Part shown: positions 1 to 42,890 of the stretch, one piece after another | Numbering within the stretch: the first letter of the stretch is position 1 | Layout of the letters: each line of letters starts with the position of its first letter | Origin: Akkermansia muciniphila | Lineage (GTDB): Bacteria > Verrucomicrobiota > Verrucomicrobiia > Verrucomicrobiales > Akkermansiaceae | Length of the DNA stretch: 42,890 nt | Assembly: GCA_945860285.1 (NCBI GenBank) | Contig: CAMAQB010000020.1 | Location: 1 to 42,890, forward strand | Direction of reading: 5' to 3' | Position numbers and translations under genes: made by a program | The notes under the pieces: generated by a model | What the model was told of the DNA's origin: nothing | Database searches by the model: none | What the model saw: the letters and a program-made list of their open reading frames with translations, nothing else

Positions 1-2
1 CA

Positions 3-602
3 TCCTACGCATGGAGCAGTTTGCCGGCGTATGAGAGCGGCAAAGCACCCAAATGGCTGGTGATGGAGCGTGTGCTCGAGGCATTTCATCTCGATCTCCG
101 TCATCGGGGGCGCAAGGCCTACGTCGCCTATCTGCAACGCCGGGCCGAAGAAAATGGCGGCAAATTGAGTCATGAGGCGATGCGCGAGTTGAGAAAGGGT
201 TGGTATTTGGGAGGTGATGGATTTCGCGATCAGTTGGTGAATCAGATCGATGCAGTGGCGGGAAAAATGATCAAAAAAGGCTCTGTATCCGGACCCGTTG
301 TCAAAGCGCACAAAGAGGCTGACGCTGAGCATTTTATTACCATGTTGGGTGCAGCAATCGAATACGACGTTGATCGAGAATCTCTCGCACAACAACGAAA
401 AGGAATCTGGCAGAAAGCATTGCTGGCAGCGATGGTGAAAAAGCACTGCGCTGTGTGCAACGAATGGATTGCCAAGCGTCTCGAAATGGGGCATCCTGCG
501 GGTATGAGCAGGGTCGTTAAACTCCACCAAGAGAGCAAAGAGGGAGTTAAACAGATAAAAAAATGTGAAAAAGCACTTGCAAAAACCAAAGACAAACCTT
601 GA
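3..602 (+). CDS. REP-associated Y1-type transposase (RAYT-like), 3' part only
   Basis: The reading frame is open from the first base, so the gene starts before the window. The first visible residues, SYAWSSLPAY, match the conserved stretch that follows the HUH/Y1 catalytic core in RAYT-like transposases of this kind (YPWSS.xAY), so the catalytic His pair and Tyr should lie upstream or close to this edge. The rest is the basic C-terminal extension with a typical E.MRELRKGWYLGGDGFR segment and a Lys-rich end. In known RAYT systems the enzyme acts on short single-stranded REP hairpins. No REP array is visible beside it here. The methionine-initiated part (TTG at 21) is not a real start. The family call rests on the C-terminal half alone. 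Confidence 0.7.
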   Translation, partial: SYAWSSLPAYESGKAPKWLVMERVLEAFHLDLRHRGRKAYVAYLQRRAEENGGKLSHEAMRELRKGWYLGGDGFRDQLVNQIDAVAGKMIKKGSVSGPVVKAHKEADAEHFITMLGAAIEYDVDRESLAQQRKGIWQKALLAAMVKKHCAVCNEWIAKRLEMGHPAGMSRVVKLHQESKEGVKQIKKCEKALAKTKDKP

Positions 603-666
603 GGAGTGCCGCATGGCTTGCCGGGAGAGCTTTCGGAAAAAAGTTGCAAGCTGCCAACAAATCAGG

Positions 667-694
667 TTGTCGTACCAAGCCCATGGCGTAGAAT
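667..694 (+). promoter_or_regulatory. sigma70-type promoter of dnaX, leaderless layout
   Basis: TTGTCG (667-672), 16-bp spacer, TAGAAT (689-694), then 7 nt to the GTG start at 702. Transcription would begin at or within a base of the start codon. There is no Shine-Dalgarno sequence in between. Inferred from sequence only. Confidence 0.45.
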
Positions 695-701
695 CCCGAC
701 C

Positions 702-2210
702 GTGAGCTACCAGGTCTTTGCCAGAAAATACCGACCCGCCGTCTTTGCCGATGTGCTGGGTCAGGACCATGTGGTCCGCACTCTCACGAATGCGATCCGT
801 CAGAACCGTCTTGCCCACGCCTACTTGTTTGTCGGTCCCCGCGGCACCGGAAAAACGTCCACGGCCCGGATTTTCGCCAAGGCCTTGAATTGCCCGGGTG
901 GCCCGATGGTGGATTTCGATCCGAACGACCCTGTATGCCTGCAAATCGCGGAAGGCACTTCGCTCGATGTCGTCGAGATTGACGGAGCGTCGAACAATGG
1001 TGTCGACGAAGTGCGCACCCTGCGCGAATCGGTCAGCTACCTGCCGATGTCGGGGCAGTTCAAGATTTATTACATCGATGAGGTGCACATGCTCACGACC
1101 AGCGCGTTCAACGCGTTGTTGAAAACCCTGGAAGAGCCGCCTCCCCATGTGAAATTCATTTTTGCAACGACGGAGGTCCACAAGATTCTTCCGACGATTC
1201 TCTCCCGCTGCCAACGATTCGACCTGCGGCCGATTCCGACGGAGACCATCGCGGCGCATTTGCTTCATATTGCTTCGAAAGAGAGTGTGACCCTCGATGA
1301 AAAGGCCTCGTGGGCGATTGCCAAGGGTGCCGATGGCGGCATGCGCGATGCGCAGTCGATGCTCGATCAACTCGTCGCTTTCTGCGGTCAGAAAATTGGG
1401 GAAGAGGATGTGATCAGCATCTTCGGATTCACATCACGGGAGACCGTTGCTTCGCTGTGTGATGCCATTTTTCAGAAAAACACCGCGGCTGCTTTGCAGA
1501 TCATCCATCGCGAATTCTCCACCGGTCGCGACGTGACGCAGTTGCTCAACGAATTGATCGGTGTCCTGCGCGCGATCATCGTTGCCAAGGTGGATCCCGA
1601 CGCATCCAACGAGGGGATTCCTGACGAGATCTGGCAGCAGTTGCTCGATGCCTCGAAGAATTGCAAAGCAGATCGTTTGCTCGCGGTGATTGATGTTTTC
1701 GCCGATACGGAAGGACGGATGAAATGGGCCTCGAACCGCAGGCTTCATCTGGAGCTGGGTGTGATCAAGGCGATCCAGACGATCGGCGAGGCGCGTGTTT
1801 CCGATATCATCAATGTGCTCGCGGGGGCCTCCGGATTTTTCCCTGAACAATCCTCCGATGTTGGTGTCGAAAAATCCGCAATCGCTGAAGTGGAAAAGGA
1901 ATCCATCTCCGTTCCGCCGCGGGTCGAGCAGGTCGCAGCGCCCGCCACGGTTGCTGAAACAACACCTCAGCCACCACCGGCTGGTAAAAAAAGCAAGGTG
2001 GGCGATTTTTCCTCGATGGATGACCTGATCGAAGAGGCCACGGACCTGCCCGAGCCCCCGCCCGAAGTGCACATCGCAGTTGCGGCGGCACCCGCAAAGG
2101 CCGCTGTCGAGCCCAAGCGGGACACGGCCCGTCCGGTCGATGATTTCCACAACGATCCGTTGATCAGCAAAGCGATTGAGATTTTCGCGGCAAAATTTGT
2201 CAGTGTCTGA
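702..2210 (+). CDS. dnaX: DNA polymerase III subunit gamma/tau
   Basis: Clamp-loader AAA+ ATPase of the replicative polymerase. The GTG at 702 is chosen because VSYQVFARKYRP aligns with the E. coli N terminus (MSYQVLARKWRP); this gives 502 aa. Seen: Walker A GPRGTGKTS (45-53), Walker B/DEVH (126-129), sensor SRC (168-170), then a short acidic/proline-rich C-terminal region ending in FHNDPLISKAIEIF. Residue numbers align with E. coli, which shows that of the four zinc Cys (64, 73, 76, 79) only Cys64 and Cys79 remain; 73 and 76 are Asp. The C-terminal part is short compared with full tau, so polymerase and helicase contacts may differ. It is followed after 22 bp by ybaB, the classical dnaX-ybaB pair; a recR gene is not next. 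Confidence 0.95.
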   Translation: MSYQVFARKYRPAVFADVLGQDHVVRTLTNAIRQNRLAHAYLFVGPRGTGKTSTARIFAKALNCPGGPMVDFDPNDPVCLQIAEGTSLDVVEIDGASNNGVDEVRTLRESVSYLPMSGQFKIYYIDEVHMLTTSAFNALLKTLEEPPPHVKFIFATTEVHKILPTILSRCQRFDLRPIPTETIAAHLLHIASKESVTLDEKASWAIAKGADGGMRDAQSMLDQLVAFCGQKIGEEDVISIFGFTSRETVASLCDAIFQKNTAAALQIIHREFSTGRDVTQLLNELIGVLRAIIVAKVDPDASNEGIPDEIWQQLLDASKNCKADRLLAVIDVFADTEGRMKWASNRRLHLELGVIKAIQTIGEARVSDIINVLAGASGFFPEQSSDVGVEKSAIAEVEKESISVPPRVEQVAAPATVAETTPQPPPAGKKSKVGDFSSMDDLIEEATDLPEPPPEVHIAVAAAPAKAAVEPKRDTARPVDDFHNDPLISKAIEIFAAKFVSV

Positions 2211-2232
2211 ATCATTTACCCCATTGCTCCCT

Positions 2233-2538
2233 ATGAACATCGCCAAACTCATGCAGCAGGCCCAGAAGATGCAGGCCGGCCTCGCCCTCGCCCAGGAGGA
2301 GCTTTCGAAACGCACGGTCGAAAGTTCCATCGCCAACGGCAAAGTCACCGTCACCGCCACCTGCGCCGGTGATGTCACCGCGATCCACATCGATCCCTCG
2401 GTGGTCGATCCATCGGACGTGGAGTTTTTGCAAAATCTCATTCTGAAGGGTGTGCAGGAAGCGATTGCCCAAGGGCGCGAGATTTCCGCCGCCGAAATGA
2501 AAAAGCACACCGGCGGTCTGCCGATTCCGGGAATGTGA
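2233..2538 (+). CDS. ybaB: YbaB/EbfC nucleoid-associated protein
   Basis: A 101-residue homodimeric DNA-binding protein family, usually encoded directly after dnaX, as here (22-bp gap). The start MNIAKLMQQAQKMQAGLALAQEEL is the family signature, so the ATG at 2233 is taken rather than the upstream in-frame GTG-like extension that overlaps dnaX. The central TCAGDVTAIHIDPSVVD and the C-terminal KHTGGLPIPGM agree with the family. No Shine-Dalgarno sequence is seen; translation may be coupled to dnaX. Confidence 0.95.
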   Translation: MNIAKLMQQAQKMQAGLALAQEELSKRTVESSIANGKVTVTATCAGDVTAIHIDPSVVDPSDVEFLQNLILKGVQEAIAQGREISAAEMKKHTGGLPIPGM

Positions 2539-2542
2539 TGTT

Positions 2543-3691
2543 ATGAATGGCATGCTCCATGGCTCGACAGCCGATCCCGCCGCACCAGCGATCCGCTCCA
2601 CGGGCCGGATGGCGCGCGGAAGGCTCGCTTGCGGCCTGGCCGTGTTTTGCATGCTCCTCTCGTCTGTTTTCAGCTCCGCCGAGGACGCTGTTGTCAACAT
2701 GCAGTATGTCAGCACTGCGGGCGAGTGGATGAAAAATCCGGATGCCGCAAAGCGCAAAGCCGCTTACCTGACGTTCCACATCATGGATGCATCGGCGCAG
2801 AAATATTTCAAGTCAGCTTTGGATGCCGCGCAAAAATTCCACCAAGGCAACATCAGTCGCCTCGACGCCACGAAAAATTCGCTCAATGAACACGCGGAAC
2901 TCGCGAAACGATTGGGCGAGGAACGCAGCCGGGTGATCCAGTTGATCCGCACCGATTATCACAAGGACGCAAAGAAAGTGAAGATGCTGCGCGATGAAAT
3001 GGAGTCATTGATGGCTCTGCATGAAAAGGTGGTCAAACTGGCGAAAAAGAATCTGACCACCGATCTTGCGACCACAGAGGCCGCGATCGACGCGCTGTGC
3101 GAGATCGCCCGCGAGCGCGAAAAATTCGACTCCTCGGCTTTTACGAAAAAGTTGTCCGACAAAGAACTGCGGGCCTCGATCATCAACGACAGTCTTGAGG
3201 CGGAGCGAGTCGAAAAAACGATCGCATCGCTGGAGAAAAGCTGCAAGGAAATCGCCGCTCTCGCCGAGGTGGAAAAACACAACGCCGCCAATGGCAAGTG
3301 GTGCTCGGCGGGCATGAAATCATTCGCGACCCTCTGCAATTACGAACGGGTGGCGGTGGGTCTGCGACCGCTGTTTGTTGAAGAAAAACTGAGCAGTGCC
3401 GCTGAGGGCCACAGCTCCGACATGGCATCGAAGGGCTTCTTTGATCACGAGTCTCCCGTGCCGAATAAAAAAACGCCCTGGGATCGCGCCAAACTGGCGG
3501 AGTTCGATGGTCAGGCTTCCGGCGAAAATATTTTCATGGGCCCCACGAATTACCAGGCCGCGTACAATGGATGGTTCGGTTCCGATGGCCATCGTTTTTG
3601 CATGTTTTCCGATGGGCCGAATTGCATGGGAGTTGGCATTTCAGGCGTTCACTGGACGATGATGATCGGCAGCAAAAACGGCTGGCAATGA
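2543..3691 (+). CDS. secreted CAP-domain (SCP/PR1-like) protein with coiled-coil N-terminal half
   Basis: Up to 382 aa. A signal peptide lies at about residues 23-46 (MARGRLACGLAVFCMLLSSVFSSAEDA), so the ATG at 2609 may be the real start; the ATG at 2543 lies only 4 bp after ybaB. Residues about 60-245 are charged and helical, probably coiled coil. The C-terminal 130 residues are a CAP domain: CNYERVAVGLRPL, the HSSDMASKGFFDHESP block, SGENIFMG, and the WFGSDGHRFCMF and GVGISGVHWTMMIG blocks. CAP proteins are extracytoplasmic; their role in bacteria is mostly unknown (sterol/lipid binding, peptidase or adhesion have been proposed in other groups). The stop overlaps the next start (ATGA), so the two genes are probably cotranslated. 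Its place in a dnaX-galK series is unusual. Confidence 0.8.
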   Translation: MNGMLHGSTADPAAPAIRSTGRMARGRLACGLAVFCMLLSSVFSSAEDAVVNMQYVSTAGEWMKNPDAAKRKAAYLTFHIMDASAQKYFKSALDAAQKFHQGNISRLDATKNSLNEHAELAKRLGEERSRVIQLIRTDYHKDAKKVKMLRDEMESLMALHEKVVKLAKKNLTTDLATTEAAIDALCEIAREREKFDSSAFTKKLSDKELRASIINDSLEAERVEKTIASLEKSCKEIAALAEVEKHNAANGKWCSAGMKSFATLCNYERVAVGLRPLFVEEKLSSAAEGHSSDMASKGFFDHESPVPNKKTPWDRAKLAEFDGQASGENIFMGPTNYQAAYNGWFGSDGHRFCMFSDGPNCMGVGISGVHWTMMIGSKNGWQ

Positions 3692-4650
3692 AAAAAATCC
3701 TCGCCCTCCTGGCAACGTCGCGCATTGCCAACGTGCCAAGCGTTGTTTCTAATGTGTTTACCGGGATGATGTTGGGAGTTTTGCTGCATGAAAACACGCC
3801 GCAGAATTTTTCCATAACTCTGCCGACCATTCTCGTCGCCTGTTGCTTGTATGTGGCCGGGAATTTTCTCAATGACTGGCACGATGTCGAATGGGACCGG
3901 ATGCACCGCCCGGAGCGCGCGATTCCGTCAGCGCTCTTTCCGCGCTGGTCGTATCTGTTGGTGTCATTGGTGTTGTTCAGCGCCGCAGGAGCCATCGCAC
4001 TGTCGTTGAGTAAAACCGTGTTTCTGGTGGCATTGGGCATTATCGTCCTGGTGGTCGCCTATACCTTGTTGCACAAGAAAACCACGGCATCGATCTGGCT
4101 GATGGGTGCTTGTCGCGCGGGTCTCTATTTGCTGGGATGGGCAGCCATGGATGAGAGGTTTCGGAATTTGGATCTCCATAACTACGGCTGGGCGTGGTGG
4201 TCACATTTGCTATTATTCGCGGAAATTCTATTTTTTCCGATGACCGGTCTTTGTTGTTACATCGCGGGAATTTCTCTGTTGGCTCGCTTTGAATCCCGAC
4301 CCGATGCCCCAGCGAATGTGAAAATGATGGCCACGATCTTGTTGTTGTCGCCCTGCCTCACGCACAGCTGCTTTTGGGTATCTTCTGCCGTTACGCATGG
4401 TGAAATTCCCTGGTTTCTCTTCGCGACGCTGCCGTTTTTCCTGTGGACGATGGTGGCCATTCGCAAAACAATGCCCCTGCCCCGCAAGGTTTCCCACTTG
4501 CTGGCGGGCATCGCTTTGGTGGACTCCGTTTTTTTGTTTGGCTATATTGCATTAGCCGATTCTTTGTTGTTGAATCCCGCTGTCTATCTGATCCCCATCC
4601 TTGCCTTGGTTGCCGCACTGCTGTTGCAAAAAATCGCACCTGCCACCTGA
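3688..4650 (+). CDS. UbiA-family prenyltransferase-like membrane protein (EboC-like)
   Basis: 320 aa with about eight hydrophobic segments. The diagnostic UbiA motif NDxxDxxxD is present: Asn62-Asp63, Asp66 and Asp70 followed by RPERAIPSA. A second, clear DxxxD motif is not seen; the corresponding loop reads YIAGISLLARFESRPD, which recalls EboC-type members more than UbiA or MenA. UbiA enzymes move polyprenyl groups onto aromatic acceptors inside the membrane; the acceptor here is unknown. The start ATG overlaps the CAP gene stop by 4 bp and galK follows after 15 bp. No other ebo genes are in the window, so the substrate cannot be inferred from context. Confidence 0.75.
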   Translation: MKKILALLATSRIANVPSVVSNVFTGMMLGVLLHENTPQNFSITLPTILVACCLYVAGNFLNDWHDVEWDRMHRPERAIPSALFPRWSYLLVSLVLFSAAGAIALSLSKTVFLVALGIIVLVVAYTLLHKKTTASIWLMGACRAGLYLLGWAAMDERFRNLDLHNYGWAWWSHLLLFAEILFFPMTGLCCYIAGISLLARFESRPDAPANVKMMATILLLSPCLTHSCFWVSSAVTHGEIPWFLFATLPFFLWTMVAIRKTMPLPRKVSHLLAGIALVDSVFLFGYIALADSLLLNPAVYLIPILALVAALLLQKIAPAT

Positions 4651-4665
4651 TTCCTTCTCTCCACC

Positions 4666-5853
4666 ATGTCACCAACGCTAACCCAACTTGTCGCTGCGGC
4701 TTCCGCCGGACTGTCCCGCAATCCCGATGTCGCCGCCGCCGCACCCGGACGCGTCAATCTGATTGGCGAGCACATCGACTACTGCGATGGTTTCGTGATG
4801 CCTTTCGCTCTAGACCGCTACATCGTGATCGCTGCGGTGCGCAATGGCAGCGACATCGCGAACGTTAGCAGCGCGGGGCTGGCCGATGCGAGCATTTCTT
4901 TGCATCAACCGCAGGAGATTCGCGAGCCAAAGTGGGCGAACTACCTGCGCGGGGTAATCGATGGATTTCAAAAAATCGGCTATGAAATTCCCGGCTTCGA
5001 TGCCCACATCGCCTCCTCGGTTCCGGGCGGTGCGGGACTTTCCTCCTCGGCGGCATTGGAATGCGCCACCGCGACCTTGTTGGAGGGTTTGTTAGGTGTC
5101 ACCCTGCCGAAAAAACAAAAAGCCCTGCTCTGCCAACATGCCGAGCACGCATTCGCCGGAGTGCCTTGCGGCATCATGGATCAGTTCGCCTCGACATTCG
5201 GGGAGGAAAACCGCCTGGTGATGATCGATTGCCAGTCGGGCGAACCGACGCTGGTGCCTTTTGAAAATCCCGCGCTCTCGGTGATTATTGCCAATACCAG
5301 GGTGCATCACGAACTTTCCGATGGCGCATACGCCCTCCGCCGGCAACACACGGAGCAGGGACTGGCGCTGCTGCAAAAGGCTTCGTGGCGGGATGTTTGC
5401 ATGGCCGATGTCGAATCAGCCTGGGATCAACTCGGTGACCCGGTCAACCGTCGCGCGCGCCACGTGGTGAGCGAGATTGCCCGCACCCGGGCCGCCGCGG
5501 AGGCTCTTGCGGTGGATGATTTCACCGCGCTGGGGGAATTGATGTACGCCTCCCATGTTTCGCTGCGCGATGACTTTGAAGTCTCCTGTCGGGAGCTCGA
5601 CCTGATGGTGGACATTGCCTCTGACATCGGTCCGCAAGGCGGCGTGTTCGGCGCGCGCATGACCGGTGGAGGTTTCGGTGGCTCCACGGTGACCTTGTGT
5701 GAGACGTACCGTGCAGGCGACATCATGGAAATCATGCGGACGAGATACGGCCAGCAAACAAACATCGTGCCCGAGATATTTTGCTCCCGCCCCTCCCGCG
5801 GCGCGCATTTGATCGAGTTTGATCTTGTAAGCCCGAATCAATCTGCTAGGTGA
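4666..5853 (+). CDS. galK: galactokinase
   Basis: GHMP-family kinase that phosphorylates galactose to galactose-1-phosphate (Leloir pathway). 395 aa, the normal length. Seen: galactokinase signature GRVNLIGEHIDY (27-38), ATP loop PGGAGLSSSAALE (about 119-131), CGIMDQFAS block carrying the catalytic Asp, and motif 3 MTGGGFGGSTV (about 332). galT, galE and galM are not in the window. It starts 15 bp after the UbiA-like gene, without a Shine-Dalgarno sequence. Assignment as galK rather than another GHMP sugar kinase rests on the N-terminal signature. Confidence 0.92.
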   Translation: MSPTLTQLVAAASAGLSRNPDVAAAAPGRVNLIGEHIDYCDGFVMPFALDRYIVIAAVRNGSDIANVSSAGLADASISLHQPQEIREPKWANYLRGVIDGFQKIGYEIPGFDAHIASSVPGGAGLSSSAALECATATLLEGLLGVTLPKKQKALLCQHAEHAFAGVPCGIMDQFASTFGEENRLVMIDCQSGEPTLVPFENPALSVIIANTRVHHELSDGAYALRRQHTEQGLALLQKASWRDVCMADVESAWDQLGDPVNRRARHVVSEIARTRAAAEALAVDDFTALGELMYASHVSLRDDFEVSCRELDLMVDIASDIGPQGGVFGARMTGGGFGGSTVTLCETYRAGDIMEIMRTRYGQQTNIVPEIFCSRPSRGAHLIEFDLVSPNQSAR

Positions 5854-5858
5854 CGGGT

Positions 5859-6308
5859 ATGAGTGAGTTGATCCGGATCGAACCCATTGCGCTGATGCCC
5901 ACCCAGGCGGGCTGCGCTCTTTTTCTGGGCAATGGCAAGAAGGTGATCTCGTTTTTCATCGATCCCTCGATCGGCGCTTCGATCAACGGCGTGCTGGCCG
6001 GACAGAAATCCGATCGACCGCTGACGCATGATTTGTTCCTGATGACACTCGAAAGTTTCGGCGCGCAATTGTTGCGCACGATCATCGTCAACATGGTTGA
6101 TGAAGTGTATTACGCCCGGGTCATTTTCCAGGTGGAAAACGAAATCCAGGAAAAAAAAATTGTCGAACTGGACGCCCGCCCCAGCGACTGCATCGCCCTG
6201 GCGGTGAGGGCGCGCTGCCCGATGTACATTGTTCCGGCACTGTGGCACAGCCTGCCCGATGTATCGGAAACACTCGACGACATGCGCAGCGAAGGAGAGA
6301 ATTCCTAA
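5859..6308 (+). CDS. bifunctional nuclease domain protein (DUF151/BFN)
   Basis: About 149 aa. The start ATG at 5859 is preceded by AGGTGA, one of the few good Shine-Dalgarno sequences in this window; a GTG at 5850 overlapping the galK stop is less likely. The body matches the BFN/DUF151 domain: LFLGNGKKVISFFIDPSIGASI, then HDLFLMTLESFGAQLLRTII, YYARVIF and the signature DARPSDCIALAVRARCPMYI. Members have been reported with DNase/RNase activity in a plant protein and in Thermotoga-type proteins; the bacterial role is not settled. Probably cotranscribed with galK. Confidence 0.88.
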   Translation: MSELIRIEPIALMPTQAGCALFLGNGKKVISFFIDPSIGASINGVLAGQKSDRPLTHDLFLMTLESFGAQLLRTIIVNMVDEVYYARVIFQVENEIQEKKIVELDARPSDCIALAVRARCPMYIVPALWHSLPDVSETLDDMRSEGENS

Positions 6309-6330
6309 ATGAGTAACGCAGTGTTCGTTC

Positions 6331-6360
6331 TTTACCATCTGTGATTTCCCCCGCTATGGT
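6331..6360 (+). promoter_or_regulatory. possible promoter of the terC-like gene
   Basis: TTTACC (6331-6336), 18-bp spacer, TATGGT (6355-6360), 15 nt before the ATG at 6376. It lies in the 67-bp gap after the DUF151 gene. Both hexamers match only 4 of 6 consensus bases, so this is weak. Confidence 0.3.
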
Positions 6361-6375
6361 TGCCGCCTCGCTGTT

Positions 6376-7416
6376 ATGACTGTAGAATATCCTGTTTGGT
6401 GCTGGGGCACCTTTTTTGTTGTTGTCCTGGTGGCTCTGTTTGTCGATCTCGGTATTGCCAACCGTCGTGCGCACGCACCGAGTCGCCGTGAGACGCTGAT
6501 TTGGAGTGCGGTGTGGATTTCGTTAGCGCTGCTGTTCAATGTCTTTATTCACTGGGCGGTCAGTAAGAGCAATGGTCCGGAATTGGGCTTCTTCAAGGCG
6601 AAAGAGTTCTTGACTGGCTACCTGATCGAGTTGTCGCTTTCGGTCGATAACTTGTTCGTGTTTTTGCTGATCTTCGGTTACTTCAAAGTGCCGAAAAAAT
6701 ACCAGCATCGGGTTTTGTTTTGGGGCATCATGGGAGCCTTGTTGATGCGTATGCTGATGATTTTTACCGGTGCCGAGTTGGTAGAGCGTTTCCACTGGAT
6801 TCTCTATGTTTTCGGAGTATTCCTGCTGTGGACGGGAGTAAAAATGTTTGGCGACAATGACGGTGGTTTCAATCCCGAAGACAGTCGTTTGGTTACTTTT
6901 ATCACCCGCTTTGTCCGCATTTCCAAGCACTACGAGGGCAGCAATTTCACTGTCATCAAGGACGGCAAGCGCACCGGCACTTTGTTGTTGCTGGTTCTGA
7001 TCGTGGTCGAGCTTTCCGATGTGATGTTTGCGGTTGATTCGATCCCCGCCATCTTTGGCATCACGACTGACAAGTTCATTGTTTACACCTCAAACATTTT
7101 TGCGATTCTTGGGTTGCGAACTTTTTTCTTTTTGTTAGCCGATCTGGCGGACCGATTTCATTTGTTAAAGTTTGGTCTCGCGTTCATTTTGAGTTTCATC
7201 GGTGTCAAAATGTTGTTGCCCTTGGCGGCAGCAGGAGTATTGAAATTTCATGACGGTTCTGCCGACTCGGGTTTTTACAATTGGGTGCAACGATTTCACA
7301 ATCACGAATTCCAGCAAAGCATGGTTAACATTTCGCTCGGCGTAGTGCTTGCGGCATTGCTTCTTTCGGTGGTGCTCTCGTTGCTGTTGCCAAAAAAAGA
7401 GTCGTCGGATACCTAA
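6376..7416 (+). CDS. TerC/Alx-family integral membrane protein
   Basis: 346 aa with about nine membrane segments. The family core is clear: FLTGYLIELSLSVDNLFVFLLIF, HRVLFWGIMGALLMRM, LYVFGVFLLWTGVKM, and VELSDVMFAVDSIPAIFGITTD with its paired acidic residues in the membrane. TerC/Alx proteins in other bacteria are linked to manganese export during protein secretion, alkaline pH response and tellurite resistance. In E. coli alx is controlled by a pH- and Mn-responsive leader; the gap here is only 67 bp, too short for that element. rluE follows after 11 bp. Confidence 0.92.
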   Translation: MTVEYPVWCWGTFFVVVLVALFVDLGIANRRAHAPSRRETLIWSAVWISLALLFNVFIHWAVSKSNGPELGFFKAKEFLTGYLIELSLSVDNLFVFLLIFGYFKVPKKYQHRVLFWGIMGALLMRMLMIFTGAELVERFHWILYVFGVFLLWTGVKMFGDNDGGFNPEDSRLVTFITRFVRISKHYEGSNFTVIKDGKRTGTLLLLVLIVVELSDVMFAVDSIPAIFGITTDKFIVYTSNIFAILGLRTFFFLLADLADRFHLLKFGLAFILSFIGVKMLLPLAAAGVLKFHDGSADSGFYNWVQRFHNHEFQQSMVNISLGVVLAALLLSVVLSLLLPKKESSDT

Positions 7417-7427
7417 CGGTTTGCGCA

Positions 7428-7994
7428 GTGCTTATTGCCTTCCACAAGCCCTTTGATGTCTTATCGCAATTCACCCGTGAGTTGCCGGAACATCGCACGC
7501 TCGCTGATTTTGGTCTGCCAAAGGATGTTTATCCGATTGGCCGGCTCGACCGCGACTCCGAGGGCCTGTTGTTGCTCAGCGACGAAAAACCGCTGGTTGA
7601 CCGGCTCTTGAACCCCCGGCACGAACACCCGCGCACCTACTGCGTGCAGGTGGAAGGCATGCCCGATGAATCCCAAATGCAGACATTGCAAAACGGAACG
7701 CTGCAAATCCAAGGCCACCGCGTGGCCCGGGCCGTCGCCACGGTACTGCACGAAGAGCCCGTGTTTTCTCCCCGCCATCCGCCCATTCGTTTTCGCGCCG
7801 CCATCCCCACCAGCTGGATCCAACTGACCCTCACCGAGGGCAAAAACCGCCAGGTCCGACGCATGACCGCCGCAGTCGGTTTGCCCACCCTGCGGCTGGT
7901 GCGCGTCGCCATCGGGGCCCTGCAACTGCACGATCTTCCGCCCGGCACTTGGAAACACCTCAGTGCGGAGGATCGCAAGCTGCTGGGAGTCTGA
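7428..7994 (+). CDS. 23S rRNA pseudouridine synthase, RluE-like
   Basis: 188 aa with no S4 domain, as in the RluE group. The start is a GTG at 7428; MLIAFHKPFDVLSQF is the expected N terminus of this family and there is no earlier in-frame start. Catalytic motif GRLDRDSEGLLLL with Asp41; later KNRQVRRMTAAVGLPTLRLVRVAIG is the second conserved block. RluE of E. coli modifies U2457 of 23S rRNA. The exact target here is inferred. It lies 11 bp after the terC-like gene and probably ends the transcript. Confidence 0.88.
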   Translation: MLIAFHKPFDVLSQFTRELPEHRTLADFGLPKDVYPIGRLDRDSEGLLLLSDEKPLVDRLLNPRHEHPRTYCVQVEGMPDESQMQTLQNGTLQIQGHRVARAVATVLHEEPVFSPRHPPIRFRAAIPTSWIQLTLTEGKNRQVRRMTAAVGLPTLRLVRVAIGALQLHDLPPGTWKHLSAEDRKLLGV

Positions 7995-8230
7995 ACCCGA
8001 CATCCCAAGGTTACCATGGCAAATACACATTCCTTGGCAATACGAGCGGGTGACCAGTCCTTAGACCGCACAACGGCACATCGTCCCTGGTGAAGTGTCG
8101 GAGGTCGGGAATTTCGATCAAGTGGTGGTTTAGCTGGCGAGAACCGAGAACGAAGCTCCTTGCGCACTTGAAAACCAAGGACGACAAATCCCAAGAGCAC
8201 AATGAGAATCAGTGTGTCCTTTCTCCGCCC
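7995..8230. other. intergenic stretch without recognisable gene
   Basis: Between rluE and the antitoxin promoter. Translations on both strands look like noise. An 8-bp direct repeat ATCCCAAG occurs near 8003 and again near 8188, and CCAAGG/CCTTGG form a loose inverted repeat near 8007-8035. No T-tract terminator, tRNA or promoter stands out. It may be debris from island insertion. Confidence 0.4.
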
Positions 8231-8259
8231 TTGCGGTCTGATCCAGTTGCTGGTAACCT
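8231..8259 (+). promoter_or_regulatory. promoter of the toxin-antitoxin pair, leaderless layout
   Basis: TTGCGG (8231-8236), 17-bp spacer, TAACCT (8254-8259), then 7 nt to a GTG at 8267. The -35 is identical to that of the MFS gene at 34607. The geometry supports GTG 8267 as the antitoxin start, although the -10 matches only three consensus positions. Confidence 0.4.
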
Positions 8260-8266
8260 GCTTGCG

Positions 8267-8536
8267 GTGGAAGGACTTTCAGCACATTTATTCTGGGATG
8301 TGAAGGCCAGCGAGGTCGATGCGGAAAAACACGCGGTCTGGCTGGTCAGACGCGTGCTGGAGTATGGCGAATGGTCTGATTGGCAAGCGCTTGCCGGCTA
8401 TTATGGCAAACAGCGCATGGGCGAGATCGCCTGCACGATCCGTTCCATGCGACCACGGAGTTTCGCCTTTTGCCGCGCATGGTTTCAATTGCCCGCCTCT
8501 GCTTTCCGATGCTCCACTACCACGCCATTCCCCTAG
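8267..8536 (+). CDS. DUF6922-like protein, predicted antitoxin
   Basis: 89 aa from the GTG at 8267. The frame stays open back to 8090, but the residues before LSAHLFWDV do not look like the family. Seen: HLFWDVKASEVDAEKHAVWLVRRVLEYGEW, SDWQALAGYYGKQRMGEIA and the end SFAFCRAWFQLPASAFRC, the pattern I recall for DUF6922 proteins encoded just before AbiEii-type nucleotidyltransferases. Its end overlaps the toxin gene by 28 bp, which implies coupled translation and a joint function. It would be expected to neutralise the partner; no DNA-binding motif is evident. The start and the antitoxin role are inferred. Confidence 0.65.
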   Translation: MEGLSAHLFWDVKASEVDAEKHAVWLVRRVLEYGEWSDWQALAGYYGKQRMGEIACTIRSMRPRSFAFCRAWFQLPASAFRCSTTTPFP

Positions 8537-9114
8537 CGGTAAAATCGCTTCTTTTAGAGATTTCTCCTCTATTGTTAGATTCGCAATACTACCTTGCAGG
8601 TGGCACATCCCTCGCATTGCGGTATGGCCATCGGCTCTCGGTGGACTTGGATTATTTTACCGGGCAACCATTGGAGAAAGAGTTCATTCTGTCACTTCTT
8701 GCGGAAAAAATCACCGGTATCAGCGATCAATCAATTGGGGCAATGCAATTGTTGATCGAAGGCATCAAGGTGGAGTTTCTGCGCCATGATTATCCCTTGC
8801 TGGGCGAAATCGAAACCGTTGACTCCATTCGCATGGTCTCGATCAAAGATGCGGCGGCAATGAAAATCAACGCGATTTGCAACCGAGGATCCAAAAAGGA
8901 TTTTTTTGATCTTCAGGTATTGCTGCAAACATTTTCTCTGCAAGAAATGTTGAATTTCTACCAAAAAAAATATGCCGTTGGCCATCGATTCATGGCGATA
9001 CGCAGTCTTGTCTGGTTTGACGACGCGGACGCCGAGCCCGATCCAGAATCGTTGGACGGGGTATCTTGGGAGGCTGTGAAAAATCAGCTCTTACAACAGG
9101 TTGCCTTGCTGTGA
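8509..9114 (+). CDS. AbiEii-type nucleotidyltransferase, predicted toxin
   Basis: 201 aa from the ATG at 8509, inside the end of the DUF6922-like gene. The DUF1814/AbiEii nucleotidyltransferase motif is present: YLAGGTSLALRYGHRLSVDLDYF, with the GG[TS] and DxD catalytic elements, followed by IEGIKVEFLRHDYP (third acidic strand) and the VSIKDAAAMKINAICNRGSKKDFFDLQVLL helix block. Family members are toxins of type IV or related systems; several modify tRNA 3' ends with nucleotides (MenT type). AT-richer than its neighbours and flanked by gene-poor DNA, it looks acquired. An earlier ATG at 8479 in the same frame is possible but extends deeper into the antitoxin gene. Confidence 0.82.
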   Translation: MLHYHAIPLAVKSLLLEISPLLLDSQYYLAGGTSLALRYGHRLSVDLDYFTGQPLEKEFILSLLAEKITGISDQSIGAMQLLIEGIKVEFLRHDYPLLGEIETVDSIRMVSIKDAAAMKINAICNRGSKKDFFDLQVLLQTFSLQEMLNFYQKKYAVGHRFMAIRSLVWFDDADAEPDPESLDGVSWEAVKNQLLQQVALL

Positions 9115-9265
9115 CCGGGCGTCGCCAACGAGGCATTGATTTTGCCTAATCTTGCACCGGGTAGTGGAGAGATATGATCAGCGAATTCCGCAAGAAGTGG
9201 GGACTCTGAAAAAAATTCCGCGTTTTCGCTTGGCTTTGTGGGAAAGATCGCTTGGATGGAGTCCG

Positions 9266-9697
9266 ATGTTCAAAACAAGTCAACTCAGCGAGGAGCAGAA
9301 GCAATGGATTCGCCAGTGGGCGGACGAGGGAGCCACGATGGCGGACATCCAACGCAAGATGGATGAGGAATTCCATATCCGCGTCACCTACATCGACACC
9401 CGGTTTTTGATTCTCGATCTCGGCATCACCCTGAAGCAGCCGGCCAAGGAGGAACCTGCGAAAGAAGAACCCGTGCCGGCGGCCGATGCCTCGGCAGGGT
9501 TTCACGTGAGCAAGGATGAAATCACCATTCCCGGTACCCTGTTCAGCGGCAAGGTCGTTTTCAGCGATGGGGAAAAAGCCCTGTGGTATGTCGATCAGAG
9601 CGGACAACTGGGGCTCGATCCCGATACCCCGGGCTACCGGCCTGTTGCGGCCGACATCACTGCATTCCAGGCGGAGTTGAAAAAAATATTGCGCTGA
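9266..9697 (+). CDS. conserved hypothetical protein
   Basis: 143 aa from the ATG at 9266 (MFKTSQLSEEQKQWIRQWADEG). Residues 5-55 look like a helical, helix-turn-helix-like module (LSEEQ..IRQWADEGATMADIQRKM, then YIDTRFLILDLGI). A Lys/Glu/Pro/Ala linker follows (about 60-80), and then a small beta-rich domain (about 85-140) with GTLFSGKVVFSDGEKALWYVDQSGQLGL. I recall similar proteins in other Verrucomicrobiota but no assigned function. Cytoplasmic: no signal or membrane segment. The longer frame from 9152 is probably not translated. Confidence 0.6.
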   Translation: MFKTSQLSEEQKQWIRQWADEGATMADIQRKMDEEFHIRVTYIDTRFLILDLGITLKQPAKEEPAKEEPVPAADASAGFHVSKDEITIPGTLFSGKVVFSDGEKALWYVDQSGQLGLDPDTPGYRPVAADITAFQAELKKILR

Positions 9698-9727
9698 TTT
9701 CCGCAGCGGCGCCCGTTTTGTGGAAGT

Positions 9728-9747
9728 CCTTTTCATCTCTGAAAGGG
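9728..9747 (+). terminator. hairpin after the hypothetical gene, no U-tract
   Basis: CCTTTTCA / TGAAAGGG forms an 8-bp stem (one T-G pair) with a 4-nt loop, 30 bp after the stop at 9697. It is not followed by a run of T, so it is either a weak terminator or a processing/regulatory hairpin before the Bat operon. Confidence 0.3.
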
Positions 9748-9757
9748 CGGATTAGCA

Positions 9758-9788
9758 TAGACAATTCACTGCATCCTGTCGCTAACTA
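9758..9788 (+). promoter_or_regulatory. weak candidate promoter of the Bat operon
   Basis: TAGACA (9758-9763), 19-bp spacer, TAACTA (9783-9788) in the only gap before the moxR-bat genes. The -35 is good and the -10 poor. Offered only because a seven-gene operon must start near here. Confidence 0.22.
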
Positions 9789-9840
9789 TGCGTGAGCCTT
9801 CCGAATGCAGCATTGCGGGATCGGCGGGAATTTTCACGAC

Positions 9841-10856
<1,016 letters not shown>

Positions 10857-10860
<4 letters not shown>

Positions 10861-11804
10861 TCAAGCGGAAACAAGCGGCTCCGGTCAGTGTCGAGGAGGA
10901 GGCCCGCGCGGCGGAAATCCTCGGTCGCGTGAGACGCATGGAAGTGCGGGTCAGCCGATTGGTGAACGACGCTCTCGCCGGGCGTTTTGCGAGTGTGTTC
11001 AAAGGGCGCGGCATGGATTTCGACAGGGTGAGGAATTATGTGCCGGGCGACGACGTGCGCACGATCGACTGGAACGTGACGGCCCGCACCGGCGAGGCGC
11101 ACATCAAGCTGTTCACCGAGGAGCGCGAGTTGACGATTCTGTTGATGATCGACATCAGCGGTTCGTCCGACTTCGGCTCGGTGGAAAATTCCAAACGGGA
11201 ACTTGCCGCAGAGGCGGCCGGTGTGCTTGCGGCATCGGCGATTCGCAGCCGTGACAAAGTGGGGCTGATCCTGTTCAGTGACGTGGTCGAGCTCTACATT
11301 CCTCCGGGCAAAGGCCGCATGCACATCATGCGCTTGATCCGCGAGGTGTTGTTTTTCAAAGCCGATCACAAAAAAACCGACATCGTCAAACCGCTCGATT
11401 TCGCCAATCGGGTGCTGCATCGCAAGTCGGTGATCTTTTTGGTTTCCGACTTTTGTCTCGGCGGCAACTTGGAGGAACGATTGAAGGTGTTGAGCACGAA
11501 ACTGCAGATCACCCGTCGTCGCCATGACCTGATTGCGGTTTCCGTCACCGACCCGCGCGAGGAGACATTGCCGGACATCGGCCGCATTTGCATCGAGGAT
11601 GCCGAGACCGGCCAGGGGGTGGAATTGGACACCGGCAGCATCCGCGTCCGCCAGGCCTATGCAAGCAGTTCACGCCAGCGCCGCGAACAAACCGCTGTCA
11701 GGATTCGTTCGCTGGGTGTCGATTTCCTGGAGTGCGTCAACGGCGAAAACTGGATGCCGCAATTGATGAGCTTTTTTCAAAACCGCCGCCAGAGATCGGG
11801 GTGA
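10857..11804 (+). CDS. DUF58 (vWA-like) protein
   Basis: 315 aa. The DUF58 hallmark FDRVRNYVPGDDVRTIDWNVTAR (about 55-77) is followed by a vWA fold with MIDAS motif DISGS (Asp99, Ser101, Ser103). No signal or membrane segments, so the protein is cytoplasmic, probably bridging the MoxR ATPase and the membrane-bound Bat proteins. The start overlaps the moxR stop by 4 bp. No deviation from the family except a slightly long C-terminal tail. Confidence 0.93.
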
Positions 11805-11817
11805 AATCCATGCATCG

Positions 11818-12435
11818 ATGCAGAAAGTCACCAACAACCTCGCCGTATTTTTCCGGATCGCCAGCGTTCTTCTTCTGCTGGTGCGGCCTCTGCATGCCCA
11901 GACGCCAGAACCGGCGCCCGAAGAGGACATCCGCGGACCACGCGACGAGTTGATCATTCCGCAGGAGCCCAAAAAGTCGCCCGCACCGTGGATCGCGGCC
12001 GCCGCGGTTGTCATCCTGGTTCCTCTCGCATGGCTGGCATGGAGAAAATTCCGGCGGTTGCGCGAAGGGCCGTCTGCGGTCGAGAAAGCTCTAACATCTC
12101 TCGCGGTTCTGGCCCGTGGCAAGGAAAACATGAGCGCCGAAGCATTTGCGGGCAGTGCGGCGGCGACCTTGCGCCAATACATCACCGATCGATTCGGCAT
12201 CGCCGCGCCGCGCCGGACCACGGAGGAATTTCTCAGTGAAATTCTGGTCCATGAGGAAGTGGCGATCGCCGACAACGCCGCGCAGTTGAAACAATTTTTG
12301 CAGTCGTGCGATCTCGCGAAATTCGCCGGCGAACAATTGAATCGCGACCAGCGCGAGGAACTCATCCAGTTGGCCCGGGGATTTGTTTCCGCGACAAACA
12401 TGGCAAGGGTCGCCAACAAGGTAGGTGAATCATGA
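11818..12435 (+). CDS. DUF4381-like membrane-anchored Bat-operon protein
   Basis: 205 aa. The N-terminal hydrophobic stretch (about 8-25, ending in HAQ) is a likely signal peptide; a Pro/Glu-rich linker follows, then a transmembrane helix at about 58-76 (WIAAAAVVILVPLAWLAW) and a basic stop-transfer segment KFRRLRE. The cytosolic C-terminal part is helical (about 85-205). This size, topology and position between DUF58 and BatA fit the DUF4381 family, of unknown biochemical role. The stop region overlaps batA by 4 bp; the batA start carries an AGGTAGGTGA-type Shine-Dalgarno sequence inside this gene. Confidence 0.7.
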   Translation: MQKVTNNLAVFFRIASVLLLLVRPLHAQTPEPAPEEDIRGPRDELIIPQEPKKSPAPWIAAAAVVILVPLAWLAWRKFRRLREGPSAVEKALTSLAVLARGKENMSAEAFAGSAAATLRQYITDRFGIAAPRRTTEEFLSEILVHEEVAIADNAAQLKQFLQSCDLAKFAGEQLNRDQREELIQLARGFVSATNMARVANKVGES

Positions 12436-13439
12436 GCACGTCTTTTCAACTTGCGCATCCCTGGTTTCTATCGCTGCTGCTGTTGCTGCCGCTGATGGCA
12501 CTATGGAAGGGTCGCACGGGTCGTCCCCTGGCGATCCGCATGCCGTCCACGGATGATGCCCTGCATGCCGGTGCGCGCACCCGCTCGCGCGCCGGAGCGC
12601 TTTTCCTGTTCCTCGGCTTGCTCTCGTTCGCGCTGTTGATTGTCGCATTTTCCCGTCCGCGGCTGGTGAAAGGAACCACGGAGATCCAATCGAGCGGGAT
12701 CGACATCATGCTCACGCTCGACGTGTCCGGTTCGATGGAGGCGCTCGATTTCAAATTGGAGGGAAAACAATCCAATCGTCTGGAAGTGGTGAAAAATGTA
12801 GTGGCGAAATTTGTTTCGCAACGTGCGAATGATCGCATCGGCATGGTCGCGTTTGCCGGACGCCCGTATCTCGCCGCACCGCTGACGCACGATCAGGAGT
12901 GGATCACCAAACGACTCGGCGACGTGCAGATCGGGCAGGTGGAGGACGGCACCGCCATCGGCTCCGCCATTGCATCCTCCGTGGATCACTTGCGCGACTC
13001 CGATGCCAAGAGTCGGATTGTCATTCTGCTGACCGACGGTGTCAACACCTCCGGTTCCGTCAATCCCCTCACCGCTGCCGAGGCCGCGAAGGCGATGGGG
13101 ATCAAGGTTTACACCATCGGGGCCGGAACCAACGGCGAGGCACCCTACCCGGTCAGGGATTTTCTTGGTCGTACGCACCTGCAAAACATAAAAGTGGAGA
13201 TTGATGAAAAACTGCTCGCGGACATCGCCGAGACCACCGGCGGCAAATCATTCCGCGCCACCGATACCGACTCGCTGGAGAAAATTTATGACGTGATCAA
13301 TCAATTGGAAACCACGACCCGCAGTCACAAGCAGTATGAGGATTATGATGAACTGTATCTGTATTTTCTCGTGCCGGGCATTTTTCTGCTGCTCTTGGAA
13401 TGCGTGCTGGGTCAAACCATTTTCCGCCGCCTGCCGTGA
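12432..13439 (+). CDS. batA: BatA, vWA-domain membrane protein
   Basis: 335 aa. Two N-terminal membrane helices (about 10-24 and 54-74), then a vWA domain with an intact MIDAS DVSGS (Asp97, Ser99, Ser101), TDGVNTSG and IGAGTNGEAPY, and a C-terminal helix near 307-323 (ELYLYFLVPGIFLLLLECVLG). This is the typical BatA layout, with the vWA domain on the periplasmic side. BatA-BatB-BatC complexes in Leptospira and Bacteroides are tied to oxidative-stress or aerotolerance phenotypes. Overlaps the upstream gene by 4 bp; batB follows after 27 bp. Confidence 0.92.
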   Translation: MSTSFQLAHPWFLSLLLLLPLMALWKGRTGRPLAIRMPSTDDALHAGARTRSRAGALFLFLGLLSFALLIVAFSRPRLVKGTTEIQSSGIDIMLTLDVSGSMEALDFKLEGKQSNRLEVVKNVVAKFVSQRANDRIGMVAFAGRPYLAAPLTHDQEWITKRLGDVQIGQVEDGTAIGSAIASSVDHLRDSDAKSRIVILLTDGVNTSGSVNPLTAAEAAKAMGIKVYTIGAGTNGEAPYPVRDFLGRTHLQNIKVEIDEKLLADIAETTGGKSFRATDTDSLEKIYDVINQLETTTRSHKQYEDYDELYLYFLVPGIFLLLLECVLGQTIFRRLP

Positions 13440-13466
13440 CCTACGTTTTTTCAATCTCCTGACATC

Positions 13467-15437
13467 ATGGACAGCACTTCATTGCAATTTCATCAACCGA
13501 TGTGGATCCTGGTCGGGCTGCTTGTCTGTGCGGGCATCGTTTTTCTCTACGTCCGTTTTGACCGCCGCCGCGATGCCGATCTTGCAAAGCTCGTGCACCC
13601 ACGCTTTCGGAGGAAATTCGAGGACGGTTATTCCCCCGGTCTCAGGCGCTTGAAGAGAACTCTCTGGCTGGCGGCCCTGTTTTTGTTGTTTGTCGCCCTG
13701 GCCCGACCGCAGAAGGGTTTTGAATTTCGCGAAGTCAAACGGCGCGGCATCGACATTCTTTTCGCATTGGATACGTCGCGGAGCATGTTGGCCGAGGACC
13801 TCACGCCGAACCGGCTGGAGCGCGCCCGGATGGGCATTCTCGATTTCATCGACCGACTGGAAGGCGACCGCATTGGTCTGATCCCCTTTGCGGGCAGTGC
13901 CTACGCGCTGTGCCCGCTGACCCTTGACTACGATGCGTTTCGTGATTCATTGAACATGTTGAACACCAGCATGATCCAGCATCAGGGCACCGACTTGGCA
14001 AGCGCAATCAAGGAGGCCGAGCGCTTGTTCAATGAAAACCAGAACAACCAGCGGATTCTGGTGTTGATCACCGATGGGGAGGACCTTCAAGGTGATGTGT
14101 TGGATGCTGCGAAATCCGCTGCTAAAAACGGCATGGTCATTTATACGGTCGGCGTGGGCAGTCCCGAGGGCGCGAGCATCCCGATTCAGTACCGCACCGG
14201 CCAGCGTGACTTCGTGCGCGACTCCTCCGGCCAGATTGTCCGCACATCCCTGGATGAAAGCATGCTGAAACGGATCGCCGAAGCAACCAAAGGGCTCTAT
14301 GTTCCGTTAGGCCGCGGCGCGGAGGGGCTCAATACGATCTATCAGGAAAAACTCCGGCTTGTTCCCAAGTCCGATCTCAATCAGCGGCAGGAACGCATTC
14401 CTCTCGAACGCTATCAATGGCCTCTCGGCGCGGCTCTGTTGATCCTGTGGGTCGAGTTTTTCACTCGTGACCGACGCCGTGAAAAGCCCTCAGCCATTTC
14501 CCCTATCGCTTCCCCTGCATTGCTTCCCCTGCTCTGCCTGATGTTGTTGGCTAACATGAAACCATGCCACGCCGGGGAGGATTGCCGTTTGATCTACAAC
14601 CAAGGCACGGCAGCATACAAGACCAGTGATTACACTGCAGCCGCTGACTACCTGCGCGATTCGCTGAAAACATCCGATACGTCACTCCAGCAGCGTGCCT
14701 ATTACAATTTGGGCAACGCTTTGTATCGCTGCGGTCAGGCATCCAGGGAAAAAGATCCCAAGGAAACGATCAAACAGTGGGAGGAAGCAGTAAAAGCGTA
14801 TCAGGATGCGTTGACTCTCGATGAATCCGATGCGGACGCGAAATTCAACAAGGAATTGGTGGAACGCAAGCTCAAGGAATTGAAAGAACAACAGAAACAG
14901 GAGCCGCAAAAGGATCAGGATCAGGAGAAGAAAGATCAGGAGAAAAAGGATCAGGAAAAGAAGGAAAACGAACAGAAGGACTCGAACAAGGACCAACAAA
15001 AGGATCAGGAAAATCAGCAACAAGATCAGAAGCCCGACGAAAGCAAGGACGGCAAAGAGGATCAGCAGGGGAAGAACGAGAAGGGCAAGGACGGCGAGAA
15101 GGGCAAGGACGGCGAGAAGGGCAAGGACGGCGAGAAGGGCAAGGACGGCGAGAAGGGCAAGGATGGCGAGAAGGGCAAGGATGGCGAGAAGGGCAAGGAT
15201 GGCGAGAAGGGCAAGGATGGCGAGAAGGGCAAGGATGGTGAGAAGGGCAAGGATGGTGCCGGGCAGAAAGGGGAAGATGTGGAAGGACAGAGCGGGCAAC
15301 GAACAGTGGAGATGACTCAGGAGGAAGCCAGGCAGTTGTTGGAATCCTTGCGGGGCGAAGAGCGATTCGTGATTCCTGCTTCGCCTCAGCAGAGAAACGG
15401 CAAAATGGACAACTCAACCCGAGGGAAAACCTGGTGA
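13467..15437 (+). CDS. batB: BatB-BatC fusion: vWA domain, TPRs and charged repeat tail
   Basis: 656 aa. Residues 12-30 and 64-80 are membrane helices; the vWA domain (about 95-300) has MIDAS DTSRS (Asp102, Ser104, Ser106). A third helix (about 312-330) and a hydrophobic stretch (about 345-370) precede a TPR region (about 373-470: NQGTAAYKTSDYTAAADYLRDS, YYNLGNALYRCG) of the kind found in separate BatC proteins elsewhere. The tail (470-600) is extremely charged, rich in Lys, Asp, Gln and Glu, and ends in ten exact GKDGEK-type hexapeptides (538-597) encoded by an 18-bp tandem repeat. The ending EARQLLESLRGEERF is again a BatC feature. Hence BatB and BatC are joined into one polypeptide here. 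Confidence 0.9.
   Translation: MDSTSLQFHQPMWILVGLLVCAGIVFLYVRFDRRRDADLAKLVHPRFRRKFEDGYSPGLRRLKRTLWLAALFLLFVALARPQKGFEFREVKRRGIDILFALDTSRSMLAEDLTPNRLERARMGILDFIDRLEGDRIGLIPFAGSAYALCPLTLDYDAFRDSLNMLNTSMIQHQGTDLASAIKEAERLFNENQNNQRILVLITDGEDLQGDVLDAAKSAAKNGMVIYTVGVGSPEGASIPIQYRTGQRDFVRDSSGQIVRTSLDESMLKRIAEATKGLYVPLGRGAEGLNTIYQEKLRLVPKSDLNQRQERIPLERYQWPLGAALLILWVEFFTRDRRREKPSAISPIASPALLPLLCLMLLANMKPCHAGEDCRLIYNQGTAAYKTSDYTAAADYLRDSLKTSDTSLQQRAYYNLGNALYRCGQASREKDPKETIKQWEEAVKAYQDALTLDESDADAKFNKELVERKLKELKEQQKQEPQKDQDQEKKDQEKKDQEKKENEQKDSNKDQQKDQENQQQDQKPDESKDGKEDQQGKNEKGKDGEKGKDGEKGKDGEKGKDGEKGKDGEKGKDGEKGKDGEKGKDGEKGKDGEKGKDGAGQKGEDVEGQSGQRTVEMTQEEARQLLESLRGEERFVIPASPQQRNGKMDNSTRGKTW
15078..15257 (+). 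repeat. tandem repeat, 10 copies of 18 bp, inside batB-batC
   Basis: Unit GAGAAGGGCAAGGAYGGY, in frame, encoding EKGKDG. Copies 1-4 have GAC, copies 5-10 GAT, and the last two end in GGT instead of GGC. This ordered gradient indicates stepwise duplication by replication slippage; copy number is likely to vary between strains without breaking the frame. Confidence 0.97.
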
Positions 15438-15439
15438 CC

Positions 15440-17257
15440 ATGAAACATCCAATCCAAATTATTTTCATGGTGATCGCCTGTTTGTTAGGCGTTGCCGGTG
15501 CCGTTGAGGTCAATGTCACGCTCGACTCGCAGATCGTGCAAGCGGGGGAGGCGGCCAATCTTTCGATCCGTGTCAGCGGTGGCCAGCCGGCGAAACCGCA
15601 GATTCCCGAAGTGAAAAATCTAACGGTTCAATACCAGGGCCAGAGCACGCAGATATCGATCATCAATGGACAAAGGGACACATCGCTCGCGTTCAATTAC
15701 ATCATCGGATCCAGTGTCGCGGGCGAGTATCAGATTCCTCCGGTCGAAGTCACGGTGGGCGGGCAGAAGTATCTGACCAAAGCGCTGAAGCTGACCGTTT
15801 TGGCAAGCGGGCAGGCCCAAGCGGCCCCGAATGCGGCGGATCTTGCCAAAGAAGAAGCGGACCCGCGGCGTTTTGGTTTCCTCACCGTCGAACTCACCAA
15901 TCAGAACCGCAAGCATGCCTACTTGGGGGAAATCGCCCCCGTGCGGATCAACGCCTGGTTGCCGAAGGATTCCAAGGTTTCCCTGCGCAGCGGGATTCAG
16001 CCTGAGAGCAAAGGATTCACTTTGCAAAACGTCAGCCAGCAACCGCAGCAGCACGCGGAAGTCCTCGACGGCAAGCAGTACCAGGTGCTCACCTGGTTTG
16101 GCGGGATTTCCGCCACCAAGGCGGGAACTCTTCCGGCATCGCTTTCGTTGAAAGCGGTCGTCGCCGTGCCCGATCTCAGCAAACCGGCCCTGCGGCAACG
16201 GCGCGGCGGTCCGTTCGATGATCCGTTTTTCGATGATGCTTTCAATCAAAGAAACATGCAGTACATCGAAAAAGAAGTCACCCTGACGTCGCAGGATCAG
16301 AATGTCGAAGTGCGACCGCTGCCGACGGCAGGTCGGCCCGACAGTTTCACGGGAGCGGTGGGTGAATTCCAGTTTGAAGCCATCGACATACCCAGCGCCT
16401 GGAAAACCGGTGAACCGCAAAAGGTTGCCCTGCGCTTGAAGGGCAGCGGAAATTTTTCCTCGCTCAAAGCTCCCGCTCTGAGCCCCGCCGACCTTTGGAC
16501 AGCTTATCCCGGCCAGGATCAATTCACTCCCGGCGATTATGCGTCATTCGCTGGTGCCAAGGTGTTTCAATACAATGCCCTGATCCGCAAGCATGGGAAA
16601 TACGATGTCGGATTCGCCTTCAGCTATTTCGATCCCGATCAGGGCCAATACAAGGAAATCCAATCGCAGGCAGTGAACATCCAGGTCACGGGCGAAGACA
16701 TCGCCGAGGAAAATCCTGCGGATGCGAACAAGTCGACCACGGCACCCGCGCAAGTTGATCGCTCGTCCGATCAAGCGGCACCGCCTCGCGAAAAGGAGAG
16801 TGCGGTGCGCCTGCTGAAGCCGCTCTATCAACGGAGTTCGTTTCTCTATGGACTGGTGCTGCTTGGGCTGGGTACGCTGGCGGGACCACTGTCATTTCTC
16901 TATCGGAAATTCCGCGACGACCCGCAACGACGGGCGCGCAAGGCACTTCGGTTGGCAACGAGCCAAGCATTGCAATCCGCGGAAAAATGCGCCGCCAACG
17001 GCGATGTGCCCGGATTTTTCGCGGCGGCGCGCGCGGCCTTGCAGGATCAGCTCGGGGGCATCTGGCAGCAGGCGCCGCAGGCGATCACCGTTTCAGAGGT
17101 GCAATCGAGATTGGGCATGGATTCTCCTGTCACTGCTTTTTTTCGCGCAGCCGATCACCAGTCCTACGGCGGGATGTCAGCTGCGGACTCGCTGCCGCAG
17201 TGGCGATCGCTGTTGCAGCAGTGTTTTGCCCTCTTAACCGCACCCGACCATCAATGA
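15440..17257 (+). CDS. batD: BatD, oxygen-tolerance-type membrane protein
   Basis: 605 aa from the ATG at 15440 (a GTG at 15434 overlaps the previous stop). Signal peptide residues 1-21 (IIFMVIACLLGVAGA), then a large extracytoplasmic beta-rich region (EVNVTLDSQIVQAGEAANLSIRVSG, the usual BatD opening) to about 465, a membrane helix at about 470-490 (FLYGLVLLGLGTLAGPLSFLY) and a basic cytoplasmic tail with a helical domain. A run of Arg and Asp (RRGGPFDDPFFDD) near 255 is typical of the family. Stop overlaps batE by 4 bp. Confidence 0.9.
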   Translation: MKHPIQIIFMVIACLLGVAGAVEVNVTLDSQIVQAGEAANLSIRVSGGQPAKPQIPEVKNLTVQYQGQSTQISIINGQRDTSLAFNYIIGSSVAGEYQIPPVEVTVGGQKYLTKALKLTVLASGQAQAAPNAADLAKEEADPRRFGFLTVELTNQNRKHAYLGEIAPVRINAWLPKDSKVSLRSGIQPESKGFTLQNVSQQPQQHAEVLDGKQYQVLTWFGGISATKAGTLPASLSLKAVVAVPDLSKPALRQRRGGPFDDPFFDDAFNQRNMQYIEKEVTLTSQDQNVEVRPLPTAGRPDSFTGAVGEFQFEAIDIPSAWKTGEPQKVALRLKGSGNFSSLKAPALSPADLWTAYPGQDQFTPGDYASFAGAKVFQYNALIRKHGKYDVGFAFSYFDPDQGQYKEIQSQAVNIQVTGEDIAEENPADANKSTTAPAQVDRSSDQAAPPREKESAVRLLKPLYQRSSFLYGLVLLGLGTLAGPLSFLYRKFRDDPQRRARKALRLATSQALQSAEKCAANGDVPGFFAAARAALQDQLGGIWQQAPQAITVSEVQSRLGMDSPVTAFFRAADHQSYGGMSAADSLPQWRSLLQQCFALLTAPDHQ

Positions 17258-18015
17258 AGTTCCCCATCCCATGGTTCCCTGCCTTTTTTCTGTGGCTCTT
17301 TGCGACCACAATCCTGGCGGGCGAATCCCGTGTTTTTGAACGGGCCCACCAGCTCGCCCTCTCGGGAGATCACATTCACGCGGTGCAGGAGTACCGCGGC
17401 CTGTTGTCGGAGCAAGGTCCCAGCTTTACCGTTCTCTACAATCTCGGCGGCAGTTATGCCGCGTTGGGTGATCACGGCAACGCGATGCTCTGTTATGAAC
17501 GCGCCCGTTTGCTTTCACCCCGAGATCCGGACTTGTTGGGAAATATCGAACTCACCCGCAAGGCGGCGAAAATCCCGGCAATCGATTCTACAAAACCTCC
17601 ATTCCAGCAGCTGCTGCATTTTTTCAGTCGCAATGAATTGTCGCTGGGAATCATGGTCCTTGCCGCCCTGATCGTGCTGATGTCCTCGTTTGCTTTCATG
17701 CCTCGCTCACCCCGCCGGGGCCTGCGACCGCTCTTGCTTGTTTGCTCGACTGTGGCTCTTTTGTTGATCGCGCTGTCGGCCTGTGCGATTTTCGTTAGAA
17801 AGTCCGAAGATGATCTTGCGGTGATCCTGGCAAAAGACTGCAGCCTGCGGCTATCGCCTTTTGCCAAGGCCGATGTGCTGACGACCTGCGAGGCGGGGAG
17901 GATGGTCCTCATCGAATCGGTGCGGGGTGACTTCAGCTACGTTCACCTCGTCGACACCGAACTGCGCGGGTGGGTCGGCAATGGCGAACTGGAACGAATC
18001 ATTCCCGCCGGGTAA
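17254..18015 (+). CDS. batE: BatE, TPR and SH3-like protein
   Basis: 253 aa from the ATG at 17254, which overlaps the batD stop. Signal peptide (1-22), TPR pair (about 25-95: YNLGGSYAALGDHGNAMLCYERARLLSP), two membrane helices (about 130-150 and 160-180) and a C-terminal SH3b-like domain (about 190-250: KDCSLRLSPFAKADV, GWVGNGELERI). This is the BatE layout. The last codons and stop (GCC GGG TAA) are part of a 12-bp sequence duplicated by the mobile element that follows, so the insertion left the protein intact but removed the native downstream DNA from its side. Confidence 0.85.
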   Translation: MKFPIPWFPAFFLWLFATTILAGESRVFERAHQLALSGDHIHAVQEYRGLLSEQGPSFTVLYNLGGSYAALGDHGNAMLCYERARLLSPRDPDLLGNIELTRKAAKIPAIDSTKPPFQQLLHFFSRNELSLGIMVLAALIVLMSSFAFMPRSPRRGLRPLLLVCSTVALLLIALSACAIFVRKSEDDLAVILAKDCSLRLSPFAKADVLTTCEAGRMVLIESVRGDFSYVHLVDTELRGWVGNGELERIIPAG

Positions 18016-18018
18016 TTC
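18007..18018 (+). repeat. left copy of 12-bp target duplication
   Basis: GCCGGGTAATTC, containing the batE stop codon. An identical copy lies at 18267-18278, immediately outside the other terminal inverted repeat. Confidence 0.9.
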
Positions 18019-18266
18019 ACGGCGATCAAGTTAGGGAAAGGATTGACAAGAAATGTCGCAACCAAAAGGCAGGGAATGCTCTCCGAGCGTTCCGGTGGGG
18101 GGCGGTCGCGGATCACCCTGACGCGATCTACTTTTACCCCACGCTCTCCTGTGCCGACAACGCTAATGAGTTAGGAAGGATGATTACCCGTCAACCATCC
18201 TGCCCCCACCGGATCGCTAGGGACAGCGATCCCTGCCTTTGAGCATCTCCCTAGCTTGATCGCCGT
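18019..18266. mobile_element. MITE-like structured element, 248 bp, with terminal inverted repeats
   Basis: Terminal inverted repeats: ACGGCGATCAAGTTAGGGA at 18019-18037 and its complement at 18248-18266, 18 of 19 identical. Perfect 12-bp direct repeats abut both ends. Inside are two hairpins in inverted orientation: GGAATGCT/AGCGTTCC (18073-18093) and GGATCGCT/AGCGATCC (18211-18232), each flanked by AAAGGCAGG- and GGTGGGGG-type sequence. Their stems differ at two positions and both changes keep pairing. More stems: TCGCG/CGCGA (18105-18126) and AGGATG/CATCCT (about 18177-18200). It carries no plausible gene, so it must be moved by an enzyme encoded elsewhere. TIRs plus a 10-12-bp duplication would suit an IS4/IS231-type DDE transposase; that link is inference. 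Confidence 0.88.
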
Positions 18267-18278
18267 GCCGGGTAATTC
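18267..18278 (+). repeat. right copy of 12-bp target duplication
   Basis: GCCGGGTAATTC, identical to 18007-18018. It now lies in the leader of the ABC ATPase gene. Confidence 0.9.
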
Positions 18279-18325
18279 CGTTTTTGTGGCTGGTCTTCCA
18301 CGCCCGCTCGATCTATGTTGCGGTT

Positions 18326-19126
18326 GTGGGGGAGACGTTTTTCGAGCTCGACAATGTTTCAGTCTGGCGAGGCGATCGCATGGTTCTGAACGATTTCACA
18401 CTGTCACTGCGCAGCGGTGAAAGTGTCGCCATCCTCGGGCCTAACGGATCGGGGAAAAGCACCTTGATGTACTTGCTTTCCGGGGAACTGCACGCGGCGT
18501 TTTCCCCCGACAGTCATTGCCGGTTGTTTGGCGAGGATACCTGGTCGCTCGAGGAACTGCGTCATCGCATCGGAGTCATCATGCCCGAGCAGGTGACCCG
18601 ATTCGAGAACGGCGAAGCCGTGGGGGATGTCGTGCTTTCCTCCCTGCGCTCCGCTTATGGTCGCACCCGTGAGATGCGATTTACCCGGGAGGAAAAACAG
18701 GCGGCGATTGACGCGATGGCATTGATGGGAATTGCCGAACATGCCGGCAGGGATTTTGGACGGCTGTCCTCCGGTGAACGACGGCGTGTCTTGATCGCCC
18801 GTGCCCTGGTTCACGCTCCGGAGGTGTTGGTGCTCGATGAGCCCTTCACCGCGCTTGATTTCGCCGCGTCGCTAAACCTGATGCGGAGTTTGCGTTCGCT
18901 GATCAACCATGGCTGCACCGTGGTGTTGGTCACCCATCATCCGGAGGAAATCCCGCCGGAAATCCCGCGTGTGGTATTGCTGAAAAGCGGCGCGCTTGTC
19001 GGCGACGGGGCCAAGCGACAGGTGATGTCCGACAAAAACCTTTCCGCGCTGTTCGGGCTGCCCCTGCGCCTGACCTGGCAAAAAGGCTGGTGCCAGGCCC
19101 GCGCGGCGGATGATGCGCTGGATTGA
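18326..19126 (+). CDS. ABC transporter ATP-binding protein, YlmA/ModF-like
   Basis: 266 aa from a GTG at 18326 (MGETFFELDNVSV); an in-frame TTG at 18284 would add residues unlike the family. A TATGTT hexamer ends 6 nt before the GTG. Walker A GPNGSGKST (38-46), signature LSSGERRR, Walker B VLVLDEPFTALD, H-loop VTHHPEEIP. No permease gene is near. The C-terminal ALFGLPLRL and the HHPEEIP wording recall stand-alone ATPases such as YlmA. Substrate unknown. The mobile element inserted only 60 bp upstream and may have changed or supplied its promoter. Confidence 0.8.
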   Translation: MGETFFELDNVSVWRGDRMVLNDFTLSLRSGESVAILGPNGSGKSTLMYLLSGELHAAFSPDSHCRLFGEDTWSLEELRHRIGVIMPEQVTRFENGEAVGDVVLSSLRSAYGRTREMRFTREEKQAAIDAMALMGIAEHAGRDFGRLSSGERRRVLIARALVHAPEVLVLDEPFTALDFAASLNLMRSLRSLINHGCTVVLVTHHPEEIPPEIPRVVLLKSGALVGDGAKRQVMSDKNLSALFGLPLRLTWQKGWCQARAADDALD

Positions 19127-19186
19127 TTGTTCAAGAATCTTCGTGCCATCGCGGGGGTGAGTTGTTATCAAGTGGCATCGTTGCCG

Positions 19187-20899
19187 ATGAATGAACAGGA
19201 TACCAGCTCAGGCCAGCCTTCGGGGGTTTGGAAAAAAGTGCCGCCATGGCTTGTCATCGTGGTGCTGAGCGGATTGGCGCACTTGTGGTGTCTGAAGTCG
19301 CAGTTTTTTCTCGATGACCTCTGGCAGATTCGCGACAGCGATTGGATCAGGTTGAATCAACTTCCCTCGGGTACGTATCTCGAGTGGTTTTACATTTGTC
19401 TGATCGCCCAGGTGAAGGTATTCGGCATGTCGTCCCCGGCGATTCATGCGTTCAACTGGCTGTTGCACACCGCTGTCGCCTGCGTGTTGTATTTTTCCGC
19501 CTGTGATTATCTGGGGGGAAAAAAGGCGCGGGGAATCGCCTTGTTCGGTGCGCTGTTGTTTGCCGTGAATCCCCTCGGCAGCGAGATTCCCAATTATGCC
19601 CGCACCCAGGATCTGGCATGGGTGACCTTGTTTTCCTTGCTGGCGGCCTGGATGTTTTTCCGATTTTCCCGCGACGGTGGCTGGTCGAAATTGCTGCTGT
19701 GTGCGCTGTTCATCGTCGGCGCGACTTTTTCCAAGGGGCCCGGCTTGTTTCATGCTGCGAGCATGGTGGGCATGGTGGGACTGGTGTTTTATTTACCCCG
19801 GAAATGGCCGTGGATCAAACGCAGGAAATTGATGGTTCTCGCTGCTGTGGCGGTCACGATCGTCGTGCTGTGCGTGCTGGGTCGAAACAGCCGCTGGTGG
19901 AACATGACATCCGAGTGGGGTGAACCGCGGTTCATCGGTCATGGTCTGACAATTTGTCGGGTGTTTTGGGAATTCACTTGGCGTGGTTTGGTTCCGATCA
20001 AACTCTGCGCCGACCATCACATTGCCGAGACATTGGTTCAACCCGGGACCGGATGGTGGGGTGTGACCGACACCACGGCGTTGATTGCCGCGGGCGGCAT
20101 GATGGTTTTCACGCTGCTTGCGCTGGTTTTGTTGCGCTGGTCGTCGACGCGGATGATCGGCCTTTGTTTCTTTTTGTATGCGGCGGCGATGTTGTTGAGG
20201 TTTTTGTATTTTGTGCCCGAATACATGCCGGAGTATCGGATCTATCCGGGCTTGCCCTGGTTTTGTCTTGGCATGGCGCTGTTGCTGGGTGCGTTCTGGC
20301 GCTGGCTAACGAAAGTCAATCCGGTCATTCCGGTGTCGTTGATTCTCGGTTGTTTTGTGGTTCTCTCCGTGAAGCGTTCCTTCCAGTGGCACGATCTCAA
20401 CATCCTGATGGCCGACGTGTTGAAGCAATATCCCACCCAGGCTCGTGCGGTTTGGGTGTTGCAGCGCAATGATCTCGACAACAAAAACTGGCAGGCGGTG
20501 ATTGACCGACATCGCAAACTATGGCCGCAGGTGCATCGCGCGTTCTTGGCGGACTTGCGAAGCCAAGCTCCGCGGCGGGAACTGCCGACCGGGCATCACG
20601 CGCTGGCGGAAGTCGGGTGCCGGGCTCTTTATGCCCGCGCACTCGCCGAGCAGAAAGGCGCCAAAACGGGACTTCGCGAGTTGGATGGGCTGGAGGGATA
20701 CATGATCGCCCGCAAGCTCGACAAGACCGTGCATTGGCTTCACTGGCAGCATTTTCGTCATGCGAAAGCGTTGTTGTTGGAAAAAGAAGGCCGGTATCGG
20801 GAGGCGTATGACTTGATGGAACCGGATTTGCCGGCGAACGACTGCCGGGTGGACTTCGAGCGCATCCGCGCGAAACGGGATGCCGCGCCGCCGCAGTAA
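19187..20899 (+). CDS. GT-C-like polytopic membrane protein
   Basis: 570 aa from the ATG at 19187. About eleven hydrophobic helices fill residues 15-400; an acidic pair occurs in the first extracytoplasmic loop (FFLDDLWQIRDSDW), as in GT-C glycosyltransferases that use lipid-linked sugars (the TMTC/O-mannosyltransferase style). Residues about 400-570 are soluble and helical, perhaps degenerate TPRs. A glycosyl transfer role is inferred from fold resemblance only; donor and acceptor are unknown. The stop lies 4 bp from the convergent dnaG stop, leaving no room for a separate terminator. Confidence 0.65.
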   Translation: MNEQDTSSGQPSGVWKKVPPWLVIVVLSGLAHLWCLKSQFFLDDLWQIRDSDWIRLNQLPSGTYLEWFYICLIAQVKVFGMSSPAIHAFNWLLHTAVACVLYFSACDYLGGKKARGIALFGALLFAVNPLGSEIPNYARTQDLAWVTLFSLLAAWMFFRFSRDGGWSKLLLCALFIVGATFSKGPGLFHAASMVGMVGLVFYLPRKWPWIKRRKLMVLAAVAVTIVVLCVLGRNSRWWNMTSEWGEPRFIGHGLTICRVFWEFTWRGLVPIKLCADHHIAETLVQPGTGWWGVTDTTALIAAGGMMVFTLLALVLLRWSSTRMIGLCFFLYAAAMLLRFLYFVPEYMPEYRIYPGLPWFCLGMALLLGAFWRWLTKVNPVIPVSLILGCFVVLSVKRSFQWHDLNILMADVLKQYPTQARAVWVLQRNDLDNKNWQAVIDRHRKLWPQVHRAFLADLRSQAPRRELPTGHHALAEVGCRALYARALAEQKGAKTGLRELDGLEGYMIARKLDKTVHWLHWQHFRHAKALLLEKEGRYREAYDLMEPDLPANDCRVDFERIRAKRDAAPPQ

Positions 20900-20903
20900 A
20901 GCC

Positions 20904-22787
20904 TCATTGTTTCTTTTTCCACGGGCGTTCTTTAGGCACCTGCTTTCTAACATAGTTGCCAAGGGTGGCTCTGTCGTCCGCCACGATGCGGCGCCCCAGA
21001 GCCGCGAAAAGCTGGCTGATTTCGGTGGCCTCCTGCAGTAGTGCCAGGGTCTGCGTGGTATCAAGACCCGTTTGCGTTAATGCGGATTGATTGATCGCGT
21101 ATCGCTTGCCGAGAACTTTTTCTGACAACGCGGCCAACGCCTCCTCGGCATCGCGCAGGGGATCGGCGCTGGTCTGTTGATGGAATGTCTGGTCCGCCTG
21201 CAATGCCCGCCGATCACCCTCGGGCATGGTCGAGAGGAATGAATTGACCGCGGCGGGGTTTTCCGGATCGAAGTCAGCGGAGAGAATCGTTTCCAGCACC
21301 GGTATGCCTTCCATGTAGCGCGATGCATGATGCAGGCTTTCGAATTGTTCGCACAAGTAGCGCTTCGCCTCGAGGGAATTCATGGCGAGGTGGCAGAGAT
21401 AGATGATCATCGGGTCGATGTTGCTCGGCTCCGCCGCCGCTGCCGTTTGCTGTTTCCTGTCGGGCCGTTGTTCGCGGTTGTGCTTTTTCTGAGCCTGGGA
21501 AGTGGCGAGACGCAGGTCCGGAGCGCTCATCTGCAAACGGGTAGCGCAGTGATTGAGCATCGAGTCGCGGCTCACGGGGTCGGCGATGTAGGCGAGCAAT
21601 TCGGCAACGTCCCGGGCCGTCGCGCCACGCGCCTGCGCGTTGGCCAGTCCTCCTTCCACCTGGGCGCGGTCGATTTTAAAATCGAAAAACAGCCGCGCAT
21701 CGCTGAGGAGTTCCAGAAAAGAGTCCGCGCCTTCGCGCTTGAGATAGGAGTCAGGATCATCACCAGCGGGCATGGCGACCACCCGAACATTGATGTTCTC
21801 CGCAGAAAGTTCGCGGAAGGCACGCTCGCACGCCGTGTAGCCCGCTTTGTCGGCATCAAAACAAAGGATGGCGGTATCGGTGTAGCGCTTGAGAATTTTC
21901 GCGTGCTGCGGAGTGCAGGCGGTGCCCAGGGTTGCGATCGCGTGGTCGATCCCGTGTTCATGGCAGGCCAGTGCATCGAGCTGGCCTTCGCAGATCAGCA
22001 CTGCTTTGCGGGTCATGATCGGGCGTCGCGCGCGATCAAAGGCGAACAGGGTTTTCGACTTCAGGAACAGCGCGGTTTCGGGGGAATTGATGTACTTTCC
22101 GGAGTTGGGATCCGCGATGATTTGTCGTCCTGAAAATGCAATGATGTCGCCCTGGTCGTTGCAAACCGGAAACATCAGCCGGTTGCGGAAGCGCACATAG
22201 AGCCCGCCCTGTTCGCGTTGCACGGCGATGCCTGAATCAACGAGTTCCCGACCCGTGAATTTTTTCTCCCTCGCCCAGTCGAGAAATTGCTTTTGTTGAT
22301 CCGGCATCCAGCCGACCGTCCAGCGGATGGCCATTTCGCGGTTGTAACCACGGGACTTCAAGTAGTCGCGCGCATGTTTCGCGCCCGGGTCCTTGAGCAG
22401 CAAGTCATGCATGAAGCGTGCGGCTTCGCGGTGAAGATCAAGCAAGCGGCCGCGCTGGCGTTTGTTGCGTTCGGCGTCGGCATCGAAGGCATCCTCGACA
22501 ATGGCGATGTTCGCCTTGGCCGCGAGTTTGCGCACGGCATCGGTGAACGACAGGCCCTCATATTTCATCACAAACGAATACGCGTCGCCGCCTTCGCCGC
22601 AGCCGAAACATTTGAAGGTCTGGCGTTGCGCGTTGATATGAAACGACGGGGTTTTTTCGTTGTGAAACGGGCAGTTCGCCTTGAAGGAAGAGCCGGCGCG
22701 TTTGACGGGAATGTAGGAACTGATGAGATCCACGATGTCCGTGGCCTCGAGAATTTTCGTCCTGGTTTCCTGGGAAATTTGCGCCAA
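20904..22787 (-). CDS. dnaG: DNA primase
   Basis: 627 aa from a TTG at 22787 (MAQISQETRTKILEATDIVDLI is the expected start; a GTG at 22823 would add 12 residues). CHC2 zinc finger Cys39-Pro-Phe-His42 ... Cys60-Phe-Gly-Cys63; catalytic N-terminal domain; TOPRIM motif VLICEGQLDALACHEHG and LCFDADKAG; a long C-terminal helicase-binding region, slightly longer than in E. coli (581 aa), ending in a basic KKKQ. It makes RNA primers for DnaB-dependent replication. It lies 141 bp after mrp on the same strand and converges tightly with the GT-C-like gene. Confidence 0.95.
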   Translation of the reverse strand: MAQISQETRTKILEATDIVDLISSYIPVKRAGSSFKANCPFHNEKTPSFHINAQRQTFKCFGCGEGGDAYSFVMKYEGLSFTDAVRKLAAKANIAIVEDAFDADAERNKRQRGRLLDLHREAARFMHDLLLKDPGAKHARDYLKSRGYNREMAIRWTVGWMPDQQKQFLDWAREKKFTGRELVDSGIAVQREQGGLYVRFRNRLMFPVCNDQGDIIAFSGRQIIADPNSGKYINSPETALFLKSKTLFAFDRARRPIMTRKAVLICEGQLDALACHEHGIDHAIATLGTACTPQHAKILKRYTDTAILCFDADKAGYTACERAFRELSAENINVRVVAMPAGDDPDSYLKREGADSFLELLSDARLFFDFKIDRAQVEGGLANAQARGATARDVAELLAYIADPVSRDSMLNHCATRLQMSAPDLRLATSQAQKKHNREQRPDRKQQTAAAAEPSNIDPMIIYLCHLAMNSLEAKRYLCEQFESLHHASRYMEGIPVLETILSADFDPENPAAVNSFLSTMPEGDRRALQADQTFHQQTSADPLRDAEEALAALSEKVLGKRYAINQSALTQTGLDTTQTLALLQEATEISQLFAALGRRIVADDRATLGNYVRKQVPKERPWKKKQ

Positions 22788-22928
22788 TTTCTTCTGTGTT
22801 GTCGTGTGAGAAATGCATATCACAAATGCCCCGGCAAACCACGGAAAAAATCTGCACACGGGCGATTTTGCCCTTGCATCAAGGGGAAAAAAATTTCGCG
22901 CCGCGCCCGTGCAGAGGTCAACCAGCGT

Positions 22929-23966
22929 TCACGCCTGTTTCGCGAGAATCATTGCCGCCGCTTGGTGGAAAGCGGCGGAGGCGGGATTCGATTGAGGAGG
23001 CAGCAACGCCACCGGTTGCCCCCGGTCGCCACCCTGGCAGATGGGGACTTGGATCGGGATTTGGGCGATCAGCGGCACGCGCAGTCTCTCGGCCTCGCGC
23101 AGTCCGCCGTTTTCTCCGAAGAGATAATAGCGCTGGCCGTGTTCGCAATCGAACCACGACATGTTTTCGATCAGGCCGAGCACCGGCACGTTGACCTTGG
23201 CAAACATGCTCACGGCTTTCCGGGCATCGATCAAGGCCACCTCCTGCGGGGTGGTGACGATCACCACGCCGTGCAGGGCGACGGTCTGCACGATGGTGAG
23301 TTGGATGTCGCCCGTTCCCGGTGGCAGGTCGAGCACGAGGTAATCGAGTTCGCCCCAGGCGACTTGACGCAGGAACTGCTGGGTGTAGCGGGTGGCGAGC
23401 GGACCGCGCACGATCACGGGAGAACTGTCTTCCAGCAACAGCCCCATCGACATGATTTTCACGCCGTGCGCCTCGAGCGGGATGATTTCGTCCTTTTCAT
23501 TTGCCAGCGGTTTTTCATCGCAGCCGAACATCATCGCGATCGAGGGACCGTAAAGATCGCAGTCGCACAGTCCGACTGATGCGCCCGTCGCCGCGAGGGC
23601 GATCGCGAGGTTCGAGGCGACCGTGGATTTGCCGACACCGCCTTTGCCGGAGGCGACCGCGATGATTTTTTTCACACCTGGAATCGAGGATGCTCCTGCC
23701 TGCGCGCCCGGTGTCTGGGTAGACGGATCCTTGATGTCGATGTCCACCACGACCCGGGAAATGCCGGGGACCTGAGCGAGAACCTCGTGGCAGTTTTTAA
23801 AAATCTGTTGCGGGATTTCGGCATCGCGGGTCTGGATTTCCAGTCGCACGCGGAGGTTTTCACCATCGATCTGAATGTCCTTCACCAGGCCGAAGGAAAC
23901 GATGTCACGGGAAAAACCAGGGTAGCGGATGGTGCGCAGTGCGTCGCGGATGAGGTCGGGATTCAT
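22929..23966 (-). CDS. mrp: Mrp/ApbC-type iron-sulfur carrier ATPase with MIP18 domain, CxxC lost
   Basis: 345 aa. N-terminal MIP18/DUF59 domain (about 1-85), deviant Walker A GKGGVGKST (107-115), the LVLDLPPGTGD block (about 210-220) and ENMSWF. In family members the last motif is followed by CxxC, which holds the bridging Fe-S cluster of the dimer; here it reads Cys274-Glu-His-Gly277, so only one Cys remains. The DNA (about 23130-23155) is unambiguous. The protein otherwise looks intact. Mrp/ApbC carries Fe-S clusters to apoproteins; the variant may bind the cluster differently or do another job. Start ATG at 23966, 21 bp after the oppD-like gene. Confidence 0.9.
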   Translation of the reverse strand: MNPDLIRDALRTIRYPGFSRDIVSFGLVKDIQIDGENLRVRLEIQTRDAEIPQQIFKNCHEVLAQVPGISRVVVDIDIKDPSTQTPGAQAGASSIPGVKKIIAVASGKGGVGKSTVASNLAIALAATGASVGLCDCDLYGPSIAMMFGCDEKPLANEKDEIIPLEAHGVKIMSMGLLLEDSSPVIVRGPLATRYTQQFLRQVAWGELDYLVLDLPPGTGDIQLTIVQTVALHGVVIVTTPQEVALIDARKAVSMFAKVNVPVLGLIENMSWFDCEHGQRYYLFGENGGLREAERLRVPLIAQIPIQVPICQGGDRGQPVALLPPQSNPASAAFHQAAAMILAKQA

Positions 23967-23987
23967 AAGAAAAAAGCACGGTCGCTC

Positions 23988-24998
23988 TCAGGCGCTGAAA
24001 GCAGGCACAGGCATCATCGTGGGCACGATGGCCAGACAGCCCGGGCAGTTTTGCACGAAATGTCCGGGTGCGATTTCGACCAGCGGTGGCACCGAGTCGG
24101 TCAGGCAGAGTCGGTTCTGCCCCATCGTATTGCGTTCGCGGAATGCGCAGCCGCGCGGCGGATGGGTGAGATTCGGCGGCAGGCCGGGGATGGTGTGCAG
24201 CAATTCGTTTTTCGGCTTGATCGAGGGAATGCTGGCGAGCAGCGCGCGGGTATAGGCGTGACGCGGATTCGAGAACAGCAGGTCGCGCGGGGCGGATTCG
24301 ACGATGCGGCCCGCGTACATCACATTGATGTGATCGCACATTTCCGACACCACTGCGAGGTCGTGGGTGATGAAAATCACCGAGGTGCCGAGCTGCTTCT
24401 GGCGGTCGCGGATCAGGTCGAGCACCTGCTTTTGCACGGTGACATCGAGCGCTGTGGTCGGCTCGTCGCAAATCAGCAACTCTGGACGGGTGATCAGCGC
24501 CATTGCGATCATCACCCGCTGGCGCATGCCGCCGGAAAATTCGTGAGGGTAGCCATGCACCCGTTCGGCGGGATTTTGAATGCCGACATCCGCGAGGGCC
24601 TCGATCGCCCGTTGCAGCGCCTTCTTTCCGCGCAGCCCCATGTGCAGTTGCAGCGGCTCGATCAATTGCGCGGAGATTTTCAGAAATGGATTGAGCGAGG
24701 TCATCGGATCCTGGAAAATCATGCTGATGCGTTTGCCGCGGATCTGGCCGAGTTCTTTTTCCGAGGCTTTCAACAGGTCGATGCCGTCGAACATCGCCGT
24801 GCCGGAATGAATGCGCCCGGGAGGTTTGGGGATCAGACCCAACAGCGAATAACAGGTCACCGATTTCCCCGAACCCGATTCGCCGACGATACCGAGCGAC
24901 CTGCCTTTTTCTAACGAAAACGAAACGTCCTCGACCGCATGAACGATGCCATTGCGGGTGTGAAACCGGGTGCTGAGATTGTTGACTTGCAGGAGCAT
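23988..24998 (-). CDS. OppD/DppD-like peptide ABC transporter ATPase
   Basis: 336 aa. Walker A GESGSGKS (39-46), SMIFQDPMTSLNP Q-loop, signature FSGGMRQRV, Walker B LLICDEPTTALDVT, H-loop FITHDLAVV. The C-terminal oligopeptide-transport extension (oligo_HPY) with CAFRERN ... VEIAPGHFVQNCPGC is present, which separates OppD/DppD/NikD types from other ATPases. No OppF, OppB/C or binding protein is near; the gene is wedged between der (9 bp) and mrp (21 bp). It presumably serves a transporter encoded elsewhere. Confidence 0.9.
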   Translation of the reverse strand: MLLQVNNLSTRFHTRNGIVHAVEDVSFSLEKGRSLGIVGESGSGKSVTCYSLLGLIPKPPGRIHSGTAMFDGIDLLKASEKELGQIRGKRISMIFQDPMTSLNPFLKISAQLIEPLQLHMGLRGKKALQRAIEALADVGIQNPAERVHGYPHEFSGGMRQRVMIAMALITRPELLICDEPTTALDVTVQKQVLDLIRDRQKQLGTSVIFITHDLAVVSEMCDHINVMYAGRIVESAPRDLLFSNPRHAYTRALLASIPSIKPKNELLHTIPGLPPNLTHPPRGCAFRERNTMGQNRLCLTDSVPPLVEIAPGHFVQNCPGCLAIVPTMMPVPAFSA

Positions 24999-25007
24999 GG
25001 CGGCGGA

Positions 25008-26408
25008 TCAGTGGCTTTTTTGGGAAAAAGTGTTGGATGAAAGGTCGCGTCGTTCGCGGGATCGCGGCGAAAAAACAGTCGGAATCCCCGGTGCCGGATG
25101 GGCCTCGCGGAGTTGATGTGTCAGATACTGGCTGTAACTTTGGTTGAGAAGTCGTTTGTCGTTCACGAACAGAATGTAAGTCGGCACGGGAATCAGCTCG
25201 CTGGTTTTGTCGGTGGCGACCGTGCCGTAATAAAGCTTCATGCGCCTCTTGAGCTTCGAGTCGATCGGCGGCGGATTTTTTTCTATCGCCTTTTGCAAGA
25301 TCCGATTGAGCACGCCGGTGCCGGGGAATTTCTGCGATTGATTGCGGATCTTGATCGCCTCCTTGAGCACGGTTTCCACGGCTTCGTTGTTTTTGGCCGA
25401 GCACATCACGAAAGGAGCATAGTCGAGGAAAAACAACTCGCGTCGCACGTGCTCCGTCGCTTCCTCGATGCGGGCTTTTTTCCTGGCATCGGGATGATAG
25501 AGATCGAACTTGTTCAATACGATCAAACAAGGCTTGTGCTCTTCCAAAACCAGTTGGGCGATTTTGCGGTCCTGGGCGGTGATGCCCGATGCGAGGTCGA
25601 TCACCAGCAGCGTCAGGTCGGCGCGGCGAATGGCCTTCTCGGTGCGCATCGCGGAAAAAACCTCCACCGAGGTGTCGCGCTTGGCGCGCGGACGCAATCC
25701 GGCGGTGTCGATCAGGGTGAAATTCTCCTTGTTGAACGTGCAGGGCAGGTCCACCGCATCCCTTGTGGTGCCGGCGATTTCCGAAACGATGGTGCGCTGG
25801 TCCTTGAGGATCGCATTGGCCAGCGATGATTTCCCCGCGTTGGGTTTGCCGACGATGGCGATGCGGATTCCCTCCGGTTGGCGGGTTTCCGGCGTTTCGC
25901 CTTCGGCAGGAGCAAGGGGTTCGAGCACCGCGTCGATGGCATCGCACAATTCGCCGAAATTCCGGCCGTGTTCCGCGGAGACGGCGATGCCCTCGCCGAG
26001 CCCGAGTTTTGCGAAGTCCGACCACGCAGCCTCGTGTTTGTCGTGATCGCACTTGTTCATCACCAGCAGCACGGTGGCTTTCGCCTTGCGCAGTTTTTGA
26101 CCGAGGGCGGAGTCGATCGCGGTGATGCCTTCGTGGGCATCCACGACAAAAAGAATCAAGTCGGCAGTGGAAATCGCGATTTCCGCTTCGAATGTGACCT
26201 GTTCGGCAAAGCCATCTTCCAGTGTGGCGCCGATGCCGCCGGTGTCGACAATGTCACAGGGAAACTTCGTCGCTTTGCTCGGCGCGGCGAGCCGGTCGCG
26301 GGTGATGCCCGGCTGGTCGTGGACAATCGCGATTTTCCGTCCGACGAGACGGTTGAACAGCGCGGATTTCCCCACATTCGGACGACCAACAATTGCAACA
26401 GTGGGCAT
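25008..26408 (-). CDS. der: ribosome-biogenesis GTPase Der (EngA)
   Basis: 466 aa from the ATG at 26408 (MPTVAIVGRPNVGKS). Two tandem GTPase domains: the first with G1 GRPNVGKS (8-15), DTGG and NKCD; the second with G1 GKPNAGKSS (about 187), DTAGL and NKFD; then the C-terminal KH-like domain (about 365-440). The two-domain layout is unique to Der, which acts in 50S subunit assembly. A short Arg/Ser-rich tail follows. First gene of a der-oppD-mrp-(dnaG) series; its promoter abuts the start codon and faces the divergent SnoaL-like gene. Confidence 0.96.
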   Translation of the reverse strand: MPTVAIVGRPNVGKSALFNRLVGRKIAIVHDQPGITRDRLAAPSKATKFPCDIVDTGGIGATLEDGFAEQVTFEAEIAISTADLILFVVDAHEGITAIDSALGQKLRKAKATVLLVMNKCDHDKHEAAWSDFAKLGLGEGIAVSAEHGRNFGELCDAIDAVLEPLAPAEGETPETRQPEGIRIAIVGKPNAGKSSLANAILKDQRTIVSEIAGTTRDAVDLPCTFNKENFTLIDTAGLRPRAKRDTSVEVFSAMRTEKAIRRADLTLLVIDLASGITAQDRKIAQLVLEEHKPCLIVLNKFDLYHPDARKKARIEEATEHVRRELFFLDYAPFVMCSAKNNEAVETVLKEAIKIRNQSQKFPGTGVLNRILQKAIEKNPPPIDSKLKRRMKLYYGTVATDKTSELIPVPTYILFVNDKRLLNQSYSQYLTHQLREAHPAPGIPTVFSPRSRERRDLSSNTFSQKSH

Positions 26409-26415
26409 GAGCGGA

Positions 26416-26444
26416 ACTATGGCGCAAAAAATGGTGATTACCAA
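26416..26444 (-). promoter_or_regulatory. der promoter, leaderless layout
   Basis: On the minus strand: TTGGTA (26444-26439), 17-bp spacer, CATAGT (26421-26416), 7 nt, then the ATG at 26408. No Shine-Dalgarno sequence fits in between. Confidence 0.5.
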
Positions 26445-26507
26445 GCGCGAAAAATCTCCAATTGTGCCATGAAGCAAGAAAATGCTGGCTTGCGGGGACC
26501 GGGTTTC

Positions 26508-26513
26508 TACAAT
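26508..26513 (+). promoter_or_regulatory. -10 element of the SnoaL-like gene
   Basis: TACAAT (5 of 6 consensus bases) ends 6 nt before the ATG at 26520, again placing the transcript start at the start codon. No strong -35 lies 16-18 bp upstream. Confidence 0.38.
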
Positions 26514-26519
26514 CGCGTC

Positions 26520-26936
26520 ATGGAACAGCGTGAGGCGACTCTGGAACTATTGCGATCATATTACCAGTTTTTCAATGAGGGACGGTTTGAGGAAATGCTG
26601 TCCCTGCTAACCGACGATGTCGTTCACGACATCAATCAGGGTGCGTCGGAGCGCGGGATTGAGGCGTTTCGCACATTTTCCCGACGGATGGAGCGTTGTT
26701 ATCGCGAAACGCTGACGGAACTGCAATTGTTTGTCAGCGACGACGGCACGCGCGCGGCGGCCGAGTTCCTGGTTCAGGGCACGTATCTTGGCACCGATGA
26801 AGGATTGCCCGAGGCATCGGGTCAGACGTATGCGCTGCCGGCAGGGGCGTTTTTTGATATTCCGCAAGGCAAAATCTCGCGGGTGACGATGTACTACAAT
26901 CTGAACGACTGGCTTCGACAAGTGCGGGCGTTTTGA
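26520..26936 (+). CDS. SnoaL/ketosteroid-isomerase-like protein
   Basis: 138 aa from the ATG at 26520 (an ATG at 26469 is in frame but lies upstream of the -10). Small NTF2-like alpha+beta fold: LLRSYYQFFNEGRFEEMLSLLTDDVVHDINQG, then ..YRETLTELQLFVSDDGTRAAAEFLVQGTYLG and a final KISRVTMYYNLNDWLRQV. It resembles the steroid-isomerase-related family of about 130 residues (TIGR02096 type, from memory). Cytoplasmic, reaction unknown. Followed after 58 bp by the inositol monophosphatase gene. Confidence 0.72.
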   Translation: MEQREATLELLRSYYQFFNEGRFEEMLSLLTDDVVHDINQGASERGIEAFRTFSRRMERCYRETLTELQLFVSDDGTRAAAEFLVQGTYLGTDEGLPEASGQTYALPAGAFFDIPQGKISRVTMYYNLNDWLRQVRAF

Positions 26937-26994
26937 GCTTGCCTGATTGGCATTGTGCGCGCAGTTTTGCCGCGCGTTCGCCACCCACCTTTTC

Positions 26995-27744
26995 ATGTCC
27001 GACCTTGCCCTTGCCACCCATGCCGCTCTGGAAGCGGGAAAATTCCTGCACGAACATTTCGGCAAGGTCGCCAAAGTGGACGAGGAATGCCATCACGACA
27101 TCAAGCTCGCGCTGGACAAGGAGTCGCAGGAATTGATCACGCGGATTCTGCTTGATGCTTGTCCGGGCGACGCGCTCTATGGCGAGGAGGGCATAGCGGG
27201 CAATCAGCAGTCGGACCGTCAATGGATCGTTGATCCCATCGATGGCACGGTGAATTTTTTCTACGGCATCCCGCATTTCTGCGTGTCAATCGCTCTGCGC
27301 ATTCAAGGTGAAATCGTCGCCGGTGTGATTCATGATCCGATGGTCGGGGAGACATGGACCGTGGAAAAAGGTGGCCCGGCCATGCACAACGGCGTGCCGA
27401 TCCAGGTTTCGGGACGCGCGAAAATTGAGGAATCGATTCTGTTTGTCGGCTGCGGCAAGGACGGCGAGGCGATGCGCACCGGCATGGAAAGGTTTGCCCG
27501 GGCTTCGCTGCGCGCCCGGAAGATGCGGATGATGGGATCCGCGGCACTGGGCATGGCGTATATCGCATCGGGGCGGCTCGATGCCTACGTCGAGTCGCGC
27601 ATTTCGCTGTGGGACATCGCCGCAGGCCAGCTGCTCGTTGAAACGGCCGGCGGCAAGGTCAACCTGACACCTCTGTCTGACAATTCCGATTGCTATTCGA
27701 TCGTGGCCAGCAACGGCAGGATTCCGATAGAAGAAATTCTCTAA
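26995..27744 (+). CDS. inositol monophosphatase family protein
   Basis: 249 aa from the ATG at 26995. Metal-dependent sugar/inositol phosphatase. Motif A: Glu64-Glu65 and DPIDGTVNF (80-88); motif B: WDIAAGQLLVETAGG (about 207-221). All metal ligands are present. The natural substrate may be inositol phosphate, NADP or another sugar phosphate; bacterial SuhB members also act on rRNA transcription. Next to the PfkB kinase (12 bp), which suggests related sugar/phosphate metabolism. Confidence 0.88.
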   Translation: MSDLALATHAALEAGKFLHEHFGKVAKVDEECHHDIKLALDKESQELITRILLDACPGDALYGEEGIAGNQQSDRQWIVDPIDGTVNFFYGIPHFCVSIALRIQGEIVAGVIHDPMVGETWTVEKGGPAMHNGVPIQVSGRAKIEESILFVGCGKDGEAMRTGMERFARASLRARKMRMMGSAALGMAYIASGRLDAYVESRISLWDIAAGQLLVETAGGKVNLTPLSDNSDCYSIVASNGRIPIEEIL

Positions 27745-27756
27745 CAAATTATCATC

Positions 27757-28704
27757 ATGTCAAAATTACCCGTCATAGTGGGAGGGACGATCGCCATCGA
27801 CAACGTCATCACGCCTCAGGCCGAGGCAAAGGAGCTGCTTGGCGGTTCCGCATCCTATGCTGCGCTGGCCGCATCATATTTCACCAGCCCGGTGCATCTG
27901 GTCGGCATCATCGGTCATGATTATCCGCAGCGCCACATCGAGATGCTTGAGGACCACGGGGTCACTCTGGACGGTGTCGAACGCTCCGCCGGCGAGTCGT
28001 TCACCTGGACGGGAGAGTACCATGCGAACATGAACGACCGCACCACGCATCGCGTCGGTCTCAACGTTCTGGAAAACTGGCAGGTGAAAGTGCCGGCATC
28101 CATTGCCGCCACTCCGATCGTGGTGCTGGCGAACATGTCGCCGGACAATCAATTGCAGATGCTTGCGGGTTCCACGGCCTCGTCGCGATTCGTTATTGCC
28201 GACACGATGGATTTGTGGATCAACATCGCCAATGAACGTCTGCACGATGTGCTCAAGGAGTTGGATCTTTTTGTCATCAATGAGGGAGAGGCCCGTGAAT
28301 TCACGGAAACATCAAATCTGATCCTCGCCGGCAAACGAATCCTTGCGAAAGGTCCGCGCAATGTGATCATCAAGCTCGGCGAGTTCGGCGCGATGCTTTT
28401 TTCGGGAGAGGCGGAGAACTGGGAGATCAGTCAGCAGACATTCTTCCGGTCCGCGGCGTTCCCCTTGCACGAAGTCGCCGATCCCACCGGTGCTGGAGAT
28501 ACCTTTCTTGGTGCGCTAGCGGGTTACCTGGCCTCGCTGGGCAAGACCAGTTTCAGTTTCGAGGACATCCGTCAGGCGGTCGTCAAGGGTTCGATTCTCG
28601 CTTCTTTCACCTGTGAGGAGTTTTCGACCAGGAAGTTGCAGTCGCTCGACAGCGGTGAAATCGCCAAGCGCGAGCAATTGTTCAAGCACCTCACCGATTG
28701 GTGA
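27757..28704 (+). CDS. PfkB-family carbohydrate/nucleoside kinase
   Basis: 315 aa. The N-terminal VIVGGTIAIDNVITP and GGSASYAALAASYF (sugar-binding Gly pair) and the C-terminal signature DPTGAGDTFLGALAGYL (about 243-259, catalytic Asp in GAGD) are clear. Substrate not deducible: the adenosine/ribokinase and inosine-type groups all fit this length. It lies 12 bp downstream of the inositol monophosphatase and is probably cotranscribed. The 102-bp gap after it holds the efflux operon promoter. Confidence 0.88.
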   Translation: MSKLPVIVGGTIAIDNVITPQAEAKELLGGSASYAALAASYFTSPVHLVGIIGHDYPQRHIEMLEDHGVTLDGVERSAGESFTWTGEYHANMNDRTTHRVGLNVLENWQVKVPASIAATPIVVLANMSPDNQLQMLAGSTASSRFVIADTMDLWINIANERLHDVLKELDLFVINEGEAREFTETSNLILAGKRILAKGPRNVIIKLGEFGAMLFSGEAENWEISQQTFFRSAAFPLHEVADPTGAGDTFLGALAGYLASLGKTSFSFEDIRQAVVKGSILASFTCEEFSTRKLQSLDSGEIAKREQLFKHLTDW

Positions 28705-28787
28705 TGTCGTTTGCCGAACTGCGCTGGATTCCGTCGTTGCCATGAGCCGAAATCTGTAAGATTCACTGGCTTTCACTCGTTCATTGC

Positions 28788-28793
28788 TATAGT
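28788..28793 (+). promoter_or_regulatory. extended -10 of the efflux operon
   Basis: TGC-TATAGT, an extended -10, ends 13 nt before the ATG at 28807. A clear -35 is not seen, which is normal for extended -10 promoters. Just upstream TTCACT occurs twice (28762 and 28772), a possible activator or repressor site. Confidence 0.4.
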
Positions 28794-28806
28794 TTTTCAC
28801 CTTCGC

Positions 28807-30234
28807 ATGCGCCCCGAAAAAATCAGCATACCTTCGCACTCCGCAACTGGAGGGTGGTTTTTTTTTCTCTTCATCGCGATGCTGTCGACGGCAATGGATT
28901 CCTGCACCTTGCGCACGCCGGTTTCGACCAGTCAGCCGAAACTTCCCGCCGACTGGAAAAATGCGAAATCCTTTCCCGTTGCCTCGGCTTCGCTTGACTT
29001 GAAGCGCTGGTGGAATCATTTCGACGACCCGGTATTGAACCAGTTGATTGCACTCGGTCTCAAGTCCAATCCCGACATCCGCGGTGCGGAAGAGCGTATC
29101 AAAGAGGCTCGGGCGCTCCGCAAAGCCGAGTCCGTATCACTTCTGCCCAATGTGGGCGCATCCGCGGGCTTTGGGGCGGGCAATACAAATGGGGACCCCC
29201 GCAGTTCTTCGTCCGCAGGCTTGGGTGCGTCGTGGGAAGCCGATCTTTTCGGCAGGCGGCGCAGCATCATCGAGGCGGCATCCGCGAACGTTGCTGTTGC
29301 AGAGGAGAATTTCCACTCGGTGCAGGCCGCGCTGGCATCGGAAATTGCCATCGCCTATTGCAATCTTCGCGCCACCGAAACCCGTCTCGATGTTCTTCAC
29401 CGCAATATAAATACGCGCGAACAAACCTCGCAACTGGCTAGCTGGCGTCAGCAGGCCGGTGAAGCTGATTCACTCGAATCTAGCCAAGCGCTCAGCAGTC
29501 TCGAACAGGCGCGCGCGGCCATTCCCACGCTGGAGCAGAATGCTGAGCAAAACCGCAATCTGCTCGCCCGACTCTCGGGCGGCAACCCCGGCAGCCTCGA
29601 CCGCTTGCTAGCGTCGTCGCGCAAGATCATTCCCTATCCCGCAGAAAAGCTTGCCGTAGGCATTCCTGCCGACACCCTTCGCCAGCGCCCGGATGTCCGC
29701 ATCGCGGGTTATCAGGTTCTTGCCGCTGCTGCCAATACCCGCGCTGCCGCTGCCGCACGTTTCCCATCACTCAATCTGTCCGGTTCGCTCGGTGTCAATA
29801 CCTTGAGCGCAGAAAAAATCTTCAATCCGGAAACAACCAGCGCAAATATCATCGCCGGTATCACAAGTCCGATATTTGACGCGGGTCGTATCCGTGCCAA
29901 CATCGATGCCAATACTGCTGCGGAAGCCCGGGCCGTGGAAGTTTATCGCTCGACAGTGCTTAACGCGTTGTCGGAAACCGAGGATGCGCTGATTGCCTGT
30001 CGACGCTCGACGGAACGGCTCGCGACGATCGAAAAAGCGACGGTCGCCGCGCGCGAGGCGAACGAACTCGCGCAACAACGCTACCAGTCCGGCAATATTG
30101 ATTTTATTGCCCCGCTGGACGCGCAGCGCACCGTGCTTGGGTTGGAGGAGAGCTTCATTGCAACCCGTCTTGATCGTAGTATTGCATTTGTCCAACTTTA
30201 CAAGGCGCTTGGCGGCGGCTGGGCATCACATTAG
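28807..30234 (+). CDS. NodT/TolC-type outer-membrane efflux channel
   Basis: 475 aa from the ATG at 28807. N-terminal export signal (WFFFLFIAMLSTAMDSC) with a poor lipobox (MDSC), so lipidation is uncertain. The NodT signature follows: KRWWNHFDDPVLNQLIALGLKSNPDIRGAEERIKEAR, LGASWEADLFGRRRS, and in the second repeat LRQRPDVRIAGYQVLAAAANTRAAAAARFP. Two TolC/OEP repeats with long helices form the periplasmic tunnel. It starts a four-gene series with the MacA-like adaptor (9 bp after) and the MacB-like genes. Confidence 0.9.
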   Translation: MRPEKISIPSHSATGGWFFFLFIAMLSTAMDSCTLRTPVSTSQPKLPADWKNAKSFPVASASLDLKRWWNHFDDPVLNQLIALGLKSNPDIRGAEERIKEARALRKAESVSLLPNVGASAGFGAGNTNGDPRSSSSAGLGASWEADLFGRRRSIIEAASANVAVAEENFHSVQAALASEIAIAYCNLRATETRLDVLHRNINTREQTSQLASWRQQAGEADSLESSQALSSLEQARAAIPTLEQNAEQNRNLLARLSGGNPGSLDRLLASSRKIIPYPAEKLAVGIPADTLRQRPDVRIAGYQVLAAAANTRAAAAARFPSLNLSGSLGVNTLSAEKIFNPETTSANIIAGITSPIFDAGRIRANIDANTAAEARAVEVYRSTVLNALSETEDALIACRRSTERLATIEKATVAAREANELAQQRYQSGNIDFIAPLDAQRTVLGLEESFIATRLDRSIAFVQLYKALGGGWASH

Positions 30235-30243
30235 TTTTTTCCA

Positions 30244-31584
30244 ATGACCCCTGAGGATTCTGCTGAAAATCTATCCGATATCGTGCAAAAGGGCGCGTCA
30301 CGACCCTTGCGCAAATGGATCATCATTGCTGCAATCGCGACTCTGCTGATCGGTGGATTCTTTTACTTGCGTTCCCGCGGTGATACTGCTGGAGATGTCC
30401 CCGAATACACGACCCAGCCGCTTGAGCAGGGTGAAATTTCCTTTGTTATTACCGCGTCAGGAAACCTTGTGCCTACTAATCAAGTAAGCATCGGCAGCGA
30501 GCTTTCGGGCACAGCGCAGGAGGTTTTGGTGGACACCAATGATCCGGTAAAAAAAGGCCAGACACTTGCCCGATTGGAGAGTTCAAAACTCACCCAACAA
30601 ACCGAGCGCAGCCGTGCGGCCTTGGTCGCTGCGAGAGCGAGGGTGAGCCTGTCGAAAGCCACACTGAGGGAGAGTGAGGCGGCCTATGCCCGACAACAAG
30701 AACTGCACAAACTCAGCGGCGGAAGGACGCCGTCGAGAGCAATAATGGAAACATCGCTTGCCACTGTAGAGCGCGCAAAAGCGGATTTAGAAAGCGCCGA
30801 TGCCGCCGTGGCCGGTTCCCAGGCGGAAGTCAAATCGTTCGAACGCGATCTGGAAACAACAATCATCCGTTCGCCTATCGATGGCGTGGTGCTCACCCGC
30901 AGCATCGAAGTCGGTCAAACGGTGGCAGCCTCTTTCACGGCTCCAGTGCTTTTTACCATAGCCGAGGACTTGAAAAAAATGGAACTCAATGTCGCGGTAG
31001 CTGAGGCTGATATCGGTCGTGTCGCCGTTGGTCAGACTGCCACCTTCAGCGTGGACGCATGGCCAGGCCGATCCTATACGGCGTTGGTGAAAAAAGTTTC
31101 CTTCGGCACCACCAGCAATGCCGCCGCGACGGGCAGCACTTCGAAAGAACCCGGCACCGGTGGCATTGTCAGCTACAGCACGGAACTCGAAGTGGCGAAT
31201 GACGACTTGTCCCTGCGTCCCGGCATGACGGCATCAGTCGACATCTCGATCATCAGCAAAACCAACATCCTGCGGGTGCCGAATGCCGCCTTGCGCTTCG
31301 ACCCGGTGGCAGCGGCGGCAGTTACCAAACCAGTCGAGGCCAAACGCACACTTGTCCAGCGGTTGTCGCTGGGAGGTGGGCGCCGCTGGAGTGGCGGACC
31401 TGCGGTTACCAAGGTCAGCCCCAGCTCCAATGGCCCGCGCGTTTGGGTTCTCGTCGGGAACAAACCGGTCGAGGTCCTCGTCAAGACCGGCATCACCGAT
31501 GGATTGTTCACGGAAGTCTCGGGAGACGATCTGTCCGAGAATACGCAGGTCATTGTCAGCATTAAGCCTGTTACCAATTCATGA
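30244..31584 (+). CDS. macA: MacA-like periplasmic adaptor (RND/HlyD family)
   Basis: 446 aa. N-terminal anchor helix (about 23-43), lipoyl/barrel halves (EQGEISFVITASGNLVPTNQVSIGSELSGTAQEV; TIIRSPIDGVVLTRSIEVGQTV), a coiled-coil hairpin between about 100 and 200, and a membrane-proximal domain to the end. An unusual insert (about 360-400, containing LSLGGGRRWSGG) separates the barrel from the C-terminal VWVLVGNKPVEVLVKTGITDG; it is not typical of E. coli MacA. The stop overlaps the next start (ATGA). Confidence 0.88.
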   Translation: MTPEDSAENLSDIVQKGASRPLRKWIIIAAIATLLIGGFFYLRSRGDTAGDVPEYTTQPLEQGEISFVITASGNLVPTNQVSIGSELSGTAQEVLVDTNDPVKKGQTLARLESSKLTQQTERSRAALVAARARVSLSKATLRESEAAYARQQELHKLSGGRTPSRAIMETSLATVERAKADLESADAAVAGSQAEVKSFERDLETTIIRSPIDGVVLTRSIEVGQTVAASFTAPVLFTIAEDLKKMELNVAVAEADIGRVAVGQTATFSVDAWPGRSYTALVKKVSFGTTSNAAATGSTSKEPGTGGIVSYSTELEVANDDLSLRPGMTASVDISIISKTNILRVPNAALRFDPVAAAAVTKPVEAKRTLVQRLSLGGGRRWSGGPAVTKVSPSSNGPRVWVLVGNKPVEVLVKTGITDGLFTEVSGDDLSENTQVIVSIKPVTNS

Positions 31585-32294
31585 CGAAGTCTTCTCTCAT
31601 CGAATTGCGAGGCATCACCAAGACGTATGGCACGGGCGACGCGGTATTCAATGCGTTGAACGGAATTGATTTGAACATCAGCGCCGGGGAGTTCGTCGCC
31701 ATTATGGGGCCTAGTGGTTCGGGCAAGTCCACCCTGATGAATCTGCTTGGTTGTCTCGATACCCCGACGTCCGGACATTATTCTTTCCAGGGTATCGCGG
31801 TGGAAACCCTCAACAAGGACCAGCGCTCGCTGATCCGCCGTCATGCGCTCGGTTTCATTTTCCAGGGCTTCAATCTGCTGGCCCGTACCTCCGCGCTCGA
31901 AAATGTCGAACTGCCGCTGCTCTATCGGGGCTATTCGGGCAGGCAACGCCATCAGATGGCGCGGAAGGCGCTCGCGAGTGTCGGGTTGCCCGAAAAGGAA
32001 CGCAACACCCCGGCGGAGCTGTCCGGCGGACAACAGCAGCGCGTCGCCATCGCCCGCGCGATCGTCACCAACCCCGCCACTCTTTTTGCCGATGAACCTA
32101 CCGGGAATCTCGACTCCCGCACCACCCGCGACATCATGCATCTGCTGCTGGAACTCAACCGCGAGCAAGGCATCACGGTCATCATGGTCACCCATGAAGA
32201 CGACGTCGCTGCGTATGCACAACGGATCGTCCGCGTGAAGGATGGTCTGGTGGCATCTGATGAGCTGAACCCGTCAAGCAACCCAGCGACCTAA
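31581..32294 (+). CDS. MacB-type ATPase subunit (LolD-like)
   Basis: 237 aa. Walker A GPSGSGKST, Q-loop GFIFQGFNLLARTSALENVELP, signature LSGGQQQRVAIARAI, Walker B TLFADEPTGNLD, H-loop VTHEDDVA. It belongs to the MacB/LolD/FtsE group that powers mechanotransmission rather than classical transport. In E. coli this domain is fused to the MacB permease; here the two are separate genes 1 bp apart. Confidence 0.93.
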   Translation: MTKSSLIELRGITKTYGTGDAVFNALNGIDLNISAGEFVAIMGPSGSGKSTLMNLLGCLDTPTSGHYSFQGIAVETLNKDQRSLIRRHALGFIFQGFNLLARTSALENVELPLLYRGYSGRQRHQMARKALASVGLPEKERNTPAELSGGQQQRVAIARAIVTNPATLFADEPTGNLDSRTTRDIMHLLLELNREQGITVIMVTHEDDVAAYAQRIVRVKDGLVASDELNPSSNPAT

Positions 32295-32295
32295 C

Positions 32296-33504
32296 ATGTT
32301 TTTCAACGCCTTTCTCATCGCTCTGAGAGAAATCCGCCGGAATCTGACGCGCGCGTTTCTGACAGTCGTCGGCATCGTGATCGGCGTGGCCGCCGTCGTG
32401 ACGATGGTGACGCTGGGCCGGGGTGCCACCGAGGTGATCAAGGCGCAGATTTCCAACATGGGCAGCAATCTGCTGATTCTCCGTCCCGGGCAGGGATGGG
32501 GATCGCGCGGCGCACCCCAATTCAGCGAGAGCGACCTGGTCGCGATCAAAAACCAGGTCCCGGGTATCCGTTCGTTGTCGCCCTTCGTGATGACCAACTC
32601 GCCCGCGGTGTATCTGGAAAAAGCCCGCAATACCGACATCCAGGGCACCAGCGCGAACTATTTTGAGATCGCCAATTGGAAAATCGCCACCGGTCGGTTT
32701 TTCACGGATGAGGAAGTCAAGGAAGGTGCCGCTGTTTGCGTGATCGGCGAAACAATCCGCAAGGAGGTGTTTGGAAAAAATGTCGACGCGGTCGGGAAAC
32801 GGGTGCGCCTCAAAGCGATGTCGCTGTTGGTTGTCGGCGTCACCGCGGCCAAGGGTCAGGCTGGCTACGGCGACGACCTCGACGACAACATCATTACCCC
32901 CATCACCACGGTGCAACGCCGCTTGACCGGCAAACCTAACCTGCAAAGCATCAACCAGGTGATGATCTCGGGCAACGACGGCTATCCCACCGCGGTGATT
33001 GTCTCGGATATCTATTCGCTGATGCGCGAGCGTCGCGGACTGACCAAGAACGAGGAAAACAATTTTTCGGTTTTCGACTCCCTGCAGCTTGCCGATGCGA
33101 TCAGCTCGAGCACACGGGTGATGACTTCACTGCTCGGCGCAGTGGCTGGTGTGAGCCTGCTGGTGGGGGGAATCGGAATCATGAACATCATGCTGGTTTC
33201 GGTGACCGAACGCACCCGGGAAATCGGCATTCGTCTGGCCATCGGCGCCCGCGGTCGCGAGGTGCTGCTTCAATTCCTGGTCGAGGCCGTGACGCTTTCC
33301 TGCGTCGGCGGCATCGCCGGGATTCTGCTGGCGTACGCACTTTGCAGCGGACTGGCAAAGGTCGTGGGCGCGCCGTTCCTGTTCGATCCCAAGATCAACA
33401 TCATCGCCTTCGTGTTTTCCGCCGCCATCGGCATTGTCTTCGGTTTCATGCCCGCCCGCCGGGCCGCGTCGCTGGATCCCATCGATGCCCTGAGGCACGA
33501 GTGA
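32296..33504 (+). CDS. MacB-type FtsX-fold permease
   Basis: 402 aa. One N-terminal helix (about 18-40), a periplasmic MacB core domain (about 45-270: EVIKAQISNMGSNLLILRPG, ... SYFEIANWKIATGRFF style) and three C-terminal FtsX helices (about 280-395) with VTERTREIGIRLAIGARGREVLLQFLVEA and the final PARRAASLDPIDALRHE, the canonical MacB end. With the ATPase, adaptor and NodT channel it forms a complete tripartite pump; macrolides, lipopeptides or siderophores are typical cargoes, unknown here. Its stop lies 12 bp from the convergent queA stop. Confidence 0.93.
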   Translation: MFFNAFLIALREIRRNLTRAFLTVVGIVIGVAAVVTMVTLGRGATEVIKAQISNMGSNLLILRPGQGWGSRGAPQFSESDLVAIKNQVPGIRSLSPFVMTNSPAVYLEKARNTDIQGTSANYFEIANWKIATGRFFTDEEVKEGAAVCVIGETIRKEVFGKNVDAVGKRVRLKAMSLLVVGVTAAKGQAGYGDDLDDNIITPITTVQRRLTGKPNLQSINQVMISGNDGYPTAVIVSDIYSLMRERRGLTKNEENNFSVFDSLQLADAISSSTRVMTSLLGAVAGVSLLVGGIGIMNIMLVSVTERTREIGIRLAIGARGREVLLQFLVEAVTLSCVGGIAGILLAYALCSGLAKVVGAPFLFDPKINIIAFVFSAAIGIVFGFMPARRAASLDPIDALRHE

Positions 33505-33516
33505 GCGGATTTTCCG

Positions 33517-34512
33517 TTAGAGAATCAACATGCAGTCGCCGTAACTGTAGAAGCGGTATTTTTCGGCCACCGCCTGATCATACGCTTCCAGAATCAGTTC
33601 GCGGCTGGCGAAGGCGCTGACGAGCATTAGCAGGGTGCTCTGCGGCAGATGGAAGTTTGTCAACAGCGCATCAACAGCGCGGAACCGATAAGGAGGATGG
33701 ATGAAAATATCCGTGCTCCCGTTGCGGGATTCGTCGGGCAGGCGTTGTCCGTCGCTTGCATCTTTGGCCAGGTGTTCGAGCACGCGGGTCACGGTCGTGC
33801 CGATGGCGATCACGCGGTTGGCCGCATTGACGCGCCGCGCCGTGTCTTCGCTCAGGTGATACTTTTCCGAATGCATTTCATGCTCCTCGGGCCGCGCGGC
33901 TTTGACCGGGCGGAAGGTGCCGACGCCGACGTGGAGGGTGAGAAAACAATGTGGCATGTTTTCTAACAATTCCGTTGTGAAATGCAGTCCCGCCGTGGGT
34001 GCCGCGATGGCCCCCGCCTCGCGAGCGAAGACCGTTTGATAGCGTTCGCGGTCGCCGGTTTCGTCATCGCGGTTCATGTAGTGGGGAAGGGCGAGATGGC
34101 CGTGTTCTTCGAGATCAAGCGGGTGGTTCCATTCGATGATCCGGTCGCCGTTGTCACAAATGCTGATCACCGTGCCAATGGCATCGGCCACATGCACGGT
34201 GTCGCCGGGACGCATTTTTTTTCCAGGTTTGACCAGGCATTGCCAAAGCGTCGGTGCGGGCCGGTCGAGACACAGCAGTTCGATTTTCCCATCGTTGGAA
34301 AAAACCCGCGCCGGAATGACCTTGGTGTCGTTGAGCACGAGCATGTCGCCCTGAGCCAGGTAAGACGGGAAGTCGCGAAACATCCGGTGTTCGATCACTC
34401 CCGCGTGCCGGTGGATCACCATCATCCGCGACGCCGCGCGGTCGGCTAGGGGATGGGCGGCGATGAGTTCCGCCGGCAGATGGTAGTCGAAATCCTTGGT
34501 CAACAGGCTCAC
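33517..34512 (-). CDS. queA: S-adenosylmethionine:tRNA ribosyltransferase-isomerase
   Basis: 331 aa from the GTG at 34512 (VSLLTKDFDYHLPAELIA). Makes epoxyqueuosine in tRNA. Diagnostic blocks: DYHLPAELIAAHP, LNDTKVIPARV, REAGAIAAPTAGLHFT, THVGVGTF-like LTLHVGVGTFRPV and YRFRAVDALLTNFHLPQSTLLMLVSAFA. A TTGCCT-17-TCAGAT promoter ends 6 nt before the GTG. No tgt or yajC follows, so the gene stands alone. The longer frame to 34632 is not used. Confidence 0.95.
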   Translation of the reverse strand: MSLLTKDFDYHLPAELIAAHPLADRAASRMMVIHRHAGVIEHRMFRDFPSYLAQGDMLVLNDTKVIPARVFSNDGKIELLCLDRPAPTLWQCLVKPGKKMRPGDTVHVADAIGTVISICDNGDRIIEWNHPLDLEEHGHLALPHYMNRDDETGDRERYQTVFAREAGAIAAPTAGLHFTTELLENMPHCFLTLHVGVGTFRPVKAARPEEHEMHSEKYHLSEDTARRVNAANRVIAIGTTVTRVLEHLAKDASDGQRLPDESRNGSTDIFIHPPYRFRAVDALLTNFHLPQSTLLMLVSAFASRELILEAYDQAVAEKYRFYSYGDCMLIL

Positions 34513-34518
34513 CCGCTC

Positions 34519-34547
34519 ATCTGAAAGGATGGGTTGCACAAAGGCAA
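34519..34547 (-). promoter_or_regulatory. possible queA promoter, leaderless layout
   Basis: Minus strand TTGCCT (34547-34542), 17 bp, TCAGAT (34524-34519), 6 nt to the GTG at 34512. The -10 matches only 3 of 6 bases. Confidence 0.33.
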
Positions 34548-34606
34548 TGGGAAAATGAAAGCAGCGGCGGCGGGCGGGGGAATCCGAATTCCTGAGGAAT
34601 TTGTGA

Positions 34607-34635
34607 TTGCGGTGTCGGGCAATGTGTTTCATAAA
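34607..34635 (+). promoter_or_regulatory. promoter of the MFS carrier, leaderless layout
   Basis: TTGCGG (34607-34612), 17 bp, CATAAA (34630-34635), 7 nt (CTAACTC) to the ATG at 34643. Same geometry as dnaX, der and the antitoxin gene. Confidence 0.45.
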
Positions 34636-34642
34636 CTAACTC

Positions 34643-35971
34643 ATGACCAGCACACAGGAACGATCGGTGTATTTGCGGATTTCCACGATGATGTTTTTGC
34701 AGTTTTTTGTCTGGGGCTCGTGGTTTTCGACCCTGGTCCTGGTGCTGATCAAAAACGACCTGGCGGGGATCATTGGTGACTCCTACGGATCGGCACCGAT
34801 TGCCGCGATTGTGGCACCGCTGTTTCTCGGTTTGGTGGCCGACCGGTTTTTCTCGTCGGAGCGCTTGATGACCGCGCTGTTTTTGATCGGCGGGGTGCTG
34901 ATGCTGCTGGTGCCCGGTGCCATCACCGCAGGCAACGGCAAACTCGTGGTGGCTTTGTTCACCGGTCACATGCTTTGCTACATGCCGACGCTGGGACTGG
35001 GGAACACGATTGCGTTCTCCAACCTACCGCGCGATGTGTTTCCGAAAACCCGGGTCTGGGGCACCATCGGCTGGATTGCCGCGGGACTGGTCGCGGGGTT
35101 TCTCGGTTGGTCCGACAGCCTGAATCTGTTCCGAATGGCGGGGATCAGTGCGCTGTTGCTCGCCGCGTTCTGCTTTCTGCTCCCGCATACGCCGCCACCC
35201 TCGCGTGGCAAGCCAATCGATCTGCGAACGGTTTTCATGGTCGATGCCTTTGCGCTGCTCGCCCGACCGGCATTTCTGGTATTCATCGCCTGTTCCATGT
35301 TGATTTGCGTGCCGCTGGCCTACTATTTCTCCAACACCTCCGGATTCCTTGCCAACATGGGTTTTGAACAGCCGGCTTCTGCGATGACGATCGGCCAGAT
35401 GTCGGAAATCGTCTTCATGCTGCTGGTGCCGTTTTTCTTCCGACGTTTGGGAGTGAAATGGATGATTCTGGTCGGAATGCTGGCCTGGGTGCTGCGCTAT
35501 CTGCTGTTTGCCTATGGCGCGAGCGAGCAGGCGACCTGGATGTTGTTTGCGGGCATCGCGCTGCACGGCATTTGCTACGACTTCTTTTTCGTCACCGGTT
35601 TCATGTATGCGGACCGCACCGCTCCCGAAAGCATCCGCGGCCAAACCCAGGGTATGTTGGTCTTTTTCACGCAGGGGGTGGGCATGTATCTGGGCTACAA
35701 ATTGGCCGCGTTTAAAATGACTCCGGTGACCGATGCTTCCAAGGCGCTGGGCAATGCGATTGGCGCCGGACGGGGAACCGAGGAACTGAGCTTCGCCCAA
35801 CAATTGGGGAAAATGTTTGCCGTCAACATGCCGCAGGTGGATCCCAAGCTCGTTGCCGACACGGCCTTGTTGTGGAAAAACTTCTGGCTTTTCCCGGCCA
35901 TGGTTGCCGGAGGGATTGCCGTGTTGTTTCTGCTGGCGTTCTGGGATCGCGCCGTCAAAAACGACGATTGA
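34643..35971 (+). CDS. MFS transporter, NupG/nucleoside:H+ symporter family
   Basis: 442 aa with twelve hydrophobic helices. The opening LRISTMMFLQFFVWGSWFSTLVLVL and APLFLGLVADRFFSSERLM, with PTLGLGNTIAFSNL and RVWGTIGWIAAGLVAGFL, match the Nuc_H_symport group. Such carriers are common in Verrucomicrobiota and Planctomycetota, often beside sugar or nucleoside genes; neighbours here (queA, rimO) give no substrate. The C-terminal loop before the last helix is longer than in E. coli NupG. Only 3 bp separate its stop from that of rimO. Confidence 0.88.
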   Translation: MTSTQERSVYLRISTMMFLQFFVWGSWFSTLVLVLIKNDLAGIIGDSYGSAPIAAIVAPLFLGLVADRFFSSERLMTALFLIGGVLMLLVPGAITAGNGKLVVALFTGHMLCYMPTLGLGNTIAFSNLPRDVFPKTRVWGTIGWIAAGLVAGFLGWSDSLNLFRMAGISALLLAAFCFLLPHTPPPSRGKPIDLRTVFMVDAFALLARPAFLVFIACSMLICVPLAYYFSNTSGFLANMGFEQPASAMTIGQMSEIVFMLLVPFFFRRLGVKWMILVGMLAWVLRYLLFAYGASEQATWMLFAGIALHGICYDFFFVTGFMYADRTAPESIRGQTQGMLVFFTQGVGMYLGYKLAAFKMTPVTDASKALGNAIGAGRGTEELSFAQQLGKMFAVNMPQVDPKLVADTALLWKNFWLFPAMVAGGIAVLFLLAFWDRAVKNDD

Positions 35972-35974
35972 CCT

Positions 35975-37378
35975 TCACTGCGCGGCCACCAGGTCGTAAC
36001 CGCGCCAGTCCTTGATGGTCACTTCGGCGAAGCTGCCGACCGGAATGTTTTTCGGCACGTGCACGGTGCCGTCGATCTCCGGCGCGTCCCATTCGGTGCG
36101 GCCCACGCCCTGCTCTTCGACCAGCACTTTGACCGGCTTGCCGATTTGCTGCTGGTTGAGTTCGCCGGCGATGCGCTGCAATGCCTGCATCGACCTTTTC
36201 CATCGCGATTTCTTGGTGGCATGGTGAATGTGGCCGTCCATCTTGTTGGCGCGGGTTCCTTCCTCTTTCGAGTAGGAAAACACCCCGGCGCGTTCGAAGC
36301 GGAATTCCTCGATGAATTCCAACAACTCCTGGAAATCCTCCTCGGTTTCGCCGGGGAATCCTACGATGAACGTAGTACGAATGCCGAGGCCGGGAATTCT
36401 TGCACGCATGCGACGCAACAGGTCGCGGATGTAATCGCCCGAGGTGACGCGCTTCATCGCGGTAAGCATCCGGTCTGAAATATGTTGCAAGGGAATGTCC
36501 ACATACTTGGCGACTTTATCGCAAACCGCGATGGTATCGATCAACTCATCGCTCCAGTGCGCGGGGTGGGTGTAAAGCAATCGAATCCAGAAATCGCCGG
36601 GGATTTCATTCAACTCCCGCAACAAGGTGGCGAGTGAATGGCCCTTGCTTGAATCCACGGGTGAATTCGGTTTCGGGCACGACTCATCCCAAAGGTCCAT
36701 GCCGAAATAGGTGGTGTCCTGGGAGATCAGGTTGATTTCCTTCACGCCGGAAGCCACCAGCGCCTTGACCTCGTTGACCACCGAATCCTGGGTGCGCGAA
36801 CGGTGGCGACCGCGGATTTGCGGGATGATGCAAAAGGTGCAGGTGTGGTTGCAGCCCTCGGCGATTTTCACATAGGCGTAGTGATCGGGAGTCAACCGGA
36901 ATCGCGGCGTGGTGTAGTCGGGAATGTACTGCGGCTTCAGCGTGACGAAATCCCGCGGATCCTCGGTCGCCGCAGGGCCCTCGGTCTTGGTGACCTCGGC
37001 GGCATTGTTTTTTCCTAACAGGTTTTCAATGATCGGACCGACCTTGGTGATTTGGTCGAGGCCGATGAAAGCGTCCACTTCCGGCATGATACCCGGAAGA
37101 TCCTTGGCAAAACGCTGGGACAGGCAGCCCGCGACGATGATTTTCTGGCGGGCGCGATCTTCGTTTTCCGCGCGATCCTTGACGGCCTCGAAAATCGCAT
37201 TGACGGATTCGGTCTTTGCTTTGTCGATGAACGAGCAGGTATTGATGATCAGAACATCAGCCAGTTCCGCGTCCGGCGTCATGATCATGCCCGATTGCGC
37301 AAGATGGCCGATCATCACCTCGGAATCGATGAGATTTTTGGCGCAGCCCAGGGAGATGAGACCAACGGTAGTTTGCAT
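35975..37378 (-). CDS. rimO: ribosomal protein S12 methylthiotransferase
   Basis: 467 aa from the ATG at 37378 (MQTTVGLISLGCAKNLIDSE, the RimO rather than MiaB wording). UPF0004 domain with cluster ligands Cys12, Cys48 and Cys85; radical SAM motif CNHTCTFC (Cys176, Cys180, Cys183); C-terminal TRAM domain (about 400-467). It methylthiolates Asp89 of ribosomal protein S12. The linker between the two cluster domains (about 122-160) is longer than usual. Upstream lies a TGAGAAT-N13-ATTCTCA palindrome. Confidence 0.95.
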   Translation of the reverse strand: MQTTVGLISLGCAKNLIDSEVMIGHLAQSGMIMTPDAELADVLIINTCSFIDKAKTESVNAIFEAVKDRAENEDRARQKIIVAGCLSQRFAKDLPGIMPEVDAFIGLDQITKVGPIIENLLGKNNAAEVTKTEGPAATEDPRDFVTLKPQYIPDYTTPRFRLTPDHYAYVKIAEGCNHTCTFCIIPQIRGRHRSRTQDSVVNEVKALVASGVKEINLISQDTTYFGMDLWDESCPKPNSPVDSSKGHSLATLLRELNEIPGDFWIRLLYTHPAHWSDELIDTIAVCDKVAKYVDIPLQHISDRMLTAMKRVTSGDYIRDLLRRMRARIPGLGIRTTFIVGFPGETEEDFQELLEFIEEFRFERAGVFSYSKEEGTRANKMDGHIHHATKKSRWKRSMQALQRIAGELNQQQIGKPVKVLVEEQGVGRTEWDAPEIDGTVHVPKNIPVGSFAEVTIKDWRGYDLVAAQ

Positions 37379-37412
37379 GGCGGGCAGCGGTGATAGCCGC
37401 AAATCCGGGAAA

Positions 37413-37439
37413 TGAGAATCAGAAAATGAACAATTCTCA
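37413..37439. promoter_or_regulatory. palindrome upstream of rimO, possible operator
   Basis: TGAGAAT (37413-37419) and ATTCTCA (37433-37439), perfect 7-bp half sites separated by 13 bp, 34 bp before the rimO start. The half site resembles the Fur half TGATAAT, but the spacing is not that of a Fur box. The rest of the 185-bp gap (37379-37563) shows no gene. Confidence 0.35.
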
Positions 37440-37563
37440 CGTAACCTTGGCGTTCCCATCGATTCGCAAGTCCCCATTTGTCCGAATCGAATTTGGTTTG
37501 CGATCCCAAGATGCAATCTCGACAGGCTTGCGTTCGCTGAGGCGATCCGTGCCGGGTCAGTTG

Positions 37564-40500
37564 TCACGGAACGACGGTGACCTCGACGCGGTAGAAGCGT
37601 TTTGTGATGGCGGAGGGCGGAGAGCCGGTGCTGGTGCCGTTGTCCACCCATGTCATCGTTGCGCCGGTTCCGGCCACGGGTAATGAGGCGGGCAGCCAGG
37701 AGAGCAGATCGTTGCTGTAAAGCACGCGGTAGGTGCGGCCTGTGATGGTCTCAAATGTTATCGCGTTCGTGCCGTTGAGAATGTCGTAGCTCGTGCTGAA
37801 TGCGTAGCTGTCGGAGAGGTTTGATTCCGTGTCGAAGATGAACTCGGCGAGGTTCGAGGTGCCGTCGCTGTCGCTGTCGAGCAGTGCGTCCGCCGCCACG
37901 AAGCGATTGAGTCCGTGGGCGATTTCATATGCATCCGGAATCCCGTCGCCGTCGGTGTCGGCGGCACCCTGTTTGACGATGGTGAAATTGTCAGGCGTGG
38001 CGCCGCCTGATTGAACAAAGGTGCAGGTGAGCGTATTGCCGTTCACATCGAGGTTCACCGTGCCCATTTTGTTATAAGAAATATACATGGCAGGGTGATC
38101 GATCGCACTCGAATCGGCTGTACCTGACATGCCGGCCGTGTTGTATACCGCGCCAAAATGGTCGCGCGGTCCGGTGAGCGGCTTGACATAGGCCCCGTTT
38201 GCAGGAACGAACGCCCCGGTTGTGACCGTGGCGGTGAAACCATTGGCGGCGTTGCGGATTTTTCCGTTGGTTGCGGTGGTGAAGCCGGTGGTGCTGCCGT
38301 TGCCGGAGTTTTTCTTCATCGCGGCGGTAATAGTGCCGCTGGTGCCGTAGTGGGAGTCGAGCAATACGCTGCGTTCATAGTTGTGACTGTGCCCAAGGAA
38401 GACCAGATCCACACCGCCGTTTTCCAGGATCGGGTTAAATTTCGTCCGCATCGTCGCCAGCTGACCCTCGGAGTCGGAGTCGTGGCTGCCTTTCGAATAC
38501 GGGGGATGGTGCCAGAAGGCGATGATCCAGGTGGCGGTGGTGCTCGCAAGATCAAGGCGGAGCCAGCTTGCCATTAACCCGTCTTCATTCACAAGTGGGG
38601 TGCCTGGGTTATCGACAGTGGTGTTGCTGGCTTGTGAATCGAGGCAGACAAAGTGGATGTTGCCGTAGTCGAAGCTGTAATAATGTTCGGTGCCGGAAGG
38701 CTGACCGCCGCACTCGCCAGCAGTCGGAAAGGTGAACATGTCGAAGTAGGGGAAATTCGACAGAGGATTGGTGTTGCCATTGTTCGCATCGTGGTTTCCA
38801 AGGGTGCTCCATTGCGGCATCTTGCGAAAGATGTTCGCATACATGTTGAAGTAACCAGTTTGGTATTCAGAATCGGTGCCGGAGTTATAGGCGTTATCGC
38901 CCAATTGCAGGTTCAAATCCGGAACACGGGTTCCGGTGAAGCTCGCGCCGCCGTTGTAGCTGATGTAGGCATTGCGCGCATTCGCCTGCGCTTGCGTGCC
39001 GCGTCCGCAGTCGCCGATGATCCAGACCCGGGTGTTTACCGCAGTGCCGGGTAGCGGTGAGGTGCGGAATGTGTAATCCGCCCCTGTCGGAGCAGGCGCG
39101 CCGGGAGTGTAGGAGGTGGACTCCGATACCTCTGGAGTAAGGGCGTCGTTAGCGGAGCCCACGCTGTAATAATAACGGGTGTAGGGACTCAAGCCGGTGA
39201 GTCTCACAATGTGGTCATTCGCGGCACCCGCTTCGTCAGTGCTCTGGGTGAGCGCGTTGGGATCGAGTCCATAAAGAACGCGACCGACGATCGATTGACT
39301 GCTGCGCCAACGGATGACGATGCTGTTGTGGCTGGGCATGTTGAGGTAAGGTCCGCGGGTGAGCGTGCCGGAGGACACAGCAGTCACGTTGACTGCGGAA
39401 GATGTCGTCGATAAGCCGTTGCTCGCCAGGGCCACGGCCGTAAGTGCATGACTTCCAACTGCGGCGTTGGTCCATGCATGGCTGTAGGGGCTGGTAGTGT
39501 CGGTGCCGAGCGGAATGGCTCCGTCGTAGAATGAAACGCTGGTTATTGTCCCGGTGGTCGTCGAGGCGGTGGCGCTAATCGTGAAGTTGGTTCCAACTGT
39601 CGCACCGTTCGCGGGACTCGTGATAGAGACCGTGGGCGGGGGAATCGAACTGACAGTGACGTTGACCACATTCGAAGTGGTTGACAGGCCGCTGTTATCC
39701 AAGGCCACTGCCGTTAGCGCATGAGCGCCTGTGGGTGCATTGATCCAAGAGTAGCTGTAGGGGCTGCTTGTATCAGTGCCAAGCGGGGTGGCGCCGTCAT
39801 AGAACGAGACGCTGGAAATGCTGCCGTCACTGTCCGCAGCCGTGGCGTCAATGGTGAATGAGGTTCCCACGGTTGCATTATTGACCGGGCTGGTGATCGA
39901 AAGCGTCGGTGCCTGCGGTCCGAACGGGTAGCCCGAAGTTCTCACCGGGCCATTTGAAAGAGCGCCGTTCACGTTGGCTGCGCTTCCGGTGTTCGTAGCT
40001 GTGGAGCCGCTCGTTTCGTTCAGACCCCAGCGTCCGACCAGACCCGTTGCGGAAACAACCTCACTGTTCATGGTCGTTTGGATTTCCGCTTGTGTCCGAG
40101 CCACATTCCACATCCGGACTTCGTCCATTACCACCTTGAAAAATCCCTGTGCCGCGCCGGTGGAATTCATGGCACTGCCCAGGCCAAAGTGCTGAATGCT
40201 ATCGTAGCGGGGCACCTGGACATTGCCACCGCCGTTGACTTGTGCGCTCTTGTCCAATACTCCATCAATATAAAGTTTCCAATAGTTGCCATCATAGGTG
40301 ACGGCGACATGTTTCCATACATTCGATGGCACGACATTCGTACCCACGATCGGATGATTCAGTCCGCTGTTGAAGTCCTCGAAATCTGCAGCCAATCTGC
40401 CATCGGTTTGCAGTCCGAAGGCGTAATTGCAGTCCACATTGCTGCCGTCGCTCTCGCTACGACCTTTGCCAATCAGCGGGTATATGGCAATGCCACCGGA

Positions 40501-41685
40501 GCCGCTGCCAGCGGTGGTGCGGCCGGCTCCGGATGGGTCATGTTTGATCCAGCACTCAAGGGTGAAGTTTTGCGTGCCGAGAGGCAGGGCCGTTCCCATG
40601 GTTACGTAGTCATCCACGCCATCAAACTGCAAGGCACCGAAGTTGGTGACGGTGATATTCACCGGTGACGATGTTGCGGTTGCGCTCGTGCTATCGGTGA
40701 CTACCGCCGTGAGCGTATGGGCTCCCGGCGCCAAACCCGTCACATCGAAACTATAAGGACTGATGGTATCCACGCCCAAAATTGTCGCTCCATCTTTCAA
40801 TGTCACGCTTGCAATGGTGGCGGGTGAAACAGCGCTGGCAGTGGCGGTGGTCGTGAAACTCTTGCCGACCGTGCCGGTATTGGCAGGGCTGGTGATGGCC
40901 ACGGAAAGAGAACTCGAAGCGGTCGCGGAGAGGGTGAAATTGTCCAAGCCAATGATCTGGTCTGGGGAGGGAGAAATTGCGTTGTCGTCTACCCAGCGCA
41001 GTTGCAGGTTTCCCCCGGCGGTCCATGGCGAGGATAGAGTGACCGTTGTGGTCGGGATGCTGGTGATGCCGGTTGTATTGGGAACATTGGCCAGAGTGGG
41101 GTTCAGTGTAGAAGCGTTGATCCAAGTCGTGCCGCCGTCCACACTGTAAAACAGCCAGAATCCGGGCAGTTCCTCTGAGCCAGCCGCCCCGACGGTAAAT
41201 CGTTTGATGTCGTAGCTGATGTCAAACGAAGTAATGGCGTTGCCGGAAGTGTTCGTGAAAGCCGGGCACTGGATGGCAACTCCCGCAATGCCCGTGGGCG
41301 AAGTGGCGATGCAACGGTCTCCCGTCAAGCCGCTCACACCCAGGGCGTTAAATCCGTTGATGTTCGTCGTCGCCGGAGCATCATTTGCGGTCAACCCCGC
41401 TGTCGTGTTCATGGCGAAGCCTGTCTGGGTGATCGGGATCGAGGCGCTCCACGTATTCTTGTCGCCGCTTCCAGCGGATAGTACGGACCAGCCCGACGGG
41501 GGTGTGGTGCCGGTGTTCCCCATCGAGTTGAAGTCCTCAGAGAAGGTGATTGCCTGTGCGGTTGCGACCATCAGGCCGAGGATCACCGCGAACAGTGCAG
41601 GGAGCGCTTGAGACGGATTTGCCAGGAATGCGTTCCCGGAGTTTTTACGCGCGTGGAAACAAATCCTGCGGAGGTGAATTTTCAT
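37564..41685 (-). CDS. large modular secreted metallophosphatase (purple-acid-phosphatase type)
   Basis: 1373 aa from the ATG at 41685 (MKIHLRRICFHARKN). Signal peptide to about residue 45 (FAVILGLMVATAQA). Modules in order: beta-sandwich domain (about 46-255), Ig-like (260-345), LamG/concanavalin-like (about 346-560), two near-identical Ig-like repeats (about 595-765; ITSPvNxATVGTxFTI...VSFYDGAxPLGTDT), purple acid phosphatase FnIII-like domain (about 772-880), calcineurin-type phosphoesterase with GDCG (about 890), GDNAY, GNHD (about 963), HHPPY (about 1056) and GHSHNYER (about 1097), calcium-binding DTDGDGIPD repeats (about 1240), and a verrucomicrobial C-terminal module (YRVLYSNDLLSW ... 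KRFYRVEV). Likely a cell-surface or secreted phosphoesterase with glycan-binding parts. The upstream TPR gene stops 46 bp before this start. Confidence 0.88.
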   Translation of the reverse strand: MKIHLRRICFHARKNSGNAFLANPSQALPALFAVILGLMVATAQAITFSEDFNSMGNTGTTPPSGWSVLSAGSGDKNTWSASIPITQTGFAMNTTAGLTANDAPATTNINGFNALGVSGLTGDRCIATSPTGIAGVAIQCPAFTNTSGNAITSFDISYDIKRFTVGAAGSEELPGFWLFYSVDGGTTWINASTLNPTLANVPNTTGITSIPTTTVTLSSPWTAGGNLQLRWVDDNAISPSPDQIIGLDNFTLSATASSSLSVAITSPANTGTVGKSFTTTATASAVSPATIASVTLKDGATILGVDTISPYSFDVTGLAPGAHTLTAVVTDSTSATATSSPVNITVTNFGALQFDGVDDYVTMGTALPLGTQNFTLECWIKHDPSGAGRTTAGSGSGGIAIYPLIGKGRSESDGSNVDCNYAFGLQTDGRLAADFEDFNSGLNHPIVGTNVVPSNVWKHVAVTYDGNYWKLYIDGVLDKSAQVNGGGNVQVPRYDSIQHFGLGSAMNSTGAAQGFFKVVMDEVRMWNVARTQAEIQTTMNSEVVSATGLVGRWGLNETSGSTATNTGSAANVNGALSNGPVRTSGYPFGPQAPTLSITSPVNNATVGTSFTIDATAADSDGSISSVSFYDGATPLGTDTSSPYSYSWINAPTGAHALTAVALDNSGLSTTSNVVNVTVSSIPPPTVSITSPANGATVGTNFTISATASTTTGTITSVSFYDGAIPLGTDTTSPYSHAWTNAAVGSHALTAVALASNGLSTTSSAVNVTAVSSGTLTRGPYLNMPSHNSIVIRWRSSQSIVGRVLYGLDPNALTQSTDEAGAANDHIVRLTGLSPYTRYYYSVGSANDALTPEVSESTSYTPGAPAPTGADYTFRTSPLPGTAVNTRVWIIGDCGRGTQAQANARNAYISYNGGASFTGTRVPDLNLQLGDNAYNSGTDSEYQTGYFNMYANIFRKMPQWSTLGNHDANNGNTNPLSNFPYFDMFTFPTAGECGGQPSGTEHYYSFDYGNIHFVCLDSQASNTTVDNPGTPLVNEDGLMASWLRLDLASTTATWIIAFWHHPPYSKGSHDSDSEGQLATMRTKFNPILENGGVDLVFLGHSHNYERSVLLDSHYGTSGTITAAMKKNSGNGSTTGFTTATNGKIRNAANGFTATVTTGAFVPANGAYVKPLTGPRDHFGAVYNTAGMSGTADSSAIDHPAMYISYNKMGTVNLDVNGNTLTCTFVQSGGATPDNFTIVKQGAADTDGDGIPDAYEIAHGLNRFVAADALLDSDSDGTSNLAEFIFDTESNLSDSYAFSTSYDILNGTNAITFETITGRTYRVLYSNDLLSWLPASLPVAGTGATMTWVDNGTSTGSPPSAITKRFYRVEVTVVP

Positions 41686-41731
41686 TTTTTGTTCTTTTGT
41701 CGATCGTCTTGCCGCGGGCGTTCCAGATGGA

Positions 41732-42654
41732 TCAATGATCGTCATGGCTTGGATTGGGTTTGGATGGAAGTTGGCTGGTTGGAGCTGGCGGATTGGACGC
41801 CGACAAGCTTGCCAGCGAGGCGAGCGCGTGACGCGCTTCCTCCATGAGTTTGCTCATGGCGTGCGAGCCGCGTTCCTGGTTTGGCAGTTCGGCCAGGTGT
41901 TTCACGAGAGCATTCCATGCCGCGCTCGACTCCTCGATGCGGCCCGCTTGCGCGAGGATTGAGGCGCGGCGGGCCATCCACGGCTCGGGACGCGGCGCGC
42001 TTTGGCACATTGCCTCGACCCGGCCTAGTGCGGCATCAAAGTTTTTCGATGCGATCTCCAGGTCCATTGCGCGGAGCACAAGCGAAGGGATCCTGCCGAG
42101 TTTTTCGATGCCTTGGGCCAGCACCTGCGCGGCTTCAGTCTGGCACCCTTGCGCAGCGAGCGCGTCGGCCACCTCTTGCACGAGATCGGGCTCTGGCAAC
42201 GGCGTGCGACTCCATACATCAGGTAATCCGCGAGGCTAGCCGCGCCTTCGCCGATTCGCTGGGACGCGCGCGCCCGCAGGAGCCGGGCAGGCACACACTC
42301 CGGTTGCGACGCGATTTGTCGATCGAGGGCCTCCTTCGCCTTCGCTGGCTGGCCGGCCACCAGCAAGGCTTGGCCACGAAGGAGGTCGGTCTGAAATTTT
42401 CCTGATGCCAGCGCATCCACCCGATCCAGGTTATCCAGTGATAACTTCAAATCGCCATGCTGCCCGAGCAAATCTCCCAGCTCGAAATGCAGACGGGGAT
42501 CCGACGGGTTCTTTTTCACCTCCTCAGTCAGGTAAGCAAGCCGTTCGTGGTATCCGCCGTGCCCGAAAGCCAGGCCAATCAGCGACGCCAGCAACCAACA
42601 GCCAGCCAGCAGGAGCCGGCGAATTCTTGAAAAACAGTGGGATCGAGCTGGCAT
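41732..42654 (-). pseudogene. TPR protein with signal peptide, interrupted by one frameshift
   Basis: From the ATG at 42654 (MPARSHCFSRIRRLLLAGCWLL) the first frame gives a signal peptide, HGGYHERLAYLTEEVKKNPSDP and TPR helices up to ADYLMYGV (about 42209). It then leaves the coding frame. The second frame, from 42208 downward, continues with RTPLPEPDLVQEVADALAAQG and further TPRs to a stop at 41732. One missing base between about 42234 and 42200 explains both; joined, the product is about 306 aa of TPRs, probably exported. Either a recent mutation, a sequencing error, or less likely a programmed shift; no slippery homopolymer is at the site. Same strand as, and 46 bp before, the phosphatase gene, so the two may form an operon. 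Confidence 0.75.
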
Positions 42655-42850
42655 GAGAGGAATGGCGTGGAGGGAGGCCAAGCGATGCCGAAAAATTACG
42701 CGGTATTGCTTAGGAATTTGCTTTTGGAATGAAGGCCGTTGAACCTAGAAACCGCAGTTACAACGCTAAAATAGGCTCAAATGCGATTGATTTCGTCTTC
42801 AAACCATTGATGCAGCGTTACCAGCATGCAAAATTACATTTTTGCCATGT

Positions 42851-42869
42851 TTTCACCCATCAGGTGAAA
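42851..42869. promoter_or_regulatory. short inverted repeat upstream of the TPR gene
   Basis: TTTCACC (42851-42857), 5-nt spacer, GGTGAAA (42863-42869). No T-tract, so more like an operator or RNA hairpin than a terminator. It lies about 200 bp upstream of the TPR start; the gap 42655-42890 shows no gene. Confidence 0.3.
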
Positions 42870-42890
42870 CGAAAAACGAATCGTATTTCC

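Follow-up and report, generated by a model that had tools for sequence, protein, structure and literature searches.

The window, positions 1 to 42,890 of Akkermansia muciniphila contig CAMAQB010000020.1, carries a gene named batE for its position and TPR repeats, with a Pfam-confirmed BatD gene immediately upstream and an ABC gene (18284-19123) following in the same direction. Between batE and the ABC gene, reading of the sequence from 17700 to 18700 revealed a perfect 12-bp direct repeat, GCCGGGTAATTC (18007-18018 and 18267-18278), and inverted arms of 20 nt that are 95% complementary. Alignment of 18 full-length copies, together with the flanks of 23 copies bounded by terminal inverted repeats (TIRs), fixed the ends as CAC...GTG (CACGGCGATCAAG...CTTGATCGCCGTG), giving an element of 250 bp between 10-bp target duplications (Table 1). 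The additional G and C of the 12-mer are end bases of the element that match the flanks by chance, one per side. An earlier note on this DNA had proposed 248 bp, a 12-bp duplication and 19-bp TIRs; the repeat and the TIRs are real, and the lengths are here corrected to 250, 10 and 20 bp.

Table 1. Coordinates of the element at batE (window positions) and of short elements with nearly the same TIRs in three same-genus genomes
Feature	Position	Strand	Remark
Left target-duplication copy, CCGGGTAATT	18008-18017	.	contains batE stop TAA (18013-18015)
Non-autonomous element: very probably an ISAs1-ended MITE that has captured a REPIN/BIME-like module	18018-18267	+	250 bp
Left terminal inverted repeat, CACGGCGATCAAGTTAGGGA	18018-18037	+	equals ends of the IS at C106:4639-5914 except for one C/T
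Left subterminal stretch	18038-18064	+	layout resembles that on the left side of other MITEs sharing these TIRs
REP 1, canonical core GGCAGGGA-stem-TCTCCGA-stem-TCCGGTGG	18065-18101	+	hairpin 18073-18093
Conserved centre of the module	18102-18202	+	also in free copies; module about 70% identical to that of G009
REP 2, inverted; loop TGTCCCTA typical of MITE-borne modules	18203-18240	-	hairpin 18211-18232
Right terminal inverted repeat, CACGGCGATCAAGCTAGGGA (minus-strand reading)	18248-18267	-	
Right target-duplication copy, CCGGGTAATT	18268-18277	.	
Short TIR elements, G003/G005/G007	L034 1192-1538; L036 1506-1662; L039 1501-1684; L040 1162-1538; L044 1503-1879		

The insertion point is 2 bases past the batE stop codon, where integration would have produced the 10-bp duplication. 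Since the stop lies in the left duplicate, the protein is unchanged and batE remains intact, in line with the earlier proposal that a stop codon within the duplicated target had spared the gene. The element itself carries no gene, the sole listed ORF of at least 80 aa across it (90 aa, 17970-18242) beginning within batE. An empty-site comparison gave no result, the batE-ABC neighbourhood not being conserved in the 8 same-genus relatives examined. When the empty site is rejoined in silico, the frame of the ABC gene continues upstream into the last part of batE. Alignments of this gene with its homologues in the genus begin only at about residue 10-19, so translation may in fact start downstream of the listed TTG.

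Inside the element are two hairpins, GGAATGCT-CTCCG-AGCGTTCC on the left and GGATCGCT-AGGGAC-AGCGATCC on the right, and both differences between their stems preserve pairing, as had been observed before. Against shuffled sequences the fold of the element reaches z scores of -8.0 and -9.2 on the two strands, mainly because the TIR ends pair together and the internal arms (18065-18101 and 18203-18240) do the same.

Copies of the element and an insertion sequence with the same ends

Dozens of copies of the batE element are present in the window's genome (G000; 3.70 Mb, 162 contigs), in which all copy counts are lower bounds, and the full-length ones are 83-94% identical. With up to 3 mismatches allowed, the TIR pattern matches G000 90 times versus 2 for a reversed-pattern control; given these matches and the dozens of copies in the same genome, the element is not a chance arrangement. 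Among 23 TIR-bounded copies, the 10-bp duplication is perfect in 12, has one mismatch in four and two mismatches in three, and is absent from the other four, so that 19 of the 23 match at 8 or more of the 10 bases. The view of the locus as a mobile insertion with target duplication is thus supported by the repeats, by the shared ends and by the duplications at other copies, many of which have ends at most one base from those first proposed; the outcome that the note had named as refuting it, a lack of further copies or copies with different ends, did not arise. Shortened copies were also seen (C2, C11, C30, C134). At C10:54802-55313, two copies stand head to tail with 10 bp (CAAATACTTT) between them, and a single 10-bp duplication (GACAGGTTGG) flanks the whole; from this arrangement, the two appear to have transposed together as a 512-bp unit, and a similar pair occupies C60:1-409. 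The plasmids searched returned no match to the element, and the viral contigs searched returned none to the TIR pattern.

The same 20-bp TIR bounds a 1276-bp insertion sequence (IS) in G000 (C106:4639-5914; TIRs at 4639-4658 and 5895-5914), which encodes an intact 388-aa transposase matching the ISAs1 model NF033564 (E 6.2e-108, 360.7 bits, cut-off 70). IS4/IS231-like ends had been our first idea, dropped after this match. The complete IS copy lies where a carbonic-anhydrase-like gene ends, and its flanks as examined show no clear target duplication of its own; ends of further copies were found near contig ends (C9, C68, C161), and a 332-bp sequence (C21:27453-27784) seems to have arisen by deletion from a relative of this IS. 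The right end of the MITE shares a 26-bp identity with the left end of the C106 IS; this was considered as proof of parentage and set aside, since another copy of the IS differs there.

Other short elements with these TIRs and different interiors occur in G000 and in three same-genus genomes, so that, judging by sequence, there is a wider population of MITEs with ISAs1-type ends in the genus. Those of G003, G005 and G007 (Table 1) measure 157-377 bp, have nearly the same TIRs and show no strict REP hairpin. The ISAs1 family makes target duplications of 8-10 bp. Like other MITEs with ISAs1-family ends, the batE element has TIRs in common with a resident ISAs1-family IS, is shorter than 300 bp, carries no gene, is intergenic and is flanked by a 10-bp duplication; unlike them, it is IS-like at its ends alone, its interior corresponding to a captured REP pair and not to a deleted IS. 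The earlier description of MITE ends around a BIME-like, gene-free interior holds for this element. Its MITE part is of an ordinary kind: a C106-type IS is likely to move it in trans, and the resident ISAs1-family DDE transposase is the most likely agent of the insertion at batE.

The REP module and its RAYT-like gene

Both inner arms of the element have the REP core given in Table 1, the right one with an altered loop. A strict pattern for this hairpin finds 75 matches in G000, 17 in G009 of the same genus, and six and two in G015 and G016, which belong to other genera of the same family, against none for the reversed control; it is absent from all other relatives searched. When 84,980 species genomes were scanned with a slightly extended pattern, matches came only from assemblies labelled Verrucomicrobiota or from members of that phylum (e.g., Haloferula, Akkermansiaceae), and REPs of the family are present in five named Verrucomicrobiota assemblies. 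The four stem pairs that the pattern leaves free covary, with 26 two-sided changes versus 10.0 +/- 2.2 in shuffles; none of 500 shuffles scored as high and slid pairings gave clearly lower values. Selection or function acting on the folded form, which had been argued from the two hairpins at batE, is consequently supported for the REP family across genomes. The original reasoning from a single copy is weak, because the two hairpins are two diverged REPs and because the stems of MITE copies vary mostly on one side only.

In most modules the REPs form inverted pairs whose starts are 138-139 bp apart, around a conserved centre of about 100 bp, and modules stand singly or in tandem with a period of about 182 bp. 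About 29 modules in G000 are without a TIR pair (hereafter, free modules). G009 carries the same module, there found only in free status. Tandem arrays of at least three modules, with a 182-184-bp period, are located at C40:28581-29205 and C58:4192-4825, the former beginning next to a right-type MITE end, and three REPs at C135:6008-6233 are in direct orientation exactly 99 bp apart instead of the usual inverted pairs. Two REP super-families have been described, defined by a GTAG or a CGTC tag (PMC3733652). Neither tetranucleotide is present at the REP end in this core, and for that reason we call the hairpins REP-like.

In G015 such hairpins lie on both sides of an ORF that carries the RAYT motif HxH. 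Searching G000 with its protein led to an intact 158-aa RAYT-like ORF (C160:381-857) lying between the same REPs (at 230 and 870), the best homologue in that genome at 59% identity. Both proteins match the REP_Tyr_transpos model at E values of about 1e-20 (74.1 bits, the curated NCBIfam cut-off being 80), neither has a Pfam match, and the C160 protein matches E. coli TnpA-REP (4ER8) at E 1.3e-7 with the HxH and tyrosine-NPV regions aligned. Sixteen Y1_Tnp (PF01797) matches in G000 were considered as the RAYT of these REPs and rejected: the REP core was found in none of the 10 loci read. As in described REPINs/BIMEs and their RAYTs (PMC3116915, PMC2817692), there is a dispersed unit of two inverted REPs, with tandem arrays, covarying stems and a REP-flanked RAYT-like gene. 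The present modules differ in their long (about 100 bp) conserved centre and the absence of the tag, and at batE the unit is enclosed by DDE-type ends, which a target duplication flanks.

In a maximum-likelihood tree of 65 modules, all 26 MITE-type modules (a few of them assigned by sequence type, without a full TIR pair) form a single clade (97/94) that nests within the free modules, those at C9 and C119 being closest to it. Because of this nesting in a single clade, the tree points to one capture of a free module. Free modules are the more diverse and keep the canonical right REP, which is missing from nearly all MITE modules; in most of these the right loop TCTCCGA is replaced by TGTCCCTA, a loop not seen in free modules of G000. 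One TIR, at C15:43697, goes with a canonical right REP and looks like an early form. Some copies hold two or three modules within a single TIR pair and keep the 10-bp duplication: C1:16025-16637 has three and C35:12278-12707 two. Their extra modules group with the free type, which fits exchange with free modules or arrays after one capture.

Origin of the element and its possible effects

Taken together, these data make it very probable that the batE element is a non-autonomous transposon with ISAs1-type ends and a once-captured REPIN/BIME-like module of the RAYT family, which has spread as a chimaera. Its interior would derive from a separate RAYT-type (HUH tyrosine transposase) repeat family of the same genome, with the RAYT as presumed mover; one free module would have been captured between ISAs1-type ends, the chimaera would then have spread, and some copies would later have gained or lost modules, probably through recombination that involved free modules or arrays. 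It is conceivable, if doubtful, that two activities still operate on this repeat, a DDE transposase moving the whole and the RAYT, or else recombination with modules made by it, adding or swapping the inner ones.

A hairpin module that arose inside the MITE, with free modules as MITE copies lacking their ends, would find a parallel in the truncated REP-resembling MITEs of Coxiella (PMC5896051) and in the shortened copies of G000 itself. We regard this origin as quite improbable, as it runs against the greater diversity of the free modules and the nesting of MITE modules among them, the canonical right REP retained outside the TIRs, the exclusively free status found in G009, the RAYT-like genes flanked by family REPs in two genera and the occurrence of these REPs in the five Verrucomicrobiota assemblies. 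The RAYT-type REP pair of the interior and the RAYT-like gene in the genome could alternatively suggest that a RAYT mobilised the entire element and that its outer repeats resemble IS ends by chance. This is extremely improbable, however, given that the ends agree over 20 bp with the resident ISAs1-family IS and that 10-bp duplications flank the copies; to our knowledge, HUH transposases of the RAYT type make no target duplications.

A third alternative concerns not origin but retention, namely that the element has been retained for its folded RNA, which would shield the bat mRNA at its 3' end or attenuate read-through into the ABC gene. The very stable fold on either strand and the position between co-directional genes are compatible with such a role, and some BIMEs in operons have been reported to act as attenuators (PMC3049150). 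We nevertheless consider it unlikely: no promoter or terminator consensus was found in the element, surroundings differ among the MITE copies examined, and one-sided stem changes predominate among them. The suggestion of a terminator or promoter thus found no backing in consensus sites, nor did that of a small RNA in Rfam, which has no match in the window; nothing was found that indicates a host function. The captured module with ISAs1-type ends is most likely a selfish element. Its strong fold could possibly stabilise or attenuate RNA locally, and any effect on bat/ABC expression would be small and incidental.

Among known systems, QMITE2 of Coxiella burnetii (150-190 bp, variable 7-11-nt direct repeats) contains a REP, which has the GTAG tag and is an IS1111 target, and occurs chiefly in intergenic regions and where genes have their 3' ends (PMC5896051). 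The batE element resembles it as a REP-containing MITE with direct repeats in such a position, and differs in holding a whole REP pair and in having a RAYT-like gene, free copies and a matching IS all in the genome. BOX of Streptococcus pneumoniae has similar end modules, a variable number of tandem inner modules, TIRs and target duplications (PMC3049150). This second likeness is one of described layout. We know of no indication that the internal modules of BOX are a separate RAYT repeat family. A MITE with a single REP (QMITE2, PMC5896051) and modular MITEs (BOX) are, then, already known; in the part of the literature covered, we found no report of a MITE with a whole RAYT-family REPIN in a genome that also has the RAYT-like gene, free REPINs and the matching IS.

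To spread, the REPINs of a family are believed to rely on a single RAYT. G000, where a RAYT-like gene and free REPINs coexist with an ISAs1-family IS and with a MITE that fuses the two, would be a natural example of a repeat that switches vehicles, in which the capture event and the gain and loss of modules inside the ends become testable by sequence comparison. It would also illustrate how hairpin arrays can come to lie in intergenic positions, cleanly bordered by a target duplication. ISAs1-type ends would give a captured REPIN a second route of spread and, should both activities indeed persist, captured REPINs would reach sites and copy numbers beyond those attainable through the RAYT alone.
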